Assembly: GCA_035533095.1 (NCBI GenBank)
Contig: DATLUM010000075.1
Coordinates: forward strand, 1 to 64,000
DNA from: Acidimicrobiales bacterium
Lineage (GTDB): Bacteria > Actinomycetota > Acidimicrobiia > Acidimicrobiales > Palsa-688
Direction of reading: 5' to 3'
DNA: 64,000 nt
Below the pieces are notes generated by a model that was not told where the DNA came from, did not search any database, and was given only the letters and a program-made list of their open reading frames with translations. This document shows positions 1-64,000 of the stretch, in pieces. The position numbers were made by a program, and so were the translations under genes. Position 1 is the first letter of the stretch, and each line of letters opens with the position of its first letter.

Positions 1-538
<538 letters not shown>

Positions 539-607
539 ACATTTTTGTTCGTGCTCGCTATGGAACGCTCAAAGGACCGGGCCTATACGGCCCGCCATGA
601 GCACGTT

Positions 608-725
608 TTCCGGTGGCCATAGCGGCGGAGTCACACCCGTTCCCATCCCGAACACGGCAGTTAAGCCCGCCAGCGCCGATGGTACTTGGGGGGTTTCCCC
701 CTGGGAGAGTAGGACGTCGCCGGAA
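608..725 (+). rRNA. rrf: 5S ribosomal RNA
   Basis: About 118 nt, lying about 70 nt after the 23S gene. The ends pair: TTCCGG at 608-613 with CCGGAA at 720-725. The conserved internal blocks CCCGTTCCCATCCCGAACAC and GGGAGAGTAGG are present. It is the last gene of this rRNA operon, and a terminator follows directly. The ends are accurate to a few bases. Confidence 0.95.
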
Positions 726-734
726 TAATCGTGA

Positions 735-772
735 GAAGAAGCCCCGCATCGGTATCGGTGCGGGGCTTCTTC
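735..772 (+). terminator. rRNA operon terminator
   Basis: A perfect 14-bp stem (GAAGAAGCCCCGCA at 735-748 with its complement at 759-772) and a 10-nt loop begin 10 nt after the 5S gene. There is no long T run after the stem, as is common in high-GC actinobacteria. Confidence 0.9.
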
Positions 773-792
773 GCGTCCGGACCCCAGCCGCT

Positions 793-1474
793 CTAGCTCA
801 ACTCGGGGGTCATCGAGTGCGCCAGCCATCTCACCCACAGCCCGTGCGAGTGCATGTAGCCGAGGCAGTACGAGTCGACGTGCTCGCCATCGAAAACGGC
901 CAGTCCCAGGACGCTCGGGATGTCGCCGCCGTCAGGAGGTGGTTCTGACGGTTGGAAGAGGTCGCTCACGCCCGGTGTGTCACAGCAGACCCACGCAACC
1001 GGACCGTCGTGGCCGGCCTCGTGCAGAACGCGCTCGAACGCCCGGCGGTCATCGGCCGCCAGATAGCTGAGCGACCAGGACGTCACCACGGCAACCGGAC
1101 CCTGCCGCACGCTGTCGATGACGCGCGGCAGGTCGACGGCCATGTCGCCCTTCACCATGGGAGGCGGCCGCTCCGAAGCGAGCCGCATAGCAGCGGCTGC
1201 ACGCTCGTGCCGCCCGGTTCCCGGCCAGATGCAGCGCTGAGAGAGGATGGTCGGCGCCGCCCAGCACCAGGAACTGGACGGCAGCCATGAGCATGTTGGG
1301 ATCGTGGGAGTGGAGTGGTTGGCGCCGCAGGAATCCCAGCACCTGCGCCGAGCCTGATACCGCCTGTGCGAGCGCGGCATTCAGAGGGGAATACGAGCCG
1401 TAAATCTTGAGGGCATATTCACTCCAAACCCTCGCGAGTTCGTCCGGTTCGGGGGGCGCCGGGGCAGAGGTCAT
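793..1474 (-). pseudogene. DUF2332 family protein, frameshifted and internally deleted
   Basis: Two minus-strand reading frames carry the two ends of one DUF2332 protein. The N-terminal piece starts at ATG 1474 and contains YSPLNAALAQAV, then MLMAAVQFLVLGGADHPLSA, both typical of this family's start. The C-terminal piece, in another frame, runs from about 1180 to 793 and holds PPPMVKGDMAVDLPR, VVTSWSLSYLA and HSHGLWVRWLA, typical of its end. Together they code for about 220 residues, while DUF2332 proteins usually have about 330. The central part, which resembles a Rossmann fold, is missing. I infer an inactivated gene. A sequencing error could explain the frameshift but not the missing middle. 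The function of the family is unknown. Confidence 0.75.
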
Positions 1475-1584
1475 GTGGCCCCTTCCACGGTTGGCATGAC
1501 CACCAAAATGAGGCAACTGCAAGGCCCCGTCAAGCTTGATCTGCGGTCAACGCAGCTCGCCCAGCCGGTATCCTCGAAACTCTT

Positions 1585-3360
1585 ATGCCTGAAAGCGGTC
1601 GACCGCGACGCAGTACCGGCGGGCGCCCGACCGGCAAATCCTCCGGTGCACCTCGGGGGCGGCGTACCGGATCTCAGGGAGCACCCCACAGTGACGGGAC
1701 CAGGGAGGGTCGTTCGCAGGGCGCCGGCTCCCGCAGCGCCGGCTCCCGCAGCGCCGGCTTGCCACGCACCCCTCGAGGAGGCCCGACCTCGTCGCAGGGA
1801 CGCAGCGGCCAGAGCCGTGGTACCAACCCCTCCCGCGGCACCGGGCAGAGCCGCGACACCAACCCCTCCCGCGGCACCAGCCACGAACGCCGGGCGGGCG
1901 CGCCACGAGCGGGTGATTCCCAGCGCGGTGGCCCCCGGCGCACAGGCGAGTCCCGGTACGACGCCGGCCGATCGGGTGGTCGAACCAGGTCCGGCGACGA
2001 GGCGCCCCGCCCGCGCCGCCCGGCGAGGGACGGAGCCCCGAGCGACCGCCGGTCCGATTGGGATCGCGGCGACTCACCGAAGAGGACCGGGTCCCCGAGG
2101 GGCCGGCGTGAGGAAGACAGCGGCCGAAGAGAACCGGACCGACGAGAACCAGGCCGACGAGAGCAGGGATCGAGCAGCGGCGCCGGCGGATACGGCCAGC
2201 GTCGCGGAGCCGGTCGAGACTCCTGGAACGACAGCGGGGAGCGCGGCAGCGGCTCTGGCGGATACGGCCAGCATCGCGGAGCCGGTCGAGAGTCCTGGAA
2301 CGACAGCGGCGACCGTCGCAGCGGCGCCGGCGCGCGGCGCGGAGCCCCGCGAGACACCGGTGACGACCGGAGGGACCGCCGGCCGGGCGCGGGCGACTCC
2401 CGCCGGCGAACCGGTCAGCCCGAACCCGCTCCGCGCTCCTGGGGCAGCGTGGCTCGCCGGGGTGCAAGAGAGCTGGGGGAGAGCGCTGGAGGCCCCAGCG
2501 CGTCCGAGGTTTGGCGTCAGGCCGTGGCCCGGGCCGAGGGAAGGGACGGAGGGGGAGACCGCCCGGTATCGACGGGACGCCAAGCAGAACCCTGGGAGCC
2601 GGAAGAGGTATGGATCTCCGAGCCCGTCGAGGAGACGCCGCACCATCAGCAGGCGCTGCGAGCGGAGCCGGGACGCCAGCGGGACCTCGCTACCGGACGC
2701 GAGGGCGTCGCTGCCCCGGGCGGCCGCCGGCGGACCGTTCCACGCCAGGTGGTCGACGAGCTCTCGTCGTCAGCGGGCCCCCTTCGCGGTGCGAAGCTCG
2801 CAACTCGCATCGCGGACGCGTCGTACGCGTTCGAGCGCGAGCGCTACCAGGAGGCTCGGCGGATCCTTAGAGCGCTCATCGAAGAGGCGCCGAACTCGCC
2901 GGCGGCGCGCGAGCTGAATGGGCTCGTCCTGTACCGAACAGGGCAGTGGTCCGCTGCGGCGAAGGAGTTCGAGCGGTACAGGGAACTGTCGGGTTCCTAC
3001 GACCAGCACCCCGTCCTGGCGGACTGTTACCGCGCGATGCGGAGGTACGACGACGCGGAGGCGCTGTGGCAGGACCTCCGCGAGGCCTCACCGAGTGGCG
3101 ACCTGGTGGCAGAGGGCCGGATCGTCGCCGCGGGTTGCCGCGCGGATCAGGGCGACCTCGGCGGAGGCATCGCGCTGCTGGAGAAGGCACTGCGGCGTGT
3201 GAACCACCCGCAGGAGCGCCACCTGAGGCAGTGGTACGCCCTCGCCGACCTCTACGAGCGCGCAGGCGACCTGCCGCGTGCAAGAGATCTCTTCAACAGG
3301 GTGGCATCCGCGGATCCGGAGTCGTTCGACGTAAGGGCCCGCGTGCGGGCTCTGCGCTGA
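1585..3360 (+). CDS. TPR-repeat protein with long Arg/Gly/Ser-rich N-terminal region
   Basis: 591 residues. Residues 1 to about 390 are low complexity, rich in Arg, Gly, Ser and Pro, and probably disordered. They include tandem repeats: a 15-bp unit at 1721-1750, a 36-bp unit at 1811-1882 and a 72-bp unit at 2185-2328. Residues from about 395 to the end form helical tetratricopeptide-like repeats (YQEARRILRALIEEAPNSPAA, WSAAAKEFERYRELSG, YDDAEALWQDLREASP, GDLPRARDLFNRVASADPES). No signal peptide or membrane segment is seen, so it is probably a cytoplasmic scaffold. TATCCT at 1569-1574 may be its -10 element. The repeat-containing half also gives long open frames in other frames, but only this frame ends in a folded domain. 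The partner is unknown. Confidence 0.85.
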   Translation: MPESGRPRRSTGGRPTGKSSGAPRGRRTGSQGAPHSDGTREGRSQGAGSRSAGSRSAGLPRTPRGGPTSSQGRSGQSRGTNPSRGTGQSRDTNPSRGTSHERRAGAPRAGDSQRGGPRRTGESRYDAGRSGGRTRSGDEAPRPRRPARDGAPSDRRSDWDRGDSPKRTGSPRGRREEDSGRREPDRREPGRREQGSSSGAGGYGQRRGAGRDSWNDSGERGSGSGGYGQHRGAGRESWNDSGDRRSGAGARRGAPRDTGDDRRDRRPGAGDSRRRTGQPEPAPRSWGSVARRGARELGESAGGPSASEVWRQAVARAEGRDGGGDRPVSTGRQAEPWEPEEVWISEPVEETPHHQQALRAEPGRQRDLATGREGVAAPGGRRRTVPRQVVDELSSSAGPLRGAKLATRIADASYAFERERYQEARRILRALIEEAPNSPAARELNGLVLYRTGQWSAAAKEFERYRELSGSYDQHPVLADCYRAMRRYDDAEALWQDLREASPSGDLVAEGRIVAAGCRADQGDLGGGIALLEKALRRVNHPQERHLRQWYALADLYERAGDLPRARDLFNRVASADPESFDVRARVRALR

Positions 3361-3539
3361 GCAAGCAGCCGCCACGGCGCCGCCGGCCGGCACACCCGGA
3401 TCCCGTCACACCCCACCCGTAAGATTCTCCTCGGCCCTTGTGGCTCCTATCGCGGGCGCATCGACGCCGGCCCCGACACGCGGGCCCTAACCGAGGGTCC
3501 GCTCCGAGCCGCTCGGCCCGAGCGGTCTGGAGGGTGACG

Positions 3540-3914
3540 ATGCTGAATCTGGTGGTACTCGAAGGAGTGCTGGCGCGTCCGGCTCAAGACGTGGAGTTGC
3601 CGTCCGGCAGCCGGCTGATCTCGCTGGAGGTGACGGTCCGCCGGGACGAGGGCCCGGCTGAGCCCGTCCCGGTCGCCTGGTTCGACGCCCCCGCGTGGGC
3701 GACGTCTCTCGACGCCGGTATTCCGGTCGTCGTGGTGGGACGGGTCCGCCGGCGTTTCTTCAGGTCAGGGGGCGCGACCCAGAGCCGAACGGAGGTGGTC
3801 GCCGCCCGGGTGGTGCGCTCGACCGCCGCTGCGAAGGTCCGGGCGGCGCTGGAGGAGGCGTCCGCGGCCCTGTCGGTGGCCGGCAGGGCGATCAACCAGG
3901 TGAAGGCGGGATAG
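3540..3914 (+). CDS. SSB-like single-domain OB-fold protein
   Basis: 124 residues starting at ATG 3540, with GGAGGG at 3529-3534 as ribosome site. The first 95 residues resemble the OB fold of single-stranded DNA-binding proteins: MLNLVVLEGVLARPAQ, ISLEVTVRR, VAWFDAPAWA, VVVVGRVRRRFF. The family's acidic C-terminal tail (DDDIPF type) is absent; a short helical tail follows instead. This suggests an accessory SSB-like protein rather than the essential Ssb. TAAGAT at 3420-3425 is a possible promoter. The end overlaps the convergent HAD gene by 23 bp. Confidence 0.75.
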   Translation: MLNLVVLEGVLARPAQDVELPSGSRLISLEVTVRRDEGPAEPVPVAWFDAPAWATSLDAGIPVVVVGRVRRRFFRSGGATQSRTEVVAARVVRSTAAAKVRAALEEASAALSVAGRAINQVKAG

Positions 3915-4764
3915 CGGCCGCCGGGTGCTGGGCGCCCCGGGCCGCCGCCACCTCTTCCAAGAGCGCGGCGACACCGTCCTCGCCGTTGTGCGGGAGCACC
4001 CGGTGCGCCACGGCGAGGACCTCCGGGATCGCATTGGCAGGTGCCATGGCGACGCCTGCCCAGGCGAGAAAGGAAAGGTCGTTGTGGTTGTCGCCGACCG
4101 CGACCACCTCGCTCAGGTGGACGTCGAGACGTTCGCACAGCCTCTCGAGCGCGTATGCCTTCGACACCCCGGGCGCACCGATGTCAACCCAGTCGAGCCC
4201 GGAGGTCGTGACGTGCCCGATCTCACCGACGCGCTCCTCGAGCAATCGGATCAAGCCCAGGGCGTCGGTGTCCGGCGCACGGGCGATGAGTTTGATGCAC
4301 CCTGCCGTGACGGCCGAGCGAATGTCGGCGGTCTCCTCCATTTTCTCGTCCCAGTCGACCGGCGATGCGAAGAACCCCGGCTCGTAGGAGAAGCATTCGA
4401 GGTCGTCGCACGCGAGGACTATCCCCGGTATGCGTCCACGAATCAGGTCCACGAGGCCCATCGCGATCTCACCGGCCAGCGGCTCTACCTCGACGACAGC
4501 TCGACGGTCGATGTCCACCAGGGCAGCGCCGTTGGCGCAGATCCCGAAAGGTCCGAGACCCGCCTGCTCGGCCAGATCCCACAGGGCCTGTGGAGGCCGT
4601 CCCGTGACGGGGACAACCACGACGCCGGCCTCTCGCGCCGCCCTCACCGCTTCGCGAGCCCTTGGAGTGACCCCGCCCGATGGGCTCAGCAGGGTCCCGT
4701 CGAGGTCGGTCGCTACCAGCCGCACCGACGACAGATGGGGCAGCGGCTCCAACTCTGCTCCCAC
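3892..4764 (-). CDS. HAD-superfamily phosphatase, Cof/IIB type
   Basis: 290 residues from GTG 4764. It shows the HAD motifs: [11 protein letters not shown] near residue 20, VVPVTGRPP (motif II), and [13 protein letters not shown] near the end (motif IV). The large cap insert between motifs II and III marks Cof-type sugar-phosphate or FMN phosphatases; the substrate cannot be read from sequence. A longer frame begins at ATG 4806, but that start overlaps the fba start in a shared CCATGG. GTG 4764 has TACGCT at 4777-4772 exactly 13 nt upstream, matching the leaderless pattern of the window, so I prefer it. GTG 4725 is a further option. Confidence 0.85.
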
Positions 4765-4771
4765 GAGAACC

Positions 4772-4777
4772 AGCGTA
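4772..4777 (-). promoter_or_regulatory. -10 element of the HAD phosphatase gene
   Basis: TACGCT on the minus strand, 13 nt before GTG 4764. It lies back to back with the fba -10 element. Confidence 0.5.
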
Positions 4778-4790
4778 CCTGCGAGGCGCG

Positions 4791-4796
4791 TAGGCT
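4791..4796 (+). promoter_or_regulatory. -10 element of fbaB, leaderless
   Basis: TAGGCT 14 nt before ATG 4805, with no Shine-Dalgarno sequence between. Confidence 0.55.
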
Positions 4797-4804
4797 CGGT
4801 GTCC

Positions 4805-5854
4805 ATGGACGTGCAGAAGCTCCTGGGTGACGAAGCCGAAAGCCTGCTCAGCTACGAGTGCAAGGGCATACAGCGGGAGGACCTGGTCCTGCCCGGGCCG
4901 GATGCCATCGACAACGTGATGAGCTGGTCGGACCGGCCAATACCGGTTCTGCGCAATCTCTCGTCGGTGTACAACCACGGTCGACTCTCCGGGACCGGCT
5001 ACATCTCGATCCTCCCCGTCGACCAGGGGATCGAACACTCCGGCGCGGCGTCGTTTGCCCGCAACCCCGCCTACTTCGATCCCAAGAACCTCGTGGAGCT
5101 CGCTATCGAAGGCGGGTGCAACGCGTTCGCGACCACCCTGGGCGTCCTCGGCATCGTCGGCCGGCGCTACGCCCACAAGATCCCTTTTATCGCCAAGCTC
5201 AACCACAACGAGCTGCTGACCTACCCCAGCCAGTACGACCAGATCATGTTCGGCTCTCCAAGGGAGGCGTACGACCTCGGCGCGGTGGGGGTGGGGGCCA
5301 CCGTCTACTACGGCTCAGAGCACGCCACGCGGCAGATCCAGGAGGTTTCGGAAGCGTTCCAGGAGGCGCACGAGCTAGGGATGTTCACAGTGCTCTGGTG
5401 CTACCTGCGCAACAGCGCGTTCAAAAAGGACGGCGTCGACTACTCGCTGGCTGCGGACCTCACCGGCCAGGCCAATCACCTGGGCGTCACGATCGAGGCG
5501 GACATCATCAAGCAGAAGCAGGCGGAGAACAACGGCGGCTACAACGCCATCGGGTTCGGCCGCACCGACCCGCTCGTCTACGACCAGTTGACGACGGACA
5601 ACCCGATCGACCTCACCCGCTGGCAGGTCGTGAACTGCTACATGGGCCGTGTTCCGCTGATCAACAGCGGCGGCGAGTCGAAGGGCGACACCGACCTCGC
5701 CCAGGCGGTGCGCACGGCCGTCATCAACAAGAGGGCCGGGGGAGCCGGGCTCATCTCCGGTCGCAAGGCCTTCCAGCGCCCCACTCCCGACGGGGTAGCG
5801 CTGTTGCACTCCATCCAGGACGTCTACCTCGACTCCTCGATCACCGTCGCCTGA
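4805..5854 (+). CDS. fbaB: Fructose-bisphosphate aldolase, class I (FbaB/DhnA type)
   Basis: 349 residues, the same length as E. coli FbaB and alignable along its whole length: [100 protein letters not shown]. The Schiff-base lysine region ADIIKQK is intact. It cleaves fructose 1,6-bisphosphate to glyceraldehyde 3-phosphate and dihydroxyacetone phosphate in glycolysis, or does the reverse. Most actinobacteria rely on a class II zinc enzyme, so this metal-free type is worth noting. It is transcribed divergently from the HAD phosphatase. Confidence 0.95.
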
Positions 5855-5931
5855 CCCCGGCCGGGCTCCCGAACGCGGCCCAACCCGTTTCCCTACCCAG
5901 GGGTAACCTGAGTTCAACCGGAAGTAGGCCG

Positions 5932-5937
5932 TAGACT
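5932..5937 (+). promoter_or_regulatory. Probable -10 element for korA-korB
   Basis: TAGACT 43 nt before korA. The gene has a clear Shine-Dalgarno site (GGAGAAGGA, 5960-5968), so this operon is leadered, unlike many neighbours. Confidence 0.45.
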
Positions 5938-5974
5938 CCTTCTTGGTTTTTCACATCTCGGAGAAGGAACTCGA

Positions 5975-7858
5975 ATGGCAGATACCGCTGCGCGTGAACG
6001 CCCGGTTGTCGACCTCGACCGGGCGGTCATCCGCTTCGCCGGGGACAGCGGCGACGGCATGCAGCTCACGGGCGACAGGTTCACCGCCTCGTCGGCAATT
6101 TTCGGCAACGACCTGTCCACGCTGCCGGACTTCCCCGCGGAGATCAGGGCCCCCGCCGGCACGCTCGCGGGTGTATCCGCGTTCCAGGTCCACATCTCCG
6201 ACCACGACATCCTCACGCCGGGTGACCACCCGAGTGTTCTGGTGGCGATGAACCCGGCGGCGCTCAAGACGAATCTCGCCGACGTGACCGCCACCGGCAC
6301 GATCATCGTCAACAGCGACGAGTTCAACGACCGCAACCTCGCCAAAGCGGGGTACGCCGACAATCCGCTCAGGGACGGCAGCCTGGACTCGTACACGGTG
6401 TACGAGGTTCCGATGACCGACCTGACCAAGAAGGCTGCGGAACCTTCGGGCGCCAAGCCACGCGACGCCGAGCGGTCGAAGAACTTCTTCGCGCTCGGCC
6501 TGATCAGCTGGTTGTACTCGCGACCGGTGGACTCGACGCTCCAGTGGATCCAGGACCGTTTCGGCAAGACGCCGATGGTGGCCGAGGCCAACACCCTCGC
6601 GTTCAAAGCGGGCTGGAACTTTGGTGAGACCGCGGAGCTGTTTCCCAACACCTATGAGGTCAAGCCGGCGACCCTGGATCCGGGCACCTACACGAACATC
6701 TCCGGCAACACTGCGCTGGCCTGGGGACTCATAGCAGCCGGTCAGCTGGCGAAACTGCCCCTGTTCCTTGGCAGCTACCCGATCACGCCCGCCTCGGATG
6801 TCCTTCACGAGCTGTCCAAGCACAAGAACTTCGGGATCCGGACCTTCCAGGCCGAAGACGAGATCGCTGGTGTCGGTGCAGCTCTGGGTGCTTCGTACGC
6901 GGGGTCGCTCGGTATCACCACGACGAGCGGTCCGGGCGTCGACTTGAAGGCCGAGACCATCGGGCTGGCTGTGAACCTGGAGCTGCCGCTCCTGGTGATC
7001 GACATCCAGCGAGGCGGCCCTTCCACCGGGTTGCCCACCAAGACAGAGCAGGCCGACCTGCTGCAGGCGATGTTCGGGCGTCACGGCGAAGCGCCGGTCC
7101 CCATCGTTGCCCCGGCTACGCCCGGCGAGTGCTTCCACATGGCTATCGAGGCCGCCCGCATAGCGATCAAGTACCGCACTCCCGTCTTCCTTCTCTCCGA
7201 CGGGTACCTCGCCAACGGAGCCGAACCATGGCGCCTACCCGACGTCGATGCGTTGCCGGACATCAGCTCCACGTTCGCCACGCAGCCGAACCATGTAGCG
7301 GAGGACGGCACGGAGGAGTTCTGGCCCTACCTGCGCGACGCAGAGACGCTCGCTCGGCCGTGGGCGATCCCGGGAACTCCCGGACTGGTCCATCGCATCG
7401 GAGGCCTCGAGAAGGCTGACGGGTCTGGGGCCGTCTCCTACGATCCGTCCAACCATGAGCTCATGACGAAGCTGCGCGCGGCGAAGGTGGCGGGTATCGC
7501 CTCAGATATCGCGCCGGCCGAGGTCGACGACCCCGACGGCGCTGCGGAGGTGCTGGTCGTCGGTTGGGGCTCCACCTACGGGGCCATCCAGGCTGGCATC
7601 AGACGGGTACGTGCGCAGGGCCGGGGGGTCGCCCACCTGCACATCCGCCACCTGAACCCGTTCCCAGCGAATCTTGGCGAGATTCTCCGCTCGTACCCGA
7701 AGATCCTCGTACCCGAGATGAACCTCGGCCAGCTGGTGAAGCTACTGCGAGCCGACTTCCTCGTGGACGCTCGGGGCGTGAACAAGATGATGGGCAAGCC
7801 ATTCAGGGCCGAAGAGATCGAGAAGGCTGTGCTCGACCTCATCCTCGACCGCAGCTAG
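5975..7858 (+). CDS. korA: 2-oxoglutarate:ferredoxin oxidoreductase, alpha subunit (gamma-alpha fusion)
   Basis: 627 residues. The N-terminal domain, about 15-190, is the gamma (catalytic) domain with FAGDSGDGMQLTGDRF. Then comes the pyrimidine-binding alpha domain with LGSYPITPASDVLHELS, FQAEDEIAGVGAALGASYAG, TTSGPGVDLKAE and DIQRGGPSTGLPTKTEQADL, and finally a C-terminal domain with HLNPFP. With KorB it oxidises 2-oxoglutarate to succinyl-CoA and reduces ferredoxin. It may also accept other 2-oxoacids. The ribosome site GGAGAAGGA lies 6 nt before ATG 5975. No ferredoxin gene lies beside it. Confidence 0.93.
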   Translation: MADTAARERPVVDLDRAVIRFAGDSGDGMQLTGDRFTASSAIFGNDLSTLPDFPAEIRAPAGTLAGVSAFQVHISDHDILTPGDHPSVLVAMNPAALKTNLADVTATGTIIVNSDEFNDRNLAKAGYADNPLRDGSLDSYTVYEVPMTDLTKKAAEPSGAKPRDAERSKNFFALGLISWLYSRPVDSTLQWIQDRFGKTPMVAEANTLAFKAGWNFGETAELFPNTYEVKPATLDPGTYTNISGNTALAWGLIAAGQLAKLPLFLGSYPITPASDVLHELSKHKNFGIRTFQAEDEIAGVGAALGASYAGSLGITTTSGPGVDLKAETIGLAVNLELPLLVIDIQRGGPSTGLPTKTEQADLLQAMFGRHGEAPVPIVAPATPGECFHMAIEAARIAIKYRTPVFLLSDGYLANGAEPWRLPDVDALPDISSTFATQPNHVAEDGTEEFWPYLRDAETLARPWAIPGTPGLVHRIGGLEKADGSGAVSYDPSNHELMTKLRAAKVAGIASDIAPAEVDDPDGAAEVLVVGWGSTYGAIQAGIRRVRAQGRGVAHLHIRHLNPFPANLGEILRSYPKILVPEMNLGQLVKLLRADFLVDARGVNKMMGKPFRAEEIEKAVLDLILDRS

Positions 7859-7903
7859 AGGTCGGGTAAAGGTCAAGCACAGGTATAGGAGCGATTGACA
7901 GAG

Positions 7904-8923
7904 ATGACAGACGTAGCGGTGCCGGTGACGACGAAGAAGGACTGGACCAGTGACCAGGAGGTGCGCTGGTGCCCAGGCTGCGGTGATTACTCGATCCTGA
8001 CCGCGGTGCAGATGTTGATGCCGGAGCTCGGCGTGAAGCGCGAGGACACGGTTTTCGTGTCGGGGATCGGGTGCAGCTCCCGGTTCCCCTATTACATGAA
8101 CACGTACGGGATCCACTCGATCCACGGCCGCGCACCTGCGATCGCCACCGGGGTCGCGGTCAGCCGCCCCGATCTCCACGTCTGGGTGATCACCGGCGAC
8201 GGAGACGCCCTGTCGATCGGAGGCAATCACCTCCTGCACGCCCTGCGGCGCAACGTCAACCTGACGATCATCTTGTTCAACAACCAGATCTACGGCCTGA
8301 CGAAGGGGCAGTACTCGCCGACGTCGGAGACGGGAAAGGTGACCAAGTCGACGCCTTTCGGGTCGCTCGACCACCCGTACAACCCGATCTCCCTCGCGCT
8401 GGGGGCCGAGGCGTCGTTCGTTGCCCGCACGCACGACATGGACCGCAAGCACATGATGGAAACCTTCCGTCGCGCGTACGAGCACCAAGGGGCCTCTCTG
8501 GTCGAGGTGTACCAGAACTGCAACGTCTTCAACGACGGTGCCTTCGAGCAGATCACCTCCAAGGACGCGAGGCCGAAGATGCTGATCCCGCTCCAACACG
8601 GCGAGCCTGTGCGGTTCGGCCCCGAGGGTGAGCACGGTGTCGTGATGGAGGACGGCGTCGCAAAGATCGTCGAGGTGGCCGAGGTCGGAGTGGACCGGCT
8701 CCTGGTTCACGACGAGAGGCGGGAGGACCCGAGCCTGGCGTTCGCTTTGTCGAGGCTGTCCAGCGGACCGACGATGCCCACCCCGATCGGCGTGTTCCGC
8801 GCCTTCGATCGGCCTCATTACGGCGCTCTTGTCGGCCAGCAGTTGGTCGCAGCCGCGGAGAGCAAGGGACCCGGTGACCTCACCAAGCTGCTTGCGTCGG
8901 GGTCGACCTGGACCGTGGGCTGA
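7904..8923 (+). CDS. korB: 2-oxoglutarate:ferredoxin oxidoreductase, beta subunit
   Basis: About 339 residues. It carries the thiamine diphosphate site (GDGDALSIGGNHLLHALRRN ... NNQIYGLTKGQYSPTS) and the cysteines for the 4Fe-4S cluster (RWCPGCGDY and GIGCSSRF). It is the catalytic partner of KorA, 45 nt downstream in the same operon. Two in-frame starts exist, TTG 7895 and ATG 7904. AGGAG at 7887-7891 is slightly too close to the first and slightly too far from the second, so the start is not settled. Confidence 0.93.
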   Translation: MTDVAVPVTTKKDWTSDQEVRWCPGCGDYSILTAVQMLMPELGVKREDTVFVSGIGCSSRFPYYMNTYGIHSIHGRAPAIATGVAVSRPDLHVWVITGDGDALSIGGNHLLHALRRNVNLTIILFNNQIYGLTKGQYSPTSETGKVTKSTPFGSLDHPYNPISLALGAEASFVARTHDMDRKHMMETFRRAYEHQGASLVEVYQNCNVFNDGAFEQITSKDARPKMLIPLQHGEPVRFGPEGEHGVVMEDGVAKIVEVAEVGVDRLLVHDERREDPSLAFALSRLSSGPTMPTPIGVFRAFDRPHYGALVGQQLVAAAESKGPGDLTKLLASGSTWTVG

Positions 8924-8935
8924 CCTGACTGAGTA

Positions 8936-8963
8936 TCCCGGAAAAGACCTCGCCTCTCCGGGA
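8936..8963 (+). terminator. Possible korAB terminator
   Basis: TCCCGGA at 8936-8942 pairs with TCCGGGA at 8957-8963 around a 14-nt loop, 13 nt after the korB stop. There is no T run. Weak. Confidence 0.35.
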
Positions 8964-9008
8964 AGCCCCGGATGCCCGCACGTGACCAACTAGTGGTCGA
9001 GGCGAAGC

Positions 9009-9014
9009 TATGGT
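9009..9014 (+). promoter_or_regulatory. -10 element of the egtD-egtB fusion, leaderless
   Basis: TATGGT 12 nt before ATG 9021; no Shine-Dalgarno sequence. Confidence 0.5.
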
Positions 9015-9020
9015 CGTCCG

Positions 9021-11339
9021 ATGGCACCGACTCGATCGACCGGGGCCCGGCGGCTGGGGTCAGGACCACTAGTCATCGACGACGCGGCTGGGTCCGGCGG
9101 AACCGCTAGGGCGCTCGCCGATGACGTCGCTGATGGTCTGGGGAGTCGTCCGCGCCGGATACCTCCGCGCTGGTTGTACGACGAGCGGGGTTCCCACCTC
9201 TTCGAGGAGATCACGCGCATACCCGAGTACTACCCGACAGCGGCCGAACGGGAGATCCTCCTCGCGTACTCCGCTGACATCGCTGAGCGCTGCGGTGCCG
9301 AAGCCCTCGTCGAGTTGGGTCCGGGCGCGTCGGACAAGACAATCGCGCTGATCGATGCGCTGGCCGAAGCGGGAACGCTGCGCTCCTATACCGGTGTGGA
9401 CGTAGCGGGAGAGGCTCTGCGCGACTCGCTGGGATCGCTTTGCGAGCGGTTTCCCGACCTCGAGGTAACCGGCGTGGTCGGCGACTTCACTTGCGATCTC
9501 GACCGGGTGCCGACCGGTGACAACCGGCTCATCGTGTTCCTCGGCGGCACCGTCGGGAATCTCGGGCCTGCGGAACGTGCATCGTTTCTGTCAATGGTGG
9601 CGAAGAAGCTCTCTCCCGGCGAAGGTCTCTTGCTGGGCGTCGACCTCGTCAAGGACCCGGCAAGACTGCTCGCCGCGTACGACGACGCGGATGGGATCAC
9701 GGCCGAGTTCGAGAAGAACGTGCTGGCGGTGGTCAACCGTTCTCTGGACGCAGACTTCGACCTCGACCGTTTCGAATACCAGGCGCGGTGGGACAGCGAG
9801 CTGCTCGAAGTGCGAATGTCTTTGCGATCTGTGGGTGCCCAGACCGTTTCGTTGGGCGCATTGGATATGCGCCTCGACTTGGACGACGGCGAGGAGATCC
9901 ACACCGAGAGCAGCTACAAGTTCACCCGTGACGGGATCGCAGCGGAGCTCGAGCAGGCCGGTTTCGTGACGATGGGTTTGTGGACAGATCCCTGCGCGGA
10001 CTTCGCCGTGGTCTTGGCGCAACGCGCTTCATCCACCGAACCCCTTGTCGGGATGCCGCAGCACGGCGGGGCAACGAAGCAGGCCGGAACGGTCGCGCCG
10101 CCCAGCCCTGACATCCACTCCTACCACGCCGTGCGCACGGCAACCGAGGCTCTTGCAGCGCCGCTGTCGCCCGAAGACCAGACAGTTCAGACCATGCCCG
10201 ACGTGAGCCCGACCAAATGGCACCGCGCCCACGTCACCTGGTTCTTCGAGCAGTTCGTTCTCATGCCTCACCGTGACGGCTACCGTCCCGTGGACGAGAG
10301 GTACCTGTACCTCTGGAACTCGTACTACGAGGGAGCCGGGCCGCGGCACCCCCGCCCGGACAGAGGGCATATAAGTCGCCCGGGGGTCGGAGAAGTGACC
10401 GCTTATCGCGACACCGTCGACGAGGCGATGCACGACCTGCTCTGCAGGGAACCTTCGCCCGCCGTACTCCGCCTGATCGAGCTCGGGCTGCACCACGAGC
10501 AGCAGCATCAGGAGTTGTTGCTGATGGATATCAAGCACGTCCTCGGCACGAACCCGCTCAAGCCGGCCTACCGCCTCACGCGCCCACCGGCGGCGGCTCC
10601 TGCCGGTTCGCTCAGCTGGACTCGGCACGAAGGTGGCGTCGAAGAGATCGGCGTGAATTCCGGTGAGCACTTCGCTTTCGACAACGAGAGCCCGCGCCAT
10701 CGCGTCTATCTCGATCCGTTCGAGATCGCGGATCGCCTCGTCACCGTCGGCGAATGGCTGGAGTTCGTCGACGACGGCGGGTACCAGCGACCCGAGCTGT
10801 GGCTGTCCGACGGCTGGGCTTGGCTGTCGAGCTCGCCCGGGGCGCCCAGGCAGGCACCTCTGTACTGGTGGTGCGAGGATGGCGTTTGGTGGGCTTACAC
10901 CCTCTACGGGCCCGCGCCGATCGACCCGGCGCTGCCGGTGGTGCACGTCAGCTATTACGAAGCCGACGCGTTCGCCCGCTGGGCGGGAGCTCGCCTGCCG
11001 ACCGAGGAGGAGTGGGAAGCCGTCGCGTCGCGCCAGGCGGAACCGTCCGCGCCGGCGATCGCCCTGCATCCGGACACCGCCGTCGAGAGCGGCATCACCC
11101 AGCTGTACGGCTCGGCGTGGCAGTGGACTTCGAGCGCCTACCTGCCCTATCCCGGATTCGAGCCGGCCGCGGGGGCCGTAGGGGAGTACAACGGGAAGTT
11201 CATGGTCGGCCAGCACGTGCTCAGAGGCGGTGCCGCCATCACGCCGCCAGGTCACACCCGGGTCACCTATCGCAACTTCTTCCCGCCGGCCGCTCAGTGG
11301 CCGATGACGGGAGTCCGCTTGGCGCGAAACTCCGATTAG
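9021..11339 (+). CDS. Ergothioneine biosynthesis fusion: EgtD methyltransferase + EgtB sulfoxide synthase
   Basis: 772 residues in one frame. Residues about 30-335 are EgtD, the SAM-dependent histidine N-alpha-trimethyltransferase: RRIPPRWLYDERGSHLFEEI, ALVELGPGASDKT, VVGDFTCDLDRVP, FLGGTVGNL, TESSYKF. Residues about 365-520 are the DinB-like domain of EgtB, with TKWHRAHVTWFFEQF and the iron-binding HHEQQHQELLLMDIKH. Residues about 525-770 are its formylglycine-generating-enzyme-like domain (HRVYLDPFEIADRLVTVGEW, WQWTSSAYLPYPGF, GGAAITPPGHTRVTYRNFF). The protein would make hercynine and then join it to gamma-glutamylcysteine or cysteine. Bacteria usually have separate egtB and egtD; this order matches fungal Egt1. 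egtA, egtC and egtE are not beside it. Confidence 0.92.
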   Translation: MAPTRSTGARRLGSGPLVIDDAAGSGGTARALADDVADGLGSRPRRIPPRWLYDERGSHLFEEITRIPEYYPTAAEREILLAYSADIAERCGAEALVELGPGASDKTIALIDALAEAGTLRSYTGVDVAGEALRDSLGSLCERFPDLEVTGVVGDFTCDLDRVPTGDNRLIVFLGGTVGNLGPAERASFLSMVAKKLSPGEGLLLGVDLVKDPARLLAAYDDADGITAEFEKNVLAVVNRSLDADFDLDRFEYQARWDSELLEVRMSLRSVGAQTVSLGALDMRLDLDDGEEIHTESSYKFTRDGIAAELEQAGFVTMGLWTDPCADFAVVLAQRASSTEPLVGMPQHGGATKQAGTVAPPSPDIHSYHAVRTATEALAAPLSPEDQTVQTMPDVSPTKWHRAHVTWFFEQFVLMPHRDGYRPVDERYLYLWNSYYEGAGPRHPRPDRGHISRPGVGEVTAYRDTVDEAMHDLLCREPSPAVLRLIELGLHHEQQHQELLLMDIKHVLGTNPLKPAYRLTRPPAAAPAGSLSWTRHEGGVEEIGVNSGEHFAFDNESPRHRVYLDPFEIADRLVTVGEWLEFVDDGGYQRPELWLSDGWAWLSSSPGAPRQAPLYWWCEDGVWWAYTLYGPAPIDPALPVVHVSYYEADAFARWAGARLPTEEEWEAVASRQAEPSAPAIALHPDTAVESGITQLYGSAWQWTSSAYLPYPGFEPAAGAVGEYNGKFMVGQHVLRGGAAITPPGHTRVTYRNFFPPAAQWPMTGVRLARNSD

Positions 11340-11367
11340 CCCCCAACTCCATTAGCCCGTGCGTGGA

Positions 11368-11401
11368 AGGGCCGCCGCCGCGGGAGGACGGCGGCGGCCC
11401 T
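11368..11401 (+). terminator. Terminator after the egtD-egtB fusion
   Basis: A perfect 13-bp GC-rich stem (AGGGCCGCCGCCG at 11368-11380 with 11389-11401) and an 8-nt loop, 28 nt after the stop. A smaller inverted repeat, ATCTCT/AGAGAT at 11474-11490, lies before the convergent DUF1015 gene. Confidence 0.8.
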
Positions 11402-11531
11402 TGTACCCGGGCGGGATGAGGAGGTACCCACCCGAATCCACCTGCGCGCTCGACATCGTGGACGAGCGACCCAATCTCTAGCTGAGAGATTACTGAGGAT
11501 CAGCGAAGAAAGACGGTCGGGTCCCCGCGGC

Positions 11532-12770
11532 TCACCCCAGCAGTTCCCTGATGACCATGCCGGTGCGCGGCTTGGGCCAGAAGAACGTGGTTTTCGGAGG
11601 CATGCGCACCCCGCCTGCTGCGATCGAGGCGATCTGCTCGACGGATGCGGGCCGCAGCAGGACCGCCGCGTCCACCTGACCGGCCGCGACGGCTGCAGCA
11701 CAGTTGTCCCAGCCGTGCTGGAAGGCCAGGTGGTGCCCGGGGATGCCTGCAAGCGCCACGTCGAGACGGCTGCTGTCGAGGTTGTGGGTGGCCGCGCTCG
11801 TCACGGATTCACGGGGCCTTGCCAGCCACGCCCCTGCGGGAGTGAGAACCGCCAGTGCGCCGGCGTCGTCCATCCGCATGAGGATCGTCCTGTCGACCGG
11901 AGCGGTCGGTGTCACGTCGAACCACTCTTCGAGAGCGGAGGGAAGGTCGCACCCGTCCGGCAGGTCGCTGATCAACCGGTGAATGGCCTGGACCGTCAGC
12001 TGGTCTGGTGACAGCTCCACGACGAGCGCCAGCACGGAGCCGTCGGACTCGCTCGCCATGCCGGTCGCCGCCCTTTCACGCTGGTAGTTGAGCGCCGTCT
12101 CGAATCTGTGGTGTCCGTCCGCGATGAGAATCGGCTGCGATTCGACCGCGGACCGTATGGCATCCACCCGGTCGGCGTCGGTTATCGGCCACAGCTCGTG
12201 TAGAACCCGGTCAGGGTCTGCTGCGTGGTCCGCGGGATGCTCCGGCGGTTCCATCAGCTTGCTGAGCCCGGTCGACGGGCTGAGCCCCCAGATGGGGGAG
12301 AGGTTCGCGCGAGTGGCGCGCAGCAGCTCGAGGCGGTCCGTCTTGGCCTTGGGCGTGGTCTCCTCGTGAGGGAGTATCCCGGCGCCCGGTGGTTCCAGCC
12401 CGAGCGCACCCATGACCCCGACCGTCTGGCGTCGTTCGCCTGAGGGGTCGACGAAGGTCATGCGGTACCCGTAGAAGGCCGGGAGCTGGTCGCGGTGCAG
12501 CACCCCGCCGTCCCTCCACGCGTCCAGGAGCCGCGCTGCCGTCTCGTAACGATCAGGGATCGCGCCTGGGGACCCCGATGCCTGGTCCTCCAGGTGCTCG
12601 GGCTCGTCTTGTGGGAGCTCGAGGCGCACGACGTTGGTCGGGCTCCGGCCCATCAACGCGTTCCTCTCGGACTCCGATATCACGTCGTAGGGCGGGCAGA
12701 CCACGTCGTCGAGCGATCGAACGTGTGATCGCGAGTAGCGCAGTCCTGTGAAGGGCTCGAATCGGGGCAC
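11532..12770 (-). CDS. DUF1015 family protein
   Basis: 412 residues. It starts at GTG 12770 (VPRFEPFTGLRYS), with the family's opening CPPYDVIS at about residues 26-33 and its hallmark ILIADGHHRFETALNYQRE near the middle. The C-terminal part ends with TTFFWPKPRTGMVIREL. The family is widespread and soluble, and its function in actinobacteria is not established. TACGCA at 12783-12778 lies 13 nt before the start, a near match to the leaderless pattern. The gene is divergent from the HAD-IIA gene, with 26 bp between starts. Confidence 0.85.
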   Translation of the reverse strand: MPRFEPFTGLRYSRSHVRSLDDVVCPPYDVISESERNALMGRSPTNVVRLELPQDEPEHLEDQASGSPGAIPDRYETAARLLDAWRDGGVLHRDQLPAFYGYRMTFVDPSGERRQTVGVMGALGLEPPGAGILPHEETTPKAKTDRLELLRATRANLSPIWGLSPSTGLSKLMEPPEHPADHAADPDRVLHELWPITDADRVDAIRSAVESQPILIADGHHRFETALNYQRERAATGMASESDGSVLALVVELSPDQLTVQAIHRLISDLPDGCDLPSALEEWFDVTPTAPVDRTILMRMDDAGALAVLTPAGAWLARPRESVTSAATHNLDSSRLDVALAGIPGHHLAFQHGWDNCAAAVAAGQVDAAVLLRPASVEQIASIAAGGVRMPPKTTFFWPKPRTGMVIRELLG

Positions 12771-12796
12771 GGGCAACTGCGTAGCAGACTGTCGGG

Positions 12797-13543
12797 ATGC
12801 TCTGGGTTCTCGACCTCGACGGAGTGGTATGGCTCGCCGGTTCCGCGATCGAGGGTTCAGCCGGCGCAGTCGAACGATTGCGCGCTGCTGGCGAGAGCGT
12901 CGCCTTTGTGACCAACAACTCCACTCCCAACCTCGCCCGCTACGTCCGCATGCTGGCCGGTGTGGGATTGGAGGTGGACGAACAAGAGCTGGTGACCTCT
13001 GCGCAAGCCGCCGCGTCGATGCTCGTCGAAGGGTCGACGGCAGTCTGCGTCGGGGGCGATGGCCTCGCAGAGGCGCTCGTGCAGCGCAAGGTGAACCTGG
13101 TGGATGCCGGATCCCGGCCCGACTCGGTCGTCGTCGGTCGGACTGTGGCACTCGACTTCGTGGAGCTCGCGGCGGCAGCGCGAGCCATCCGGGAAGGGTC
13201 CCGGTTCATCGCCACGAACACGGATGCGACCTTCCCGACCCCGCATGGCCTGGAGCCAGGAGCAGGTGCGCTCGTCGCCTACCTGGAGGTGGCGTCAGGC
13301 GTCAAAGCCGAACCCGCTGGCAAGCCGGCGGCGCCGATGGCCGACCTGCTGCTCGCGCGTTTCGGCCCGCCGGGCATCGTCGTCGGCGATCGCCCCGACA
13401 CCGACGGGCGCTTCGCGCAGCGCCTCGGCGTGGACTTCGCTCTGGTCCTCACTGGCGTCACCAGCAAGGCCGATCTCCCTGTCGAACCGGAGCCTGCGCT
13501 CGTGGCCGAGGACCTCGCCGGGGTCGTGGCAGAGAAGCTGTGA
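12797..13543 (+). CDS. HAD-superfamily hydrolase, class IIA (NagD-like)
   Basis: 248 residues. Motifs: WVLDLDGVVWLAG (I), FVTNNSTPN (II), GKPAAPMADLLL (lysine motif III) and VVGDRPDTDGRFAQRLG (IV). HAD-IIA enzymes dephosphorylate small phosphoesters; the exact substrate is not readable. It heads the block HAD-IIA, histone-like, tlyA, NAD kinase, recN, as in M. tuberculosis Rv1692-Rv1696. Confidence 0.88.
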   Translation: MLWVLDLDGVVWLAGSAIEGSAGAVERLRAAGESVAFVTNNSTPNLARYVRMLAGVGLEVDEQELVTSAQAAASMLVEGSTAVCVGGDGLAEALVQRKVNLVDAGSRPDSVVVGRTVALDFVELAAAARAIREGSRFIATNTDATFPTPHGLEPGAGALVAYLEVASGVKAEPAGKPAAPMADLLLARFGPPGIVVGDRPDTDGRFAQRLGVDFALVLTGVTSKADLPVEPEPALVAEDLAGVVAEKL

Positions 13544-13552
13544 CCTCCAAGG

Positions 13553-13558
13553 TACGAT
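13553..13558 (+). promoter_or_regulatory. -10 element, leaderless
   Basis: TACGAT 11 nt before ATG 13564. Confidence 0.45.
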
Positions 13559-13563
13559 ACGGC

Positions 13564-14037
13564 ATGGCACCAGATGAACGGTTCAAGAAGTACCAGGAGG
13601 CCGGGGCCGACTTCCTGGAGACGGCTAGGGTCCGCGCGGAAGAGTTTCTGCGGGAGTTGTCCAAGGCGGGTGAGAGCACGCAACGGCAGGGGCGCGACGC
13701 GCTGGACGATCTGCGGGACGGAAGTCGCAAGGGGACCGAGCAACTGATCGCGTCGATACGCAACGAGATCCGCTCGCAACTGTCGCTCCTCGGCCTCGCC
13801 ACCAAGGAGGACCTGGCCGCCCTGGAACGCCGACTGGGAGGCAGCGCCGGCGCATCTAGGACGGCGTCCGCCAAGAAGACCACATCGAAGAGCGCCGCGG
13901 CGAGGAAGGCGGCGCCGCGCAAGGCGGCGACGAAGTCGTCGGGGTCGAGCGCGTCGGGGGCCACCAAGCGGGCCTCCGCCACCAAGTCTCCGGCCAAGAA
14001 GGCCTCTGCGTCCAAGAAGGCCACGGGGCGCGCCTGA
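13564..14037 (+). CDS. Coiled-coil protein with histone H1-like Lys/Ala/Ser tail
   Basis: 157 residues. Residues 1-98 look helical and amphipathic (FKKYQEAGADFLETARVRAE, LTKEDLAALERRL-like segments), resembling phasin or heparin-binding haemagglutinin-type coiled coils. Residues about 104-157 are almost only Lys, Ala, Ser, Thr and Arg (KSAAARKAAPRKAATK and similar), like bacterial histone H1-like tails. I infer nucleic-acid or polyanion binding. It sits where M. tuberculosis has the small gene Rv1693, before tlyA. Its stop overlaps the likely CTG start of tlyA. Confidence 0.8.
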   Translation: MAPDERFKKYQEAGADFLETARVRAEEFLRELSKAGESTQRQGRDALDDLRDGSRKGTEQLIASIRNEIRSQLSLLGLATKEDLAALERRLGGSAGASRTASAKKTTSKSAAARKAAPRKAATKSSGSSASGATKRASATKSPAKKASASKKATGRA

Positions 14038-14861
14038 CAACACGGCGCCGGCTGGACGCGGAACTGGTCAGGCGCCGGCTCGCCCTCAGCCGCGCCCAGG
14101 CCGCCGAGGTCATCACCGCGGGATCGGTTCTCGTCGGCGGCTCGGTCGCGGAGAAGCCTTCGCGGCTGGTCGCCGCCGACGAAGCGATCGAGCTGGTCGG
14201 TCCGCCACCGAGGTTCGTCGGCCGGGGCGGCGAGAAGCTCGATGCCGCGCTGGAGCGGTTCGGCCTCGACGTCGCAGGTCTTCGGGCGCTCGACGCTGGC
14301 GCGTCGACGGGCGGGTTCACCGACTGCCTCTTGCAGCGGGGGGCGACCTCGGTGGTCGCGGTGGACGTCGGGCGCGGCCAGCTGCACGAGAGGCTCCGCG
14401 CCGACGCTCGGGTCGAGGTCCTCGAGCGGACCCACATCGGTGACCTCGCTCCCGATCGTTTTGGAGAGCAGCGGTTCGGACTCGTCGTGGCGGACCTGTC
14501 GTTCATCTCGCTCACCCGTGTAGCACGCGCCCTGGTTGATCTCACCGGTGACGGCGGCCATCTGGTCCTTCTCGTCAAGCCGCAGTTCGAAGCCGGCAGG
14601 CGCGAGGCGGCACGGGGGCGCGGTGTCATCCGCGACCCGGCGGTTTGGCGCCGGGTCCTCGAGGAGGTCATAACCGCGTTCCACGGGGCGGGAGCGGCCA
14701 TGATGGGAGTGATGCCATCGCCCTTGCGCGGCGCCGACGGCAACGTCGAATTCCTCGTCTCGCTCATCCGCAGAGCGGGGTCCATCCCTGGTTTGGTCCC
14801 CGATGATCAGGCCGCCATCGACACTGCGGTAGCCGCGGCGATCGGCGAAGGCGTCCGCTGA
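14034..14861 (+). CDS. tlyA: TlyA family rRNA 2'-O-methyltransferase
   Basis: About 275 residues. An S4 RNA-binding domain (RRRLDAELVRRRLALSRAQAA ending near residue 65) is followed by GRGGEKLDAALERF and a FtsJ-type SAM methyltransferase domain with LDAGASTGGFTDCLLQRGA, VVADLSFISLTRV, LLVKPQFEAGRR and GADGNVEFL. It methylates riboses in 16S and 23S rRNA in relatives. The S4 domain starts right after the previous gene, and no ATG, GTG or TTG exists in frame for over 100 nt upstream. CTG 14034, which overlaps the preceding TGA stop as CTGA, gives the expected N-terminus LTTRRRLDAEL. The stop shares one base with the next gene. Confidence 0.88.
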   Translation: MTTRRRLDAELVRRRLALSRAQAAEVITAGSVLVGGSVAEKPSRLVAADEAIELVGPPPRFVGRGGEKLDAALERFGLDVAGLRALDAGASTGGFTDCLLQRGATSVVAVDVGRGQLHERLRADARVEVLERTHIGDLAPDRFGEQRFGLVVADLSFISLTRVARALVDLTGDGGHLVLLVKPQFEAGRREAARGRGVIRDPAVWRRVLEEVITAFHGAGAAMMGVMPSPLRGADGNVEFLVSLIRRAGSIPGLVPDDQAAIDTAVAAAIGEGVR

Positions 14862-15745
14862 TGGCGAACATTGGTTTCGTCGCGCACGCCCAGAGGGAAG
14901 GGGCGCTGGCGCTCGCCAACGAGACCGTCGAGTGGCTCCGAGCCCAGGGCCACACCGCGTCCGTCATAGGTGGTGTGGGCGACGCGGGGCCCGGTCCGGT
15001 GGCTCCCGCCGACGCAGCAGACACAGGGGGCTCAGCGGCAGGTTTGGATCTGGCCGTGAGCCTCGGAGGCGACGGCACGATGTTGCGGACCGTGGACCTC
15101 GTCAGCCAGCAAGGGGTGCCGGTGCTCGGGGTGAACCTCGGCCATCTCGGCTACCTCACCGCTGTCGAGCCCGACGAGCTGCGGGACTCATTGAAGCGAT
15201 TCCTCGCGGGCGATTACCAGGTCGAGGCGAGGATGACCCTCGACGTCTCGGTGAGCGACGGCGAAGCCAGTGCCCTTTCGGTTCTTCACCGCAGCGCCCT
15301 CAACGACCTCGTGCTGCAGCGAGCAGCGGGGGGCCACACAGTCAACGCCGAGGTGGCGGTCAACGGCTCGCCGTTTCTCACCTTCGCGGCCGACTCGATC
15401 ATCCTCGCGACGCCCACCGGCTCCACGGCGTACAACCTGTCGGCTCGCGGGCCCATCGTGTCGCCCAGGGCGCGTGTGCAGATCCTGACACCGGTGGCAC
15501 CGCACATGCTCTTCGACAGGTCCCTGATCCTCGACGAGGAGGACGAGGTGTCCGTCAAGCTGCGAGGGGACCACCCTGCCGACCTGGTTGTGGACGGGTG
15601 GAAGGCCGCAACGTTGCGCCCCGGTCAGACCCTGCACTCGCGCCGGGGCGACCGCGACGCCCTGCTCGTCCGCTTCGCGGAGCGCGACTTCCACGACATC
15701 CTCAAGCGCAAGTTCAACCTCGGCGGCCCCAACCTGAGCTCCTGA
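14861..15745 (+). CDS. nadK: NAD kinase
   Basis: 294 residues. Motifs: AVSLGGDGTMLRTV (GGDG, catalytic aspartate), GVNLGHLGYLT, RSALNDLVLQR (NE/D motif) and ATPTGSTAYNLSARGPIV. It phosphorylates NAD to NADP using ATP or polyphosphate. ATG 14861 overlaps the tlyA stop by one base, so the genes are translationally coupled. recN follows after 1 bp. Confidence 0.95.
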   Translation: MANIGFVAHAQREGALALANETVEWLRAQGHTASVIGGVGDAGPGPVAPADAADTGGSAAGLDLAVSLGGDGTMLRTVDLVSQQGVPVLGVNLGHLGYLTAVEPDELRDSLKRFLAGDYQVEARMTLDVSVSDGEASALSVLHRSALNDLVLQRAAGGHTVNAEVAVNGSPFLTFAADSIILATPTGSTAYNLSARGPIVSPRARVQILTPVAPHMLFDRSLILDEEDEVSVKLRGDHPADLVVDGWKAATLRPGQTLHSRRGDRDALLVRFAERDFHDILKRKFNLGGPNLSS

Positions 15746-15746
15746 C

Positions 15747-17393
15747 ATGCTTGTCGAGCTTCGAGTGTCGAACCTGGGGGTCATCGAGGACCTGACGCTT
15801 CATCTCGGTCCGGGCATGACCACCCTCACCGGCGAGACAGGTGCCGGCAAGACCCTCATCGTCGACGCGATAGGCCTTCTGCTCGGAGCAGCCGCCGATC
15901 CGGTGATGGTCAGGCCGGGGGCGGCCGAGGCCGTCGTCGAAGGCCGCTTCCTCTCCGACGACGGCGAAGAAAGGATCCTCACCCGGGTCGTGCCGGCATC
16001 GGGGCGTTCCCGCGCATACGTCGACTCCCGGATGGCGGGCGCAGCACAGCTCGCGGAGATCGGCGCGGCTCTGGTCGACATGCACGGCCAGCACGGGCAC
16101 CAGTCCTTGTTACGGCCCGCGGTGCAAAGGGCGATGCTCGACACCTTCGCCGGAATCGGCACGGCCGAGGTCGACGCCCTTCGCGCCGAGCTGCGCAGGA
16201 TCGCCCAGGCTCAGGCGGACATCGGCGGCGATTCCCGCAACCGGGCCCGGGAGACCGATCTTCTCCGCTTCCAACTGGCAGAACTCGACGGTGCCGGGAT
16301 CGAGTCGCCCGGCGAGGACGACGCCCTTCGTTGCGAGGAGGAGAGGCTCGCCGATGCGACCTCCCTGCGGGACGCGGCGACCAGGGCTCATGAGCTGCTC
16401 GGCGGCGACGACAGCCTCTCGGACCGCGTCGGCGAGCTAGTGGCATTGCTCTCCGGGAAGCAGCCGCTGGCGGGGCTGCGGGATCGCCTGGTCGCTATCG
16501 GGGACGAGATAGCAGACATTGCCCGCGACGCCCGCTCGGCCGCGGAAGGCTTCGAGGACGACCCGCAGCGCCTCGGAGAGGTCGGAGCCCGCCGGCAGGT
16601 GCTGACCGAGCTTCGTCGCAAATACGGCGACACCCTGGCCGACGTGATCGCGTACCGGGAGGAGGCGCGCTCCCGGCTCGAGCTGCTCGAATCGTACGAC
16701 TCCAGGGCGGCGGCCCTGGAGGAGGACCACAAGAGGCTGTGCGCCGAGTTGGCAGACGCGGAACTGCGACTCTTCGAGTCCAGGCGCGCCGCTGCGCCGG
16801 CGCTCGGCTCATCGGTGGAGCAGAGGCTCCGCTCGCTTGCCATGCCGCATGCGACCTTCGAGGTGGAGGTCGACAGCGTCCCACCGGGTGACGCCGTCAC
16901 GTGGAAGCTCGGCGCCAACCCGGGTGAGGCCGTCCTGCCCCTGGCGAAGGTGGCCTCGGGAGGTGAGCTCGCGCGGGCGATGCTCGCCGCAAGGTTGGTG
17001 ACGGGGCCGGCGTTCCCGTCGAGGGTCGACGGCGGCGATGACCCCTCGCCCGAGGGTCCTTCGACGCTGGTGTTCGACGAGGTCGACGCAGGTATAGGCG
17101 GCGAGGCGGCGGCCGCAGTCGGACGGGCGCTGTCCGATCTGGGTCACGACTACCAGGTTCTGGTGGTCACCCATCTCCCCCAGGTGGCCGCGTTCGCGGA
17201 TGCTCACCTCGTCGTCCAGAAGAGGTCGGAGGGCGGCCGAACAGTCGCCGCGGTCGCCGCCGCCCAGGGAGAGGAACGCGTGATCGAGATGTCACGGATG
17301 CTTTCGGGCAGCCCGGACAGCGAGACGGCGCGACGCCACGCGGAGGAGCTCCTGGTGCAGGCCGGCGAGACCCCGGAGAGAGTCCAACAGTGA
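15747..17393 (+). CDS. recN: DNA repair protein RecN
   Basis: 548 residues. SMC-like ATPase: Walker A in TLTGETGAGKTLIVDAI, a central coiled coil from about 160 to 360, the ABC signature in KVASGGELARAMLAARL and Walker B in STLVFDEVDAGIGGEAA, then VLVVTHLPQVAAFAD. It acts in double-strand break repair. An insert of about 20 residues (TGPAFPSRVDGGDDPSPEG) lies between signature and Walker B. It is in an operon with nadK. Confidence 0.95.
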   Translation: MLVELRVSNLGVIEDLTLHLGPGMTTLTGETGAGKTLIVDAIGLLLGAAADPVMVRPGAAEAVVEGRFLSDDGEERILTRVVPASGRSRAYVDSRMAGAAQLAEIGAALVDMHGQHGHQSLLRPAVQRAMLDTFAGIGTAEVDALRAELRRIAQAQADIGGDSRNRARETDLLRFQLAELDGAGIESPGEDDALRCEEERLADATSLRDAATRAHELLGGDDSLSDRVGELVALLSGKQPLAGLRDRLVAIGDEIADIARDARSAAEGFEDDPQRLGEVGARRQVLTELRRKYGDTLADVIAYREEARSRLELLESYDSRAAALEEDHKRLCAELADAELRLFESRRAAAPALGSSVEQRLRSLAMPHATFEVEVDSVPPGDAVTWKLGANPGEAVLPLAKVASGGELARAMLAARLVTGPAFPSRVDGGDDPSPEGPSTLVFDEVDAGIGGEAAAAVGRALSDLGHDYQVLVVTHLPQVAAFADAHLVVQKRSEGGRTVAAVAAAQGEERVIEMSRMLSGSPDSETARRHAEELLVQAGETPERVQQ

Positions 17394-17407
17394 CGTCCTT
17401 CGCCTGA

Positions 17408-19676
<2,269 letters not shown>

Positions 19677-19692
19677 GGAGGCAGACGGGCAC

Positions 19693-19698
19693 TAGAAT
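19693..19698 (+). promoter_or_regulatory. -10 element, leaderless
   Basis: TAGAAT 13 nt before ATG 19706. Confidence 0.55.
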
Positions 19699-19705
19699 CG
19701 GGTGG

Positions 19706-20053
19706 ATGGCAGCTGAAGCGACCACCGAAGAACTACGCGAGGCCCTCGTGGAGGAGCGCGACTCGCTGCGGCGCCAGCTCGCCGAGCTAGGTCACGGTAC
19801 GAAAGGGTTGGATTACGACCCGAACTTCGCCGACTCGAGCCAGGTGACCGCCGAGCGGGGGGAGAACGAAGCGCTGGTCACGAAGCTCGTCGAGGCTCTC
19901 AACGAGGTCGAGCACGCTCTCGGCAAGTTCGACGACGGCAGCTACGGGGTCTGCGAGGCGTGCGGCAAGGAGATCGCCCTGGCGCGCCTCGAGGCCCGCC
20001 CAGAGGCGCGCCTGTGCATCGACTGCGCGGCGAAGGCCGCCAGCCGGCGCTGA
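19706..20053 (+). CDS. DksA/TraR family zinc-finger protein
   Basis: 115 residues. A helical N-terminal half (LREALVEERDSLRRQLAELG) is followed by LGKFDDGSYGVCEACGKEIA and ARLCIDCAAK, the C4 zinc finger of the DksA/TraR family. Such proteins bind RNA polymerase through its secondary channel or play a related regulatory part. The short length and the GxYGxCxxCG pattern fit the actinobacterial form. Its end overlaps or abuts the HD-domain gene. Confidence 0.88.
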   Translation: MAAEATTEELREALVEERDSLRRQLAELGHGTKGLDYDPNFADSSQVTAERGENEALVTKLVEALNEVEHALGKFDDGSYGVCEACGKEIALARLEARPEARLCIDCAAKAASRR

Positions 20054-20619
20054 GCGGTTTCAAGAGGTTCGCGCGAACCTCCTTCGGCACCCCCGGACAC
20101 CTAGCCGGCCGGTTCTTCGCGTCCCTGCGGCCCGGCGGACCCGAGCCGGCGGGCGAAGCCTGGGCGCGCAACTGGCTGACGCAGGCGGAGACGGAGATCT
20201 GGGCGGGCATGAGCGGACCCGACCGCCGCCATGCTGTCGAGGTGGCCCGGCGCGTGGCGACGGCCTCGGGCAACGGCGACGGTGCCGGCGTTGCGCGAAA
20301 CCTGCTGGCCGCAGCCCTCCTGCACGACGCAGGCAAGCAGCGCTCCGCCTTGGGCGTGTTCGGTCGCACCGCCACGACCGTCGCCGCGATCCTGGTGGGA
20401 AGGGACAGGATCGCCTCTTGGGCCAAGGGTCGCTCTGGATGGCCGGCGAGGGCAGGACGGTACGTGACCCACGACGAGCTGGGCGAGGAAATGCTCAGGA
20501 AGGCGGGAAGCGATCCCCTCGTCTTCGGATGGGCTTCGGACCATCACCGCCCGGTCGCGTCCTGGACGGTCGACCCCGGCTTCGGACAGATCCTGAAAGC
20601 GGCCGACGACGACCAGTAG
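20014..20619 (+). CDS. HD-domain protein (predicted metal-dependent phosphohydrolase)
   Basis: About 201 residues. The recognisable part starts FKRFARTSFGTPGHLAGRFF and contains RRHAVEVARRVA, LLAAALLHDAGKQRSALGVFGR (HD motif) and ASDHHRP. The family hydrolyses phosphoesters, often nucleotides. The start is uncertain: homology begins just after the stop of the upstream gene, where only CTG 20050 is available. The nearest normal start is GTG 20014, inside the upstream gene, and that is used here. It ends at a shared terminator. Confidence 0.75.
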   Translation: MHRLRGEGRQPALSGFKRFARTSFGTPGHLAGRFFASLRPGGPEPAGEAWARNWLTQAETEIWAGMSGPDRRHAVEVARRVATASGNGDGAGVARNLLAAALLHDAGKQRSALGVFGRTATTVAAILVGRDRIASWAKGRSGWPARAGRYVTHDELGEEMLRKAGSDPLVFGWASDHHRPVASWTVDPGFGQILKAADDDQ

Positions 20620-20639
20620 ACGCCTGGGCGGCGTCTTTT
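20618..20639. terminator. Bidirectional terminator between HD gene and trpS
   Basis: AGACGCC at 20618-20624 and GGCGTCT at 20630-20636 form a 7-bp stem with a 5-nt loop, followed by TTT on the plus strand. It overlaps the stops of both convergent genes. Confidence 0.7.
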
Positions 20640-21642
20640 ACCCGGGAGCTACCAGACCTATGGCATCGAAGGCACGCGCCAGCGTCTTGCGTGCCACGTC
20701 GTCGGCCTTGGCCGCTCCCTCGCGCAGCACTTCGGTCACGGCCGCCGGATCGGACGCCCAGCGGCGGTACGCGTCCTGGATCGGGGCGAGCAACCCGGTC
20801 ACGGCGCCGGCTACGTCGGCTTTGAGGTCGCCGTAGCGCGTGTAGTCCGACGCCACATCGGACGGTGAACGTCCCTGGATCGTGGCGAGCAACTCGAGCA
20901 GGTTGGACACACCCGGTTTGGCGGCGGGGTCGTAGCGGACAGCGCCCGGCCCGTCGTCGGCGTCGGTCACGGCTCTTTTGACCTTGCGCTCGACGGCCTT
21001 CGGGTCGTCGAACAGCGCGATCGTCCCCTGGGGGCTTCCCTCCGACTTGGACATCTTCCTCGTCGGATCCTGGAGGTCCATGATCCGCGCTCCGCGGCCG
21101 GTGGGCGGCACGGATGCCTCTGGGACGACGAATGTCTCGCCGTAGCGGGCGTTCCAACGCTGAGCGAGATCCCTGGTCAGCTCGAGATGCTGGCGCTGGT
21201 CGTCGCCGACGGGGACCCTGTTGGCGTCGTAGAGGAGGATGTCCGCCGCCATCAGCACGGGATAGGTGAACAGCCCGGCTCGCGCCGATTCCTCCCCGCT
21301 GCGCACCGACTTGTCCTTGAACTGGGTCATCCGCCGGAGCTCCCCGACGCTCGCCGTGCATTCGAGCAGCCAGGCGAGCTGGGTGTGGGCGGGAACGTGG
21401 CTCTGCACGAACAGCGTGCACGCCTCGGGGTCGAGGCCCGCAGCGAGAAGCAGCGTTGCCATCGTCGTGGTCGCCCGACGGATCTCCGCCGGCTCACCGG
21501 GCACCGTCAGGGCATGCAGATCGACCACGCAGTAGAAGGACTCGCCTTGGCGCTGGTCCTCGACCCACCACCGCACCGCGCCGAGCAGATTCCCGAGATG
21601 GGGCTCGCCGGTCGGTTGGATACCTGAGAACACACGTGCCAT
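20638..21642 (-). CDS. trpS: Tryptophanyl-tRNA synthetase
   Basis: 334 residues from ATG 21642. It opens MARVFSGIQPTGEPHLGN (HIGH-type motif) and has the signatures YPVLMAADILLYDANRVPVG, GDDQRQHLELTRDLAQ and the KMSKS loop in DPTRKMSKSEGSP. It charges tRNA-Trp. TACCAT at 21654-21649 lies 12 nt before the start, so the mRNA is probably leaderless. There is no room for a T-box. It diverges from scpA. Confidence 0.96.
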   Translation of the reverse strand: MARVFSGIQPTGEPHLGNLLGAVRWWVEDQRQGESFYCVVDLHALTVPGEPAEIRRATTTMATLLLAAGLDPEACTLFVQSHVPAHTQLAWLLECTASVGELRRMTQFKDKSVRSGEESARAGLFTYPVLMAADILLYDANRVPVGDDQRQHLELTRDLAQRWNARYGETFVVPEASVPPTGRGARIMDLQDPTRKMSKSEGSPQGTIALFDDPKAVERKVKRAVTDADDGPGAVRYDPAAKPGVSNLLELLATIQGRSPSDVASDYTRYGDLKADVAGAVTGLLAPIQDAYRRWASDPAAVTEVLREGAAKADDVARKTLARAFDAIGLVAPG

Positions 21643-21648
21643 CACGCC

Positions 21649-21654
21649 ATGGTA
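21649..21654 (-). promoter_or_regulatory. -10 element of trpS, leaderless
   Basis: TACCAT on the minus strand, 12 nt before ATG 21642. Confidence 0.5.
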
Positions 21655-21680
21655 TGCCCGGTCGGCGGACCCGCCCCCGG

Positions 21681-21686
21681 TATTGT
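21681..21686 (+). promoter_or_regulatory. -10 element of scpA, leaderless
   Basis: TATTGT 13 nt before GTG 21694. Its presence selects this start over an upstream ATG. Confidence 0.55.
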
Positions 21687-21693
21687 TGCACCC

Positions 21694-22476
21694 GTGCCCT
21701 ACACGGTGAGCACGCCCGTCTTCGAGGGCCCATTCGACCTCCTGCTCCACCTGATCACGCGCGAGCAGGTGGACCTGTGGGAGGTGTCCATCTCCGACAT
21801 CGTCGACGGGTACGTGTCGACACTCGAACAGTTGCGTGCCGGCTTGGATCTCGAGACGGCGACCGAGTTCCTCCTCATCGCCGCAGTTCTGCTCGAACTG
21901 AAGGCCCGGCGCCTGCTACCGGGACGTGACGATGTCGAGCTGGAGGATGAGCTCGCGCTCTGGGAGGAACGCGACCTGCTGATCGCCCGCCTTCTCGAGT
22001 GCAAGACCTTCAAGGACGCCGCCGCCTCGATGAACCGGCTAATGGATCACGCGAGCCTCTCCTGGCCGCGCACCGCCGGACTCGACGAGCGGTATGTCGA
22101 CCTTGCGCCGGACCTGCTCGCCGGTGTCACGGCGGAGAGGTTGAAGGAGGCGATGGACCAGCTTCTCGCGCCGCGCGCGCAGGCGAGAGTGATCCTCGAT
22201 CACGTGGCGCCGGTGCGGGCGAGCGTGCGCGACGCTGTCGAGGAGCTGCTGGACGAGCTCCCTCGTTGCGGCAGGATCACCTTCGCCCGGCTCACGGGCG
22301 GCCTCGTCGAGAGGTTGGAGGTCATCGTCCGGTTCCTCGCAGTGCTCGAGATGTACAAGCAGGGCCTCGTCGACCTCGATCAGGCCACGTCGTTCGCGGA
22401 GCTCACGGTTTGCTGGATCGGGGAAGGCGAATCCGACCCCGTGGTCGTTGACCTGGTCGAGGAATACCAGGGCTGA
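21694..22476 (+). CDS. scpA: Segregation and condensation protein ScpA
   Basis: 260 residues. Kleisin subunit of the SMC-ScpAB complex: PVFEGPFDLLLHLITREQVDLWEV at the N-terminus binds SMC, FLLIAAVLLELKARRLLP follows, and a winged-helix end (VIVRFLAVLEMYKQGLVDLDQ) closes the ring. The start is GTG 21694 rather than ATG 21649, which would add unconserved residues. scpB follows after 7 bp. Confidence 0.95.
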   Translation: MPYTVSTPVFEGPFDLLLHLITREQVDLWEVSISDIVDGYVSTLEQLRAGLDLETATEFLLIAAVLLELKARRLLPGRDDVELEDELALWEERDLLIARLLECKTFKDAAASMNRLMDHASLSWPRTAGLDERYVDLAPDLLAGVTAERLKEAMDQLLAPRAQARVILDHVAPVRASVRDAVEELLDELPRCGRITFARLTGGLVERLEVIVRFLAVLEMYKQGLVDLDQATSFAELTVCWIGEGESDPVVVDLVEEYQG

Positions 22477-22483
22477 ACTGGAC

Positions 22484-23134
22484 ATGGCATCCGAATCAAA
22501 GCGGGCGATCGAGGCAATTGTCATGGTCGCCGACGAGCCGGTGGAGCCGCACCTGCTCGCACAGCTCCTCGAGGTGTCCCCAGCACGGATCGAGGAGATC
22601 TGCGACGAGATCGCATCCGAGTACGAGGCGGAGGACCGCGGCTTTCAGCTGGTCCGTGTGGCCGGCGGCTACCGGTTCCAGAGCCACCCCGACCTCTCCC
22701 CGTACGTCGAGCGCTTCGTGCTCGAGGGCCAGAGCGCGCGCCTGTCGGCAGCCGCTTTGGAGACCCTGGCGATCGTCGCTTACAAGCAGCCGGTCTCTCG
22801 GGCACAGATCGGCGCGATACGAGGGGTCAACGCCGACGGCGTCATCCGGACACTGCTCAGCCGCGGCTACATCGCCGAAGTCGGCAGGGACCCGGGTCCG
22901 GGTCAGGCGGTGCTTTACGGGACGACGACCCTCTTCCTGGAGAGGCTCGGGCTCGACCGCGTCGATGAGCTCCCCGCTCTGGCCCAGTTCGTCCCCGGAG
23001 CCGAGATCATGGAGGCCCTGGAGAGCAGCCTGCGTGCGGACCGAGCGGCGGCCATTGAAGCGGCCGGAGAGGCCATGACGGGCGGAGAAGAATCTGATGG
23101 GCAGGAAGGACCCGGGCTCGAGGCCGGCGACTGA
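22484..23134 (+). CDS. scpB: Segregation and condensation protein ScpB
   Basis: 216 residues. It has two winged-helix domains: AIEAIVMVADEPVEPHLLAQ and LSAAALETLAIVAYKQPVSR followed by the conserved IRGVNADGVIRTLLSRGYI and GRDPGPGQAVLYGTTTLFLE. It pairs with ScpA in chromosome condensation. The last 38 bp overlap rluB. Confidence 0.95.
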   Translation: MASESKRAIEAIVMVADEPVEPHLLAQLLEVSPARIEEICDEIASEYEAEDRGFQLVRVAGGYRFQSHPDLSPYVERFVLEGQSARLSAAALETLAIVAYKQPVSRAQIGAIRGVNADGVIRTLLSRGYIAEVGRDPGPGQAVLYGTTTLFLERLGLDRVDELPALAQFVPGAEIMEALESSLRADRAAAIEAAGEAMTGGEESDGQEGPGLEAGD

Positions 23135-23882
23135 CGCGCCGGGGGAGCGGGTCCAGAAAGTCCTCGCGCAGGCCGGTGTGGGCAGCAGACGCACCTGCGA
23201 GCAGCTGGTCGCCTCGGGGCGGGTCCAGGTCAACGGCGAGCCGGCTGTGCTCGGTCGCCGTGTCGATCCTGAAATTGACCGGATCCAGGTGGACGGTGTG
23301 GCGATCGGGGTTCGCCCGGGGCTCGTCTACTACCTGCTCAACAAGCCTGCAGGCGTGGTCAGCACCGTCTCGGATCCGGAGGGTCGGCCGACCGTCACGG
23401 AGCTGGTGCCGCCCAGCCCGCCGGTGCACCCGGTAGGCCGCCTCGACGCTGCGAGCGAAGGCCTGCTGATCCTGACCAACGACGGGGATCTCACCTACCG
23501 GCTCACTCACCCGAGCTTCGGGGTGGAAAAGGAGTACCTCGTGTCGGTCGCCGGAACCCTGACCGCGGGCGCTCTGCGGACCCTGCGTGAAGGGGTTCAG
23601 CTCGACGACGGTCCTACCGCGCCCGCGAGGGTGTCGCAGCCCGAGCCGTCGTTGCTCCGGATCACGATCCACGAGGGGCGCAAACGGCAGGTTCGCAGGA
23701 TGTGCGAAGCGGTCGGGCATCCGGTCACGAGGCTGGTCCGCACCCGGATCGGGCCGCTTCGGGATCCCAGGTTGCGGCCCGGGGAATGGCGGGAGCTCAC
23801 GACCGCAGATGTTCGAGAGCTCGAGAGATCCGCCAGTCCGCCCCCGATCCGCCGAGCGAAGCCCGGGCGCCGCGCCGTTTAG
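23097..23882 (+). CDS. rluB: 23S rRNA pseudouridine synthase, RluB/RsuA family
   Basis: 261 residues. An S4 domain (ERVQKVLAQAGVGSRRTCEQ) precedes the catalytic domain with YYLLNKPAGVVST, HPVGRLDAASEGLLILTNDG (catalytic aspartate in GRLDAASEG) and EGRKRQVRRMCEAVGHPV. It isomerises a uridine in rRNA. The scpA-scpB-rluB order is the common actinobacterial one. Confidence 0.93.
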   Translation: MGRKDPGSRPATDAPGERVQKVLAQAGVGSRRTCEQLVASGRVQVNGEPAVLGRRVDPEIDRIQVDGVAIGVRPGLVYYLLNKPAGVVSTVSDPEGRPTVTELVPPSPPVHPVGRLDAASEGLLILTNDGDLTYRLTHPSFGVEKEYLVSVAGTLTAGALRTLREGVQLDDGPTAPARVSQPEPSLLRITIHEGRKRQVRRMCEAVGHPVTRLVRTRIGPLRDPRLRPGEWRELTTADVRELERSASPPPIRRAKPGRRAV

Positions 23883-23912
23883 GCTTGTCCCTCGTGCCGG
23901 ACACGAGGCCCC

Positions 23913-24992
23913 GTGGTGCAGTTCGAACCTGAGCGCAAGCGCGCCCGTGTGATCGGCGTCGGCCTCATCGGAGGGTCGATTGGAGCAGGTCTGCGCCGCC
24001 GCGGCTGGCACGTCACCGGCTTCGACATCGATCCCACCCGGGCGGCGAGGGCGCTCGAGATCGGCGTGGTCGATGCGATCGGCGACGATCCCGACGCTCT
24101 CGTCACCTTCGTGGCCACACCCGCAGGCGCCGTGGCCGAAGCCGCTCGCAAGGCCCTCGGACGGGGGGCCATAGTCACGGACGTCGCGGGTATCAAGGGA
24201 CCGATCCTCGAGCAGATCACCGATCCCCGCTTCGTGGGGGGTCACCCGATGGCCGGCTCCGAGCAGGCCGGGGTCGACGGAGCCGACCCGGATATGTTCG
24301 AGGGCGCCACCTGGGTGCTCACGCCTACAACCCACACCGATCCCGGCGCGTACGCAACGGTACGGTCCGTCGCCGGCGCCCTCGGTGCCAACGTCGTCGA
24401 GTTGCCCGCCGCACGCCACGACGACCTGGTTGCGATGGTTTCCCACGTGCCTCACCTGACGGCGGCGACCCTCATGAACCTCGTGTCCGACACAGCGCTG
24501 GAGCACGCGACCCTTCTCCGGCTCGCAGCCGGAGGCTTCCGTGACATGACCAGGATCGCGGCCGGCGAACCGCGGATCTGGCCGGATCTGGTGGTCGAGA
24601 ACCGGCAGGGCATCCTCGAAGTCCTGGACCGGCTGATCGCCGCGCTCGGCGACGTACGGGATGTGGTGGCGTCGCGGGACCGGGACTTGATGCTGAAGTT
24701 CCTCGAGCGCGCGCGAGAAGCACGCGTCAACCTTCCAGCCAAGGTTGCAGCCGTCGGCGGCGAGACGTCGGAGATCAGGGTTCCCGTTCCCGACCGGCCG
24801 GGCGTCATCGCCGAGGTGACGACGCTCCTCGGCGAGATGGGGGTCAACATCTACGACTTGGAGATCGCCCACAGCGCCGAGGGCGAACGGGGCGTTCTCG
24901 TGCTCATCGTCGACACCAACGCGACGGAACGGGTGCGTTCGGCGCTCCACCTCCGTGACTACCGCTGCTCGATACGTCCGGTGGGGCCATGA
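23913..24992 (+). CDS. tyrA: Prephenate dehydrogenase with C-terminal ACT domain
   Basis: 359 residues. The NAD(P) fold RVIGVGLIGGSIGAGLRRRG is followed by VDAIGDDPD, TDVAGIKGPI, GGHPMAGSEQAG and VSHVPHLTAATL, the prephenate dehydrogenase motifs. Residues about 285-359 form an ACT domain (IRVPVPDRPGVIAEVTTLL) that would sense tyrosine or another amino acid. It makes 4-hydroxyphenylpyruvate. The start is GTG 23913. It overlaps aroA by 4 bp (ATGA). Confidence 0.93.
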   Translation: MVQFEPERKRARVIGVGLIGGSIGAGLRRRGWHVTGFDIDPTRAARALEIGVVDAIGDDPDALVTFVATPAGAVAEAARKALGRGAIVTDVAGIKGPILEQITDPRFVGGHPMAGSEQAGVDGADPDMFEGATWVLTPTTHTDPGAYATVRSVAGALGANVVELPAARHDDLVAMVSHVPHLTAATLMNLVSDTALEHATLLRLAAGGFRDMTRIAAGEPRIWPDLVVENRQGILEVLDRLIAALGDVRDVVASRDRDLMLKFLERAREARVNLPAKVAAVGGETSEIRVPVPDRPGVIAEVTTLLGEMGVNIYDLEIAHSAEGERGVLVLIVDTNATERVRSALHLRDYRCSIRPVGP

Positions 24993-26287
24993 ACGTCTTC
25001 ACCGCCACGCCTTCGGCGAACGGGGTTCGGGGGACACCTCTGGTTCCGGGGGACAAGTCCATCTCCCACAGGTGCGTGTTGCTCGCCGCCAGGGCCGAAG
25101 GCACGTCCACGATCCGCGGACTTTCGTCTGGAGACGACGTGGCACGGACCCTCCGCGCGGCCGAGTTCTTCGGAGCAGGTGTGCGCGCGATCGTGCCTGC
25201 GGCAACGGGAGCTCCGTCGGTGGAGATAGACGGTGGGACCGGCCGCCTGCACGAGCCGGTCGCCGTGGTCGACGTGGGCAACTCCGGGACCTGTATCCGC
25301 TTGATCGCAGGGTGGGCGAGCGGCGTCGACGGGCTGACCGTCCTCGCCGGCGACGAATCGATCGCTGGACGCCCGATGGGAAGGGTCGTGGAACCGCTGA
25401 GGGAGATGGGCGCCCGGATCGACGGGCGGTCGGGCGGGTCGCTACCACCGCTCGTGATACGGGGAGGCTCACTTCATGGCATCGACTACCGGCTGCCGGT
25501 GCCGAGTGCCCAGGTCAAAGGAGCGCTCCTGCTCGCCGGTATCTCCGCTGAGGGGGCGACGACCGTGAGGGAGGAGGTCGGCACCAGGACCCACACCGAG
25601 GAACTGCTCGCGCTGGCCGGAGCCGACCTCGACGTCACACCTGGCGCGGTGACCGTCCGCCGCTCCAAGCTCACCCCTTTCGAGGTCACCGTTCCGGCAG
25701 ACCCTTCACAGGCCGCCTTCTGGGTAGTGGCCGCGTGTGTGACTCCCGGAAGCGACGTGACCCTCCCCAACGTCTACGTTGGCCCGGCCCGCGCCGGCTT
25801 CCTGGACGTCTTGCGCCGGATGGGGGCCGACATCGAGCTCGCCGAGGAGGACCCGACCGCGTCGACGGCGACGATCAGGGCGCGCCACAGCGCTCTGCGG
25901 GCGACCGAGGTGGGCGGCGACGAGGTGCCGGCCCTCATCGACGAGATCCCGGTGCTGGCCGTCGCCGCCGCGTACGCGGAGGGCACCACCACGTTCTCCG
26001 GGGCTGCGGAACTGCGGGTGAAGGAAACGGACAGGGTAGAAACGATGGTCGCGGCGCTGCGGGCCATCGGTGCGAACGTCGAGCCGCTGCCCGACGGGCT
26101 CGTCGTCGACGGTCGCGGTGGCAACCCTCTCGACGGCGGACGGGTGCAGTCGGCTGGCGACCACAGGGTTGCGATGTCGTTGGCCGTCGCAGCTCTGGCA
26201 TCCAAGGATCCGGTCATCGTCGACGGGTGGAACGCGGTAGCCACCAGCTACCCGGGTTTCGAGGACGAGTACCAGCGGTGCACCTGA
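24989..26287 (+). CDS. aroA: 3-phosphoshikimate 1-carboxyvinyltransferase (EPSP synthase)
   Basis: 432 residues. Motifs: VPGDKSISHRCVLLAARAEG, DVGNSGTCIRLIAGWASG, DESIAGRPMGRVVEPLREMG, VPSAQVKGALLLAG, RVKETDRVETMVAALRAIGA and GDHRVAMSLAVAALAS. It joins shikimate 3-phosphate and phosphoenolpyruvate in the chorismate pathway. It is in an operon with tyrA and cmk. Confidence 0.96.
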   Translation: MNVFTATPSANGVRGTPLVPGDKSISHRCVLLAARAEGTSTIRGLSSGDDVARTLRAAEFFGAGVRAIVPAATGAPSVEIDGGTGRLHEPVAVVDVGNSGTCIRLIAGWASGVDGLTVLAGDESIAGRPMGRVVEPLREMGARIDGRSGGSLPPLVIRGGSLHGIDYRLPVPSAQVKGALLLAGISAEGATTVREEVGTRTHTEELLALAGADLDVTPGAVTVRRSKLTPFEVTVPADPSQAAFWVVAACVTPGSDVTLPNVYVGPARAGFLDVLRRMGADIELAEEDPTASTATIRARHSALRATEVGGDEVPALIDEIPVLAVAAAYAEGTTTFSGAAELRVKETDRVETMVAALRAIGANVEPLPDGLVVDGRGGNPLDGGRVQSAGDHRVAMSLAVAALASKDPVIVDGWNAVATSYPGFEDEYQRCT

Positions 26288-26327
26288 GAAACTGTCGCAA
26301 GACTCCTGTGAGGAGAAGGACGTCGTC

Positions 26328-26981
26328 TTGCGCCAGATCCTGATCGCCATCGACGGGCCGGCAGGTTCGGGCAAGTCGACCGTCGCGCGTGCGGTCGCCT
26401 CGAGGCTGCGGCTCGACTATCTCGACACCGGCGCCATGTACCGGGCGGTCGCGTTCGCGGCCATCACGCGAGACATCGACCCCGCCGACTCGGAGGCCGT
26501 CGCGCGCCTGGCCAAGGAGATCGACCTTCAGGTGGACGGCGCTGTACGGGTGGACGGAGTCGACGCCACCGTCGAGATACGCGGGCCGGAGGTGACCAGG
26601 ACCGTCAGCACCGTCGCCGCCAACCCCGCTGTTCGCCAGGAGATGGTTGCACGCCAGCGGGCGTGGGCTGATGCGCACGGCGGCGGCGTTGTCGAGGGTC
26701 GTGACATCGGCACGGTGGTGTTCCCGGACGCGAATTTGAAGATCTACCTGACCGCCGCGGACAGCGAGAGAGCGCACCGCCGCAGCAAGGAGTTGCTCGA
26801 GTTGCACTACGACCAGGTGGCCGCCGACATGGCGCGGCGCGATCGCGTCGACTCCACGAGAAGGGCCTCGCCTCTGGCGGTAGCGGACGACGCGGTCGTG
26901 CTCGACACCACCGGAGTCGACGTCGACGAAGTCATAGCCAAGGTCCTGGAGCTCGCCTCGAGGAGCGGGGCGGATGCCTGA
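26328..26981 (+). CDS. cmk: Cytidylate kinase
   Basis: 217 residues from TTG 26328, with AGGAGAAGGA at 26311-26320. P-loop IAIDGPAGSGKSTVARAVA, then YLDTGAMYRAVAFAA, VEGRDIGTVVFPDANLKIYLTA and RRDRVDSTRRASPLAVADDA. It phosphorylates CMP and dCMP. It overlaps plsC by 8 bp. Confidence 0.96.
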   Translation: MRQILIAIDGPAGSGKSTVARAVASRLRLDYLDTGAMYRAVAFAAITRDIDPADSEAVARLAKEIDLQVDGAVRVDGVDATVEIRGPEVTRTVSTVAANPAVRQEMVARQRAWADAHGGGVVEGRDIGTVVFPDANLKIYLTAADSERAHRRSKELLELHYDQVAADMARRDRVDSTRRASPLAVADDAVVLDTTGVDVDEVIAKVLELASRSGADA

Positions 26982-27675
26982 GGCCCACACCGGGGAGAAG
27001 AGCCCGGCTGCCCAGACACGGATTTCGAGGGTGTCGCTTGCGTGGTACGCGTTCGCGAGAGGCGTCGTCGAGCTCGTATGCCGCCTCTACTGGCGTGTAG
27101 AGATACGGGGTCGGGAGAACGTGCCGCGGTCGGGGCCGTTCGTGATCGCTCCCGTGCACCGTTCGAACATCGACACCCTGCTCGCAGGCTGCCTCACGCG
27201 GCGCCGGATTCGCTTTATGGGCAAGGACAGCCTGTGGAAGTACCGCTGGTCGGGGACCCTTTTCAGCTCGCTCGGGGCCTTCCCGGTGCACAGGGGCACT
27301 CCGGACCGTGAGGCTCTTCGCAGGAGCGAGGAGGCACTGCGCGGGGGAGAGCCGGTCGTGCTCTTTCCCGAAGGCACCCGGCAGTCCGGACCGAAGATCC
27401 AGCCCCTGTTCGAAGGAGCTTCCTTCGTCGCCGCTCGCACCGGCGTGCCGATAATTCCGGTGGGTATTGGCGGCAGCGAATGGGCGATGCCCAAGGGCAG
27501 CAAGCGGATCCTTCCCGTGAAGGTCGTGATGGTCGTCGGCGCACCTATCCAGGCACCCGAGCGCCAACAAGGGGGGCGTGTGTCGCGCAGGTCGGTGAGC
27601 GAGGTGTCTGAGAAGCTGTACTCCACCCTGCAGGACCTCTTCGACGAGGCCCTACAGGCGGCCGGCCGGAGTTAG
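26974..27675 (+). CDS. 1-acyl-sn-glycerol-3-phosphate acyltransferase (PlsC family)
   Basis: 233 residues. The catalytic HxxxxD motif is in VIAPVHRSNIDTLLAG, and the glycerol-phosphate site is in VVLFPEGTRQSG; VPIIPVGIGG follows. It would add the second fatty acid to lysophosphatidate at the membrane. The cmk-plsC-ispH neighbourhood is common in bacteria. Its stop overlaps the convergent ispH stop by 4 bp. Confidence 0.9.
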   Translation: MPEAHTGEKSPAAQTRISRVSLAWYAFARGVVELVCRLYWRVEIRGRENVPRSGPFVIAPVHRSNIDTLLAGCLTRRRIRFMGKDSLWKYRWSGTLFSSLGAFPVHRGTPDREALRRSEEALRGGEPVVLFPEGTRQSGPKIQPLFEGASFVAARTGVPIIPVGIGGSEWAMPKGSKRILPVKVVMVVGAPIQAPERQQGGRVSRRSVSEVSEKLYSTLQDLFDEALQAAGRS

Positions 27676-28712
27676 CTCCGCAACGCGACCGACGCAGACA
27701 TCTCGCGGTCGTCGGGCAGGGGAGCCCCGCCGGCGGTGGGGTCCGCCCCGGGCGCGAGGCCGGCGACAGCGGCGGCAGCCGAGAGGTTCCTGACCGCGTC
27801 GCGCAGTTCCCTGGGCAACGGGAAGTACTCGTCCTCGTCGACTGCCCGCACCTGCTCGGTCCCATCGCGGGGCGCAAGCCGGCCAACGACAGCTTCGACG
27901 ACTTCCTCCGGAGCGGACGCGCCGGCGATGACGCCGACGGTTCCCGACAGGTCATCGGGAAGTTCGGCGGGGCCGTTGACGCGCAGGACCCGCGGGCATC
28001 CGGCGGCCGAGGCCGTCCTCTCGAGAGCCCGCGTGTTGGAGGAGTTCTCCGAGCCGATGACGATGACGGCGTTGCACCTGGAGGCGATCGCCTTGAGGGC
28101 CGTCTGGCGGTTCGTGGTGGCGAAGCACAGGTCGGACGTGCCGGGCACCCACAGGTCCGGCCAACGACTGCGCGCCGCGTCCAGCAGCGCCTTCCACTCG
28201 TCGACGGCGAGGGTGGTCTGGGCGAGGAAGGCGACCGGACCCTCGGGGTCGGGGAGGGCTTCCAGCTCCTCGAGGGTCTCGAGACGATGCACCGCGTCAG
28301 GAGCCACGGCCGCCGTCCCGATCGCCTCCTGGTGGCCCTCGTGGCCCACGTAGACGATGGAGTATCCCTTGCCGGCTCGCACCTTGACCTCGTGGTGCAC
28401 CTTCTTGACGAGGGGGCACACCGCGTTCACGACGGCCCCGCCGCGTTCCTTCGCCGCCGCGACTACCTCAGGGGGCGACCCGTGAGCGGAAAGCATCAGT
28501 GGTGCACCTTCCGGCACCTCCGAAACGTCGTCCACGAAGACGACCCCCATCTCCTTGAAGCGGTCCACGACGACCTTGTTGTGGACGATCTCGTGGTAGC
28601 AGTACACGGGCGGCTCGAAGACCCGGGTCATCCACGCCAGCGACTTGATGGCCATCTCCACGCCGGCGCAGAAGCCCCTCGGGGAGGCCAGCAGAACCTT
28701 GTCGACATCCAC
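27672..28712 (-). CDS. ispH: 4-hydroxy-3-methylbut-2-enyl diphosphate reductase
   Basis: 346 residues from GTG 28712. The three iron-sulfur cysteines are visible in LLASPRGFCAGVEMAI, NAVCPLVKKVHHEV and LCFATTNRQTALKAI. The active-site motifs YVGHEGHQEAIG and VIGSENSSNTRAL are intact. It performs the last step of the MEP pathway, making IPP and DMAPP. TAGCCT at 28725-28720 is 13 nt upstream. Confidence 0.95.
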   Translation of the reverse strand: MDVDKVLLASPRGFCAGVEMAIKSLAWMTRVFEPPVYCYHEIVHNKVVVDRFKEMGVVFVDDVSEVPEGAPLMLSAHGSPPEVVAAAKERGGAVVNAVCPLVKKVHHEVKVRAGKGYSIVYVGHEGHQEAIGTAAVAPDAVHRLETLEELEALPDPEGPVAFLAQTTLAVDEWKALLDAARSRWPDLWVPGTSDLCFATTNRQTALKAIASRCNAVIVIGSENSSNTRALERTASAAGCPRVLRVNGPAELPDDLSGTVGVIAGASAPEEVVEAVVGRLAPRDGTEQVRAVDEDEYFPLPRELRDAVRNLSAAAAVAGLAPGADPTAGGAPLPDDREMSASVALRS

Positions 28713-28719
28713 TCCGAGC

Positions 28720-28725
28720 AGGCTA
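28720..28725 (-). promoter_or_regulatory. -10 element of ispH, leaderless
   Basis: TAGCCT on the minus strand, 13 nt before GTG 28712. Confidence 0.55.
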
Positions 28726-28773
28726 CCGGCACGGCTGGTGGAGGGCCGAGCGCCTATCGGCGGGCGTGGCGCC

Positions 28774-28779
28774 TATCCT
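28774..28779 (+). promoter_or_regulatory. -10 element of the DUF512 gene
   Basis: TATCCT 15 nt before ATG 28789, or 21 nt before ATG 28795. Confidence 0.4.
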
Positions 28780-28788
28780 TGAACGGCC

Positions 28789-30141
28789 ATGTCCATGCCC
28801 CGTGTGGTGGCGGTGACCCCCGGGTCTCCTGCCGCCCGGGCTGGCCTCCAAGCCGGTGACGAGATCGCGGCGATGGACGGCCAGCTCCCCCGCGACATCA
28901 TCGAGTACCAGCTGATCGCCGATCAGGCGCGCCTGGACCTCGATATCCGCAGAGGGGGTCTGGAGCTCTCCCTGACCTTGGAGCGCGAGACGGCCGAACC
29001 GCTCGGGATCGAGGTGGACGCAGCCCTGTTCGACCGGGTGCGCACCTGCGACAACCACTGCGAGTTCTGCTTCATCCACCAGCTCCCCAAGGGAATGCGC
29101 AAGAGCCTGTACACCCGCGACGACGACTACCGCTTGTCGTTTTTGTACGGAAATTTCACGACCCTCACGCGGTTCACCGAGTCCGATCTCGAAAGGGTGG
29201 TCACGGAGGGTTTGTCGCCGTTGTGGGTGAGCATCCACGCGACCGACCCCGGGGTCCGCGCCCGGATGTTGCGCAACCCGCGCGGTGCGATGAGCCTGAG
29301 GTGGCTCAGGGCGCTGCTCGACAACGGCATCGAAGTCCACGGCCAGGTCGTGGTCTGCCCGGGAATCAACGACGCCGCCATCCTCGACGACACCCTCGCC
29401 GGCGTCCTCGACCGCTTTCCCGAGATCGCGAGCGTGGCCTGCGTACCGCTCGGGGTCAGCCGTTTCAACTCGGAAGCAGCGATGCGACCGCATACCGAGA
29501 GTGAGGCTGCGGTGGTCGTCGATCTCGTCGAGGCCTGGCAGGACACCTTTCTGATCGCACTCGGGCGCCGGCTCGTCTACGCCGCAGACGAGTACTACCT
29601 GCTGGCCGGCCGGCCCTTTCCCGCCCTCGAGACGTACGGGGAGGTGGCACAACACGAGAACGGCGTCGGGATGGCCGCCGCTTTCGAGGCGCGCTATCGC
29701 GGTCGAAGCGGCGCCCCGGCTGGCGGCCCGGGCGGGTTCTTCCAGTCGGTGGACGGTGCGCCTGCGGCGGGATACCGGGCGCCCCGGGCCGGAACGGTCA
29801 CCGTCAGGCCTCGCCGGGACGCTCCGGTCACCGTGATCACCGGAACGTACGGCGAGAGGGTGCTGCGCCCGCTTCTGCAAGGCGGCGTGCAAGTCATGGC
29901 GGTCGAGAACCGCTTCTTCGGCGGTAACACGGCGGTCGCCGGCCTGCTGACGGGAGCCGACGTGACCGCCGCCCTGGCGGGGGCCTCCCCCCTCAGGCGC
30001 TACCTGCTGCCCGACGTCTGCCTGTCCGGCGGGCGCTTCCTCGACGGCTTCGCAGTCGAAGACCTTCCGCTGCCGGTGGAGGTCATCCCCGCGGACGGCG
30101 CAGCTCTGCGCCAAGCGTTGCTCGTCCCGGCACCGTCATGA
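28789..30141 (+). CDS. PDZ and radical-SAM-like DUF512 protein
   Basis: 450 residues. Residues 1-65 are a PDZ-like domain (VTPGSPAARAGLQAGDEI). The cluster motif C87-x3-C91-x2-C94 (RTCDNHCEFCFIHQLP) then matches a radical-SAM 4Fe-4S site. DYRLSFLYGNFTTLTRF and SIHATDPGVRARMLRNPRGA follow, and the DUF512 domain occupies the C-terminal half (LVYAADEYYLLAGRPFP, GGNTAVAGLLTGADV). The reaction is unknown. It overlaps der by 4 bp (ATGA); the same pairing occurs in Firmicutes and hints at a role linked to ribosome assembly, which is inference. Confidence 0.88.
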   Translation: MSMPRVVAVTPGSPAARAGLQAGDEIAAMDGQLPRDIIEYQLIADQARLDLDIRRGGLELSLTLERETAEPLGIEVDAALFDRVRTCDNHCEFCFIHQLPKGMRKSLYTRDDDYRLSFLYGNFTTLTRFTESDLERVVTEGLSPLWVSIHATDPGVRARMLRNPRGAMSLRWLRALLDNGIEVHGQVVVCPGINDAAILDDTLAGVLDRFPEIASVACVPLGVSRFNSEAAMRPHTESEAAVVVDLVEAWQDTFLIALGRRLVYAADEYYLLAGRPFPALETYGEVAQHENGVGMAAAFEARYRGRSGAPAGGPGGFFQSVDGAPAAGYRAPRAGTVTVRPRRDAPVTVITGTYGERVLRPLLQGGVQVMAVENRFFGGNTAVAGLLTGADVTAALAGASPLRRYLLPDVCLSGGRFLDGFAVEDLPLPVEVIPADGAALRQALLVPAPS

Positions 30142-31469
30142 GAAAAGACGCGGCCGTCGCGCCGGAACGCCGGTCGCGGCCCCTCGTCGCAGTGGTGGGC
30201 CGCCCGAACGTCGGCAAGAGCACCCTCGTCAATCGCATCGTCGGCCGGCGCGAAGCGATCGTCGAGGAAAGGCCGGGGGTCACCAGAGACCGCAAGTTCC
30301 TGGAGGCGGAGTGGGCCGGCCGCGAGTTCACGATCGTGGACACCGGCGGATGGCTGGATTCGAAAGACACCCTCGAAGGCCAGGTGAGCGCACAGTCGGA
30401 ACGAGCGATACGTGCAGCCGACGTGGTCGTGATGGTGGCCGACGCGACGGTGGGCATCACCGAGGACGACGCCAAGGTGGCCGCAATGCTGCGACGGTCC
30501 GGGCGCCCGCTGGTGTTGGTTGCGAACAAGGTCGACGGCGACAGCAGGGATGCCGACGCGTGGATGTTCGCACGTCTGGGACTCGGTGACCCTTTCCCGG
30601 TCAGCGCGCTCCACGGTCGCGGGACCGGCGAGCTTCTCGACGCAATCGTGGAGAGGTTCCCGGCCGACCTGGATGCCGCCGAGGAAGTCGGGGAAGCGAG
30701 CACGCAGCCGTCGGTAGCGATCGTGGGGCGGCCCAACGTCGGCAAGTCGACGTTGTTCAACCGGCTGATAGGTGACGAGCGTTCGGTTGTCCACGACGAG
30801 CCGGGGACCACACGCGACAGCGTCGATACGGTTGTGTCGACACCGTCGGGCGCGATCCGCTTCGTCGACACCGCAGGAATGCGCCGGCGTGGCAAGGAGG
30901 CTTCCGGAGCCGAGTACTACTCGCTTGTACGCGCCCTCCAGGCTCTCGATCGGGCCCAGTCCGCTCTTCTGGTCATCGACGCGACCGACGGGGTGACAAA
31001 ACAGGACCAGCGCCTGGCTGAGCGCGTCGACGCCTCGGGGAGCTCGGTCGTCGTGTTGCTCAACAAGTGGGAGATGCTCGACGCCGAAGCCCGCAGCCGC
31101 GTCCTCGCCGAGGTCGAGGACCGCCTCGGTTTCCTCGCCTACGCACCCGTGCTCAAGGTGAGCGCGCGTACGGGTCTAGGTGTGCACAAACTGCTGCCGG
31201 CGCTCGAGGCAGCCATCGACGCTTCCGGCAAGCGAGTCGCGACGGGAGAGCTGAACCGACTCATCACCCTGGCGCAAGCAGAACACCGTTCACCTGGGGG
31301 GAGGATCCTCTACGCGACGCAGGGCGCCACGGACCCTCCCACGTTCACCCTCTTCGCCACGCGGCCGCTTCCCGCCCCTTACCTGCGCTACATCGAGAGG
31401 CGGCTTCGTGAGCATTTCGGCTTCGGGCCGACACCTCTCGTGTTCCGGGTACGCCGAAGGGCCGGCTGA
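30138..31469 (+). CDS. der: Ribosome-associated double GTPase Der (EngA)
   Basis: 443 residues. Two GTPase domains in tandem: GRPNVGKSTLVNRIVG near residue 20 with DTGG and NKVD, and GRPNVGKSTLFNRLIG near 200 with DTAGMRRRGK and NKWE. A KH-like domain closes the protein. It is needed for 50S subunit assembly. Confidence 0.96.
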   Translation: MRKDAAVAPERRSRPLVAVVGRPNVGKSTLVNRIVGRREAIVEERPGVTRDRKFLEAEWAGREFTIVDTGGWLDSKDTLEGQVSAQSERAIRAADVVVMVADATVGITEDDAKVAAMLRRSGRPLVLVANKVDGDSRDADAWMFARLGLGDPFPVSALHGRGTGELLDAIVERFPADLDAAEEVGEASTQPSVAIVGRPNVGKSTLFNRLIGDERSVVHDEPGTTRDSVDTVVSTPSGAIRFVDTAGMRRRGKEASGAEYYSLVRALQALDRAQSALLVIDATDGVTKQDQRLAERVDASGSSVVVLLNKWEMLDAEARSRVLAEVEDRLGFLAYAPVLKVSARTGLGVHKLLPALEAAIDASGKRVATGELNRLITLAQAEHRSPGGRILYATQGATDPPTFTLFATRPLPAPYLRYIERRLREHFGFGPTPLVFRVRRRAG

Positions 31470-31523
31470 CCTGCTGCGACGCGAACCTCTTTAGGCGCCT
31501 ATCGGGAGATACCGGTCGTCGAG

Positions 31524-31529
31524 TAGCGT
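31524..31529 (+). promoter_or_regulatory. -10 element of the PP2C gene, leaderless
   Basis: TAGCGT 13 nt before ATG 31537. Confidence 0.5.
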
Positions 31530-31536
31530 TTCGCCT

Positions 31537-32628
31537 ATGTTCACCCAGCCGTGGCTGGCCGCCGCGGCAGTGTTCTGCGCCATCGCCGCAATCTTGTGGG
31601 GTAGGGCAGCAGCCCGTCTGGCGCGCGCTGCACGCCGCATCGAAGCCGAGACCGCGTCCTCGTCGCACGGGCGGGATGCCACCGAATTGGCACGCTCGGC
31701 ATTCGACAAGGACCTGCACACCGCCATCCTCTACGGCATCCTCGCCGTGGCCCTCGCGGTCGCTTCGCTGTCGAGGGACATCTGGTACGAGGTACCGCTC
31801 CTCGCCGTGAGCATCCCGGTGGTGGTGTCGATCCGGTTTGCACCGCGCTTCTTCGACGAGGCGAGGCTCGCGGAGAACCGGGCCATGCTGGAACGGCGCG
31901 CGGAGGAGGTCCTCGCGCAGGACCAGCTCGCCCCGCGCAGGTGGGCCGACCGGCTCGCCCCCGAGAGCCTGCCTCATATCGAGGGATTCGATCTCGGGCG
32001 GGTGTACGAGCCCGGTACCGGCATGATGGCCGGCGACTTCTACGACGTGCTCGCGACCGGGCCGAGCCGGATGGCGGTCCTGATCGGCGACGTCGCGGGC
32101 CACGGGATCGAGCCGTCCATCACCGCCTTCCAGGTCAAGTACCTGCTGAGAACCTTCCTGCGCCAGTACCGCGACCCCGCTCAAGCCCTCGAAGAGCTCA
32201 ACAAGCTGATGTCCACGGGAAGCAGACCCGAGGACCTGGTGTCTGTCTGCGTGGTCGTCTTCGACGTCGAGGCGGGGACCCTCCGCCACGCGTCGGCCGG
32301 ACACCCCCCCGCATGGCTGTGGCACGACTCGGAGATGCGCTCGCTCCCCGCGACCGGTCCTCTGCTCACCCTCGATCCGCAGGCCGCGTACTTCTCGCGT
32401 GAGCTGAACCTGATGAGCGGCGATCTTCTGGTGCTGTACACGGACGGCCTCACGGAGGCCCGCTCGGGCGGCCAGATATTCGGTGAGGATCGAATAGCGG
32501 GGCTTGTGCGGCGCGACCCGGGCCAGGACACGACCATCTTGTGCAAGACCCTGCTCGAGGCCGCCCGAGATTTCTCCTCAGAGCCGTTGAGCGACGACGT
32601 AGCGATCCTGGCCGTCCGCAAGGTCTGA
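31537..32628 (+). CDS. Membrane-anchored SpoIIE/RsbU-type PP2C phosphatase
   Basis: 363 residues. The N-terminal part has a membrane helix at about 7-22 and two more at about 66-80 and 85-100, with a basic loop between. The PP2C domain begins near residue 150: YEPGTGMMAGDFYDVLA, VLIGDVAGHGIEPSITA, LRHASAGHPPAWLWHD and LVLYTDGLTEARSGGQIFGEDR. Such enzymes dephosphorylate anti-anti-sigma factors or related partners. No sensor domain and no anti-sigma gene lie nearby, so the target is unknown. Confidence 0.88.
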   Translation: MFTQPWLAAAAVFCAIAAILWGRAAARLARAARRIEAETASSSHGRDATELARSAFDKDLHTAILYGILAVALAVASLSRDIWYEVPLLAVSIPVVVSIRFAPRFFDEARLAENRAMLERRAEEVLAQDQLAPRRWADRLAPESLPHIEGFDLGRVYEPGTGMMAGDFYDVLATGPSRMAVLIGDVAGHGIEPSITAFQVKYLLRTFLRQYRDPAQALEELNKLMSTGSRPEDLVSVCVVVFDVEAGTLRHASAGHPPAWLWHDSEMRSLPATGPLLTLDPQAAYFSRELNLMSGDLLVLYTDGLTEARSGGQIFGEDRIAGLVRRDPGQDTTILCKTLLEAARDFSSEPLSDDVAILAVRKV

Positions 32629-32674
32629 CCCACGCGGCCAGCCCGGACGGGCCCGGCGGTACCGTGGGGTACCG

Positions 32675-32878
32675 GTGCCCTGGTGCGACGACTGCAGCAA
32701 GTTCTGGGACGACCGGAGCGTCGTGGACGCATCGGGGAGTTGCCCTACCTGCGGACGCGTTCTCGCGCCTGCGCGCAAAGGTGTGCCATGGCATTTCAAG
32801 CTGATGCTCGTCGCTCTGGCCGTGTACATGGTGTACCGGATCTACTGGCTGGTGGAGTGGCTACCCAAGCACATCTGA
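32675..32878 (+). CDS. Small zinc-ribbon membrane protein
   Basis: 67 residues from GTG 32675. CDDC and CPTCG form a small zinc ribbon, and one membrane helix (FKLMLVALAVYMVYRIYWLV) follows near the end. TACCGT at 32660-32665 is 15 nt upstream. The composition and the pattern are those of a real gene, but I do not recognise a function. Confidence 0.7.
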   Translation: MPWCDDCSKFWDDRSVVDASGSCPTCGRVLAPARKGVPWHFKLMLVALAVYMVYRIYWLVEWLPKHI

Positions 32879-32913
32879 GGCTCCTACCCGCGGCGTACGT
32901 AGCGGCGGAGTAC

Positions 32914-32919
32914 TAGGGT
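32914..32919 (+). promoter_or_regulatory. Possible -10 element of the tRNA-Pro gene
   Basis: TAGGGT 18 nt before the mature 5' end. Confidence 0.35.
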
Positions 32920-32931
32920 CGTATTCCCAAC

Positions 32932-33005
32932 CGGGCGGTGGCGCAGTTTGGTAGCGCACCAGACTGGGGGTCTGGGGGCCGCGGGTTCAAGTCCCGCCCG
33001 CCCGA
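32932..33005 (+). tRNA. tRNA-Pro (anticodon GGG)
   Basis: A full cloverleaf: acceptor CGGGCGG (32932-32938) with CCGCCCG (32998-33004) and discriminator A, D arm with GGTAGCGC, anticodon loop CTGGGGG with anticodon GGG, T arm GCGGG TTCAAGT CCCGC. It reads CCC and CCU. CCA is not encoded. Confidence 0.97.
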
Positions 33006-33012
33006 CGCAAGA

Positions 33013-33037
33013 GGGCCCCGGGGTTCCCCCGGGGCCC
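33013..33037 (+). terminator. Terminator after tRNA-Pro
   Basis: A perfect 10-bp stem, GGGCCCCGGG with CCCGGGGCCC, and a 5-nt loop begin 8 nt after the tRNA. It may also serve the convergent nfu-like gene. Confidence 0.85.
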
Positions 33038-33072
33038 ATGTCTCTCACGCCCGCATGGGGCGGCTAAGTCTG

Positions 33073-33390
33073 CTACCAGGCGGGGCGGTACGCGCCGCGA
33101 CCCATGGCCGAGCTGGTCTCGTAGTCGATCTCGTCGTCGATGCTGCCGAAGACCTCGGTCACCCAGTCGAGCCGCTCCTTGAGTATGCGCTCGACACCCG
33201 CCTGAAGAGTCGTCGAGCTGATGGCGCACGACGAGCACGAACCTTGCAACTGGACCTCGATGACACCAGAGTCGACGTCGGCGCTGACCAGAACCAGATC
33301 GCCGCCGTCCGCCTGGACCGCGGGGCGGATCAAGTCGATCAGCTCGTTGAGGTCGGCCAGTCTCTGTGCTCGTTCGTCGTCAGTCAGCAT
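33073..33390 (-). CDS. NifU-like iron-sulfur cluster protein (Nfu domain only)
   Basis: 105 residues from ATG 33390, with GGAGGT 8 nt upstream. It matches the Nfu domain: LIRPAVQADGGDLVLV, IEVQLQGSCSSCAISSTTLQAGVERIL. The CSSC pair holds a transferable 4Fe-4S cluster. It lacks the A-type domain of NfuA. A longer frame exists, but its extra N-terminus is unconserved. Confidence 0.9.
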   Translation of the reverse strand: MLTDDERAQRLADLNELIDLIRPAVQADGGDLVLVSADVDSGVIEVQLQGSCSSCAISSTTLQAGVERILKERLDWVTEVFGSIDDEIDYETSSAMGRGAYRPAW

Positions 33391-33446
33391 TCGCTCATTA
33401 CCTCCATACCCATTCTGGCAGGAAGGCCGCCGGAACCGGCAGCCGG

Positions 33447-33452
33447 TACCCT
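33447..33452 (+). promoter_or_regulatory. -10 element, leaderless
   Basis: TACCCT 12 nt before GTG 33459. Confidence 0.45.
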
Positions 33453-33458
33453 GCGCCG

Positions 33459-33818
33459 GTGACCGAGGCCCCAGTTGCGACCGTGACGCGTCGCAAGCGG
33501 GCCCGCTGGGTCCCGGGCCTGATCGCGTTGGCTGCGTTGCTCGCGATCGGAATCGTGTTCGGCGCCGGCGGTGACCTCTCCCACCCGCCGCCGAAAACGC
33601 TTTCCGGTAGCGACGTCGCCGCACAACTGGCGACAGGGCTGCAGGCGCTCCGCTCGACCTCGTCGCCGCCAAGCGTCGTCTGCCCCGAGCACGAGCCCGT
33701 GAGAACAGGTCTCAGGTTCCAATGCCACTTCGACCAGGGCAAGCCGATCGACGTCGTAGAGATCGACGACCGAGGTCACCTGCGGTGGTCGCTGCCCTCA
33801 CCGAGTCCCACCGCCTGA
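33459..33818 (+). CDS. Membrane-anchored protein with DUF4333-like domain
   Basis: 119 residues. A basic start (TRRKRARW), one membrane helix (VPGLIALAALLAIGIVFGA) and an outside domain of about 80 residues. Two cysteines (VVCPEHEPVRTGLRFQCHF) and IDVVEIDDRG resemble DUF4333, a small secreted actinobacterial domain. The assignment is tentative. Its end overlaps the convergent MerR gene by 21 bp. Confidence 0.65.
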   Translation: MTEAPVATVTRRKRARWVPGLIALAALLAIGIVFGAGGDLSHPPPKTLSGSDVAAQLATGLQALRSTSSPPSVVCPEHEPVRTGLRFQCHFDQGKPIDVVEIDDRGHLRWSLPSPSPTA

Positions 33819-34340
33819 GCCGGCCCGTCCCCGGCCGCCGGCGCGACGCCGTTGCACTTTACCTGGGCTGCCGCGCTTGGCCGTTGTCCCCTCCATCACG
33901 GCCCGGACCCTGTCCATCGACGCCGACAGGTCGGCCCTGAAACACTGGAGCGCCGCGATCTTGGAGTCGACCGTCTCGGTGAGATCCTCCCGCACCTTCA
34001 GCGCCTGACGCAGCAGCAGCGCCCGGCGGGCGGACCCCTCCGACGCTGCGTCGTATTCCGCCCTGATCGCGGCCAACCGGTCGTCGCTTGCGAGCACGGC
34101 GCGGATCTCGTCGAGGTTGAAGCCGAGCAACGCCTGCAGTTCCCGGATGCGCCGCACGCGCGTCAGGTCGCCTTCGGAGTACCGCCGGAGCCCTCCTGGG
34201 GTGGAAGCTGTAGGCGTCAGAAGACCGATCTGCTGGTAGTAGCGCAGCGCTCTCTCGGAAACGCCGCATTGGGCGGCCGCCTTGGCTATACCGACGAGCT
34301 TCCCCTCCGGCTGCGGCCGCGACGTGGAAGACCTTTTCAC
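33798..34340 (-). CDS. MerR-family regulator of the adjacent MFS pump
   Basis: 180 residues. The winged helix-turn-helix reads IAKAAAQCGVSERALRYYQQIGLL and GGLRRYSEGDLTRVRRIRELQALLGFNLDEIR, followed by a dimerising coiled coil (SKIAALQCFRADLSASMDRVR) and a basic tail. No effector-binding domain or metal-site cysteines are seen. It starts at GTG 34340, overlapping the MFS stop as GTGA, so the two genes form one operon. It probably controls them through the inverted repeat at 36125-36146. Confidence 0.85.
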   Translation of the reverse strand: MKRSSTSRPQPEGKLVGIAKAAAQCGVSERALRYYQQIGLLTPTASTPGGLRRYSEGDLTRVRRIRELQALLGFNLDEIRAVLASDDRLAAIRAEYDAASEGSARRALLLRQALKVREDLTETVDSKIAALQCFRADLSASMDRVRAVMEGTTAKRGSPGKVQRRRAGGRGRAGSGGGTR

Positions 34341-36115
34341 GGCGCCCCACCACCCGCCCTCACCTCGACCCCGGTCACCTCGGCGACCGCAGCCATGCCT
34401 TCGGCGACTTCGTCGGCCAGAGGCTCTCGCTCGTGGAAGTAGACGCCTCCTCGTAGCAGCGATGCGATAGCCGCAAGGATGGTGATGCCCGCCGCGAAGA
34501 AGAGAGCCAGATGCAATCCGGTGGCAAACGGTGACGAGATGAGTCGAGGGAAGAACTCGCGGCCGGTCAGGTAAGCGGCCTTGGAGTGGGGGAGAGAGGC
34601 GAGCACGCCCGAATGCCCGAGCTCGATCTGGATGGCGTTGTAGCCGAGGAACGCGGCGAAGAGAGTGCCGATGGGCGGCAACCCTGCGACCGCCCGGGCA
34701 GCTCCGCTCGGGACGCCCTGAGCGACGAGTCCGCTGTATAGATGTCCCGGCAGGGTCGCTGCGAGACCGAGGGTGATCACGGTGAAGAACGCGCCCATCG
34801 ACAGCACCTGAGCCGAGTTCTGGAAGGTGGTGAGCATGCCGGCTCCGGCACCCCTCTGCTCGGGAGGAAGGCTGTTCATCACGCCTGCCTGGTTCGGGGA
34901 GAAGAACATGCCGGCACCGAGCGCCCACACCAGGATGAGCGCGGCGAACGCCGGGTACGCGAAGTCGATGGGCAAGGTGTTCATCAACAGAAACGCCCCG
35001 GCGCTGATCGCCAGACCCGCCGTCGCGAACGGCCTGGCTCCGAAACGGTCCGAGAGGATCCCCGAGATAGGCCCGGAGACGAGGAAGCCGACCGTCATCG
35101 GGATCATATAGATGCCCGCCCACAACGGCGTCTCGGCGAAGCTGTAGCCGTGGAGGGGCAGCCAGATCCCCTGTAGCCAGATGATGAGAACGAACTGGAG
35201 GCCACCTCGGCCCGTAGCCCCCAGCGCGCCGGCGATGTTGCCGGCGGTGAAGGCCCGTATACGGAACAGCCTCGGCCGGAACATCGGGTCCGCCACCCTG
35301 AACTCCACCCAGACGAACACGGCGAGCAGCACCAACCCGGCGACGATCGTCGCGATGACGAACGGGTTGGTCCAACCCATCGTGTGATGGCCGTACGGCT
35401 GGATCGAGTACACGATGCCCACCAGAAGCGAGATCAGGCCGAGAGCGAAGGTGATGTTGCCCGCCCAGTCGATGCGCGATGGCGTCCGTACCCCGTTGTC
35501 GTGGAGCTTGAGATATGCCCAGATGGTCGCGAAGAGACCAACTGGCACCGAAACGAGGAATACGAGGCGCCACTCGATGGGGGCGAGGACACCGCCGAGT
35601 ATCAACCCGATGAACGATCCGCTGACAGCCGCGATCCCGTTGATGCCCATTGCCATGCCCCGCTCGTGGGGTGGGAACGCGTCAGTCAGGATCGCGTTCG
35701 AGTTGGCGAAGAGAAGGGAAGCACCGACGCCCTGGAAGACCCGCATGACGATCAGCCATATGGCAGCCGCCGTCCCGGTCATCCACGTGACGGACAGCAG
35801 CACGGAGAACACGGTGAACACGGCGAACCCGAGGTTGTACATGCGAACCCGGCCGTACATGTCGCCGACCCGACCGAAGCTCACGACCAGTACGGCGGTG
35901 ACGAGCATGAAGCCCATCAGCAGCCAAAGGAGAAACGACGTGTTCGCGGGGTTGAGGGGATCGAGGTGGATGCCTCGGAAGATGTTCGGCAGCGAGATCA
36001 AGAGGATCGATTGGTTGATCGTCGCCATGAGCACGCCAAGCGTCGTGTTCGAGAGCGCGACCCACTTGTAGCGAGGTCCGGGAACCCGGTCGCCGCCATC
36101 GCCTCGCTGGATCAT
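34337..36115 (-). CDS. MFS drug-efflux transporter, DHA2 (14-helix) type
   Basis: 592 residues with about 14 membrane helices. Motifs: GFMLVTAVLVVSFGRVGDMYGRVRM (the loop 2-3 MFS signature), VMRVFQGVGASLL and the antiporter-like AAVSGSFIGLILGGVLAP. The best match is the EmrB/QacA proton-drug antiporters. The substrate is unknown. A long cytoplasmic C-terminal tail follows the last helix. It is the first gene of a two-gene operon with merR. Confidence 0.9.
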   Translation of the reverse strand: MIQRGDGGDRVPGPRYKWVALSNTTLGVLMATINQSILLISLPNIFRGIHLDPLNPANTSFLLWLLMGFMLVTAVLVVSFGRVGDMYGRVRMYNLGFAVFTVFSVLLSVTWMTGTAAAIWLIVMRVFQGVGASLLFANSNAILTDAFPPHERGMAMGINGIAAVSGSFIGLILGGVLAPIEWRLVFLVSVPVGLFATIWAYLKLHDNGVRTPSRIDWAGNITFALGLISLLVGIVYSIQPYGHHTMGWTNPFVIATIVAGLVLLAVFVWVEFRVADPMFRPRLFRIRAFTAGNIAGALGATGRGGLQFVLIIWLQGIWLPLHGYSFAETPLWAGIYMIPMTVGFLVSGPISGILSDRFGARPFATAGLAISAGAFLLMNTLPIDFAYPAFAALILVWALGAGMFFSPNQAGVMNSLPPEQRGAGAGMLTTFQNSAQVLSMGAFFTVITLGLAATLPGHLYSGLVAQGVPSGAARAVAGLPPIGTLFAAFLGYNAIQIELGHSGVLASLPHSKAAYLTGREFFPRLISSPFATGLHLALFFAAGITILAAIASLLRGGVYFHEREPLADEVAEGMAAVAEVTGVEVRAGGGAP

Positions 36116-36124
36116 GACGGAACA

Positions 36125-36146
36125 ACTCTAACGTCAACGTCAGAGT
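36125..36146 (-). promoter_or_regulatory. MerR-type operator before the MFS-merR operon
   Basis: A 22-bp near-perfect inverted repeat with outer arms ACTCT/AGAGT and two inner ACGT boxes. It lies 10 nt before the MFS start. A minus-strand -10 candidate, TAGAGT at 36130-36125, is inside it. MerR proteins typically bind such dyads within an overlong promoter spacer. Confidence 0.7.
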
Positions 36147-36221
36147 CTGCTGGCATGGCCGGGGCGTTCCGCTCGCTCCGACGGAGAAGGGCTCAGGCCG
36201 ATCCGGGCCCGCCGGGCGCCG

Positions 36222-36227
36222 TAGAAT
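36222..36227 (+). promoter_or_regulatory. -10 element of the pgsA-like gene, leaderless
   Basis: TAGAAT 13 nt before ATG 36235. Confidence 0.55.
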
Positions 36228-36234
36228 CCGCCAT

Positions 36235-36867
36235 ATGACCGAGGAAGCGGCGAATGGTGAAGACCGCATCCTCACCGTTCCGAATCTCATAACCCTGGTC
36301 AGGCTCTTGTGCATCCCGGTGTTCGTGCTGCTGCTACTGCGGCCTCACCACGCCGGCTGGTATCCCGCCGCTCTGCTCCTCGGAGGACTGGGTGTCAGCG
36401 ACGGTGTGGACGGTTACGTGGCTCGTCACTTCAACCAGATCTCCACCCTCGGAAAGGTTCTCGATCCCGTCGCCGACAGGCTCCTGCTCGGAGTCGGGGC
36501 AGTGTCGATCATCGCCGTCGGTGCCGTACCCGTGTGGGTGGCCGTCGTGGCCCTGGCGCGGGAGGCTCTTGTCGCCGGCGGATTCCTCTACGTGGCCGCG
36601 GCGGGAGGGCGCCGCATGGACGTGCAATGGGCCGGCAAGGCGGGGACGTTCGCTCTCATGTGCGCCTTGCCTCTGTTCCTTGGCGGCCACGCCAACGACG
36701 ACTGGCATTCGATAGCCGAGGCTCTCGCCTGGGTGTCCACCGTCCCGGCCCTGGTTTTCGGCTGGTACGCGGCGTTCACCTACGTACCAAAGGCCCGCGA
36801 GGCCATCGCCGAGAGCCGGCACGAGCGCGCAGCCCAACTCGAAGGTGCCGCGGAGTCCCTGCGGTGA
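36235..36867 (+). CDS. CDP-alcohol phosphatidyltransferase (PgsA-like)
   Basis: 210 residues, several membrane helices. The family signature is complete: SDGVDGYVARHFNQISTLGK followed by VLDPVADR, that is D-x2-DG-x2-AR-x8-G-x3-D-x3-D. TVPNLITLVRLLCIPVF at the N-terminus is typical of phosphatidylglycerophosphate synthases. The precise alcohol acceptor is not certain. It overlaps the next gene as GTGA. The location before the gcvH-garA block matches pgsA2 (Rv1822). Confidence 0.85.
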   Translation: MTEEAANGEDRILTVPNLITLVRLLCIPVFVLLLLRPHHAGWYPAALLLGGLGVSDGVDGYVARHFNQISTLGKVLDPVADRLLLGVGAVSIIAVGAVPVWVAVVALAREALVAGGFLYVAAAGGRRMDVQWAGKAGTFALMCALPLFLGGHANDDWHSIAEALAWVSTVPALVFGWYAAFTYVPKAREAIAESRHERAAQLEGAAESLR

Positions 36868-39368
36868 AGGCGGTCATCATGGCCGGTGGCGAAGGGACAC
36901 GGCTCAGACCCCTCACGTCGAACCAGCCCAAACCCATGATGGCGGTGGCGAACCGGCCGATGATGGAGCACGTCGTGGAGCTCCTGAAGAAGCACGGTTT
37001 CCATGACATCGTCGTGACGGTCGCGTTCCAGGCCAACGCCATCCGGACCTACTTCGGGGACGGTTCGGAGTTCGGGGTCCGGATGGTCTACGCCACCGAG
37101 GAGAACCCGCTCGGGACGGCGGGTTCGGTCCGCAACGCCATGGAGGAGCTGACGGAGACATTCCTCGTCATCTCCGGCGACGTCGTCACCGACATCGACC
37201 TGCGAGCGATCGTGAAGTTTCACGCGGAGAAGAAGGCGCTCGCGACCATCGGCTTGAAGGCGATGGACAACCCCCTCGAGTTCGGCATCGTCATCACCCG
37301 GGAAGACGGCTCCATAGAGCGCTTCCTGGAGAAACCGACGTGGGGGCAGGTCTTCTCCGACACGATCAACACCGGCATATACGTGCTTCAGCCGGAGATC
37401 TTCGACTACATCGAACCGGACAAACCGGTTGATTTCTCCTCTGAGGTCTTCCCGAGGCTGCTGGACGACGGCATGCCGGTGTTCGGTTACGTAGCCGAGG
37501 GCTACTGGGAGGACGTGGGGACCCTCGACGCCTACATCAAGGTTCACCAGGACGTGCTCGACGCCCAGGTCGCGCTCGACATCCCGGGGTTCCGGATGGG
37601 GGAGGGCATCTGGCTCGGAGAGGGGTCGGAGGTCGACCCGGCGGCTGTCGTCGACGGCCCCGCCATCATCGGGGACTACTGCCGGGTGGAGGCCGGCGCA
37701 CGCCTCGCTGAGTACAGCGTGCTCGGATCCAACGTGCGCGTCGGAGCGGATGCGTTCGTGGAGCGCTCCGTCGTGCACGACAACGTTTACCTGGGACCGG
37801 GAGTGCGCCTGCGCGGAGCGGTCGTCGGCAGGTCGAGCGACCTGAGGCGCGGCGCCCGGCTCGAAGAAGGGGTGGTCCTGGGCGAAGAATGCTTCGTGGG
37901 CGACCACGCGGTCATCAACCCAGGCGTGAAGGTCTACCCGTTCAAAACAGTCGAGCACGGTGCGATCGTCAACTCGTCGATCGTCTGGGAGTCCCGGGGC
38001 GCCCGGAACCTGTTCGGGAGGCTCGGCGTGGCCGGCCTCGCGAACGTCGACATCTCCCCGGAGCTGGCCGTCCGTCTCGCGATGGCGTACGGGACGACGA
38101 TGAAGAAGGGCTCCACGGTCGTGGCGTCCCGTGACACGAGCCGAGCGGCCCGAGTCCTGAAGCGAGCGATGATGGTCGGCCTCAACGCTTCGGGGGTGGA
38201 CGTGGCGGACCTCGAAGTGGCCACCATCCCGGTCACTCGTTTCGGCGTGCGCATCGAAGGGGGAACGGGCGGTTTCACCGTCCGTCTCGCACCCGACGAC
38301 CCGCAGTCAGTGGTCATACGCTTCTTCGACGCGGGCGGCATCGACATCTCGGAGACGGCCCAGAAGAAGATCGAACGGCTCTTCTACCGCGAGGACTACC
38401 GGCGGTCCCTGGCAGGCGAGATCGGCGACCTTCGGTTCCCTGTCAGAACGGCTGAGTTCTACACGGCGGTCCTGATGGAGAACATCGATGTCGATGCCGT
38501 CAGGGCCGCCCGTTTCAAGGTCGTGCTCGATTACGCGTACGGAGCCGCGAGTTTCGTGATGCCCAACGTCTTGTCGAAGCTCGGAGCCGAGGTGCTGTCG
38601 GTCAACCCTTACGCGTCGACCCGGCAGTCCCTCAGCTTCGACCGGTGGGAGCACGCCGCGAAGGTGTCCGAGTTGGTGCGAGCATCCGGGGCGCATCTCG
38701 GCGCCGTCATCGACACCGACGGCGAGCACATCACCTTCGTGGACGACAACGGACACGTCCTCACCGACGACCAGGGGTTGATGGCGCTGCTCCGCCTGGT
38801 CCTCGACGACGCCGACCGCAGGGGAGGTACGCCGCCGTCTGTCGCGCTGCCGGTATCGGTGGGCCGGGCCGTCGAGGCGATGTGCGAGGAGGCCAACGCG
38901 ACCTTGCTGTGGGCCAAGCTGTCGACCCCGCATCTCATGGAGCTGGCCTCCGCGCCGGGGGTGCGTTTCGCGGCGAGCCAGGAAGGCGGCTACATCTTCC
39001 CCGGATTCCTCCCCGCCTACGACGCCGTGGCAGCGCTCGTCGAGACCCTGACCCTCCTGGCGTCGTGCGGCCGGCGAATGTCCGAGATCGTGGCGAGGCT
39101 CCCGGTGGTGAGGGTCGCCCACGAGGCCGTGGTGACGCCCTGGGACAAGAAGGGCCTCGTCATGCGGATGGTCATGGAGTGGGCGAAGGACCGCGACGTG
39201 ACACTCGTCGATGGGGTGAAGGTGCTCCACAACGACGGCTGGGCGCTCGTCTTCCCCGACACCGAAGAACCCTTGACTCACGTGTGGGCAGAGGCGTCCA
39301 CCGACTCCGACGCCAGGGCGCGTGCGCAGGAGTACGCCCGCCGCATACGGAATCTCCTCCGCTCGTGA
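36864..39368 (+). CDS. Sugar-phosphate nucleotidyltransferase fused to a degenerate phosphomannomutase domain
   Basis: 834 residues from GTG 36864. Residues 1-235 are a nucleotidyltransferase (KAVIMAGGEGTRLRPLTSNQ, FLVISGDVVTDIDL, FLEKP, GYWEDVGT). About 245-360 is a left-handed beta-helix with hexapeptide repeats (IIGDYCRVEAGARLAEYSVL). About 375-834 follows the phosphohexomutase fold. The catalytic serine motif TASHNP of that family is replaced by VRLAPDDP, and the metal loop DGDADR by DTDGEH, so mutase activity is doubtful. Similar fusions are known in actinobacteria and cyanobacteria, often labelled mannose-1-phosphate guanylyltransferase; the sugar and nucleotide are not settled here. 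Confidence 0.88.
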   Translation: MKAVIMAGGEGTRLRPLTSNQPKPMMAVANRPMMEHVVELLKKHGFHDIVVTVAFQANAIRTYFGDGSEFGVRMVYATEENPLGTAGSVRNAMEELTETFLVISGDVVTDIDLRAIVKFHAEKKALATIGLKAMDNPLEFGIVITREDGSIERFLEKPTWGQVFSDTINTGIYVLQPEIFDYIEPDKPVDFSSEVFPRLLDDGMPVFGYVAEGYWEDVGTLDAYIKVHQDVLDAQVALDIPGFRMGEGIWLGEGSEVDPAAVVDGPAIIGDYCRVEAGARLAEYSVLGSNVRVGADAFVERSVVHDNVYLGPGVRLRGAVVGRSSDLRRGARLEEGVVLGEECFVGDHAVINPGVKVYPFKTVEHGAIVNSSIVWESRGARNLFGRLGVAGLANVDISPELAVRLAMAYGTTMKKGSTVVASRDTSRAARVLKRAMMVGLNASGVDVADLEVATIPVTRFGVRIEGGTGGFTVRLAPDDPQSVVIRFFDAGGIDISETAQKKIERLFYREDYRRSLAGEIGDLRFPVRTAEFYTAVLMENIDVDAVRAARFKVVLDYAYGAASFVMPNVLSKLGAEVLSVNPYASTRQSLSFDRWEHAAKVSELVRASGAHLGAVIDTDGEHITFVDDNGHVLTDDQGLMALLRLVLDDADRRGGTPPSVALPVSVGRAVEAMCEEANATLLWAKLSTPHLMELASAPGVRFAASQEGGYIFPGFLPAYDAVAALVETLTLLASCGRRMSEIVARLPVVRVAHEAVVTPWDKKGLVMRMVMEWAKDRDVTLVDGVKVLHNDGWALVFPDTEEPLTHVWAEASTDSDARARAQEYARRIRNLLRS

Positions 39369-39406
39369 AGGGGATGCTCCGGGCGACGAGCCGTTGGCGC
39401 GTCGGA

Positions 39407-39412
39407 TAAGTT
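39407..39412 (+). promoter_or_regulatory. -10 element of gcvH, leaderless
   Basis: TAAGTT 13 nt before ATG 39420. Confidence 0.5.
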
Positions 39413-39419
39413 CCGTTGC

Positions 39420-39800
39420 ATGAATGTCCCCGACGAGCTCCGCTACACCGCGGATCATGAATGGGCGCGTCTCGAGGGAGACGTGATCAGGATAGGGATC
39501 ACCGACTACGCGCAGGACGCCCTGGGTGACGTGGTGTTCGTGCAGCTGCCGGAGCCGGGCGCCGCCGTGTCGGGATCCGAATCCGTCGCGGAGGTGGAGT
39601 CGACGAAGTCGGTGTCCGACATATACGCCCCTGTCGCCGGCACGGTCGTCGAGGTCAACGCCGAGCTCGGCGACTCACCTCAACGGCTCAACGAGGACCC
39701 CTACGGTGAAGGTTGGATCTGCGTCATACGACCCACCGATCCGGCCGCGCTCCAGGACCTCCTGGACGCCGAGGGCTATCGAAAGCTGATCGAGAGCTGA
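39420..39800 (+). CDS. gcvH: Glycine cleavage system H protein
   Basis: 126 residues. Opens PDELRYTADHEWARLEGDVIR, with ITDYAQDALGDVVFVQLPE and the lipoyl lysine in SVAEVESTKSVSDIYAPVAG. It carries the aminomethyl group between the P, T and L proteins. It heads the gcvH-FHA-merR-DUF151-merR block and is followed 3 kb on by gcvT, gcvPA and gcvPB. Confidence 0.97.
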   Translation: MNVPDELRYTADHEWARLEGDVIRIGITDYAQDALGDVVFVQLPEPGAAVSGSESVAEVESTKSVSDIYAPVAGTVVEVNAELGDSPQRLNEDPYGEGWICVIRPTDPAALQDLLDAEGYRKLIES

Positions 39801-39804
39801 TAAT
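39799..39804 (+). promoter_or_regulatory. Possible -10 element before the FHA gene
   Basis: GATAAT overlapping the gcvH stop, 11 nt before GTG 39810. Confidence 0.35.
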
Positions 39805-39809
39805 CACGG

Positions 39810-40310
39810 GTGACGTCGATCTTCTGTAACCGCTGCGGTCACCGCAACCCCGAGGGGTCGAACTTCTGCTCCTCTTGCGGCGCGGTGCTCGAGCATCCCG
39901 AGGGTGGCGACTCGACCGTTTCGACGATCACGCTCTCGCCCGTCGAGGCCACCGGCGAAGTCGGCGAAGAGGAGGTCACCGTCGCAGTGGACGACCTGCC
40001 GCCCGAAATGGGCATGCTCGTGGTCAAGCGGGGCCCGAACGCCGGATCGCGCTTCATCCTCGGTCCCGGCACCACCACCGTCGGGCGTCATCCCGACAGC
40101 GACATCTTCCTCGACGACGTGACGGTATCCCGCCGGCACGCGGAGTTCGTCCACGAAGGGCGGGAGTTCTCCGTGGACGACGTCGGCTCGCTCAACGGGA
40201 CCTACCTGAACCGGGAACGCATCGACCAGAAGAGCCTGATCCACAGCGGCGACGAGGTCCAGATCGGCAAGTTCAAACTCGTCTTCCTGTTCGAGGTCCG
40301 GGGCCGATAA
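39810..40310 (+). CDS. FHA-domain protein, GarA-like, with N-terminal zinc ribbon
   Basis: 166 residues. Residues about 6-27 are a zinc ribbon (FCNRCGHRNPEG, FCSSCGAVLEH). Residues about 70-165 are an FHA domain nearly identical to GarA in its core: LVVKRGPNAGSRFILG, TVGRHPDSDIFLDDVTVSRR (phosphothreonine pocket), VGSLNGTYLNRE and GDEVQIGKFKLVFL. M. tuberculosis GarA (Rv1827) switches 2-oxoglutarate enzymes and is controlled by phosphorylation in an N-terminal ETTSVF motif. That motif is absent; the linker has DSTVSTITLSPVEAT instead. Gene order matches Rv1826-Rv1830. Confidence 0.9.
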   Translation: MTSIFCNRCGHRNPEGSNFCSSCGAVLEHPEGGDSTVSTITLSPVEATGEVGEEEVTVAVDDLPPEMGMLVVKRGPNAGSRFILGPGTTTVGRHPDSDIFLDDVTVSRRHAEFVHEGREFSVDDVGSLNGTYLNRERIDQKSLIHSGDEVQIGKFKLVFLFEVRGR

Positions 40311-40313
40311 CCC

Positions 40314-41228
40314 GTGGCGGAGCGGTCGCACCTCTCGATCGGCGAGGTTCTCTCCCTGCTTCGCGAGGAGTTCCCCGACGTCACCATCTCGAAGATCCGC
40401 TTCTTGGAGAGCCAGGGGCTCGTCGATCCTGAGCGCACACCGTCCGGTTACCGCAAGTTCTACGACCAGGACGTCGAGAGGCTCAGGTGGATCCTGCGCC
40501 AGCAGCGGGAGCACTTCCTGCCCCTCAAGGTGATCCGCGGCCGGCTCAGCGAGCACCCCGACGAACCCGCCGCCAACGGCGCAACGCCGGAGGAAGGCGC
40601 CGATGAGCCTGGCTCCGGCAGCGAGGCACCGACCTCCAGCTCCTCGCCGGCACATCCGGCGGCCACCACTGCGACCACCCCGACAAGCCGGCCGGCGCCG
40701 TCGGCCCGGGTGCCCGCACGTGAGGGACGCCGCGCCGGGCGCAGCGAGGAGCCGGCCACCTTGCCGGGGCTCGGCGCCGAGACCGGGGAGGCGGCCCCCG
40801 CTCCGGCCGAGGCGCCAAGCCCACACCAGACGGCCGCCGCCGGCGTGGAGGCCGACAGCTACACGGCCGAGGAACTGGCCGTTGCAGCGGGAACGACGCC
40901 GGGCCTGGTCAACGAGCTGAAACAGTACGGGCTCATCTCCATCCACGCGGTGGTGGCCGGAACCGCCTATTTCGACCGGAGCTCGCTCGATGTCACGAAA
41001 GCTGCCGCGGGATTCGCGCTGCACGGGGTCGAAGCGCGGCACCTCCGGGCTTGGCGGAACTCGGCGGACCGCGAAGCGGCGCTGTTCGAGCAACTCGTAA
41101 TGCCGCTGCTGCGCCAGCGCAACCCCCAGGCCCGCCGCCAGGCGGCCGAGATGGTCTCCGACCTCTCGCGACTGGGGGGCGAGCTGCGCGCGGCTTTGCT
41201 CGAACGGGCTTTGCGCGAGATCCGCTGA
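40314..41228 (+). CDS. FtsR-like MerR-family regulator
   Basis: 304 residues from GTG 40314. A MerR DNA-binding domain (HLSIGEVLSLLREEFPDVTI, KIRFLESQGLVDPERTPSGY, FYDQDVERLRWILRQQREHF) is followed by a Pro/Ala/Glu-rich linker (about 85-175). A C-terminal helical domain follows, with YTAEELAVAAGTTPGLVNEL, YFDRSSLDVTKAAAGFALHG and a coiled end. It is the orthologue by position and layout of Rv1828, and of FtsR, which activates ftsZ in Corynebacterium; that role is inferred here. Confidence 0.85.
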   Translation: MAERSHLSIGEVLSLLREEFPDVTISKIRFLESQGLVDPERTPSGYRKFYDQDVERLRWILRQQREHFLPLKVIRGRLSEHPDEPAANGATPEEGADEPGSGSEAPTSSSSPAHPAATTATTPTSRPAPSARVPAREGRRAGRSEEPATLPGLGAETGEAAPAPAEAPSPHQTAAAGVEADSYTAEELAVAAGTTPGLVNELKQYGLISIHAVVAGTAYFDRSSLDVTKAAAGFALHGVEARHLRAWRNSADREAALFEQLVMPLLRQRNPQARRQAAEMVSDLSRLGGELRAALLERALREIR

Positions 41229-41285
41229 CCGGCAGGCGTCGCCCCCGACGTTCGAAGTGTCGGGTTGGAACGGCTGCGGCGGCGG

Positions 41286-41291
41286 TAACGT
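41286..41291 (+). promoter_or_regulatory. -10 element of the DUF151 gene, leaderless
   Basis: TAACGT 13 nt before ATG 41299. Confidence 0.5.
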
Positions 41292-41298
41292 TCTGTCC

Positions 41299-41796
41299 AT
41301 GGTGGAGATGCACCTGAGCGCAGTACGGGTGGAGCTTCCTAGCAACACGCCGATCCTGTTATTGCAGGAGGTCCAGGGCTCCCACCGGACGCTGCCGATA
41401 TACATCGGCCCGGCGGAGGCTCAGGCGATCGCGTTCGCGCAGCAGGGCGTCGAGACCCCGCGGCCGATGACCCACGACCTGATGAAGGACCTTCTCGACG
41501 AACTGGGCGCTCACATAGACCGTGTGGTCATCACCGAGCTTCGGGACCGGACGTTCTTCGCGGATATACATCTGCTCTCCGCTGGTCAGCGCCACGTGAT
41601 CTCGGCGCGGCCTTCGGACGCGGTGGCTCTGGCCCTCCGGGCCGACACCGCTATCTACGCGGAGGAGGCGCTCCTCGACGCCGAGGGAGTCCTGCTCCCC
41701 GTTGACGATGAAGCCGAGCCCCCCGAAGCGGACGAGCTCGTTTCCGAGTTCCGCCAGTTCATCGAAGGGATCCGCCCCGAGGACTTCGAGTCCTGA
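41299..41796 (+). CDS. Bifunctional nuclease family protein (DUF151)
   Basis: 165 residues from ATG 41299; an upstream start at 41257 is disfavoured. Core: ILLLQEVQGSHRTLPIYIGP, AEAQAIAFAQQG, RPMTHDLMKDLLDELG, VITELRDRTFFADIHL and ARPSDAVALALRADTAIYAE. These are the DUF151 signatures. Some plant members act as RNases/DNases; activity in actinobacteria is unproven. It corresponds to Rv1829. Confidence 0.9.
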   Translation: MVEMHLSAVRVELPSNTPILLLQEVQGSHRTLPIYIGPAEAQAIAFAQQGVETPRPMTHDLMKDLLDELGAHIDRVVITELRDRTFFADIHLLSAGQRHVISARPSDAVALALRADTAIYAEEALLDAEGVLLPVDDEAEPPEADELVSEFRQFIEGIRPEDFES

Positions 41797-41896
41797 TACC
41801 GCACTGGAAGACACCCCCCGAACAAGCGGTTGCAATCCCGGTCCTGGTGCAGCACACTGTCGTAACTACTCGTCTGTGATCCCTGGAGGGGCGGAC

Positions 41897-42418
41897 ATGG
41901 CAGCAGCTGACCAGCACGGCGATACCGGCTACCGCGGCCCCCAGGTGTGCTCGATCGTCGGGATCACGTACCGCCAGCTCGACTACTGGGCCCGAACCGG
42001 GCTGCTGCACCCGTCGATCACCGAGGCCAGGGGGAGCGGCTCGCAGAGGCTGTACTCCTATACCGACCTGGTGCAGTTGAAGGTGATCAAGCGCCTGCTG
42101 GACGCCGGCCTCTCGCTGCGGGCGGCACGAAAGGCTATCGAATGTCTTCGCTCGACCGGGGATGACCTGGCCTCGGCCAACCTGGTCATCGACGGCAAGA
42201 GCTCGGTGCTCGCCCATTCGGGCGAGGAGGTCATCGACCTCCTCAAGGGGGGCCAGACCGTCCTCAACATCGTGCCGCTCGGGGGGGTCGTCTCCGAACT
42301 GCAGTCAGCGATCACCGAACTGGGGCTCGATGTGCCGGCGCCGGTGGAAGCCCGCATGGCGGCTCCCCGAGATGGCCGCGGCGTTGCCGCGCGACCGGCG
42401 CGCAGAACCGGCGCCTGA
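41897..42418 (+). CDS. MerR-family transcriptional regulator
   Basis: 173 residues from ATG 41897, with GGAGGG at 41885-41890. DNA-binding domain: GPQVCSIVGITYRQLDYWAR, RLYSYTDLVQLKVIKRLLDA, GLSLRAARKAIECLRSTGDD. The C-terminal part has VIDGKSSVLAHSGEEVIDLL and GQTVLNIVPLGGVVSELQSA, as in the Rv1830 group, members of which have been linked to cell-division and growth control. It lacks metal-binding cysteines. Confidence 0.88.
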   Translation: MAAADQHGDTGYRGPQVCSIVGITYRQLDYWARTGLLHPSITEARGSGSQRLYSYTDLVQLKVIKRLLDAGLSLRAARKAIECLRSTGDDLASANLVIDGKSSVLAHSGEEVIDLLKGGQTVLNIVPLGGVVSELQSAITELGLDVPAPVEARMAAPRDGRGVAARPARRTGA

Positions 42419-42457
42419 TCCCGCCGCCACCACCGCAGGGTGACCCGGCTGACGCTC

Positions 42458-42463
42458 TAGGCT
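42458..42463 (+). promoter_or_regulatory. -10 element of gcvT, leaderless
   Basis: TAGGCT 13 nt before GTG 42471. No glycine riboswitch fits in the 52 nt between the genes. Confidence 0.55.
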
Positions 42464-42470
42464 GGCTCGG

Positions 42471-43544
42471 GTGACCGACGCCGGACCGACGCTTCGACAT
42501 TCTCCGCTCGACTCGGTCCATCGGGCACTGGGCGCCAAGATGGTCCCGTTCGGCGGCTGGGAGATGCCCCTTGCCTATAGCGGCGGGACCATCGCCGAGC
42601 ACACCGCCTGCCGTACGGACGCGGTCGCCTTCGACGTGAGCCACCTCGGCACGGTGAGGGTCGCCGGTCCGGACTCCAGGGATCTCCTTCAGTCGACGCT
42701 CACCAACGACCTCGCGAAGGTGGGTCCCGGCCGCGCCCAGTACACCCACCTGCTCGACGACGCGGACGGTTCTGTGCTCGACGACATCATCGTGTGGTGG
42801 CTCGACGAGCAGACCTTCGACGTGATGCCCAACGCCTCCAACACCGCCAGGGTCCGATCGGCGATCGGAGGTGTCGACGTGACAGCCGAACGGGCGGTGA
42901 TCGCCGTCCAAGGCCCGAACGCCCGCCGGCGGCTCTCGACCGTCACACCAGAAGCCGCGGCGGTGGGGCGTTTCCGTGTGGCCCCTTTCTCCTGGAACGG
43001 CGCGGAGTGCGTCGCCGCGGGCACCGGCTACACCGGTGAGGACGGGGTCGAATGCCGGATCCCCGCGGCAGTTGCGCCATCCTTCTGGGAGACCCTCCTG
43101 GCGACCGGGGTGCTCCCCGCCGGCCTCGGAGCCAGGGACACGCTCCGGCTGGAGGCGGCCCTCCCGCTCCACGGCCACGAGCTCGGGCCCGGGATCACCC
43201 CTCTCGAGGCGGGGCTGGAATGGGTGGTGTCCTGGACCAAGCCAGAAGGGTTCCGTGGCAAGGACGCCCTCGAACGCCAGAAGAAGGCCGGGCTGACCAG
43301 GAAGCTCGGTGGGCTCGCAACCGAGGGACGGCAACCCCCGAGGACCGGGGCGGCCGTCCTTCACGACGGCCGCCAGATCGGCGAGGTCACCAGCGGCAAC
43401 TTCTCGCCCGTTCTCGGGCACGGCATAGCGCTGGCGTTCCTCCCGCCAGACCTCGAGCCCGGCGGCACAGTCGAAATCGACCTTCGCGGCAAGCACGTTC
43501 CGGCGACGGTCGTACCACTCCCGTTCGTAGAGAAGAAGGGTTAG
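42471..43544 (+). CDS. gcvT: Glycine cleavage system T protein (aminomethyltransferase)
   Basis: 357 residues from GTG 42471. Motifs: SPLDSVHRALGAKMVPFGGW, EHTACRTDAVAFDVSHLGTV, LTNDLAKVGPGRAQYTHLLD, AVQGPNARRRLS, GTGYTGEDGVECRIP and LGARDTLRLEAALPLHGHEL. It transfers the methylene group to tetrahydrofolate and releases ammonia. It forms an operon with gcvPA and gcvPB. Confidence 0.95.
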   Translation: MTDAGPTLRHSPLDSVHRALGAKMVPFGGWEMPLAYSGGTIAEHTACRTDAVAFDVSHLGTVRVAGPDSRDLLQSTLTNDLAKVGPGRAQYTHLLDDADGSVLDDIIVWWLDEQTFDVMPNASNTARVRSAIGGVDVTAERAVIAVQGPNARRRLSTVTPEAAAVGRFRVAPFSWNGAECVAAGTGYTGEDGVECRIPAAVAPSFWETLLATGVLPAGLGARDTLRLEAALPLHGHELGPGITPLEAGLEWVVSWTKPEGFRGKDALERQKKAGLTRKLGGLATEGRQPPRTGAAVLHDGRQIGEVTSGNFSPVLGHGIALAFLPPDLEPGGTVEIDLRGKHVPATVVPLPFVEKKG

Positions 43545-43549
43545 CGCAG

Positions 43550-44902
43550 TTGGGTGACTTCGTCCCGCACACGGAGGCCGAGATCGCGCAGATGCTCGCG
43601 GATATCGGTCTCGAATCCTTGGACCAGTTGTTCGAAGTGGTGCCCGAGGCGCTCCGCCTCGCCGGCGGCCTCGCGGTAGCGCCCGGGATGCCGGAGGCCG
43701 ACGTCCTGGCCGAAATGGGCAGGCTCGCCTCTAAGAACAAGGTCGGCTCCGACCTGATCTGCTTCGCCGGCGGCGGGGCGTACGACCACGACATCGCGTC
43801 GGCGACGACCCGGCTCGCCTTCCGGTCGGAGTTCGTCACCGCCTACACGCCCTACCAGCCCGAGGTGGCTCAAGGGGTGCTCCAGGCTCTCTTCGAGTAC
43901 CAGACCCTCGTGTCGCGCCTGGCCGGTCTTCCTATCGCCAACGCCTCCCTCTACGACGGCGCCAGCGCAGCGGTCGAAGCCGTCAACCTCGCCGCAGCCG
44001 CGACACGACGCCAGACCATCTGGGTCAGCGGCGGGCTGCATCCACACTGGCGCTCCGTGCTGCAGACGTTCGCCGTCGGCACGGGCCACCACCTGGTCGA
44101 TGTTCCTCTGCGAAGCGGCTTGACGGACTGGTCCGCGCCACCCGAGGGGGGGGAGGAGCCCGCCGCGTTGCTGGTGGCCTCGCCCAACTACCTGGGCGCG
44201 ATCGAGGACGTCCGCGCAGCGCGTGCAGCCGCCGACCGGCACGGAGCTCTCCTGCTCGCGGCGATCGACCCGGTGTCCGCCGGCCTGCTGCGAAGCGCGG
44301 GCGAGGACGGCGCCGACGTGGTCGTGGGGGAGGGGCAGCCCTTCGGGACCCCGCTCTCGTTCGGCGGCCCCTACCTCGGTCTGTTCGCTTGCGGGATGGA
44401 CCAGGTGCGGCGCCTTCCCGGGCGGCTCGTCGGCCAGACGCTCGACACCGAGGGCCGGCGCGCGTACGTGACGACACTCCGGGCGAGGGAGCAGGACATC
44501 CGCCGCGAGAAGGCGTCGTCGAACGTCTGCACCAACCAGACCCTCATCGCCGTGGCGTGCATGATCCAGATGTCCTGGCTCGGCACCGCCGGCCTCAGGG
44601 AGCTCGCCCTTCGCTGCGCACGGGGCACCCGCTACGCCCGCGAGGCCGTGACCGCCATCCCGGGGGTGGAGCTGCTCGCGACCGCTCCCACGATGCGCGA
44701 GTTCGCGGTGTCGCTGCCGGTTCCGGCCCCGACAGTGGTGGGGCGCATGGCAGAGGAAGGGTTCCTCGCCGGAGTGCCTGTCGGTATCGAAGGAGGCATC
44801 GTGCAAGACGGCGGCGACGCGTTGCTGATAGCGGTCACCGAGAAGCGAACCAAGGAGGAGATCGACTCGTTTGTGTCCGCTCTCGAAAAGGCGGTGAGGT
44901 GA
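43550..44902 (+). CDS. gcvPA: Glycine dehydrogenase (decarboxylating), subunit 1
   Basis: 450 residues from TTG 43550, with AGAAGAAGGG at 43531-43540. Opens DFVPHTEAEIAQMLADIGLE and has YDHDIASATTRLAFRSEFVT, YTPYQPEVAQGVLQALFEYQ, SLYDGASAAVEAVNLAA and REKASSNVCTNQTLIA. It is the N-terminal half of the P protein as a separate chain. Many actinobacteria, including M. tuberculosis, have a single-chain GcvP, so the split form is notable. The stop overlaps the gcvPB start by one base (TGATG). Confidence 0.95.
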   Translation: MGDFVPHTEAEIAQMLADIGLESLDQLFEVVPEALRLAGGLAVAPGMPEADVLAEMGRLASKNKVGSDLICFAGGGAYDHDIASATTRLAFRSEFVTAYTPYQPEVAQGVLQALFEYQTLVSRLAGLPIANASLYDGASAAVEAVNLAAAATRRQTIWVSGGLHPHWRSVLQTFAVGTGHHLVDVPLRSGLTDWSAPPEGGEEPAALLVASPNYLGAIEDVRAARAAADRHGALLLAAIDPVSAGLLRSAGEDGADVVVGEGQPFGTPLSFGGPYLGLFACGMDQVRRLPGRLVGQTLDTEGRRAYVTTLRAREQDIRREKASSNVCTNQTLIAVACMIQMSWLGTAGLRELALRCARGTRYAREAVTAIPGVELLATAPTMREFAVSLPVPAPTVVGRMAEEGFLAGVPVGIEGGIVQDGGDALLIAVTEKRTKEEIDSFVSALEKAVR

Positions 44903-46407
44903 TGTCGCCCGCGCCCGGCGGTAAGGCGTCGAGCGCGCCGGTCGTAGGCCGCGACCACGAGCCGACGATCTTCGAGTACTCCAGTCCGGGCCGGCGGTCC
45001 GCGTCGTTCCGGACCACCGGCGTCCCCGAGTGGGACGCGGACGAACTCGTCCCGGCGCAGCACCTCCGGGCCGAACCGATCGGCCTGACCGAGGTGTCCG
45101 AGCGGGATCTCGTGGCGCACGTGACCCGTCTCACCCACCGGCAGTACTCGGTGGATCTGGGTGCCTACCCGCTCGGGTCCTGCACCATGAAGTACAACCC
45201 CAAGCTCTGCGACGATGCCGCGTCGCTGCCCGGTCTTGCCGCGGCGCACCCCGCAACACCCGAGCATCTCGTGCAGGGGTGGTTGGAGCTGTTGTGGTCG
45301 CTCGCCGACACGCTCTGCCGTATCACCGGCATGGCGGCCGCCACCCTCCAACCACCGGCGGGCGCGGCCGGGGAGCTCACCGGCCTTCTGCTCATGCGCG
45401 CTTACCACGCGTCCAAAGGCGAGACCCGCCACAAGGTGATAATCCCCGACTCGGCGCACGGCACCAACCCGGCGTCGGTCACCCTCGGGGGGTACGAGAC
45501 GGTCACCGTCCCGTCGGACCGCAGAGGCCTCGTGGATCTGGACGAGTTGCGCTCGCGTCTCGACGACGATGTTGCAGGCATCATGCTCACCAACCCGAAC
45601 ACGCTCGGCCTGTTCGAAGAGGACATCGCACAGATCGCCGGCGCGGTCCACGAGGTGGGCGGCCTTCTCTACTACGACGGCGCCAACCTCAACGCCATCC
45701 TCGGTGTCACCAGGCCCGGCGACATGGGTTTCGACATAGTGCACATGAACCTGCACAAGACCTTCGCGGTGCCCCACGGCGGGGGAGGCCCGGGCGCAGG
45801 GCCGGTGGCGGTGTCCCCGCGCCTGAGCGACTTCCTGCCCGGCCCTCTTGCGATCCGGCGCGACGACGGCACCTTCGGCTGGGACACGCCGGCCAGATCC
45901 ATCGGACGCATCCACAGCTGGCATGGCAACGCGCTCGCGCTCGCGCGCGCCTGGTCGTACATCCTCGCCAATGGCGGCGACGGTCTGCGGCGCGTAGCGG
46001 AGGGCGCTGTCCTCAACGCCAACTGGCTCAGGCACCGGTTGCGCGGCGTGTACGACCTGCCCTACGACCGGCCCAACATGCACGAGTTCGTCGCTTCGAC
46101 GACGTCGCTCAAGAAGCAGAAGGGTCTACGCGCCCTCGATGTGGGCAAACGGCTGCTGGAGGAAGGCTTCCACGCTCCGACCGTCTACTTCCCGCTCATC
46201 GTCGAAGAAGCACTGATGATCGAGCCGACAGAGACGGAGTCGCCTCAGACCCTCGAGGCCCTCGCCGATGCTCTCATCCGCATCGCGGCGGACCCGCCGG
46301 GGGAGGGCGCTGCGGCTCCGCGCACCACGCCTGTGGGCCGTGTCGACGAAGCACGGGCGGCGCGGACGCTGCTGCCGACCTGGGACGCCGTAGTGGAGGC
46401 CGGCTGA
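44902..46407 (+). CDS. gcvPB: Glycine dehydrogenase (decarboxylating), subunit 2
   Basis: 501 residues. PLP site in DIVHMNLHKTFAVPHGGGGP; other motifs GAYPLGSCTMKYNPKLCDDA, LQPPAGAAGELTGLLLMRAY, IIPDSAHGTNPASVTLGGY, LTNPNTLGLFEEDI and YYDGANLNAILG. With GcvPA it decarboxylates glycine and loads the H protein. The first 35 residues are an unconserved extension. The end faces the recombinase gene, 1 bp apart. Confidence 0.95.
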   Translation: MSPAPGGKASSAPVVGRDHEPTIFEYSSPGRRSASFRTTGVPEWDADELVPAQHLRAEPIGLTEVSERDLVAHVTRLTHRQYSVDLGAYPLGSCTMKYNPKLCDDAASLPGLAAAHPATPEHLVQGWLELLWSLADTLCRITGMAAATLQPPAGAAGELTGLLLMRAYHASKGETRHKVIIPDSAHGTNPASVTLGGYETVTVPSDRRGLVDLDELRSRLDDDVAGIMLTNPNTLGLFEEDIAQIAGAVHEVGGLLYYDGANLNAILGVTRPGDMGFDIVHMNLHKTFAVPHGGGGPGAGPVAVSPRLSDFLPGPLAIRRDDGTFGWDTPARSIGRIHSWHGNALALARAWSYILANGGDGLRRVAEGAVLNANWLRHRLRGVYDLPYDRPNMHEFVASTTSLKKQKGLRALDVGKRLLEEGFHAPTVYFPLIVEEALMIEPTETESPQTLEALADALIRIAADPPGEGAAAPRTTPVGRVDEARAARTLLPTWDAVVEAG

Positions 46408-46408
46408 G

Positions 46409-47434
46409 TCAGCCGAGCGACTCGCGCAGGGCCTCCTGCGCCGGGTGTGCCTGGATGACGTGCCGCAACCCCTGCGCAGTCGCCGAGAGGTAGCGCCGGG
46501 TCGTCTCGAGGCTGGCGTGGCCGAGCAGCTCCTGCAGTTCGACGACGTCGGCGCCGGCTTCGAGCGCCGAGGTCGCGAAGGTGTGACGCAACGCGTGGAC
46601 GAGAGCGCCGGCGGGCACCTGGGCTCGCACACCGGCGCGCACGTAGAGCTTCTCGACGAGGTAGCGGATCTGGTCGACGCTCAACCGCCGTCCGCGTACG
46701 TCGACGAACAGCGGGGCCGAGGGATGGTCGAGATCCTCTTTGGGGAAAAGAGCGGCCCGCTCGCGCAGGTACGCCTCCAGCACCCCGTCGAGCGTCGCGG
46801 TGACCGGGATGGGCCGCGCCTTACCGCCCTTGCCCTTCACTTCCATCCGCCGCGCGCCGACCTCGCCCACCAACGACCCCACGTTCAGCCCGCAAGCCTC
46901 CGCCTCGCGTATCCCCGTCACGCAGAAGGTCGCGATCACTGCCAGGTCTCGCGCGGGCCACGGGTTGCGCGAACGAGGATCGGGTTCTGCGGCGGTCCGG
47001 ATCAACCGCGTTATCGCGCCCGGGGCACGGATCGAGCGGGGCAGTACGGTCGGGGTCTTGGGTTTCGGAATCGCCGCCATCGGGTTACCCTCCAGGACCC
47101 CCTCCGCCACGAGGAAGTCGAAGAAGCTCGACCAGGCAGAATGCGCCCGGCGCACCGATGCCGCGGCGTGGTCCGACGCCCATGAAGCGAACGCCGCGCG
47201 CAGCGCCGACCGCTCCAAGTGGGGGAGTTGCAAGTCGCCGTACTCGCCGATGCCCTCGAGGATCGCGAGCCTCCCGGCCACGCCCTGCACGTCGCGCCGG
47301 TAGGCCGTGAGCGTTGCCGGTGACGGCTTGGCCGCGCCCATGTGCACCAGCCACGCGTCGACGGCGTCGGTCACGTCCGACGATGCGTTGAGACGCCTTC
47401 GTGCGACGATCGGATTGGCGGGGGAGGGAGCCAC
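46409..47434 (-). CDS. Tyrosine recombinase, XerC/XerD-like
   Basis: 341 residues from GTG 47434. The core-binding domain covers about 20-125. The catalytic set is complete: R176 (TGIREAEA), a beta-hairpin lysine in EVKGKGGKARPIP (K202 or K205), H280 and R283 (HALRHTFAT), H306 (LLGHASLETT) and nucleophile Y315 (RRYLSAT). It is somewhat longer than most Xer proteins (about 300). A dif-like repeat lies 71 bp upstream of its start. In M. tuberculosis xerD follows pyrG-nudF; here that place has no recombinase. A role in chromosome dimer resolution is inferred; a cassette integrase is the alternative. Confidence 0.9.
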   Translation of the reverse strand: MAPSPANPIVARRRLNASSDVTDAVDAWLVHMGAAKPSPATLTAYRRDVQGVAGRLAILEGIGEYGDLQLPHLERSALRAAFASWASDHAAASVRRAHSAWSSFFDFLVAEGVLEGNPMAAIPKPKTPTVLPRSIRAPGAITRLIRTAAEPDPRSRNPWPARDLAVIATFCVTGIREAEACGLNVGSLVGEVGARRMEVKGKGGKARPIPVTATLDGVLEAYLRERAALFPKEDLDHPSAPLFVDVRGRRLSVDQIRYLVEKLYVRAGVRAQVPAGALVHALRHTFATSALEAGADVVELQELLGHASLETTRRYLSATAQGLRHVIQAHPAQEALRESLG

Positions 47435-47444
47435 TGCCCGACCC

Positions 47445-47450
47445 AGGCTA
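47445..47450 (-). promoter_or_regulatory. Possible -10 element of the recombinase gene
   Basis: TAGCCT on the minus strand, 16 nt before GTG 47434. Confidence 0.4.
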
Positions 47451-47504
47451 AGACCCCGGCCCGGCGGGACGGTGGACCGGGCTCCCGGCTCGGTCTTTTC
47501 CTAT

Positions 47505-47532
47505 AGTCCGGATAATCACAGTTATCCGTAAC
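47505..47532. other. Candidate dif site (XerCD-type recombination site)
   Basis: A 28-bp element with the dif layout: an 11-bp left arm AGTCCGGATAA, a 6-bp centre TCACAG, and an 11-bp right arm TTATCCGTAAC. The inner CGGATAA/TTATCCG is a perfect 7-bp dyad. The inner ends ATAA and TTAT match the conserved inner ends of bacterial dif arms. It lies next to a Xer-type recombinase and at the point where gene direction flips. An operator for either flanking gene is the alternative reading. Confidence 0.55.
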
Positions 47533-47556
47533 TTTGCGAGGACGTCTTGGCGACTC

Positions 47557-47673
47557 CTAGGCCTCGGGCTTGCGGGCTTCGGCCTTCGCCTTGCGGACCC
47601 GAGCGTCGCGCTGCTTCTTGCGGCGAATCCGGTCGTGCTTCCAGCGGACGGTCGATCTAGCTCCTCGGCCCAT
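47557..47673 (-). CDS. Very small, highly basic protein (possible ribosomal component)
   Basis: 38 residues, ATG 47673 to TAG 47557, shorter than usual gene-finding limits. The sequence starts MGRGARSTVRWKHDRIRRKK and about 45 percent of residues are Arg or Lys. The MGRGARSTVRW start and the helical basic body look like a tiny ribosomal or RNA-binding protein. I cannot name a family with confidence. It lies between the dif-like site and the hydrolase gene. Confidence 0.65.
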   Translation of the reverse strand: MGRGARSTVRWKHDRIRRKKQRDARVRKAKAEARKPEA

Positions 47674-47684
47674 GGCGGCGCACC

Positions 47685-48365
47685 CTAGTCGCGCAGGAAG
47701 TCCATCGCCGCCTCGATGAAGCGGAAATCCTTAGGCGTCCCGAAGTGATCGGCGCCGGCGAGGGCGGCCAGGCGCGCGTCGGGCAGCGCCGCCATCAGCT
47801 TGTCCGCCGGCCCGGCGAAGTCGCGATCGCCCAGTACCACGAGGACCGGTACCGACACTCCGGCGAGGTCGTCTGGCACCAGAGGCTCGCGCGGGCGGCG
47901 GAGGCAGGCTGCGAGCGCTGCCGGGTCGTTGCCGGGGGCTTTGGCGAAGACGGCGAAGGCTTGCGCAACACCCGGGTCTCCATCTGACACCGAGCCCGTC
48001 TCGATGGCCCGGGCTGCGGCTTCGGGGTCGTCGTGGCGGAAGATGTTGTCGCCGACTCCCCCGACGACGATCTTGCGGAACCTGCCAGGCTGGTCCGCCG
48101 CAACCCTGAGCAGCAGCTGGCCGCCCAGGCTGAAGCCGATCGCGTCGACCTGACCGTCGCCTGGCAAAGCCGCCGCGACCGCCGCCTCCATCCCGATGTA
48201 GGCCTCGGGGTCGTGGGGCTTGTCCGCGCTGCCGTGACCGGGAAGGTCGAACCCGATCACCTCGCGGCCCTCGTCGGCGAGGATGTCCACCCAGCCCGGT
48301 TCCCGCCAGTTGCGCTCGTACGACGACGCAAACCCGTGGACGAGCAACACCGGTGGAAGAGCCAT
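47685..48365 (-). CDS. Alpha/beta hydrolase
   Basis: 226 residues from ATG 48365. Oxyanion motif VLLVHGFASSYERNW, nucleophile elbow IGFSLGGQ, acid in VLVVLGDRDFAGPA and catalytic histidine in LAGADHFGTPKDF. Substrate unknown; esterase or lipase type. TACGTT at 48377-48372 lies 12 nt upstream and selects this start over ATG 48380. Confidence 0.88.
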   Translation of the reverse strand: MALPPVLLVHGFASSYERNWREPGWVDILADEGREVIGFDLPGHGSADKPHDPEAYIGMEAAVAAALPGDGQVDAIGFSLGGQLLLRVAADQPGRFRKIVVGGVGDNIFRHDDPEAAARAIETGSVSDGDPGVAQAFAVFAKAPGNDPAALAACLRRPREPLVPDDLAGVSVPVLVVLGDRDFAGPADKLMAALPDARLAALAGADHFGTPKDFRFIEAAMDFLRD

Positions 48366-48371
48366 CGGCCA

Positions 48372-48377
48372 AACGTA
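48372..48377 (-). promoter_or_regulatory. -10 element of the hydrolase gene, leaderless
   Basis: TACGTT on the minus strand, 12 nt before ATG 48365. Confidence 0.45.
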
Positions 48378-48431
48378 CATGAGCCCGGACGGGGCCCCAT
48401 CGCCCCGCCATCCGTGTTCTACGGGACATCC

Positions 48432-48499
48432 CCGTTTTGTGGGACGGAGCCGTCGTCTGACGACGTGGGTGTCCCGCAAAACGGATTGGTCCCGCAAAA
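48432..48499. repeat. Inverted and direct repeats in a divergent intergenic region
   Basis: CCGTTTTGTGGGAC at 48432-48445 and GTCCCGCAAAACGG at 48471-48484 are inverted copies with one mismatch. The spacer holds a second hairpin, CGTCGT/ACGACG. A third copy of GTCCCGCAAAA follows at 48489-48499. The element lies between the hydrolase gene and the plus-strand gene at 48578. Confidence 0.6.
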
Positions 48500-48565
48500 A
48501 ATCGTTGAGGCTGCAGGAGAGTGTCCCGTTCCTGCTTTCCTCTGATGACCATGGCCGCTCTCCGG

Positions 48566-48571
48566 TAGCGT
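48566..48571 (+). promoter_or_regulatory. -10 element, leaderless
   Basis: TAGCGT 12 nt before GTG 48578. Confidence 0.5.
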
Positions 48572-48577
48572 TGATGC

Positions 48578-49948
48578 GTGCCCCGCCGGATCGAGATCGA
48601 GCTGACAAGCACGCGCCCCGAGGGCACGTGGACCTGGCGCGCGGCGGGGGCCAAGGAGCCCAAGGGCGTAGTCGACGGATCGCTTCTCTACGACGGCGCC
48701 AAGGTCGGTGACGTTCTAAAGGCTGAAGCCGACTTCGAGATCGATGGCATAACGATCGTCTCCGTCGCCGCCCCCAAGGTCGACGCCCGCCGCGATCCGG
48801 AGCGACTCGAGATCATCGGTCCGTCCCGACCCGACACGCCGGGAGTCACCACGCAGCTGACCGGCAGATCGGAACGCAGAGGCCCCGGACGCCGCCGCGA
48901 GGGCGACCAACGACCCCGCCGCGAGGGCGACCAACGAGGGGCACGAGACGCCGGGCGCGGCCCGGACCGCCGCCAGCGCCCACGCCCCTCCGCCGACGAG
49001 GAACCTTCGAAGCCGGCCGGCGACGCCGCCCCGCGCGAAGGATCGCGGCATGCCGCCCATCGACCCTCACGATCCGGGTCTGCAAAGCCCAGCGGTCGTG
49101 AAGGTTCTAATCGATCGGATCGTTCCGATCTCAGGGAGAAGCGCCTCAACCCCGGTCACGCCCACCGCCACGCGATCCTCGAATCGCTCGCGCCCGAGCA
49201 GCGGCCCGTCGCGGAGCAGGTGCTGCGCGGCGGCATCCCCGCAGTGCGGACCGCGCTGCACCTCGAGCGCGAGAAGGCCGCGGCCGAAGGACGGCCTGCC
49301 CCCAACACCGATCAGCTGATCGCGATGGCGGAGGACCTCCTCCCCCGTTTGAAGGCCGCCGAATGGCGGGATCGGGCGGAAGCCGCCGTGAAGTCGTCCG
49401 ACGAGATCTCCATACGAGACCTGCGGTCCGTCGTCGCGGGGGCCGATGTCGCTCGCGACGACGAGACTCGCTCTCTAGCCGTCACCCTGCGCGAGGCCCT
49501 CGACCGCCGTATAGCCGGGCTGCGAACCGAGTGGTCGGAGGAGATCACCAAGCAACTGGACGGCGGGCGCGTGGTCAGGGCCCTGCGTCTCTCCGCCCGG
49601 CCCCCCGAGCCAGCCGCCCGTCTCGACGACGAGTTGGCGAAGCGCCTGAGCGATGCCGCGGGAGAGGCCATGTCGAGCGGCACCCCGCCTGACCTGTGGA
49701 TAGCGTTGCTCGAAGCAGCTGTGGCTTCCCCGGTACGACGGACGATTTCCCCATCCGGGCTTCCCTCCGAGGGCACGCAGGACGTACGCCAAGCTGCGCT
49801 TCAGCAGTCGGGTCGCATCCCCGCGCTCGCAGCCATGCTCGGCGTCTCCATCCCGCCGCCACCGGCGCGCAAGCCACCTGCCGAGCGGCCACCCGCCTCG
49901 AAGGAAACGAGTAGCGGCCCTGCGAGCGAGCCCCGCAAGGATTCTTGA
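48578..49948 (+). CDS. Uncharacterised three-part protein (beta-rich head, basic linker, helical body)
   Basis: 456 residues; not recognised. Residues 1-65 alternate like a beta domain of OB or S1 type (RIEIELTSTRPEGTWTWRAA, GSLLYDGAKVGDVLKAEADF, ITIVSVAAPK). Residues about 85-190 are Arg/Gly/Pro/Ser-rich and disordered. Residues about 195-415 are helical and acidic-basic (AILESLAPEQRPVAEQVLRG, AEDLLPRLKAAEWRDRAEAA). A Pro-rich tail ends the protein. No membrane segment. The layout suggests RNA or ribosome binding, which is speculation. It is one of only two plus-strand genes in the last 16 kb. Confidence 0.8.
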   Translation: MPRRIEIELTSTRPEGTWTWRAAGAKEPKGVVDGSLLYDGAKVGDVLKAEADFEIDGITIVSVAAPKVDARRDPERLEIIGPSRPDTPGVTTQLTGRSERRGPGRRREGDQRPRREGDQRGARDAGRGPDRRQRPRPSADEEPSKPAGDAAPREGSRHAAHRPSRSGSAKPSGREGSNRSDRSDLREKRLNPGHAHRHAILESLAPEQRPVAEQVLRGGIPAVRTALHLEREKAAAEGRPAPNTDQLIAMAEDLLPRLKAAEWRDRAEAAVKSSDEISIRDLRSVVAGADVARDDETRSLAVTLREALDRRIAGLRTEWSEEITKQLDGGRVVRALRLSARPPEPAARLDDELAKRLSDAAGEAMSSGTPPDLWIALLEAAVASPVRRTISPSGLPSEGTQDVRQAALQQSGRIPALAAMLGVSIPPPPARKPPAERPPASKETSSGPASEPRKDS

Positions 49949-49969
49949 CGAGGTTCGCGCCGAGCCCCC

Positions 49970-50389
49970 TTAGCTGAACGTGGCGAGGATGCCCCGGTCG
50001 TGGAGGAACTCCGCCAGGCCTTCCGTCAGCTTCAGATCGGTTACCTGCGACAGAGGCACCCACAAGACCTCTGCCGCGTCGTCACCGGCCACCGGTTCCG
50101 AACTGTCGATGATCGTGACATGGAAGTCGAGGATCACATAGTGGTAGCCGTCCCCGACCCGTTCCACCCATCCGGCCAGAGCGTCGCAGACACCTGTCAG
50201 GCCGGTCTCCTCGGCGAGTTCCCTGACCACTGCCTCGGCCAGGGTCTCACCAGCCTCGACGCGACCGCCGGGCACGGACCATTCGCCTTGCGCGGGCCCT
50301 CTGCCCCGCCGGACCAGCAGGATCTGATCTTCGTCGACGGCGATCGCGCCCACGCACAGCTCAGGGCGGCCCGTCTCGCCACTAGCCAT
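49970..50389 (-). CDS. NUDIX hydrolase
   Basis: 139 residues. A complete Nudix box: GGRVEAGETLAEAVVRELAE followed by ETG, at about residues 41-63. The MutT-like start CVGAIAVDEDQILLVRRGRG suggests a nucleotide-type substrate. It overlaps the GNAT gene by 8 bp, so the two are co-transcribed. Confidence 0.88.
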   Translation of the reverse strand: MASGETGRPELCVGAIAVDEDQILLVRRGRGPAQGEWSVPGGRVEAGETLAEAVVRELAEETGLTGVCDALAGWVERVGDGYHYVILDFHVTIIDSSEPVAGDDAAEVLWVPLSQVTDLKLTEGLAEFLHDRGILATFS

Positions 50390-50867
50390 CCGAGCCTTCC
50401 TCCAAGCTCTCGAGCGGATGATGCATCACGAGTAGGCGTGCGGTAAAGCCGTTGTCCTCGAAAAATGCCTTCGCCGAACGGCTCCCCGGCAAGGCCGGCG
50501 CGTCGACCCCGACGCACCCCCGCTCGGCCGCCCAGCGCATCACGCAACCGACCATCGCTTCGGCCACGCCGACCTGCCGGGCGTCGGGTTGGACGTAGAT
50601 GACCTCGATCTCCGCAACCGGCTCGGCCCGCTCGCGGTCACAGACCGCCGATGCGAACCCCACACCGACCTCGTCGAACATGCCGAGGACGATCAGGTGG
50701 TCCGGATCTGACTGAGACCGCTCGAGTTCCGAGAGCAGATCCGGCCTGGTGAGGCTGCCTGCGAGCAGGGACCCTCCCCGCTGGCCGTCGAGCTCGGCTA
50801 CCGCCTCCGACCAGAGGCCGGCCACGAATTCCAGCTCGGTGGCAGCCGCCTGCCGGGCGCGCTCCAC
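50382..50867 (-). CDS. GNAT-family N-acetyltransferase
   Basis: 161 residues. The acetyl-CoA motif is present in a variant form: IEVIYVQPDARQVGVAEAMV, then RWAAERGCVGVDAPALPGSR and AKAFFEDNGFTARLL. Substrate unknown. In an operon with the NUDIX gene and probably with the upstream gene ending at 50877. Confidence 0.82.
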   Translation of the reverse strand: MERARQAAATELEFVAGLWSEAVAELDGQRGGSLLAGSLTRPDLLSELERSQSDPDHLIVLGMFDEVGVGFASAVCDRERAEPVAEIEVIYVQPDARQVGVAEAMVGCVMRWAAERGCVGVDAPALPGSRSAKAFFEDNGFTARLLVMHHPLESLEEGSDG

Positions 50868-50876
50868 CGGGCTGGG

Positions 50877-51506
50877 TCAGCCCTTGAGCTGTCCGACCCT
50901 GGTGAGGATCGTGCGGCGCCCCCGGTGAGCAGCCTCGTACTCTCCGACGGCGGCCAGTTCGTCCTGTGACAGGCCCGCCAGGCGCTGAACGACTTGCGAT
51001 GCCGACAGCGAGTCGTAGCCGGGAATGGCGAGTCCCTCGGCGGGCAAGGCGGATCGGGAGCTCCTCCCGAAGTCGACGTCTATCACAGAGCCATTCCCTG
51101 CCGCGCCACTCGCTTTCGCGCCTTCCGCGGGGGAGGGCTCGGCATCGGGCTCGCCGGCGGCTTCGGGGGCCTCAGGGTGGCCTGAGAGACGCTCGTAGGA
51201 GCCGCTGCCACCCGTGGCCGTGTCGTGGGCGGCCGAGGGCGGCGCGGCGGCTGGCTGGCTGGGGGATGTCCTGTTGGGGGCAGCGGTCGGGGGCGCTGCT
51301 CCGCCGAGGCGCTTTTCGATCTCCTTGCGGCCTTGGGCCACAGCGAACTGCCCGACCATTCGGGCGATCGTCATCTGACCCTGCACCTGGGCACGGCCCT
51401 TGGCAGCCAGTTTCGGGAGCTCCTCCGCCGCGGTAAGGGCCAGGCCCACCGGGGCGTAGACGAGGAGATCCAGCGCGCTTTCGAGCGGGGACCGCTGATC
51501 TGTCAC
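50877..51506 (-). CDS. Uncharacterised actinobacterial protein
   Basis: About 209 residues from GTG 51506; a TTG at 51542 would add 12. An N-terminal helical part (SALDLLVYAPVGLALTAAEE, MTIARMVGQFAVAQGRKEIE) resembles lipid-droplet-associated proteins loosely. An Ala/Pro/Ser linker follows. The C-terminal 50 residues (IPGYDSLSASQVVQRLAGLS, ELAAVGEYEAAHRGRRTILT) form a helical module I have seen in actinobacterial proteins of unknown role. No function is assigned. Confidence 0.7.
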   Translation of the reverse strand: MTDQRSPLESALDLLVYAPVGLALTAAEELPKLAAKGRAQVQGQMTIARMVGQFAVAQGRKEIEKRLGGAAPPTAAPNRTSPSQPAAAPPSAAHDTATGGSGSYERLSGHPEAPEAAGEPDAEPSPAEGAKASGAAGNGSVIDVDFGRSSRSALPAEGLAIPGYDSLSASQVVQRLAGLSQDELAAVGEYEAAHRGRRTILTRVGQLKG

Positions 51507-51565
51507 CTGGCGATCCTGCCCTGTTTGCGCCCGTTGCGCCAAGTCGCGATCCTCGACATCATCCG

Positions 51566-52036
51566 CTAGACACAGTCCCGGCAGAGCATCCGCTTGGGGT
51601 CGGCGAGCTGCCCGGGGTGCTTCACCAAGAAGCAGGATTGGCAGACGAACTCACCCGGCTGCTTCGGCAGGACCCGCAGGGGCGTATCACCGCGATCTTC
51701 GCCGTCGACGAGCTCGTCCTCGTCGTCGTCCTCCTCGTCGTCGACCACGACGAGGCGCTCCTTCAAGATCACGTCGAGGCTTGCCTCCACGTCGTCGGAG
51801 TCCTCGTCCTCGTCCTCGTCGTAGTCCTCGTCGTCCTCGCGGGCCTTGGTGACGACCTCGGCGCCACTGTCCTCGTCTGCGTCCTCCTCGTCGTCGACCA
51901 GCGCGTCGTCGTCATCGTCGTCGATAACGTCGTCGGGTTCCTCGTCGTCGAGGTCCTCGAGGTCCTCCTCGTCGAGGTCATCGGGCAGGTCGTCGGATTC
52001 TTGTAGCAGCTCGTCGTCGATCTCGTCTTTGGGCAT
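51566..52036 (-). CDS. DUF4193 zinc-ribbon protein with acidic N-terminal extension
   Basis: 156 residues. The C-terminal half is DUF4193: ASLDVILKERLVVVDDEED, RVLPKQPGEFVCQSCFLVKH and LADPKRMLCRDCV, with CxxC pairs for zinc. The first 85 residues are almost wholly Asp and Glu; typical DUF4193 proteins have about 100 residues in all. The function is unknown. Confidence 0.9.
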   Translation of the reverse strand: MPKDEIDDELLQESDDLPDDLDEEDLEDLDDEEPDDVIDDDDDDALVDDEEDADEDSGAEVVTKAREDDEDYDEDEDEDSDDVEASLDVILKERLVVVDDEEDDDEDELVDGEDRGDTPLRVLPKQPGEFVCQSCFLVKHPGQLADPKRMLCRDCV

Positions 52037-52553
52037 CGTGTGAAAGAAACGTTCCTTATGAGCGCCGCCGTTGGTACGCCGCTCATCTAGTCGTGTGTCG
52101 GCGGCGGATACTAGAACCTACCGGGAGCGGACCGGGCCCAGGGACGAACAGCACGCCAGGCCCCCGTATTCCCCGATCGATCCTCGTGCCACGGCTGTCG
52201 GTCAATCCGGCCCGGCGAAGAGATCCTCACCAGGGCGGCGCGCGGCCGGGCGGCCGGAGATCCGTTGGTGCCGTTCGGTGCTCGCCGCCCTGCGCAATCA
52301 ACCCAGGCGTGTCGCCCACCGACCGTTATCTACTTGGACCTCAGGCCACCCTTGCCCGCACGAGCTGAGCCCGCCCCCTAGGCGAGTACGACAGGTGCGC
52401 TACACATCATTGCCGACATGCCCCCACTCCCGTCAAGGGGCATTCCACCCCCGTAACCAGGGTCTTTGCGCGTAGCCGCAGGTCACACTGACGAGAAAAT
52501 ATTTCGGACGAATCGGACCCACCGCGAAGGGGATGACGGAGGCTGTGCAAGCG
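52037..52553. other. Gene-free stretch
   Basis: About 517 bp between the DUF4193 start and the transglycosylase stop. No convincing gene or tRNA is seen on either strand. The part next to 52036 must hold the DUF4193 promoter. A 7-bp hairpin, ATGCCCC at 52418-52424 with GGGGCAT at 52437-52443, could end transglycosylase transcripts. An AT-rich patch (GAAAATATTTC) lies near 52495. Confidence 0.6.
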
Positions 52554-53351
52554 CTATTCGAAGCGCGGGATGAGCGCCTCCACGCTCGCAACGTAGGCCT
52601 GGGTATCGGGGAAGATGCCGTAGGTGCCGAGGTTCAGCGGGCCCTCGTAGTACGCGGCGATGGTGGCACAGCGGTTGTTCCCCTCCACGCCGGCGAGGTA
52701 GGCGAGGAAGGCAGCCGACATCCGGATGTTGTCGTTGACCGAGTTGATGTTCATCGGCATCCCGATCAACGTGCCGCTGATGAAGCTCGCGGTGCCCGGC
52801 ATGATCTGGCCGGCACCGATCGCACCCGTCGACGACACGACGCCCTGCTGCCACCCCGATTCCTGCCAGGCGATCGCCTCGAGGAGCGGCAGGGAGACGT
52901 TGTAGTGGCGGGACCACTTGATGAACAGCGGCTGGAGAGCCAGCCGATCAGGTGACTGCCGGAGCAGGTCCGGTAGGACCCCCCACGTCCCGGGAGCGCC
53001 CGAGGAGGACATCGTGGCGCAAAACGACCACGGGTTCTCAGTCGTAGCGGAGGCGGTGGTAACCGCCGGAGTGGATCCGGCCGTCGAACCCGTCGTGGGA
53101 ATCTGCAGCTGGCGACCGATGAGGAGCAGGTCGCTCGCCCTCATGTTGTTCGCCGCGGCCAGCTGGTTGACGGTTATCCCGTTGGCTCGGGCGATCGCCC
53201 ACAGCGAATCGCCGGCCTTGACCACGTAGGAATGCCCGCTGCCGTAGGCGGCGGCGCCGGCCGCCAAGAGCACCCCGAGGGTCAGCAGCGACGCCCCCTT
53301 GCGCAAGAAACCTAAAGCCCGGGACGGCCCGATCAAGAATTTGGACGGCAT
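52554..53351 (-). CDS. Secreted LysM lytic transglycosylase
   Basis: 265 residues. A signal-type helix at about 17-37 (KGASLLTLGVLLAAGAAAYG), a LysM domain at about 40-86 (SYVVKAGDSLWAIARANGIT, LLLIGRQLQIP), a Thr/Ser linker, then an SLT-like domain with catalytic glutamate in EAIAWQESGWQQGVVS and the motif GAIGAGQIMPGTASFI. It would bind and cut peptidoglycan outside the membrane. No ydaO riboswitch is seen in the short upstream region. Confidence 0.9.
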   Translation of the reverse strand: MPSKFLIGPSRALGFLRKGASLLTLGVLLAAGAAAYGSGHSYVVKAGDSLWAIARANGITVNQLAAANNMRASDLLLIGRQLQIPTTGSTAGSTPAVTTASATTENPWSFCATMSSSGAPGTWGVLPDLLRQSPDRLALQPLFIKWSRHYNVSLPLLEAIAWQESGWQQGVVSSTGAIGAGQIMPGTASFISGTLIGMPMNINSVNDNIRMSAAFLAYLAGVEGNNRCATIAAYYEGPLNLGTYGIFPDTQAYVASVEALIPRFE

Positions 53352-53465
53352 GGATCAAGGAAGGTCCAATCCCTCCGCCCGCGGCCGTTGAACTTACAAC
53401 ATCAACAGCAGCCTCATCAACCCCTCGTTTAACAAACTCGGCCGCTCGCAGCCTCGACTTGAGCG

Positions 53466-55178
53466 TCAGATCCCGGCTCTCTCCTGGCGGCGCTGGGCTG
53501 CCCTGCGCTCCCCTTGCAGCCTCTCGAGGCCCTCGTCCTCGTAGTCGGCGAGGTCCACATGGGTCATCATCTCTGCGATCACCCGGTGCCCGGCTTTCTC
53601 CGCGATCAACCGGTGCATCTGCTGGCACACTTTCCGGTACTCCGGGTGTCCCTGGGGGGTGGTGCGCAACTCGAGGACGTGCATCGCCTCGCGGGCATTG
53701 AACTGCATCGCGTAGCGGATCCGGAAAGCCAGGGCCACCGCGTACGCCGCCTGAGTGGCCCCGAAACGACCGGCGAGCGCTGCGTGCAGCCCGGCCGATC
53801 GCTCCATCGCACCCGCGAACGTCCCCGACGCGCCTGCGTCCACGACCGATTGCGGCATGGTGTAGCCGTTGGCGGGGGTCAGGTCCTGCCACTCCACGGT
53901 TAGCAGGCGGTGCCTCTGCAGGTCCCGGAAGGCGCCATAGTCCGATACCACGTCGAAGCGGTACCCGGTTCGCTCCAACGCCCTGCCCGGACGGTGGCGG
54001 CGATTGGCCCGCTCCCCCACGTACGAGCGGACCACCCGCGCCCGATCCTCGTTGCTCATGGAGGCGACGCGCTCCTCCACCTTGTGCTCTGGAAGGCTCG
54101 TGTAGGGATAGAGCATCGCCGCGACGAGCTTCACCTCGGCTTCGGGATCCCAGTCGACGAGAGAAACCTCGGGGTCTCCGCCTAGCACCGGGTCCGCGTT
54201 GGTTCCCGCCTCACCGAAGAGACTCGAGACCACATCCGCCATCGCTGCCGATGTCGACTCGAGATAGTCGGAGTGTGCGACACCGCGATCGTCGACGTCG
54301 ACCCTCTTCACCCAGGACGGGATCACCTTTCTCAGCTCCGTCAGTATGAGGTCGGCGTACGACCTGGCCTCGGGCAGTGGATGCGCCCTCATGCGGATCA
54401 GAAGCGACTCGTACGCCTGGCCACTCGCGTAGATCCCGAGGTTGGACGTGGCGCCGGCAGGTAGGACCCCCCGCAGCGCGTCGAAGGCCTTGGCCCGGAC
54501 TGATTGTCTCCACGCAAAGTCCGAGTCGTCGGGCGTCTTCGGGTGTCGATCGGCGAACCAACCCTGCATGACGGGTAGCAGCTCGGCGTAGGTGTCGAAC
54601 AGGCGGTCCATGTCGCCGATGTACCTGGCGCCGAGGGGCGATTCGAGGATCCCGGGGTCTCGGTAGTAGCGGTACCGGCCGTTCGGGAGCCGGCTGTCGT
54701 AGGCTACGTAGCGGGTCGACTTCTCCATGTAGGACATGAGCCGGCCCCACTCGAGCACCTTCGTGAGCACGTTCGACGCCTGCTCGCACGCCAGGTGCAC
54801 CCCGCCGAGCTGCGCCACCGAGTCGTCTCCGTACTCGAAGAACACCCGGTCGTAGAGCTGTTCCGCCCTGGCTAGCCCGACCGTCGCGTCGACGCCCTGG
54901 TCGCCGGTGATGTCGAGGTCGCCGACGAACTCGTCGAGAAAGAGCCGGCGGAGGCTTTTCGCTGAGCGGGAGTACCTGGCGAAGAGGGCGCCCTTGACGA
55001 CCTCGGGCAGGTTGACCAGGGCGAATACCGGTCCGTCGAGGTTCGTGAAGTACCGGCGGAGGATCTCCGCTTCGTCGTCCGTCCACGCCTCGACGGCGTA
55101 TATGCCGGTGTCCAGGTACCCCATCGCGGTGGCCCAGCCTACGGGTGGCGCGCCCGGCGCGTGTTGGATGGTGGTCAC
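53466..55178 (-). CDS. Duplicated ThyX-like protein
   Basis: About 570 residues from GTG 55178 (ATG 55124 also possible). Two ThyX-type halves in tandem. The N-terminal half has RVFFEYGDDSVAQLGGVHLA, ASNVLTKVLEWGRLMSYMEK and STRYV. The C-terminal half has RDLQRHRLLTVEWQDL, GYTMPQSVVDAGA and RYAMQFNAREAMHVLELRTT. A canonical ThyX has about 230 residues and one RHRxxSxNxxSxRY motif; here the RHR part is in one half and the STRY part in the other. Such long proteins are usually annotated as FAD-dependent thymidylate synthase, but activity is unproven. It follows helY by 44 bp. Confidence 0.85.
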   Translation of the reverse strand: MTTIQHAPGAPPVGWATAMGYLDTGIYAVEAWTDDEAEILRRYFTNLDGPVFALVNLPEVVKGALFARYSRSAKSLRRLFLDEFVGDLDITGDQGVDATVGLARAEQLYDRVFFEYGDDSVAQLGGVHLACEQASNVLTKVLEWGRLMSYMEKSTRYVAYDSRLPNGRYRYYRDPGILESPLGARYIGDMDRLFDTYAELLPVMQGWFADRHPKTPDDSDFAWRQSVRAKAFDALRGVLPAGATSNLGIYASGQAYESLLIRMRAHPLPEARSYADLILTELRKVIPSWVKRVDVDDRGVAHSDYLESTSAAMADVVSSLFGEAGTNADPVLGGDPEVSLVDWDPEAEVKLVAAMLYPYTSLPEHKVEERVASMSNEDRARVVRSYVGERANRRHRPGRALERTGYRFDVVSDYGAFRDLQRHRLLTVEWQDLTPANGYTMPQSVVDAGASGTFAGAMERSAGLHAALAGRFGATQAAYAVALAFRIRYAMQFNAREAMHVLELRTTPQGHPEYRKVCQQMHRLIAEKAGHRVIAEMMTHVDLADYEDEGLERLQGERRAAQRRQERAGI

Positions 55179-55222
55179 CGGGCCCGGCTCGGGTCCCGAC
55201 CCCGGCCCGGCCGCGCGACCGC

Positions 55223-57886
55223 TCAGGTCGTGACGACCGACGAAGCCGCCACCACGCCCCGCAGAAGCCGGTCCGCGGCGGTGCGGGCGGAACGGGCGGT
55301 CGAGCGGTCGGGGGCGACGTCGCCGATCTGGCGGAGCAGGTCGATGAGCTGCTTCACGTTGCGCACGAAGTCCCCGCCGGACATCTCCTCGTCCTCGATC
55401 ACCTCCGCCAGATCCTCCCCCGCTGCCCAGGCCGAGGCCAACCCGACGAACCCTGGTTCGGGGCGCCTGGTGAGGGGCAGCCCGGCGTCGTCCTCGGCTG
55501 CGTTGAGCTCGGCGCCAAGTTGGTCGATCTCCGACCACCGGCGTCTCACCCGCGGGTTGGGGAACCAGGGTGCCGTTTCGCCCTGGCCCCGGGCCTCGAA
55601 GGTGAATACGGACACGACGCCTGCGAGCTCGTCGGGCTCCAAACCGTCGAGCAGTCCCTGGCCGAGGCTCTCGCAGATGAGGAGATCCTCCTCGTGGTAG
55701 ATGCGGGCCAGCCGCTCCCCCGCTTCGGTCAGCGACCATCCGTCGACGTAACCCCACGCCTCCAGCACCCGGAGCACCCGGTCGAACTGGCGGGCCAGGG
55801 ATTCCACCCTCCCCTTCACACGACGCTGGAGACGCTCGATGTCACGTGTGAGCCGGTCGACCCGATCCAGCGCACGCACGTGCGCGGCTGCCTGAGGGCA
55901 CGACGCGACGGGATGCTGCGCCACCCCTGTCGCGGCTGCCATGGCCACGTCGCCCCGCCAGTCGCGGTCCCGGCGCGAATAGCCCGGCGTGCCCCCATCA
56001 CCACGGTCGGTGCTGGCATTGGCGGCTGAGACCGCCGCGTTGAGCGCGGAGGCCACGCGGCGTTGGAAGCTGCTGTTGTTCGGCGTGTACGGCGTGGGGA
56101 GCTCGACCTGCGCTACCGACTCCGGCGGGTTGGCGAAATCCTTCGGCCCGAGCGACACGAGTCTCCCGTCGGCGCTGATCCCTCTGATCCTCACGTCACC
56201 GCCGCGCCGGCGGGCCGTCGACAGCACCGCGACACGGCCGCGCGTCCGCGCACCCGGAACGATGAGAACATCGCCCGGCCTGAGCTTGTCCAGAGCCGCC
56301 AGCACCTCGGCGGCGTTGGAGGGTCGCTCGTGCGCCGCCTGCTCGCTCGCACGAAGAAGGCGCCGGTAGTCGCCCGTGTCCCCGCGCTCGCAGGTTGCAG
56401 CGGCCCTGGCCTCCTCGAGCGCCGCGCCTGTGCGGTCGATCTGCGTCTCGAGACGGACAACGTCGCTGTCGGTGCGGTACTGAGCAAAGGAGAGGTTGAG
56501 GAGGTGGTGCGCCACATCAGGCGCGTACCGGCGGACCAGGTTGGCAGCCATGTTGTAGGTGGGCCTGAAGCTGCTGGATAGGGCGTAGGTGCGCGCGCCG
56601 GCCAGGCTGGCCACTTGGTCGAACGGAACGAAAGGCGACCACAGGACAACCGCATAACCGATGTCGTCGATGCCGCGACGGCCGGCGCGCCCGGTCAGCT
56701 GTGTGTACTCCCCCGGGGTGAGGAACTCGTGCCGCTCCCCGGTGAACTTGGTGAGCTTCTCGATGACGACCGACCGGGCTGGCATGTTGATGCCGAGCGA
56801 GAGCGTCTCGGTCGCGAACACGGCCTTGACGAGACCGGCGGCAAAGCAGGCTTCTACAGCTTCCTTGAAGGGCGGGACCATGCCTGCGTGGTGCGCGGCG
56901 TAGCCCGACTCGAGCCCGTTGATCCAGGCGGCGTAGTCGAGGACGCGCAGATCGTCGTCGCTGAGCACTTCGACGTGCTGTTCGGCAATGGCCCTTATCT
57001 GGCGGCGCTCGTCGACTGTGGTGAGGCGCGATCCTTCCCGCACGCATTGCGCGACAGCGTCGTCGCAGGCTGCGCGGGAGAAGATGAAGTAGATCGCGGG
57101 GAGCATGCCGTGCTCCTCGAGTAGTTCGATCACCTCGATTCTCCGAGGGGTGAAAAGACGGCCCCTGGGCCGCCCTCGCATCCCCGGATGACGCAAGGTT
57201 TTCGAGTCGAGCGCGGCTGCCTCTGCGTTGGGCCGGCCCTCAACGAGTGTCGGCATGAGGAGCAGCCGGTCGGAGCTCTTGTCGCCAAGCAGGTAGAGGT
57301 CGTGAAGCTCGACCGGTCGCCGGTCCTCAATGACCGCCGTCGTCTCGCCGCGAACGGTGCCGATCCAGTCCGCGAGCTCCTCGGCGTTCGAGACCGTTGC
57401 CGAAAGGCATACGAGGTCGACCTGCGGGGGCGAGTGGATGATCACCTCCTCCCACACCGGTCCTCGATATGCGTTCTGGAGGTAGTGGACTTCGTCGAGA
57501 ACGACGTAGCGAAGGTTCTCCAACGCGGGCGCGGACGCGTAGATCATGTTGCGAAGGACCTCGGTGGTCATCACGACCACCGGCGCGTCGCCGTTGATCG
57601 AGTTGTCCCCGGTCAGCAACCCGACCGAAGAAGCGCCATGCCGGCGCACGAGCTCCGCGTATTTCTGGTTGGAGAGCGCCTTGAGTGGGGTCGTATAGAA
57701 AGCCTTGTGGCCGCCGGCGAGGGCCAACGACACGGCGTACTGCGCCACCACCGTCTTCCCCGATCCTGTCGGCGCGGCGACCACCACGCTTCCCCCGGAG
57801 TCGAGCGCATCGAGGGCCTGCCTCTGGAAGCCGTCGAGCTCGAACCCGAGCTCCGATTCGAATCGGGCGCGGGTCGCGTTCGCCAC
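55223..57886 (-). CDS. helY: Ski2-like DEVH-box RNA helicase (HelY type)
   Basis: 887 residues from GTG 57886. Walker A in VVAAPTGSGKTVVAQYA near residue 38, DEVH box in YVVLDEVHYLQ, SAT in CLSATVSN, and motif VI in TQLTGRAGRRGIDDIG. TETLSLGINMPARSVVIEKL is typical of Ski2/Mtr4 relatives. The C-terminal third is the helical DSHCT region. It probably unwinds structured RNA. The gene order helY-tatC-tatB ... pafC-pafB-pafA matches M. tuberculosis Rv2092c-Rv2097c. Confidence 0.93.
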   Translation of the reverse strand: MANATRARFESELGFELDGFQRQALDALDSGGSVVVAAPTGSGKTVVAQYAVSLALAGGHKAFYTTPLKALSNQKYAELVRRHGASSVGLLTGDNSINGDAPVVVMTTEVLRNMIYASAPALENLRYVVLDEVHYLQNAYRGPVWEEVIIHSPPQVDLVCLSATVSNAEELADWIGTVRGETTAVIEDRRPVELHDLYLLGDKSSDRLLLMPTLVEGRPNAEAAALDSKTLRHPGMRGRPRGRLFTPRRIEVIELLEEHGMLPAIYFIFSRAACDDAVAQCVREGSRLTTVDERRQIRAIAEQHVEVLSDDDLRVLDYAAWINGLESGYAAHHAGMVPPFKEAVEACFAAGLVKAVFATETLSLGINMPARSVVIEKLTKFTGERHEFLTPGEYTQLTGRAGRRGIDDIGYAVVLWSPFVPFDQVASLAGARTYALSSSFRPTYNMAANLVRRYAPDVAHHLLNLSFAQYRTDSDVVRLETQIDRTGAALEEARAAATCERGDTGDYRRLLRASEQAAHERPSNAAEVLAALDKLRPGDVLIVPGARTRGRVAVLSTARRRGGDVRIRGISADGRLVSLGPKDFANPPESVAQVELPTPYTPNNSSFQRRVASALNAAVSAANASTDRGDGGTPGYSRRDRDWRGDVAMAAATGVAQHPVASCPQAAAHVRALDRVDRLTRDIERLQRRVKGRVESLARQFDRVLRVLEAWGYVDGWSLTEAGERLARIYHEEDLLICESLGQGLLDGLEPDELAGVVSVFTFEARGQGETAPWFPNPRVRRRWSEIDQLGAELNAAEDDAGLPLTRRPEPGFVGLASAWAAGEDLAEVIEDEEMSGGDFVRNVKQLIDLLRQIGDVAPDRSTARSARTAADRLLRGVVAASSVVTT

Positions 57887-57889
57887 GCG

Positions 57890-58672
57890 CTACTTCTTGA
57901 GCAGGCGGCCGATGACAATCGACGCCTCGTAGAACACGAGCATCGGGACAGCCATCGCGATGAACGAGAACGGGTCGCTGCTGGGTGTGATCACCGCTGC
58001 CACCAAGCAGATGACGACGATCGCAGGGCGCCGCCACCGCCTCCAGGTCGCGCTCGGGACCACACCGACCAACTCCAAGAAGACGACGACGAGGGGATAC
58101 ATGAACACGAGCCCGAAGATCATGCACATCGCGACGTACAGCGTGAAGTAACGCGTAGGGGAGAACAGGGGGACGACCCCCGTGCCGCTTACGTCGATGA
58201 GCCACGTGAGAGCCTTCGGGAACACCTCGATCGCGGTGGCCACCCCTCCGGCGAAGAGGATGACGGCGGCGCTGACGAAAGGCACTATGTAGCGCTTCTC
58301 GTTCTTGTACAGCCCAGGGGTGATGAAGCGCCAGAGCTGCCAGAACACCACCGGCGACGCGAGCGCGATGCCGCCGTAGACGCTCACCTTGAGCCGGGTG
58401 GTGAACCCTTCGAGAGGACCGCTGGTGACGAGGTTGCCGCTGGACACGTCCTTGGCCTTGTGGTGGGCGAGGAAGGCGTGATAGGGGTGCAGCATGAAGC
58501 GGATGGCTTCGTCGTAGAAGAACCATGCGACGATGGTCCCGACGGTGATCGCGACGATGGCGATGATCAGGCGATGGCGCATCTCCGCCAGATGCTCGAA
58601 CAGGGTCATTTTTCCCAGTTCGTCGTCAGCGGCGGCTTCGGCTGCCCCTTCCCGATCGTCGGTCATGGCCAC
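57890..58672 (-). CDS. tatC: Twin-arginine translocase subunit TatC
   Basis: 260 residues with six membrane helices. Signatures: MTLFEHLAEMRHRLIIAIVA, WQLWRFITPGLYKNEKRYIV and FVFMYPLVVV-like helix 4 region (GLVFMYPLVVVFLELVG). It binds twin-arginine signal peptides and forms the Tat channel with TatA/B. It lies 3 bp before helY and 23 bp after tatB. Confidence 0.96.
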   Translation of the reverse strand: MAMTDDREGAAEAAADDELGKMTLFEHLAEMRHRLIIAIVAITVGTIVAWFFYDEAIRFMLHPYHAFLAHHKAKDVSSGNLVTSGPLEGFTTRLKVSVYGGIALASPVVFWQLWRFITPGLYKNEKRYIVPFVSAAVILFAGGVATAIEVFPKALTWLIDVSGTGVVPLFSPTRYFTLYVAMCMIFGLVFMYPLVVVFLELVGVVPSATWRRWRRPAIVVICLVAAVITPSSDPFSFIAMAVPMLVFYEASIVIGRLLKK

Positions 58673-58695
58673 GACAGGCGAAACTCGGGCCGCCG

Positions 58696-59085
58696 CTAGT
58701 TGAGCGACGGGTCATCCGGGGCCGGGGGCACAAGAGCACCAGTGGCCGCGTCACCAACGCCGAGCGAGGGCGCATCGGGTTCGCCCGCGGTGTTCGTACT
58801 GGACGGTGGAACCGCCGTCACGGGGGCCGTGAACGTGGAGGTCACCGCTTCCCGCATGGAGCGACGGACATCCGGGATGCGAAACTCCCCTGCAGCTGAC
58901 TTGACCGCGTCCGTCGGGTCGGCCAGCGCCTCGCGGACCTCCTCCTGGAAGCTCGAGGACATCCTGCGTACCTGCGCCACGAAGCGGCCGAGGGTTCGCG
59001 CGGCCTGCGGGAGACGGTGAGGTCCGAGGACGATCAAGGCGATAACGCCCACGAGAAAGAGCTTCTCAGGGCTGAAGTTCAGCAC
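58696..59085 (-). CDS. tatB: Sec-independent translocase protein TatB/TatA
   Basis: 129 residues. One N-terminal membrane helix with the hinge (FSPEKLFLVGVIALIVLGPH then RLPQAARTLGRFVAQVR), an amphipathic helix, and a long Pro/Ser/Thr tail. Glu at position 7 and the GPxRLP motif favour TatB over TatA. No second tatA gene is nearby, so it could serve both roles. Confidence 0.88.
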   Translation of the reverse strand: MLNFSPEKLFLVGVIALIVLGPHRLPQAARTLGRFVAQVRRMSSSFQEEVREALADPTDAVKSAAGEFRIPDVRRSMREAVTSTFTAPVTAVPPSSTNTAGEPDAPSLGVGDAATGALVPPAPDDPSLN

Positions 59086-59111
59086 GCCGCGAGTGTAGTT
59101 GCGCTTGCCGC

Positions 59112-59276
59112 CTAGAGGGCGCGGCCACCCCGCACGTCCCCACGAGTCCGCACGCGCAGGGGGCGCATGGCGCTATGGAGCTCCGAGACGGATTTGTTCA
59201 ACCTGTGGACGCAAACCATCAGAGCCACGGCGCCGGCCCCGCCCACTCCGAGCGGGATCAGCCACAAGTCGCTCAA
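59112..59276 (-). CDS. Small single-span membrane protein
   Basis: 54 residues if started at TTG 59276, which overlaps the upstream stop as TTGA. One membrane helix (LIPLGVGGAGAVALMVCVHR) is followed by an amphipathic segment (LNKSVSELHSAMRPLR) and a basic end. An ATG at 59327 would overlap the upstream gene by 55 bp. It sits in line with tatB-tatC, so it may be co-expressed with them. Not recognised. Confidence 0.55.
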   Translation of the reverse strand: MSDLWLIPLGVGGAGAVALMVCVHRLNKSVSELHSAMRPLRVRTRGDVRGGRAL

Positions 59277-59620
59277 CGACCCGATCCGGTCACACTGTCG
59301 CTCCCCGCTACGAGCTTCTCCATCCACCGATCATCCTCCAAGGCGAGGTGGAATGCCAGTAAGTCGTCGTGAGTGATCGGGGGTCCCACCTTCTGCTCGT
59401 GCAGCTCGGCCGGCAAGGACCACATGACGATCTCGCAGCCGGCGGCGCTCAACGCTCCGAATACCCTCTCACCAGCTTCTTTGGTGGTTATGAGCCGGCA
59501 ATCGGGGCACTGGAAGGAGTAAGTGGCGGCGGCATTCGAGGCGCAGACCTGGATCTGTACGTCCGCAATGTCCAGTTCGACGTCACCGCAAGCAGCGCAT
59601 GTGGCCCTGACGATCGCCAC
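59273..59620 (-). CDS. Zinc-ribbon protein of unknown function
   Basis: 115 residues from GTG 59620, with GGAGG 4 nt upstream. Two cysteine pairs (RATCAACGDVELDIADVQI and YSFQCPDCRLITTKEAGERV) form a zinc ribbon. The end (LPAELHEQKVGPPITHDDLL, AFHLALEDDRWMEKLV) is a helical module common in actinobacteria. Role unknown. The longer frame up to 59914 has an unconserved start and overlaps the divergent gene. Confidence 0.78.
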   Translation of the reverse strand: MAIVRATCAACGDVELDIADVQIQVCASNAAATYSFQCPDCRLITTKEAGERVFGALSAAGCEIVMWSLPAELHEQKVGPPITHDDLLAFHLALEDDRWMEKLVAGSDSVTGSGR

Positions 59621-59686
59621 GAGAGCCTCCTTTGAGCGGATTTCGCTCCATTGCCTATATCGGCGCCGCTGGGGCAACCTTGAGCG

Positions 59687-60376
59687 GTGAGTCGGCGCCC
59701 GATCGCCTTCGCCCACCGGGGAGCCAGGGCGGTCAGGCGGGAGAACACCATCGACGCCTTCCAGCACGCCCTCGTGCTCGGCGCGACGGGACTCGAGAGC
59801 GACGTGTGGATCACGGCCGACGGCCAGGCGGTGCTCGACCACGACGGGGTCACCGGGCCGCCCTGGCGCCGGCGGCCGCTGTCGGCTCAGGAGCGGCGGG
59901 CGCTCCCGTCCCACATCCCCACGCTCGAGCAGCTCTACGGGTCGTGTGGAACCGACTTCGAGCTGTCGCTCGACATCAAGGACCCGGCTTCCCTCGGTGA
60001 GACCCTTCGGGTCGCCAAGGCCTTCGATGCGGCCGAGCGCCTGTGGATCTGCGAGCCCGTAATCGCGCGACTGCGGTCATGGGCGCCTTTGGCAGGAGGC
60101 GCCCGGCTCGTGAACTCGACTCACCTCGACGACATGCCGGAGGGCTTCGCCGTCCGCCTGGAAGAACTCCGCGCCATCGGTGTCGGCGCGCTCAACCTCC
60201 ACGGCAGCGAATGGAACTCGCAACGCGTCGCCGAAGCCCACGATGCCGGCCTGCTCGCATTCGGTTGGGACGCCCAGGACGACCGACACATACGCCGTCT
60301 GGTCTCACTGGGACTCGACGGCATCTACTCCGACCATGTCGACCGGCTCGTCCATGCGATAGCGACCGAAGGCTGA
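59687..60376 (+). CDS. Glycerophosphodiester phosphodiesterase
   Basis: 229 residues from GTG 59687. Catalytic segment IAFAHRGARAVRRENTIDAF (HRG...ENT), then GATGLESDVWITADGQAVLD and the ending IRRLVSLGLDGIYSDHVDRL. It would split glycerophosphodiesters to glycerol 3-phosphate and an alcohol. No signal peptide, so it acts inside the cell. It interrupts the minus-strand tat-paf block. Confidence 0.9.
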   Translation: MSRRPIAFAHRGARAVRRENTIDAFQHALVLGATGLESDVWITADGQAVLDHDGVTGPPWRRRPLSAQERRALPSHIPTLEQLYGSCGTDFELSLDIKDPASLGETLRVAKAFDAAERLWICEPVIARLRSWAPLAGGARLVNSTHLDDMPEGFAVRLEELRAIGVGALNLHGSEWNSQRVAEAHDAGLLAFGWDAQDDRHIRRLVSLGLDGIYSDHVDRLVHAIATEG

Positions 60377-60385
60377 GCTACCGGG

Positions 60386-60913
60386 TCAGAGCCCGCCTAT
60401 TCGCGAGATCGGCCACACCTTGATGAATGCGCGGCCGACTATGAGCTTGCCGGATATCGGGCCGATCACCCGCGAGTCCGCAGAGTCGCCCCGGTTGTCC
60501 CCCATCACGAAGTAGTCGCCGTGCGGGACCACCACTGCCGGAAAGGGCGCCGTGGTGACGCCTTTCGGCAGCCAAGGCTCCTTGAGCCTGTGACCGTTGA
60601 TGTAAACGGCTCCGTCCTTGCCGGAGATGCTCTCGCCGGGGAGGCCTATGACCCGCTTGATGAGGTCCTTGATCCCCGGGCTGTAGTCTTTGGGGGGCCT
60701 CGTGAAGACCACTACGTCACCACGATGGATCGAGTGAAGGTCGTAGGAGAGCTTGTTGACGAGCACCCGGTCGCCGACCTTCAGCGTGGGCTCCATCGAC
60801 CCGGAAGGGATGAAGAACGGCTCGAAGACGAATGCTCGTATGAGCACGGCCGCTAAAACCGCCACCGCAAGGACGGCGATCCACTCGATCACCACGCGGC
60901 GGGATCTGGGCAC
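60386..60913 (-). CDS. lepB: Signal peptidase I
   Basis: 175 residues from GTG 60913. An N-terminal membrane helix (VVIEWIAVLAVAVLAAVLIR), catalytic serine in FFIPSGSMEPTLKVGD, catalytic lysine in DLIKRVIGLPGE and box E in GDYFVMGDNRGDSADSRVIG. It removes signal peptides outside the membrane. Most actinobacteria carry lepB near rplS; its place between the tat and paf genes is unusual. Confidence 0.95.
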   Translation of the reverse strand: MPRSRRVVIEWIAVLAVAVLAAVLIRAFVFEPFFIPSGSMEPTLKVGDRVLVNKLSYDLHSIHRGDVVVFTRPPKDYSPGIKDLIKRVIGLPGESISGKDGAVYINGHRLKEPWLPKGVTTAPFPAVVVPHGDYFVMGDNRGDSADSRVIGPISGKLIVGRAFIKVWPISRIGGL

Positions 60914-60921
60914 GGCGGGCA

Positions 60922-60927
60922 ACGATA
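60922..60927 (-). promoter_or_regulatory. -10 element of lepB, leaderless
   Basis: TATCGT on the minus strand, 14 nt before GTG 60913. It fixes the start and separates lepB from pafC. Confidence 0.45.
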
Positions 60928-60939
60928 CAGAAGCGCCGT

Positions 60940-61881
60940 TCAGCCGCGGTATCGGGCCAGGATCCGCTCGGCCGCTGCCGGCGCCAGGTCCGCGGGACCT
61001 TCGACGACCCGGGCGTCGGGACCGGCCTTCAGGAGAACCCTCTCCAACCACGCGCTCCGGCCGGCGCGCAGCTTCACCCGGATCACACCGCCCGGTAGTT
61101 CGGATACCTCGTCGTTGGGATACTGCTCGGCGATCCACCGAGCCGGCGGGTCGAGGTCGAGTACCACCACAGGATCGCCTGGCTGCGGATCGAAGATGCG
61201 GCTGTCTGGGTCGCCCGTGCCCGTCGGCGGCTCGAACCTCTCTTCGAGCTCGCGGGCGGCGATGATCCTGTCGACCCGGAAGAGCCGTTCGTCGCCGACC
61301 CTCTCGCACCAGCCCCGCATGTACCAGTGTCCGGAGGAGCTGAAGACGTTCCACGGACGGACAACCCGCTCGCTGCGCCCGTCGCGCCCGAACGAGTAGT
61401 AGTCGAGGAGCATCTTGTGGCTGTGCGTGGCGGCATGCCGCAAGGACTCGAGCAGGTCCGGCGCGGCGTACCCCAGTTCGACCTCGAGCGCCTCGTCGGG
61501 CGCAACGCCGAGCACCGTCTCGAGCTTGGCAAGTGCCGATGCGAGCGCCCCGTCGGGCTCGGTGCCGCGGAGGTTGAGGAACGCCCTGGCCGCCGATTCG
61601 AGGGCCAGCCCTTCCTGTGGGCTCAGGCGCAGTGGCCGGCGGAAATAGTCGGCCATGCGGATCCAGACCCTGCCGTCGGCGATGTCGACGTCGATGAGGA
61701 CGTCGGGCGTGAACGGATGCAGGCCGCACATGAACAGCAGGTTGAGCTCTGCGACGAGTTCGTCCTCGGAGATCCCGAACCGCTCGGAGACTTCGGCGAG
61801 CGCCGGACCGTCGCGTGACGCGATCCAGGGCACGATGTCGAGCAGCCGCGCGAGGCGGACGTCGGCAGGCGCCCTAACCAC
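60940..61881 (-). CDS. pafC: WYL-domain regulator PafC
   Basis: 313 residues from GTG 61881. A helix-turn-helix start (RLARLLDIVPWIASRDGPAL, AEVSERFGISEDELVAELNL) and a WYL domain at about 155-220 (HKMLLDYYSFGRDGRSERVV, PWNVFSSSGHWYMRGWCER, LFRVDRIIAARELEE). With PafB it forms a DNA-damage-response activator in mycobacteria. Eight bases overlap pafB. Confidence 0.92.
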   Translation of the reverse strand: MVRAPADVRLARLLDIVPWIASRDGPALAEVSERFGISEDELVAELNLLFMCGLHPFTPDVLIDVDIADGRVWIRMADYFRRPLRLSPQEGLALESAARAFLNLRGTEPDGALASALAKLETVLGVAPDEALEVELGYAAPDLLESLRHAATHSHKMLLDYYSFGRDGRSERVVRPWNVFSSSGHWYMRGWCERVGDERLFRVDRIIAARELEERFEPPTGTGDPDSRIFDPQPGDPVVVLDLDPPARWIAEQYPNDEVSELPGGVIRVKLRAGRSAWLERVLLKAGPDARVVEGPADLAPAAAERILARYRG

Positions 61882-62830
61882 GCACGGCTCCGGCGGCGGC
61901 GATCGCCTCCAACCAGGACTGGAACTCGGAGCGAAGGCGTTGCGGGCCGACCACCTCGACGTGGTCGAGGAAGTCCAGGGCGAGAGACCGGAATGCCGCC
62001 ACGTTCCTCACCGGGAGCCGGAACAGCACGCTGCCGTCGGGGTTCTCGCTCTCGGCTGCATCGCCGGCCAGGGCGTCCCGGACGAATCGTGCCTGGTCGG
62101 CGTCTGCGAGGAGTTCGGCGACGACCTCCTCGTCCTCTCCCAGCCGCCACGCAGGCGGGGGCGCGGCCGCGGCCCCTTCCGGCCGCTCGAAAGCTCCTCG
62201 TGGTCCATCGGGGAGCAGTTCTCCCTCCACCCGGTCGAGGCGGAAGAGCCGCTCGTCGTTTCGCGAGTGGTCGAAGCCGGCGAGGTACCAATGACCCCTG
62301 CGGAACGAGAGGCTCCACGGGTCCACCCGGCGCTCTTCACCCCGGTACACGAACCGGACAGCCCTCCGCTCGCCCACGGCGGCGAACGCAGCGGCAGCCG
62401 AATCGGCGCCGGGTATCGCTGCCAGCCGCCCGGGGGCCCCCGGAGCGTCGGGTCCTCCAACGGCACCACCCAGCTTGCGCAGTGCCCTGGTGATGGCGTC
62501 GTCGCCCCAGGGGCCTTCGAGGTGGACCGCTGACGCGGCGAGGCGCAGCGCCGCAAGTTCGCTGTCGTCGAGCCCCGGGTCGGGCAGTTCGTAGCGCTCA
62601 CGAGGGATCCGGTAGCCGGTCTCCTCGGTACCGCTCGACCCCACGGGCTCGGTGGACAACGGCAGGCCGAGATTGCGGAGCAGTTCCTTGTCACGCTCGA
62701 AGTTCCTGCGGAAGGCCTCGGGGTCCTCCGAGTAACCGTCGATTCGCTCCCGGATGTCCGCCCGGGTAAGCGGGCGATCGGTGTCGATCAGCGCGGCGAC
62801 GAGATTGACGAGCCGCTCGAGTCGGTCCAC
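61874..62830 (-). CDS. pafB: WYL-domain regulator PafB
   Basis: 318 residues from GTG 62830. A winged helix-turn-helix (MDRLERLVNLVAALIDTDRP, AFRRNFERDKELLRNLGLPL), a WYL domain at about 150-210 (RRAVRFVYRGEERRVDPWSL, RGHWYLAGFDHSRNDERLFR) and a C-terminal WCX-like domain. PafBC controls a RecA-independent DNA-damage regulon in mycobacteria. It lies 3 bp after pafA. Confidence 0.93.
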   Translation of the reverse strand: MDRLERLVNLVAALIDTDRPLTRADIRERIDGYSEDPEAFRRNFERDKELLRNLGLPLSTEPVGSSGTEETGYRIPRERYELPDPGLDDSELAALRLAASAVHLEGPWGDDAITRALRKLGGAVGGPDAPGAPGRLAAIPGADSAAAAFAAVGERRAVRFVYRGEERRVDPWSLSFRRGHWYLAGFDHSRNDERLFRLDRVEGELLPDGPRGAFERPEGAAAAPPPAWRLGEDEEVVAELLADADQARFVRDALAGDAAESENPDGSVLFRLPVRNVAAFRSLALDFLDHVEVVGPQRLRSEFQSWLEAIAAAGAVRG

Positions 62831-62833
62831 GGC

Positions 62834-64000
62834 TCAGAGCGAAGCGATCAGCTTCTCGACCCGCTCGTCGCGGGACTTGAAGGGGTCCTTGCAGAGGACC
62901 GTTCGCTGCGCCTGGTCGTTGAGCTTCAGGTGCACCCAGTCGACGGTGAAGTCTCGGCGGCGTTCCTTGGCTCGGCGTATGAACTCCCCTCGCAGCCGTG
63001 CCCTGGTCGTCTGGGGCGGCTGATCCATCGCCAGGTCGATCTCCGCGTCGGTGCAGATACGGTCGACCATGCCCCGCCTCTGCATCTTGTAGAACAGGCC
63101 GCGATCGCGGCTGACGTCGTGGTACTGCAGGTCCATCAACGCCACTTTCGGGTGGGTGAGTGCAACGCCTTCACGCTCGCGGTAGTGCTCTATCAGGCGA
63201 TGCTTGATCACCCAGTCACACTCGCGATCGAGCGACCACGGGTCTTTCTCCAGCCCCTCGAGACAGTGCTCCCACATTTCCAGCGCCTGGTCCTCCAGCG
63301 GTGAGAGCCCCTTCGTCTCCTGGTAGCGCCTGGCCCGGTTGAAGTACTCCGTCTGGATATCCAAAGCGGTTGCCTCCCGCCCGTTGGCGAGCCTCACCCG
63401 GCGGCGCAGGGTGGTGTCGTGGCTGATCTCGCGTATCGCACGGATCGGGTTTTCGAGGGTCATGTCGCGCAGCACCACTGCGGGGTCTTCGAGCATCCGC
63501 AGCAGGATGCTGGTGGCCCCGACCTTCAGGAACGTGGCGTACTCGCTCATGTTGGAGTCCCCGACGATCACGTGGAGGCGCCTGAACCGCTCGGCGTCGG
63601 CGTGAGGTTCGTCGCGGGTATTGATGATCGGGCGGCTCCGTGTCGTCGCTGACGAGACACCTTCCCAGATGTGCTCTGCGCGCTGGCTGATGCAGTACAT
63701 GGCGCCGCGCGCGGTCTGGAGCACCTTGCCCGCTCCGGCGTAGATCTGGCGCGATACCAGGAACGGGATGAGCACCTCGGCGTAGTGCCCGAAGTCGTCG
63801 CGCCGGCTGGTCAGGTAATTCTCGTGGCAGCCGTACGAGTTGCCTGCCGAATCGGTGTTGTTCTTGAAGAGGAAGACCACACCTCGGATGCCTTCCTCCC
63901 GCAGCCTCGCCTCCGCGGAGGCGACGAGGTTCTCGAGGATGCGCTCTCCTGCCTTGTCATGGATGACGAGGTCGGAGATGGAGTCGCACTCCGGGGTGGC
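62834..64000 (-). CDS. pafA: Pup-protein ligase PafA (N-terminus beyond the window)
   Basis: 388 residues are visible; about 65 N-terminal residues, with part of the ATP site, lie past position 64000. It matches M. tuberculosis PafA along the visible length: [75 protein letters not shown] and [16 protein letters not shown]. PafA joins the protein Pup to lysines of targets bound for the proteasome. The shorter frame from GTG 63880 is not the true start, because conserved sequence continues to the edge. The pup, dop and proteasome genes are expected just outside. Confidence 0.96.

Follow-up and report, generated by a model that had tools for sequence, protein, structure and literature searches.

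In the genome of a member of the Acidimicrobiales, a 28-bp element is very probably the dif site of the chromosome, and the adjoining gene very probably codes for the one Xer recombinase dedicated to it in this lineage; together they would have replaced XerCD and the canonical dif. Few bacterial systems are as conserved as XerCD/dif dimer resolution. XerC and XerD, the standard pair of proteins for separating doubled chromosomes, have apparently been lost in these little-studied actinobacteria, where one recombinase with its own DNA target is found instead. This reading is carried by the anatomy and conservation of the element, its position at the terminus as read from octamer polarity, the finding that neither XerCD nor canonical dif co-occurs with the recombinase, and the retention of the FtsK gamma domain. 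The source genome (G000) is a 3.44-Mb draft in 142 contigs. Its relatives include Acidiferrimicrobium (in a family that includes Acidiferrimicrobium sp. IK), which the NCBI taxonomy places in Acidimicrobiales, Acidimicrobiaceae. The window is the whole stretch of 64 kb that was analysed, and the features around the element are given in Table 1.

Table 1. Features at the predicted terminus (window coordinates).
Feature	Position	Strand	Remarks
Xer-type tyrosine recombinase P0001, 341 aa	46409..47434	-	Pfam Phage_integrase PF00589 and SAM-like N-terminal PF02899
Last KOPS-like GGGGGAG on the left	47420..47426	+	towards the site
Intergenic stretch, recombinase start to dif-like site	47435..47504	.	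probably carries the recombinase promoter
dif-like site	47505..47532	-	unique in genome, conserved 28-mer, octamer flip
First KOPS-like GGGGGAG on the right	48056..48062	-	back towards the site

On the plus strand the element reads AGTCCGGATAA-TCACAG-TTATCCGTAAC, and in the orientation of the recombinase GTTACGGATAA CTGTGA TTATCCGGACT. The inner arms are symmetric (CGGATAA/TTATCCG) and form a perfect 7-bp dyad, and 8 of 11 arm positions are complementary overall. The G+C content was 12/28 (43%) versus about 68% in the surrounding region. The element is thus 28 bp long, palindromic, non-coding, low in GC and present in one copy, with two 11-bp arms around a 6-bp centre, which are features used for recognising dif-type sites (PMC2731167). 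The first-pass annotation had described this 11-6-11 layout with its perfect dyad, and we found it as described; allowing up to 3 mismatches, the source genome held no copy besides the element itself. Inner 7-bp dyads with a 6-bp centre occur 12 times in the window, and only the one in the element has the ATAA/TTAT core. The dyad was therefore discarded as stand-alone evidence, and the element stands above chance because it is conserved across genomes. A strongly basic ORF of 38 aa (MGRGARSTVRWKHDRIRRKKQRDARVRKAKAEARKPEA; window 47557-47673, minus strand) adjoins the site; it had no Pfam match and is possibly a small ribosomal protein.

One copy of TTACGGATAACTGTGATTATCCGGA was detected in each of ten family genomes with up to 3 mismatches. 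When ten genomes were aligned, the 28 bp were 87% identical versus 30-31% for the 60-bp flanks. The conserved 28-mer was present in 13 genomes of family f1, with a slightly different form in G013, G023 and G031; in these 13 genomes the consensus of the centre was CTGTGA, and its first C and last A were invariant. The arms differ by clade (CGGATAA, TCGATAA or TGCATAA), the 11-6-11 layout is common to all, and the clades defined by site form agree with the recombinase tree. Family f40 (G070, G179, G204, G116) has TGCATAA/GGCATAA arms, genus g13 (G012, G022) has AGTCTCGATAA-N6-TTATCGAGACT, and f41 (G071) has a degenerate form of the symmetric site. No site was found near the recombinase gene in G010 or G029. 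Wherever both lay on one contig, the site was always upstream of the gene and oriented like it, 80 bp to 12 kb off; the spacing across relatives ranged from tens of bp to 12 kb. The first-pass annotation had likened the arrangement to a lone recombinase sitting next to its site; such adjacency proved common but not required, the two being 0.7-12 kb apart in several relatives. In g13 (L029, L031) and G071 (L030), two dyads about 1.2-1.6 kb apart were seen upstream of the recombinase: the one nearer the gene, at 32-46 bp, is degenerate, and the other is perfect or nearly so. It looks as though an insertion had separated two sites.

The recombinase gene has a GTG start about 70 bp from the element. 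The catalytic residues R176, K202, H280, R283, H306 and Y315 were invariant across 23 relatives, which bears out the initial description of a tyrosine recombinase with all catalytic residues beside the element. The protein scored well below the NCBIfam cut-offs for XerC (187.6 bits versus 335), XerD (153 versus 330), XerS (71.2 versus 267) and XerA (117 versus 220), and judged by these sequence models it is none of the four. Orthologues in f1, f40 and f41 were 54-78% identical. In the recombinase tree the group was separate from XerC and XerD, with a support of 0.98-0.99 for the f1/f41/f40 clade and weak deep support; rooting the recombinase within XerC or XerD was rejected because the tree separates it from both, though with low deep support (0.68). 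The source genome gave 48 tyrosine-recombinase matches in all, many of them in rows of neighbouring genes on short contigs, and the rows on contigs C18, C86, C98, C102, C124 and C126 resemble RIT-type trios.

Whole-chromosome GC skew could not be computed because the genome is a draft. The local skew around the site was weak (left 0.015, right -0.020), and on the long contigs of relatives skew was weak and inconsistent. G018 and G006 showed no clear switch, and skew was set aside as terminus evidence. For these reasons octamer polarity was used as the terminus marker. All octamers were compared, without bias, for their occurrence towards and away from the site on five contigs. The top polar octamers were CGGGGGAG (145 towards, 26 away) and TGGGGGAG (84 and 7), consistent in 5/5 contigs. 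Leaving out one contig at a time selected the same octamer each time, and none of 300 sets of pseudo-sites attained its score. The polarity of the E. coli KOPS GGGNAGGG and the B. subtilis motif GAGAAGGG was not consistent, and both were rejected as the polar motif.

The KOPS-like octamer [CT]GGGGGAG points at the element from either side and flips there, and on the source contig 28 of 32 GGGGGAG are directed at the site. The change point was computed without the site position, the motif itself having been chosen with the site known. The flip interval in the source genome was 47419-48055 (636 bp), with the site (47518) inside. Consistently, the site fell inside the flip interval in G014 (52774-54324, site 52841), G006 (194199-198358, site 196039) and G018 (100748-109592, site 107043); the recombinase of G018, at 118956, is 12 kb off and outside the interval. 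In G071 the change point (345713-347119) was one motif beyond the candidate site near 340.6-341.9 kb, about 4-6 kb off. On ten further contigs, all outside the set from which the motif was selected, 75 of 84 octamers pointed towards the site (37/37 in f40), and the flip pattern recurs in about ten relatives. As a calibration, two XerCD relatives were treated likewise. The flip was at 2224979-2226894 in G037, whose canonical dif lies at 2225823 (50/51 towards), and at 57966-59704 in G003, whose canonical dif lies at 59209 (79/93 towards). Polar octamers thus converge on the 28-bp element as expected of a dif-type site at the terminus, in support of the terminus that the first-pass annotation had proposed, and [CT]GGGGGAG probably acts as the KOPS of this order. 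The polar octamer also offers a way to find termini in drafts whose GC skew is too weak.

Two other local features had been pointed out at the outset. The switch of gene direction, described as sharp, is real but softer than stated: by a crude gene caller 24/33 genes left of the site were on plus and 11/16 right of it on minus, and the switch was best placed at 44-47.5 kb in the window. An rRNA operon so near a terminus is unusual and had been held against this location. The operon is indeed there: the 23S end and the 5S rRNA gene occupy window 1-725 and point towards the inferred terminus, which is about 47 kb away. The relative G014 (C1, L116) has the same arrangement, and its 23S match contains about 1.2 kb of extra sequence, possibly an intron.

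To place the recombinase against XerCD, both were looked for in 397 genomes of the order, with a threshold of E<=1e-65 for XerC/XerD and of at least 340 bits for a true orthologue of the recombinase. True orthologues were found in 19 genomes, in part of f1, in f40 and in f41. XerC/XerD was detected in 325 of the 397 genomes and in 0/19 of those with a true orthologue, and f1 was cleanly split between single-Xer and XerCD genomes. In the source genome, which was searched for other Xer genes, no XerD candidate exceeded 188 bits, and neither a canonical XerC or XerD nor an XerCD pair was found. The canonical dif pattern ATAAN6TTATGTNAA, with the XerD arm TTATGTNAA, occurred once each in 9 of 21 XerCD genomes (six of the nine in f1) and in none of the 19 single-Xer genomes (G000 and 18 others); as the other 12 XerCD genomes gave no hit either, its absence counts only jointly with the other lines. 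FtsK with a gamma domain was found in most of the single-Xer genomes searched, and its sequence there hardly differs from that of XerCD relatives; the drafts G009, G022 and G023 gave no match. The suspected single-recombinase system is thus supported by the absence of XerC, XerD and canonical dif wherever the recombinase is present. With one Xer, no XerCD, a cognate symmetric site at the terminus, and FtsK, it falls into the functional class of single-recombinase Xer systems.

It could be argued that this is merely an accessory Xer and that an undetected, divergent XerC/XerD pair resolves dimers at another dif. The genomes are drafts, and divergent systems such as XerL have been overlooked before (PMC9765430). 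However, the identical search that found XerD-type proteins in 325 of 397 genomes found none beside an orthologue, and in G014 (97% complete) and G009 no more than two proteins give any match to P0001. The canonical dif is absent, and the terminus octamers aim at the new site. We therefore regard this explanation as very unlikely. Among the 48 tyrosine-recombinase matches, another recombinase could in principle share dimer resolution.

In the rpoB tree the single-Xer genomes of f1 form one clade with the XerCD genera outside, which indicates that the trait is inherited, and f40 and f41 stand on separate branches. The tree thus implies a replacement at least once in f1, plus repeats or transfer across families. 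Inheritance along the rpoB clade also speaks against a mobile-element integrase with the 28-bp element as its attachment site. Such an integrase would suit a genome rich in tyrosine recombinases, and G002 (L215, L217) carries several copies of a distant relative (about 44%) beside its own canonical XerD, with a palindrome just upstream. Against this, the site is single in each genome, so that there is no attL/attR pair, and the octamers reverse direction at the site, also where the gene is 12 kb off. We consider an integrase less likely still. Hardly credible is a role of the palindrome as an operator for control of the gene by its own product or another protein. The distance to the start codon is 70 bp here and at most about 125 bp in G004 and G007, but the site in G001, G006, G009, G014 and G018 is 1.9 to 12 kb away with its sequence nearly unchanged, and the 11-6-11 layout and terminus position are features of dif; autoregulation could coexist with the dif role.

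If the element is the dif site, FtsK would load on [CT]GGGGGAG and be steered along both replichores to the element. At the division septum the two site copies of a chromosome dimer would be brought together, and a protomer of the one recombinase would sit on each of the four near-identical half-sites CGGATAA, two to a site. Activated by FtsK, the recombinase would cleave the sites, and strand exchange across the 6-bp centre would resolve the dimer into two monomers. The arms are nearly symmetric, so the direction would have to come from the asymmetric centre (CTGTGA) and the outer arm bases. Counting against the dif reading are the draft state of nearly all the genomes, the octamer offset in G071, the recombinase genes of G010 and G029 with no site nearby, the skew of G018 and G006 with its lack of a clear switch, and the rRNA operon 47 kb away, although a relative shares it.

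Family f17 may be an intermediate or separate case. A 42% relative of the recombinase is probably its only Xer, with the gene away from the site, and most f17 genomes have no canonical XerD. A site GTGCTGCATAA-TGACGS-TTATGTCTGAT occurs once per genome in 8/8 (e.g. L345, L346, L357), and in G135 two octamer motifs on each side aim at it. In G166 and G294 the octamer keeps one direction past the recombinase gene, which shows that the gene is not at dif there. This family is possibly a second single-Xer case, and it was left out of the core claim because its arms are asymmetric and seem to resemble canonical dif more closely.

Distant relatives of the recombinase (about 36-48%) were found in Saccharopolyspora, Actinopolyspora, Actinoplanes, Stackebrandtia, Mycobacterium gordonae and others. 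In Mycobacterium gordonae (L234) a palindromic site TTCATGCATAA-CAGTTA-TTATGCATGAA is located at -33 from the gene, and in Actinoplanes (L230) ATAATGCATAA-TGTGTC-TTATGCATGGG is directly upstream. A palindrome of the TGCATAA-N6-TTATGCA type was seen within 90 bp upstream in L234, L230 and L215. These mobile-looking relatives with an upstream palindrome suggest that the system originated as a mobile module that was later domesticated. Tentatively, and with somewhat less than even confidence, we propose that a mobile recombinase and its palindrome were domesticated and ousted XerCD/dif more than once in the order, that FtsK and the octamers stayed unchanged, and that the site co-evolved (TGCATAA, TCGATAA, CGGATAA). 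Because close relatives in the same family keep XerCD and mobile-looking relatives exist, the replacement can be traced almost stepwise.

Kono et al. reported an XerCD-type dif in 66/66 single-chromosome Actinobacteria examined (PMC3025954). In the open-licence literature we found no papers joining chromosome dimer resolution and Acidimicrobi-, and no report of a single-recombinase Xer system in Actinomycetota; the search being limited to open-licence papers, novelty is likely rather than proven. If our reading is true, this is a further single-recombinase system, and the first known to us in Actinomycetota.

The XerCD/dif system of other Acidimicrobiales shares with this one a near-identical FtsK gamma domain, the polar octamer, a dif at the flip and the 11-6-11 layout. 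It differs in having two recombinases, genes off the site, and an asymmetric site with the TTATGTNAA XerD arm. In functional terms, and by analogy, the present system may be grouped with XerS/difSL, XerH/difH, XerA/dif and XerL/dif (PMC5357621, PMC2731167, PMC9765430). XerH/difH of Campylobacter, Helicobacter and relatives likewise has one recombinase, an inverted repeat with a 6-bp centre and a position at the terminus, often adjacent to the gene (PMC2731167), but the site sequence and the phylum differ and the recombinase lineage is apparently another: an XerH profile (PDB sequence) gave 76.8 bits versus 129.2 for E. coli XerD, also weaker than XerA. XerS/difSL of streptococci and lactococci likewise has one recombinase, genetically linked to a terminus site, that works together with FtsK and with polar sequences in a fixed orientation (PMC3025954, PMC5357621); difSL, however, is an atypical 31-bp site versus 28 bp here, and the XerS model scored far below its cut-off. 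XerL/dif of Legionellales, in another phylum, also relies on one divergent recombinase that homology searches had missed (PMC9765430), a likeness drawn by description only. Archaeal XerA/dif shares one recombinase and a 28-bp palindromic site, but XerA is described as FtsK-independent (PMC5357621), whereas the FtsK gamma domain and KOPS-like octamers are found here. The recombinase of the Acidimicrobiales thus appears to be a lineage separate from XerS, XerA and probably XerH, and perhaps also from XerL.
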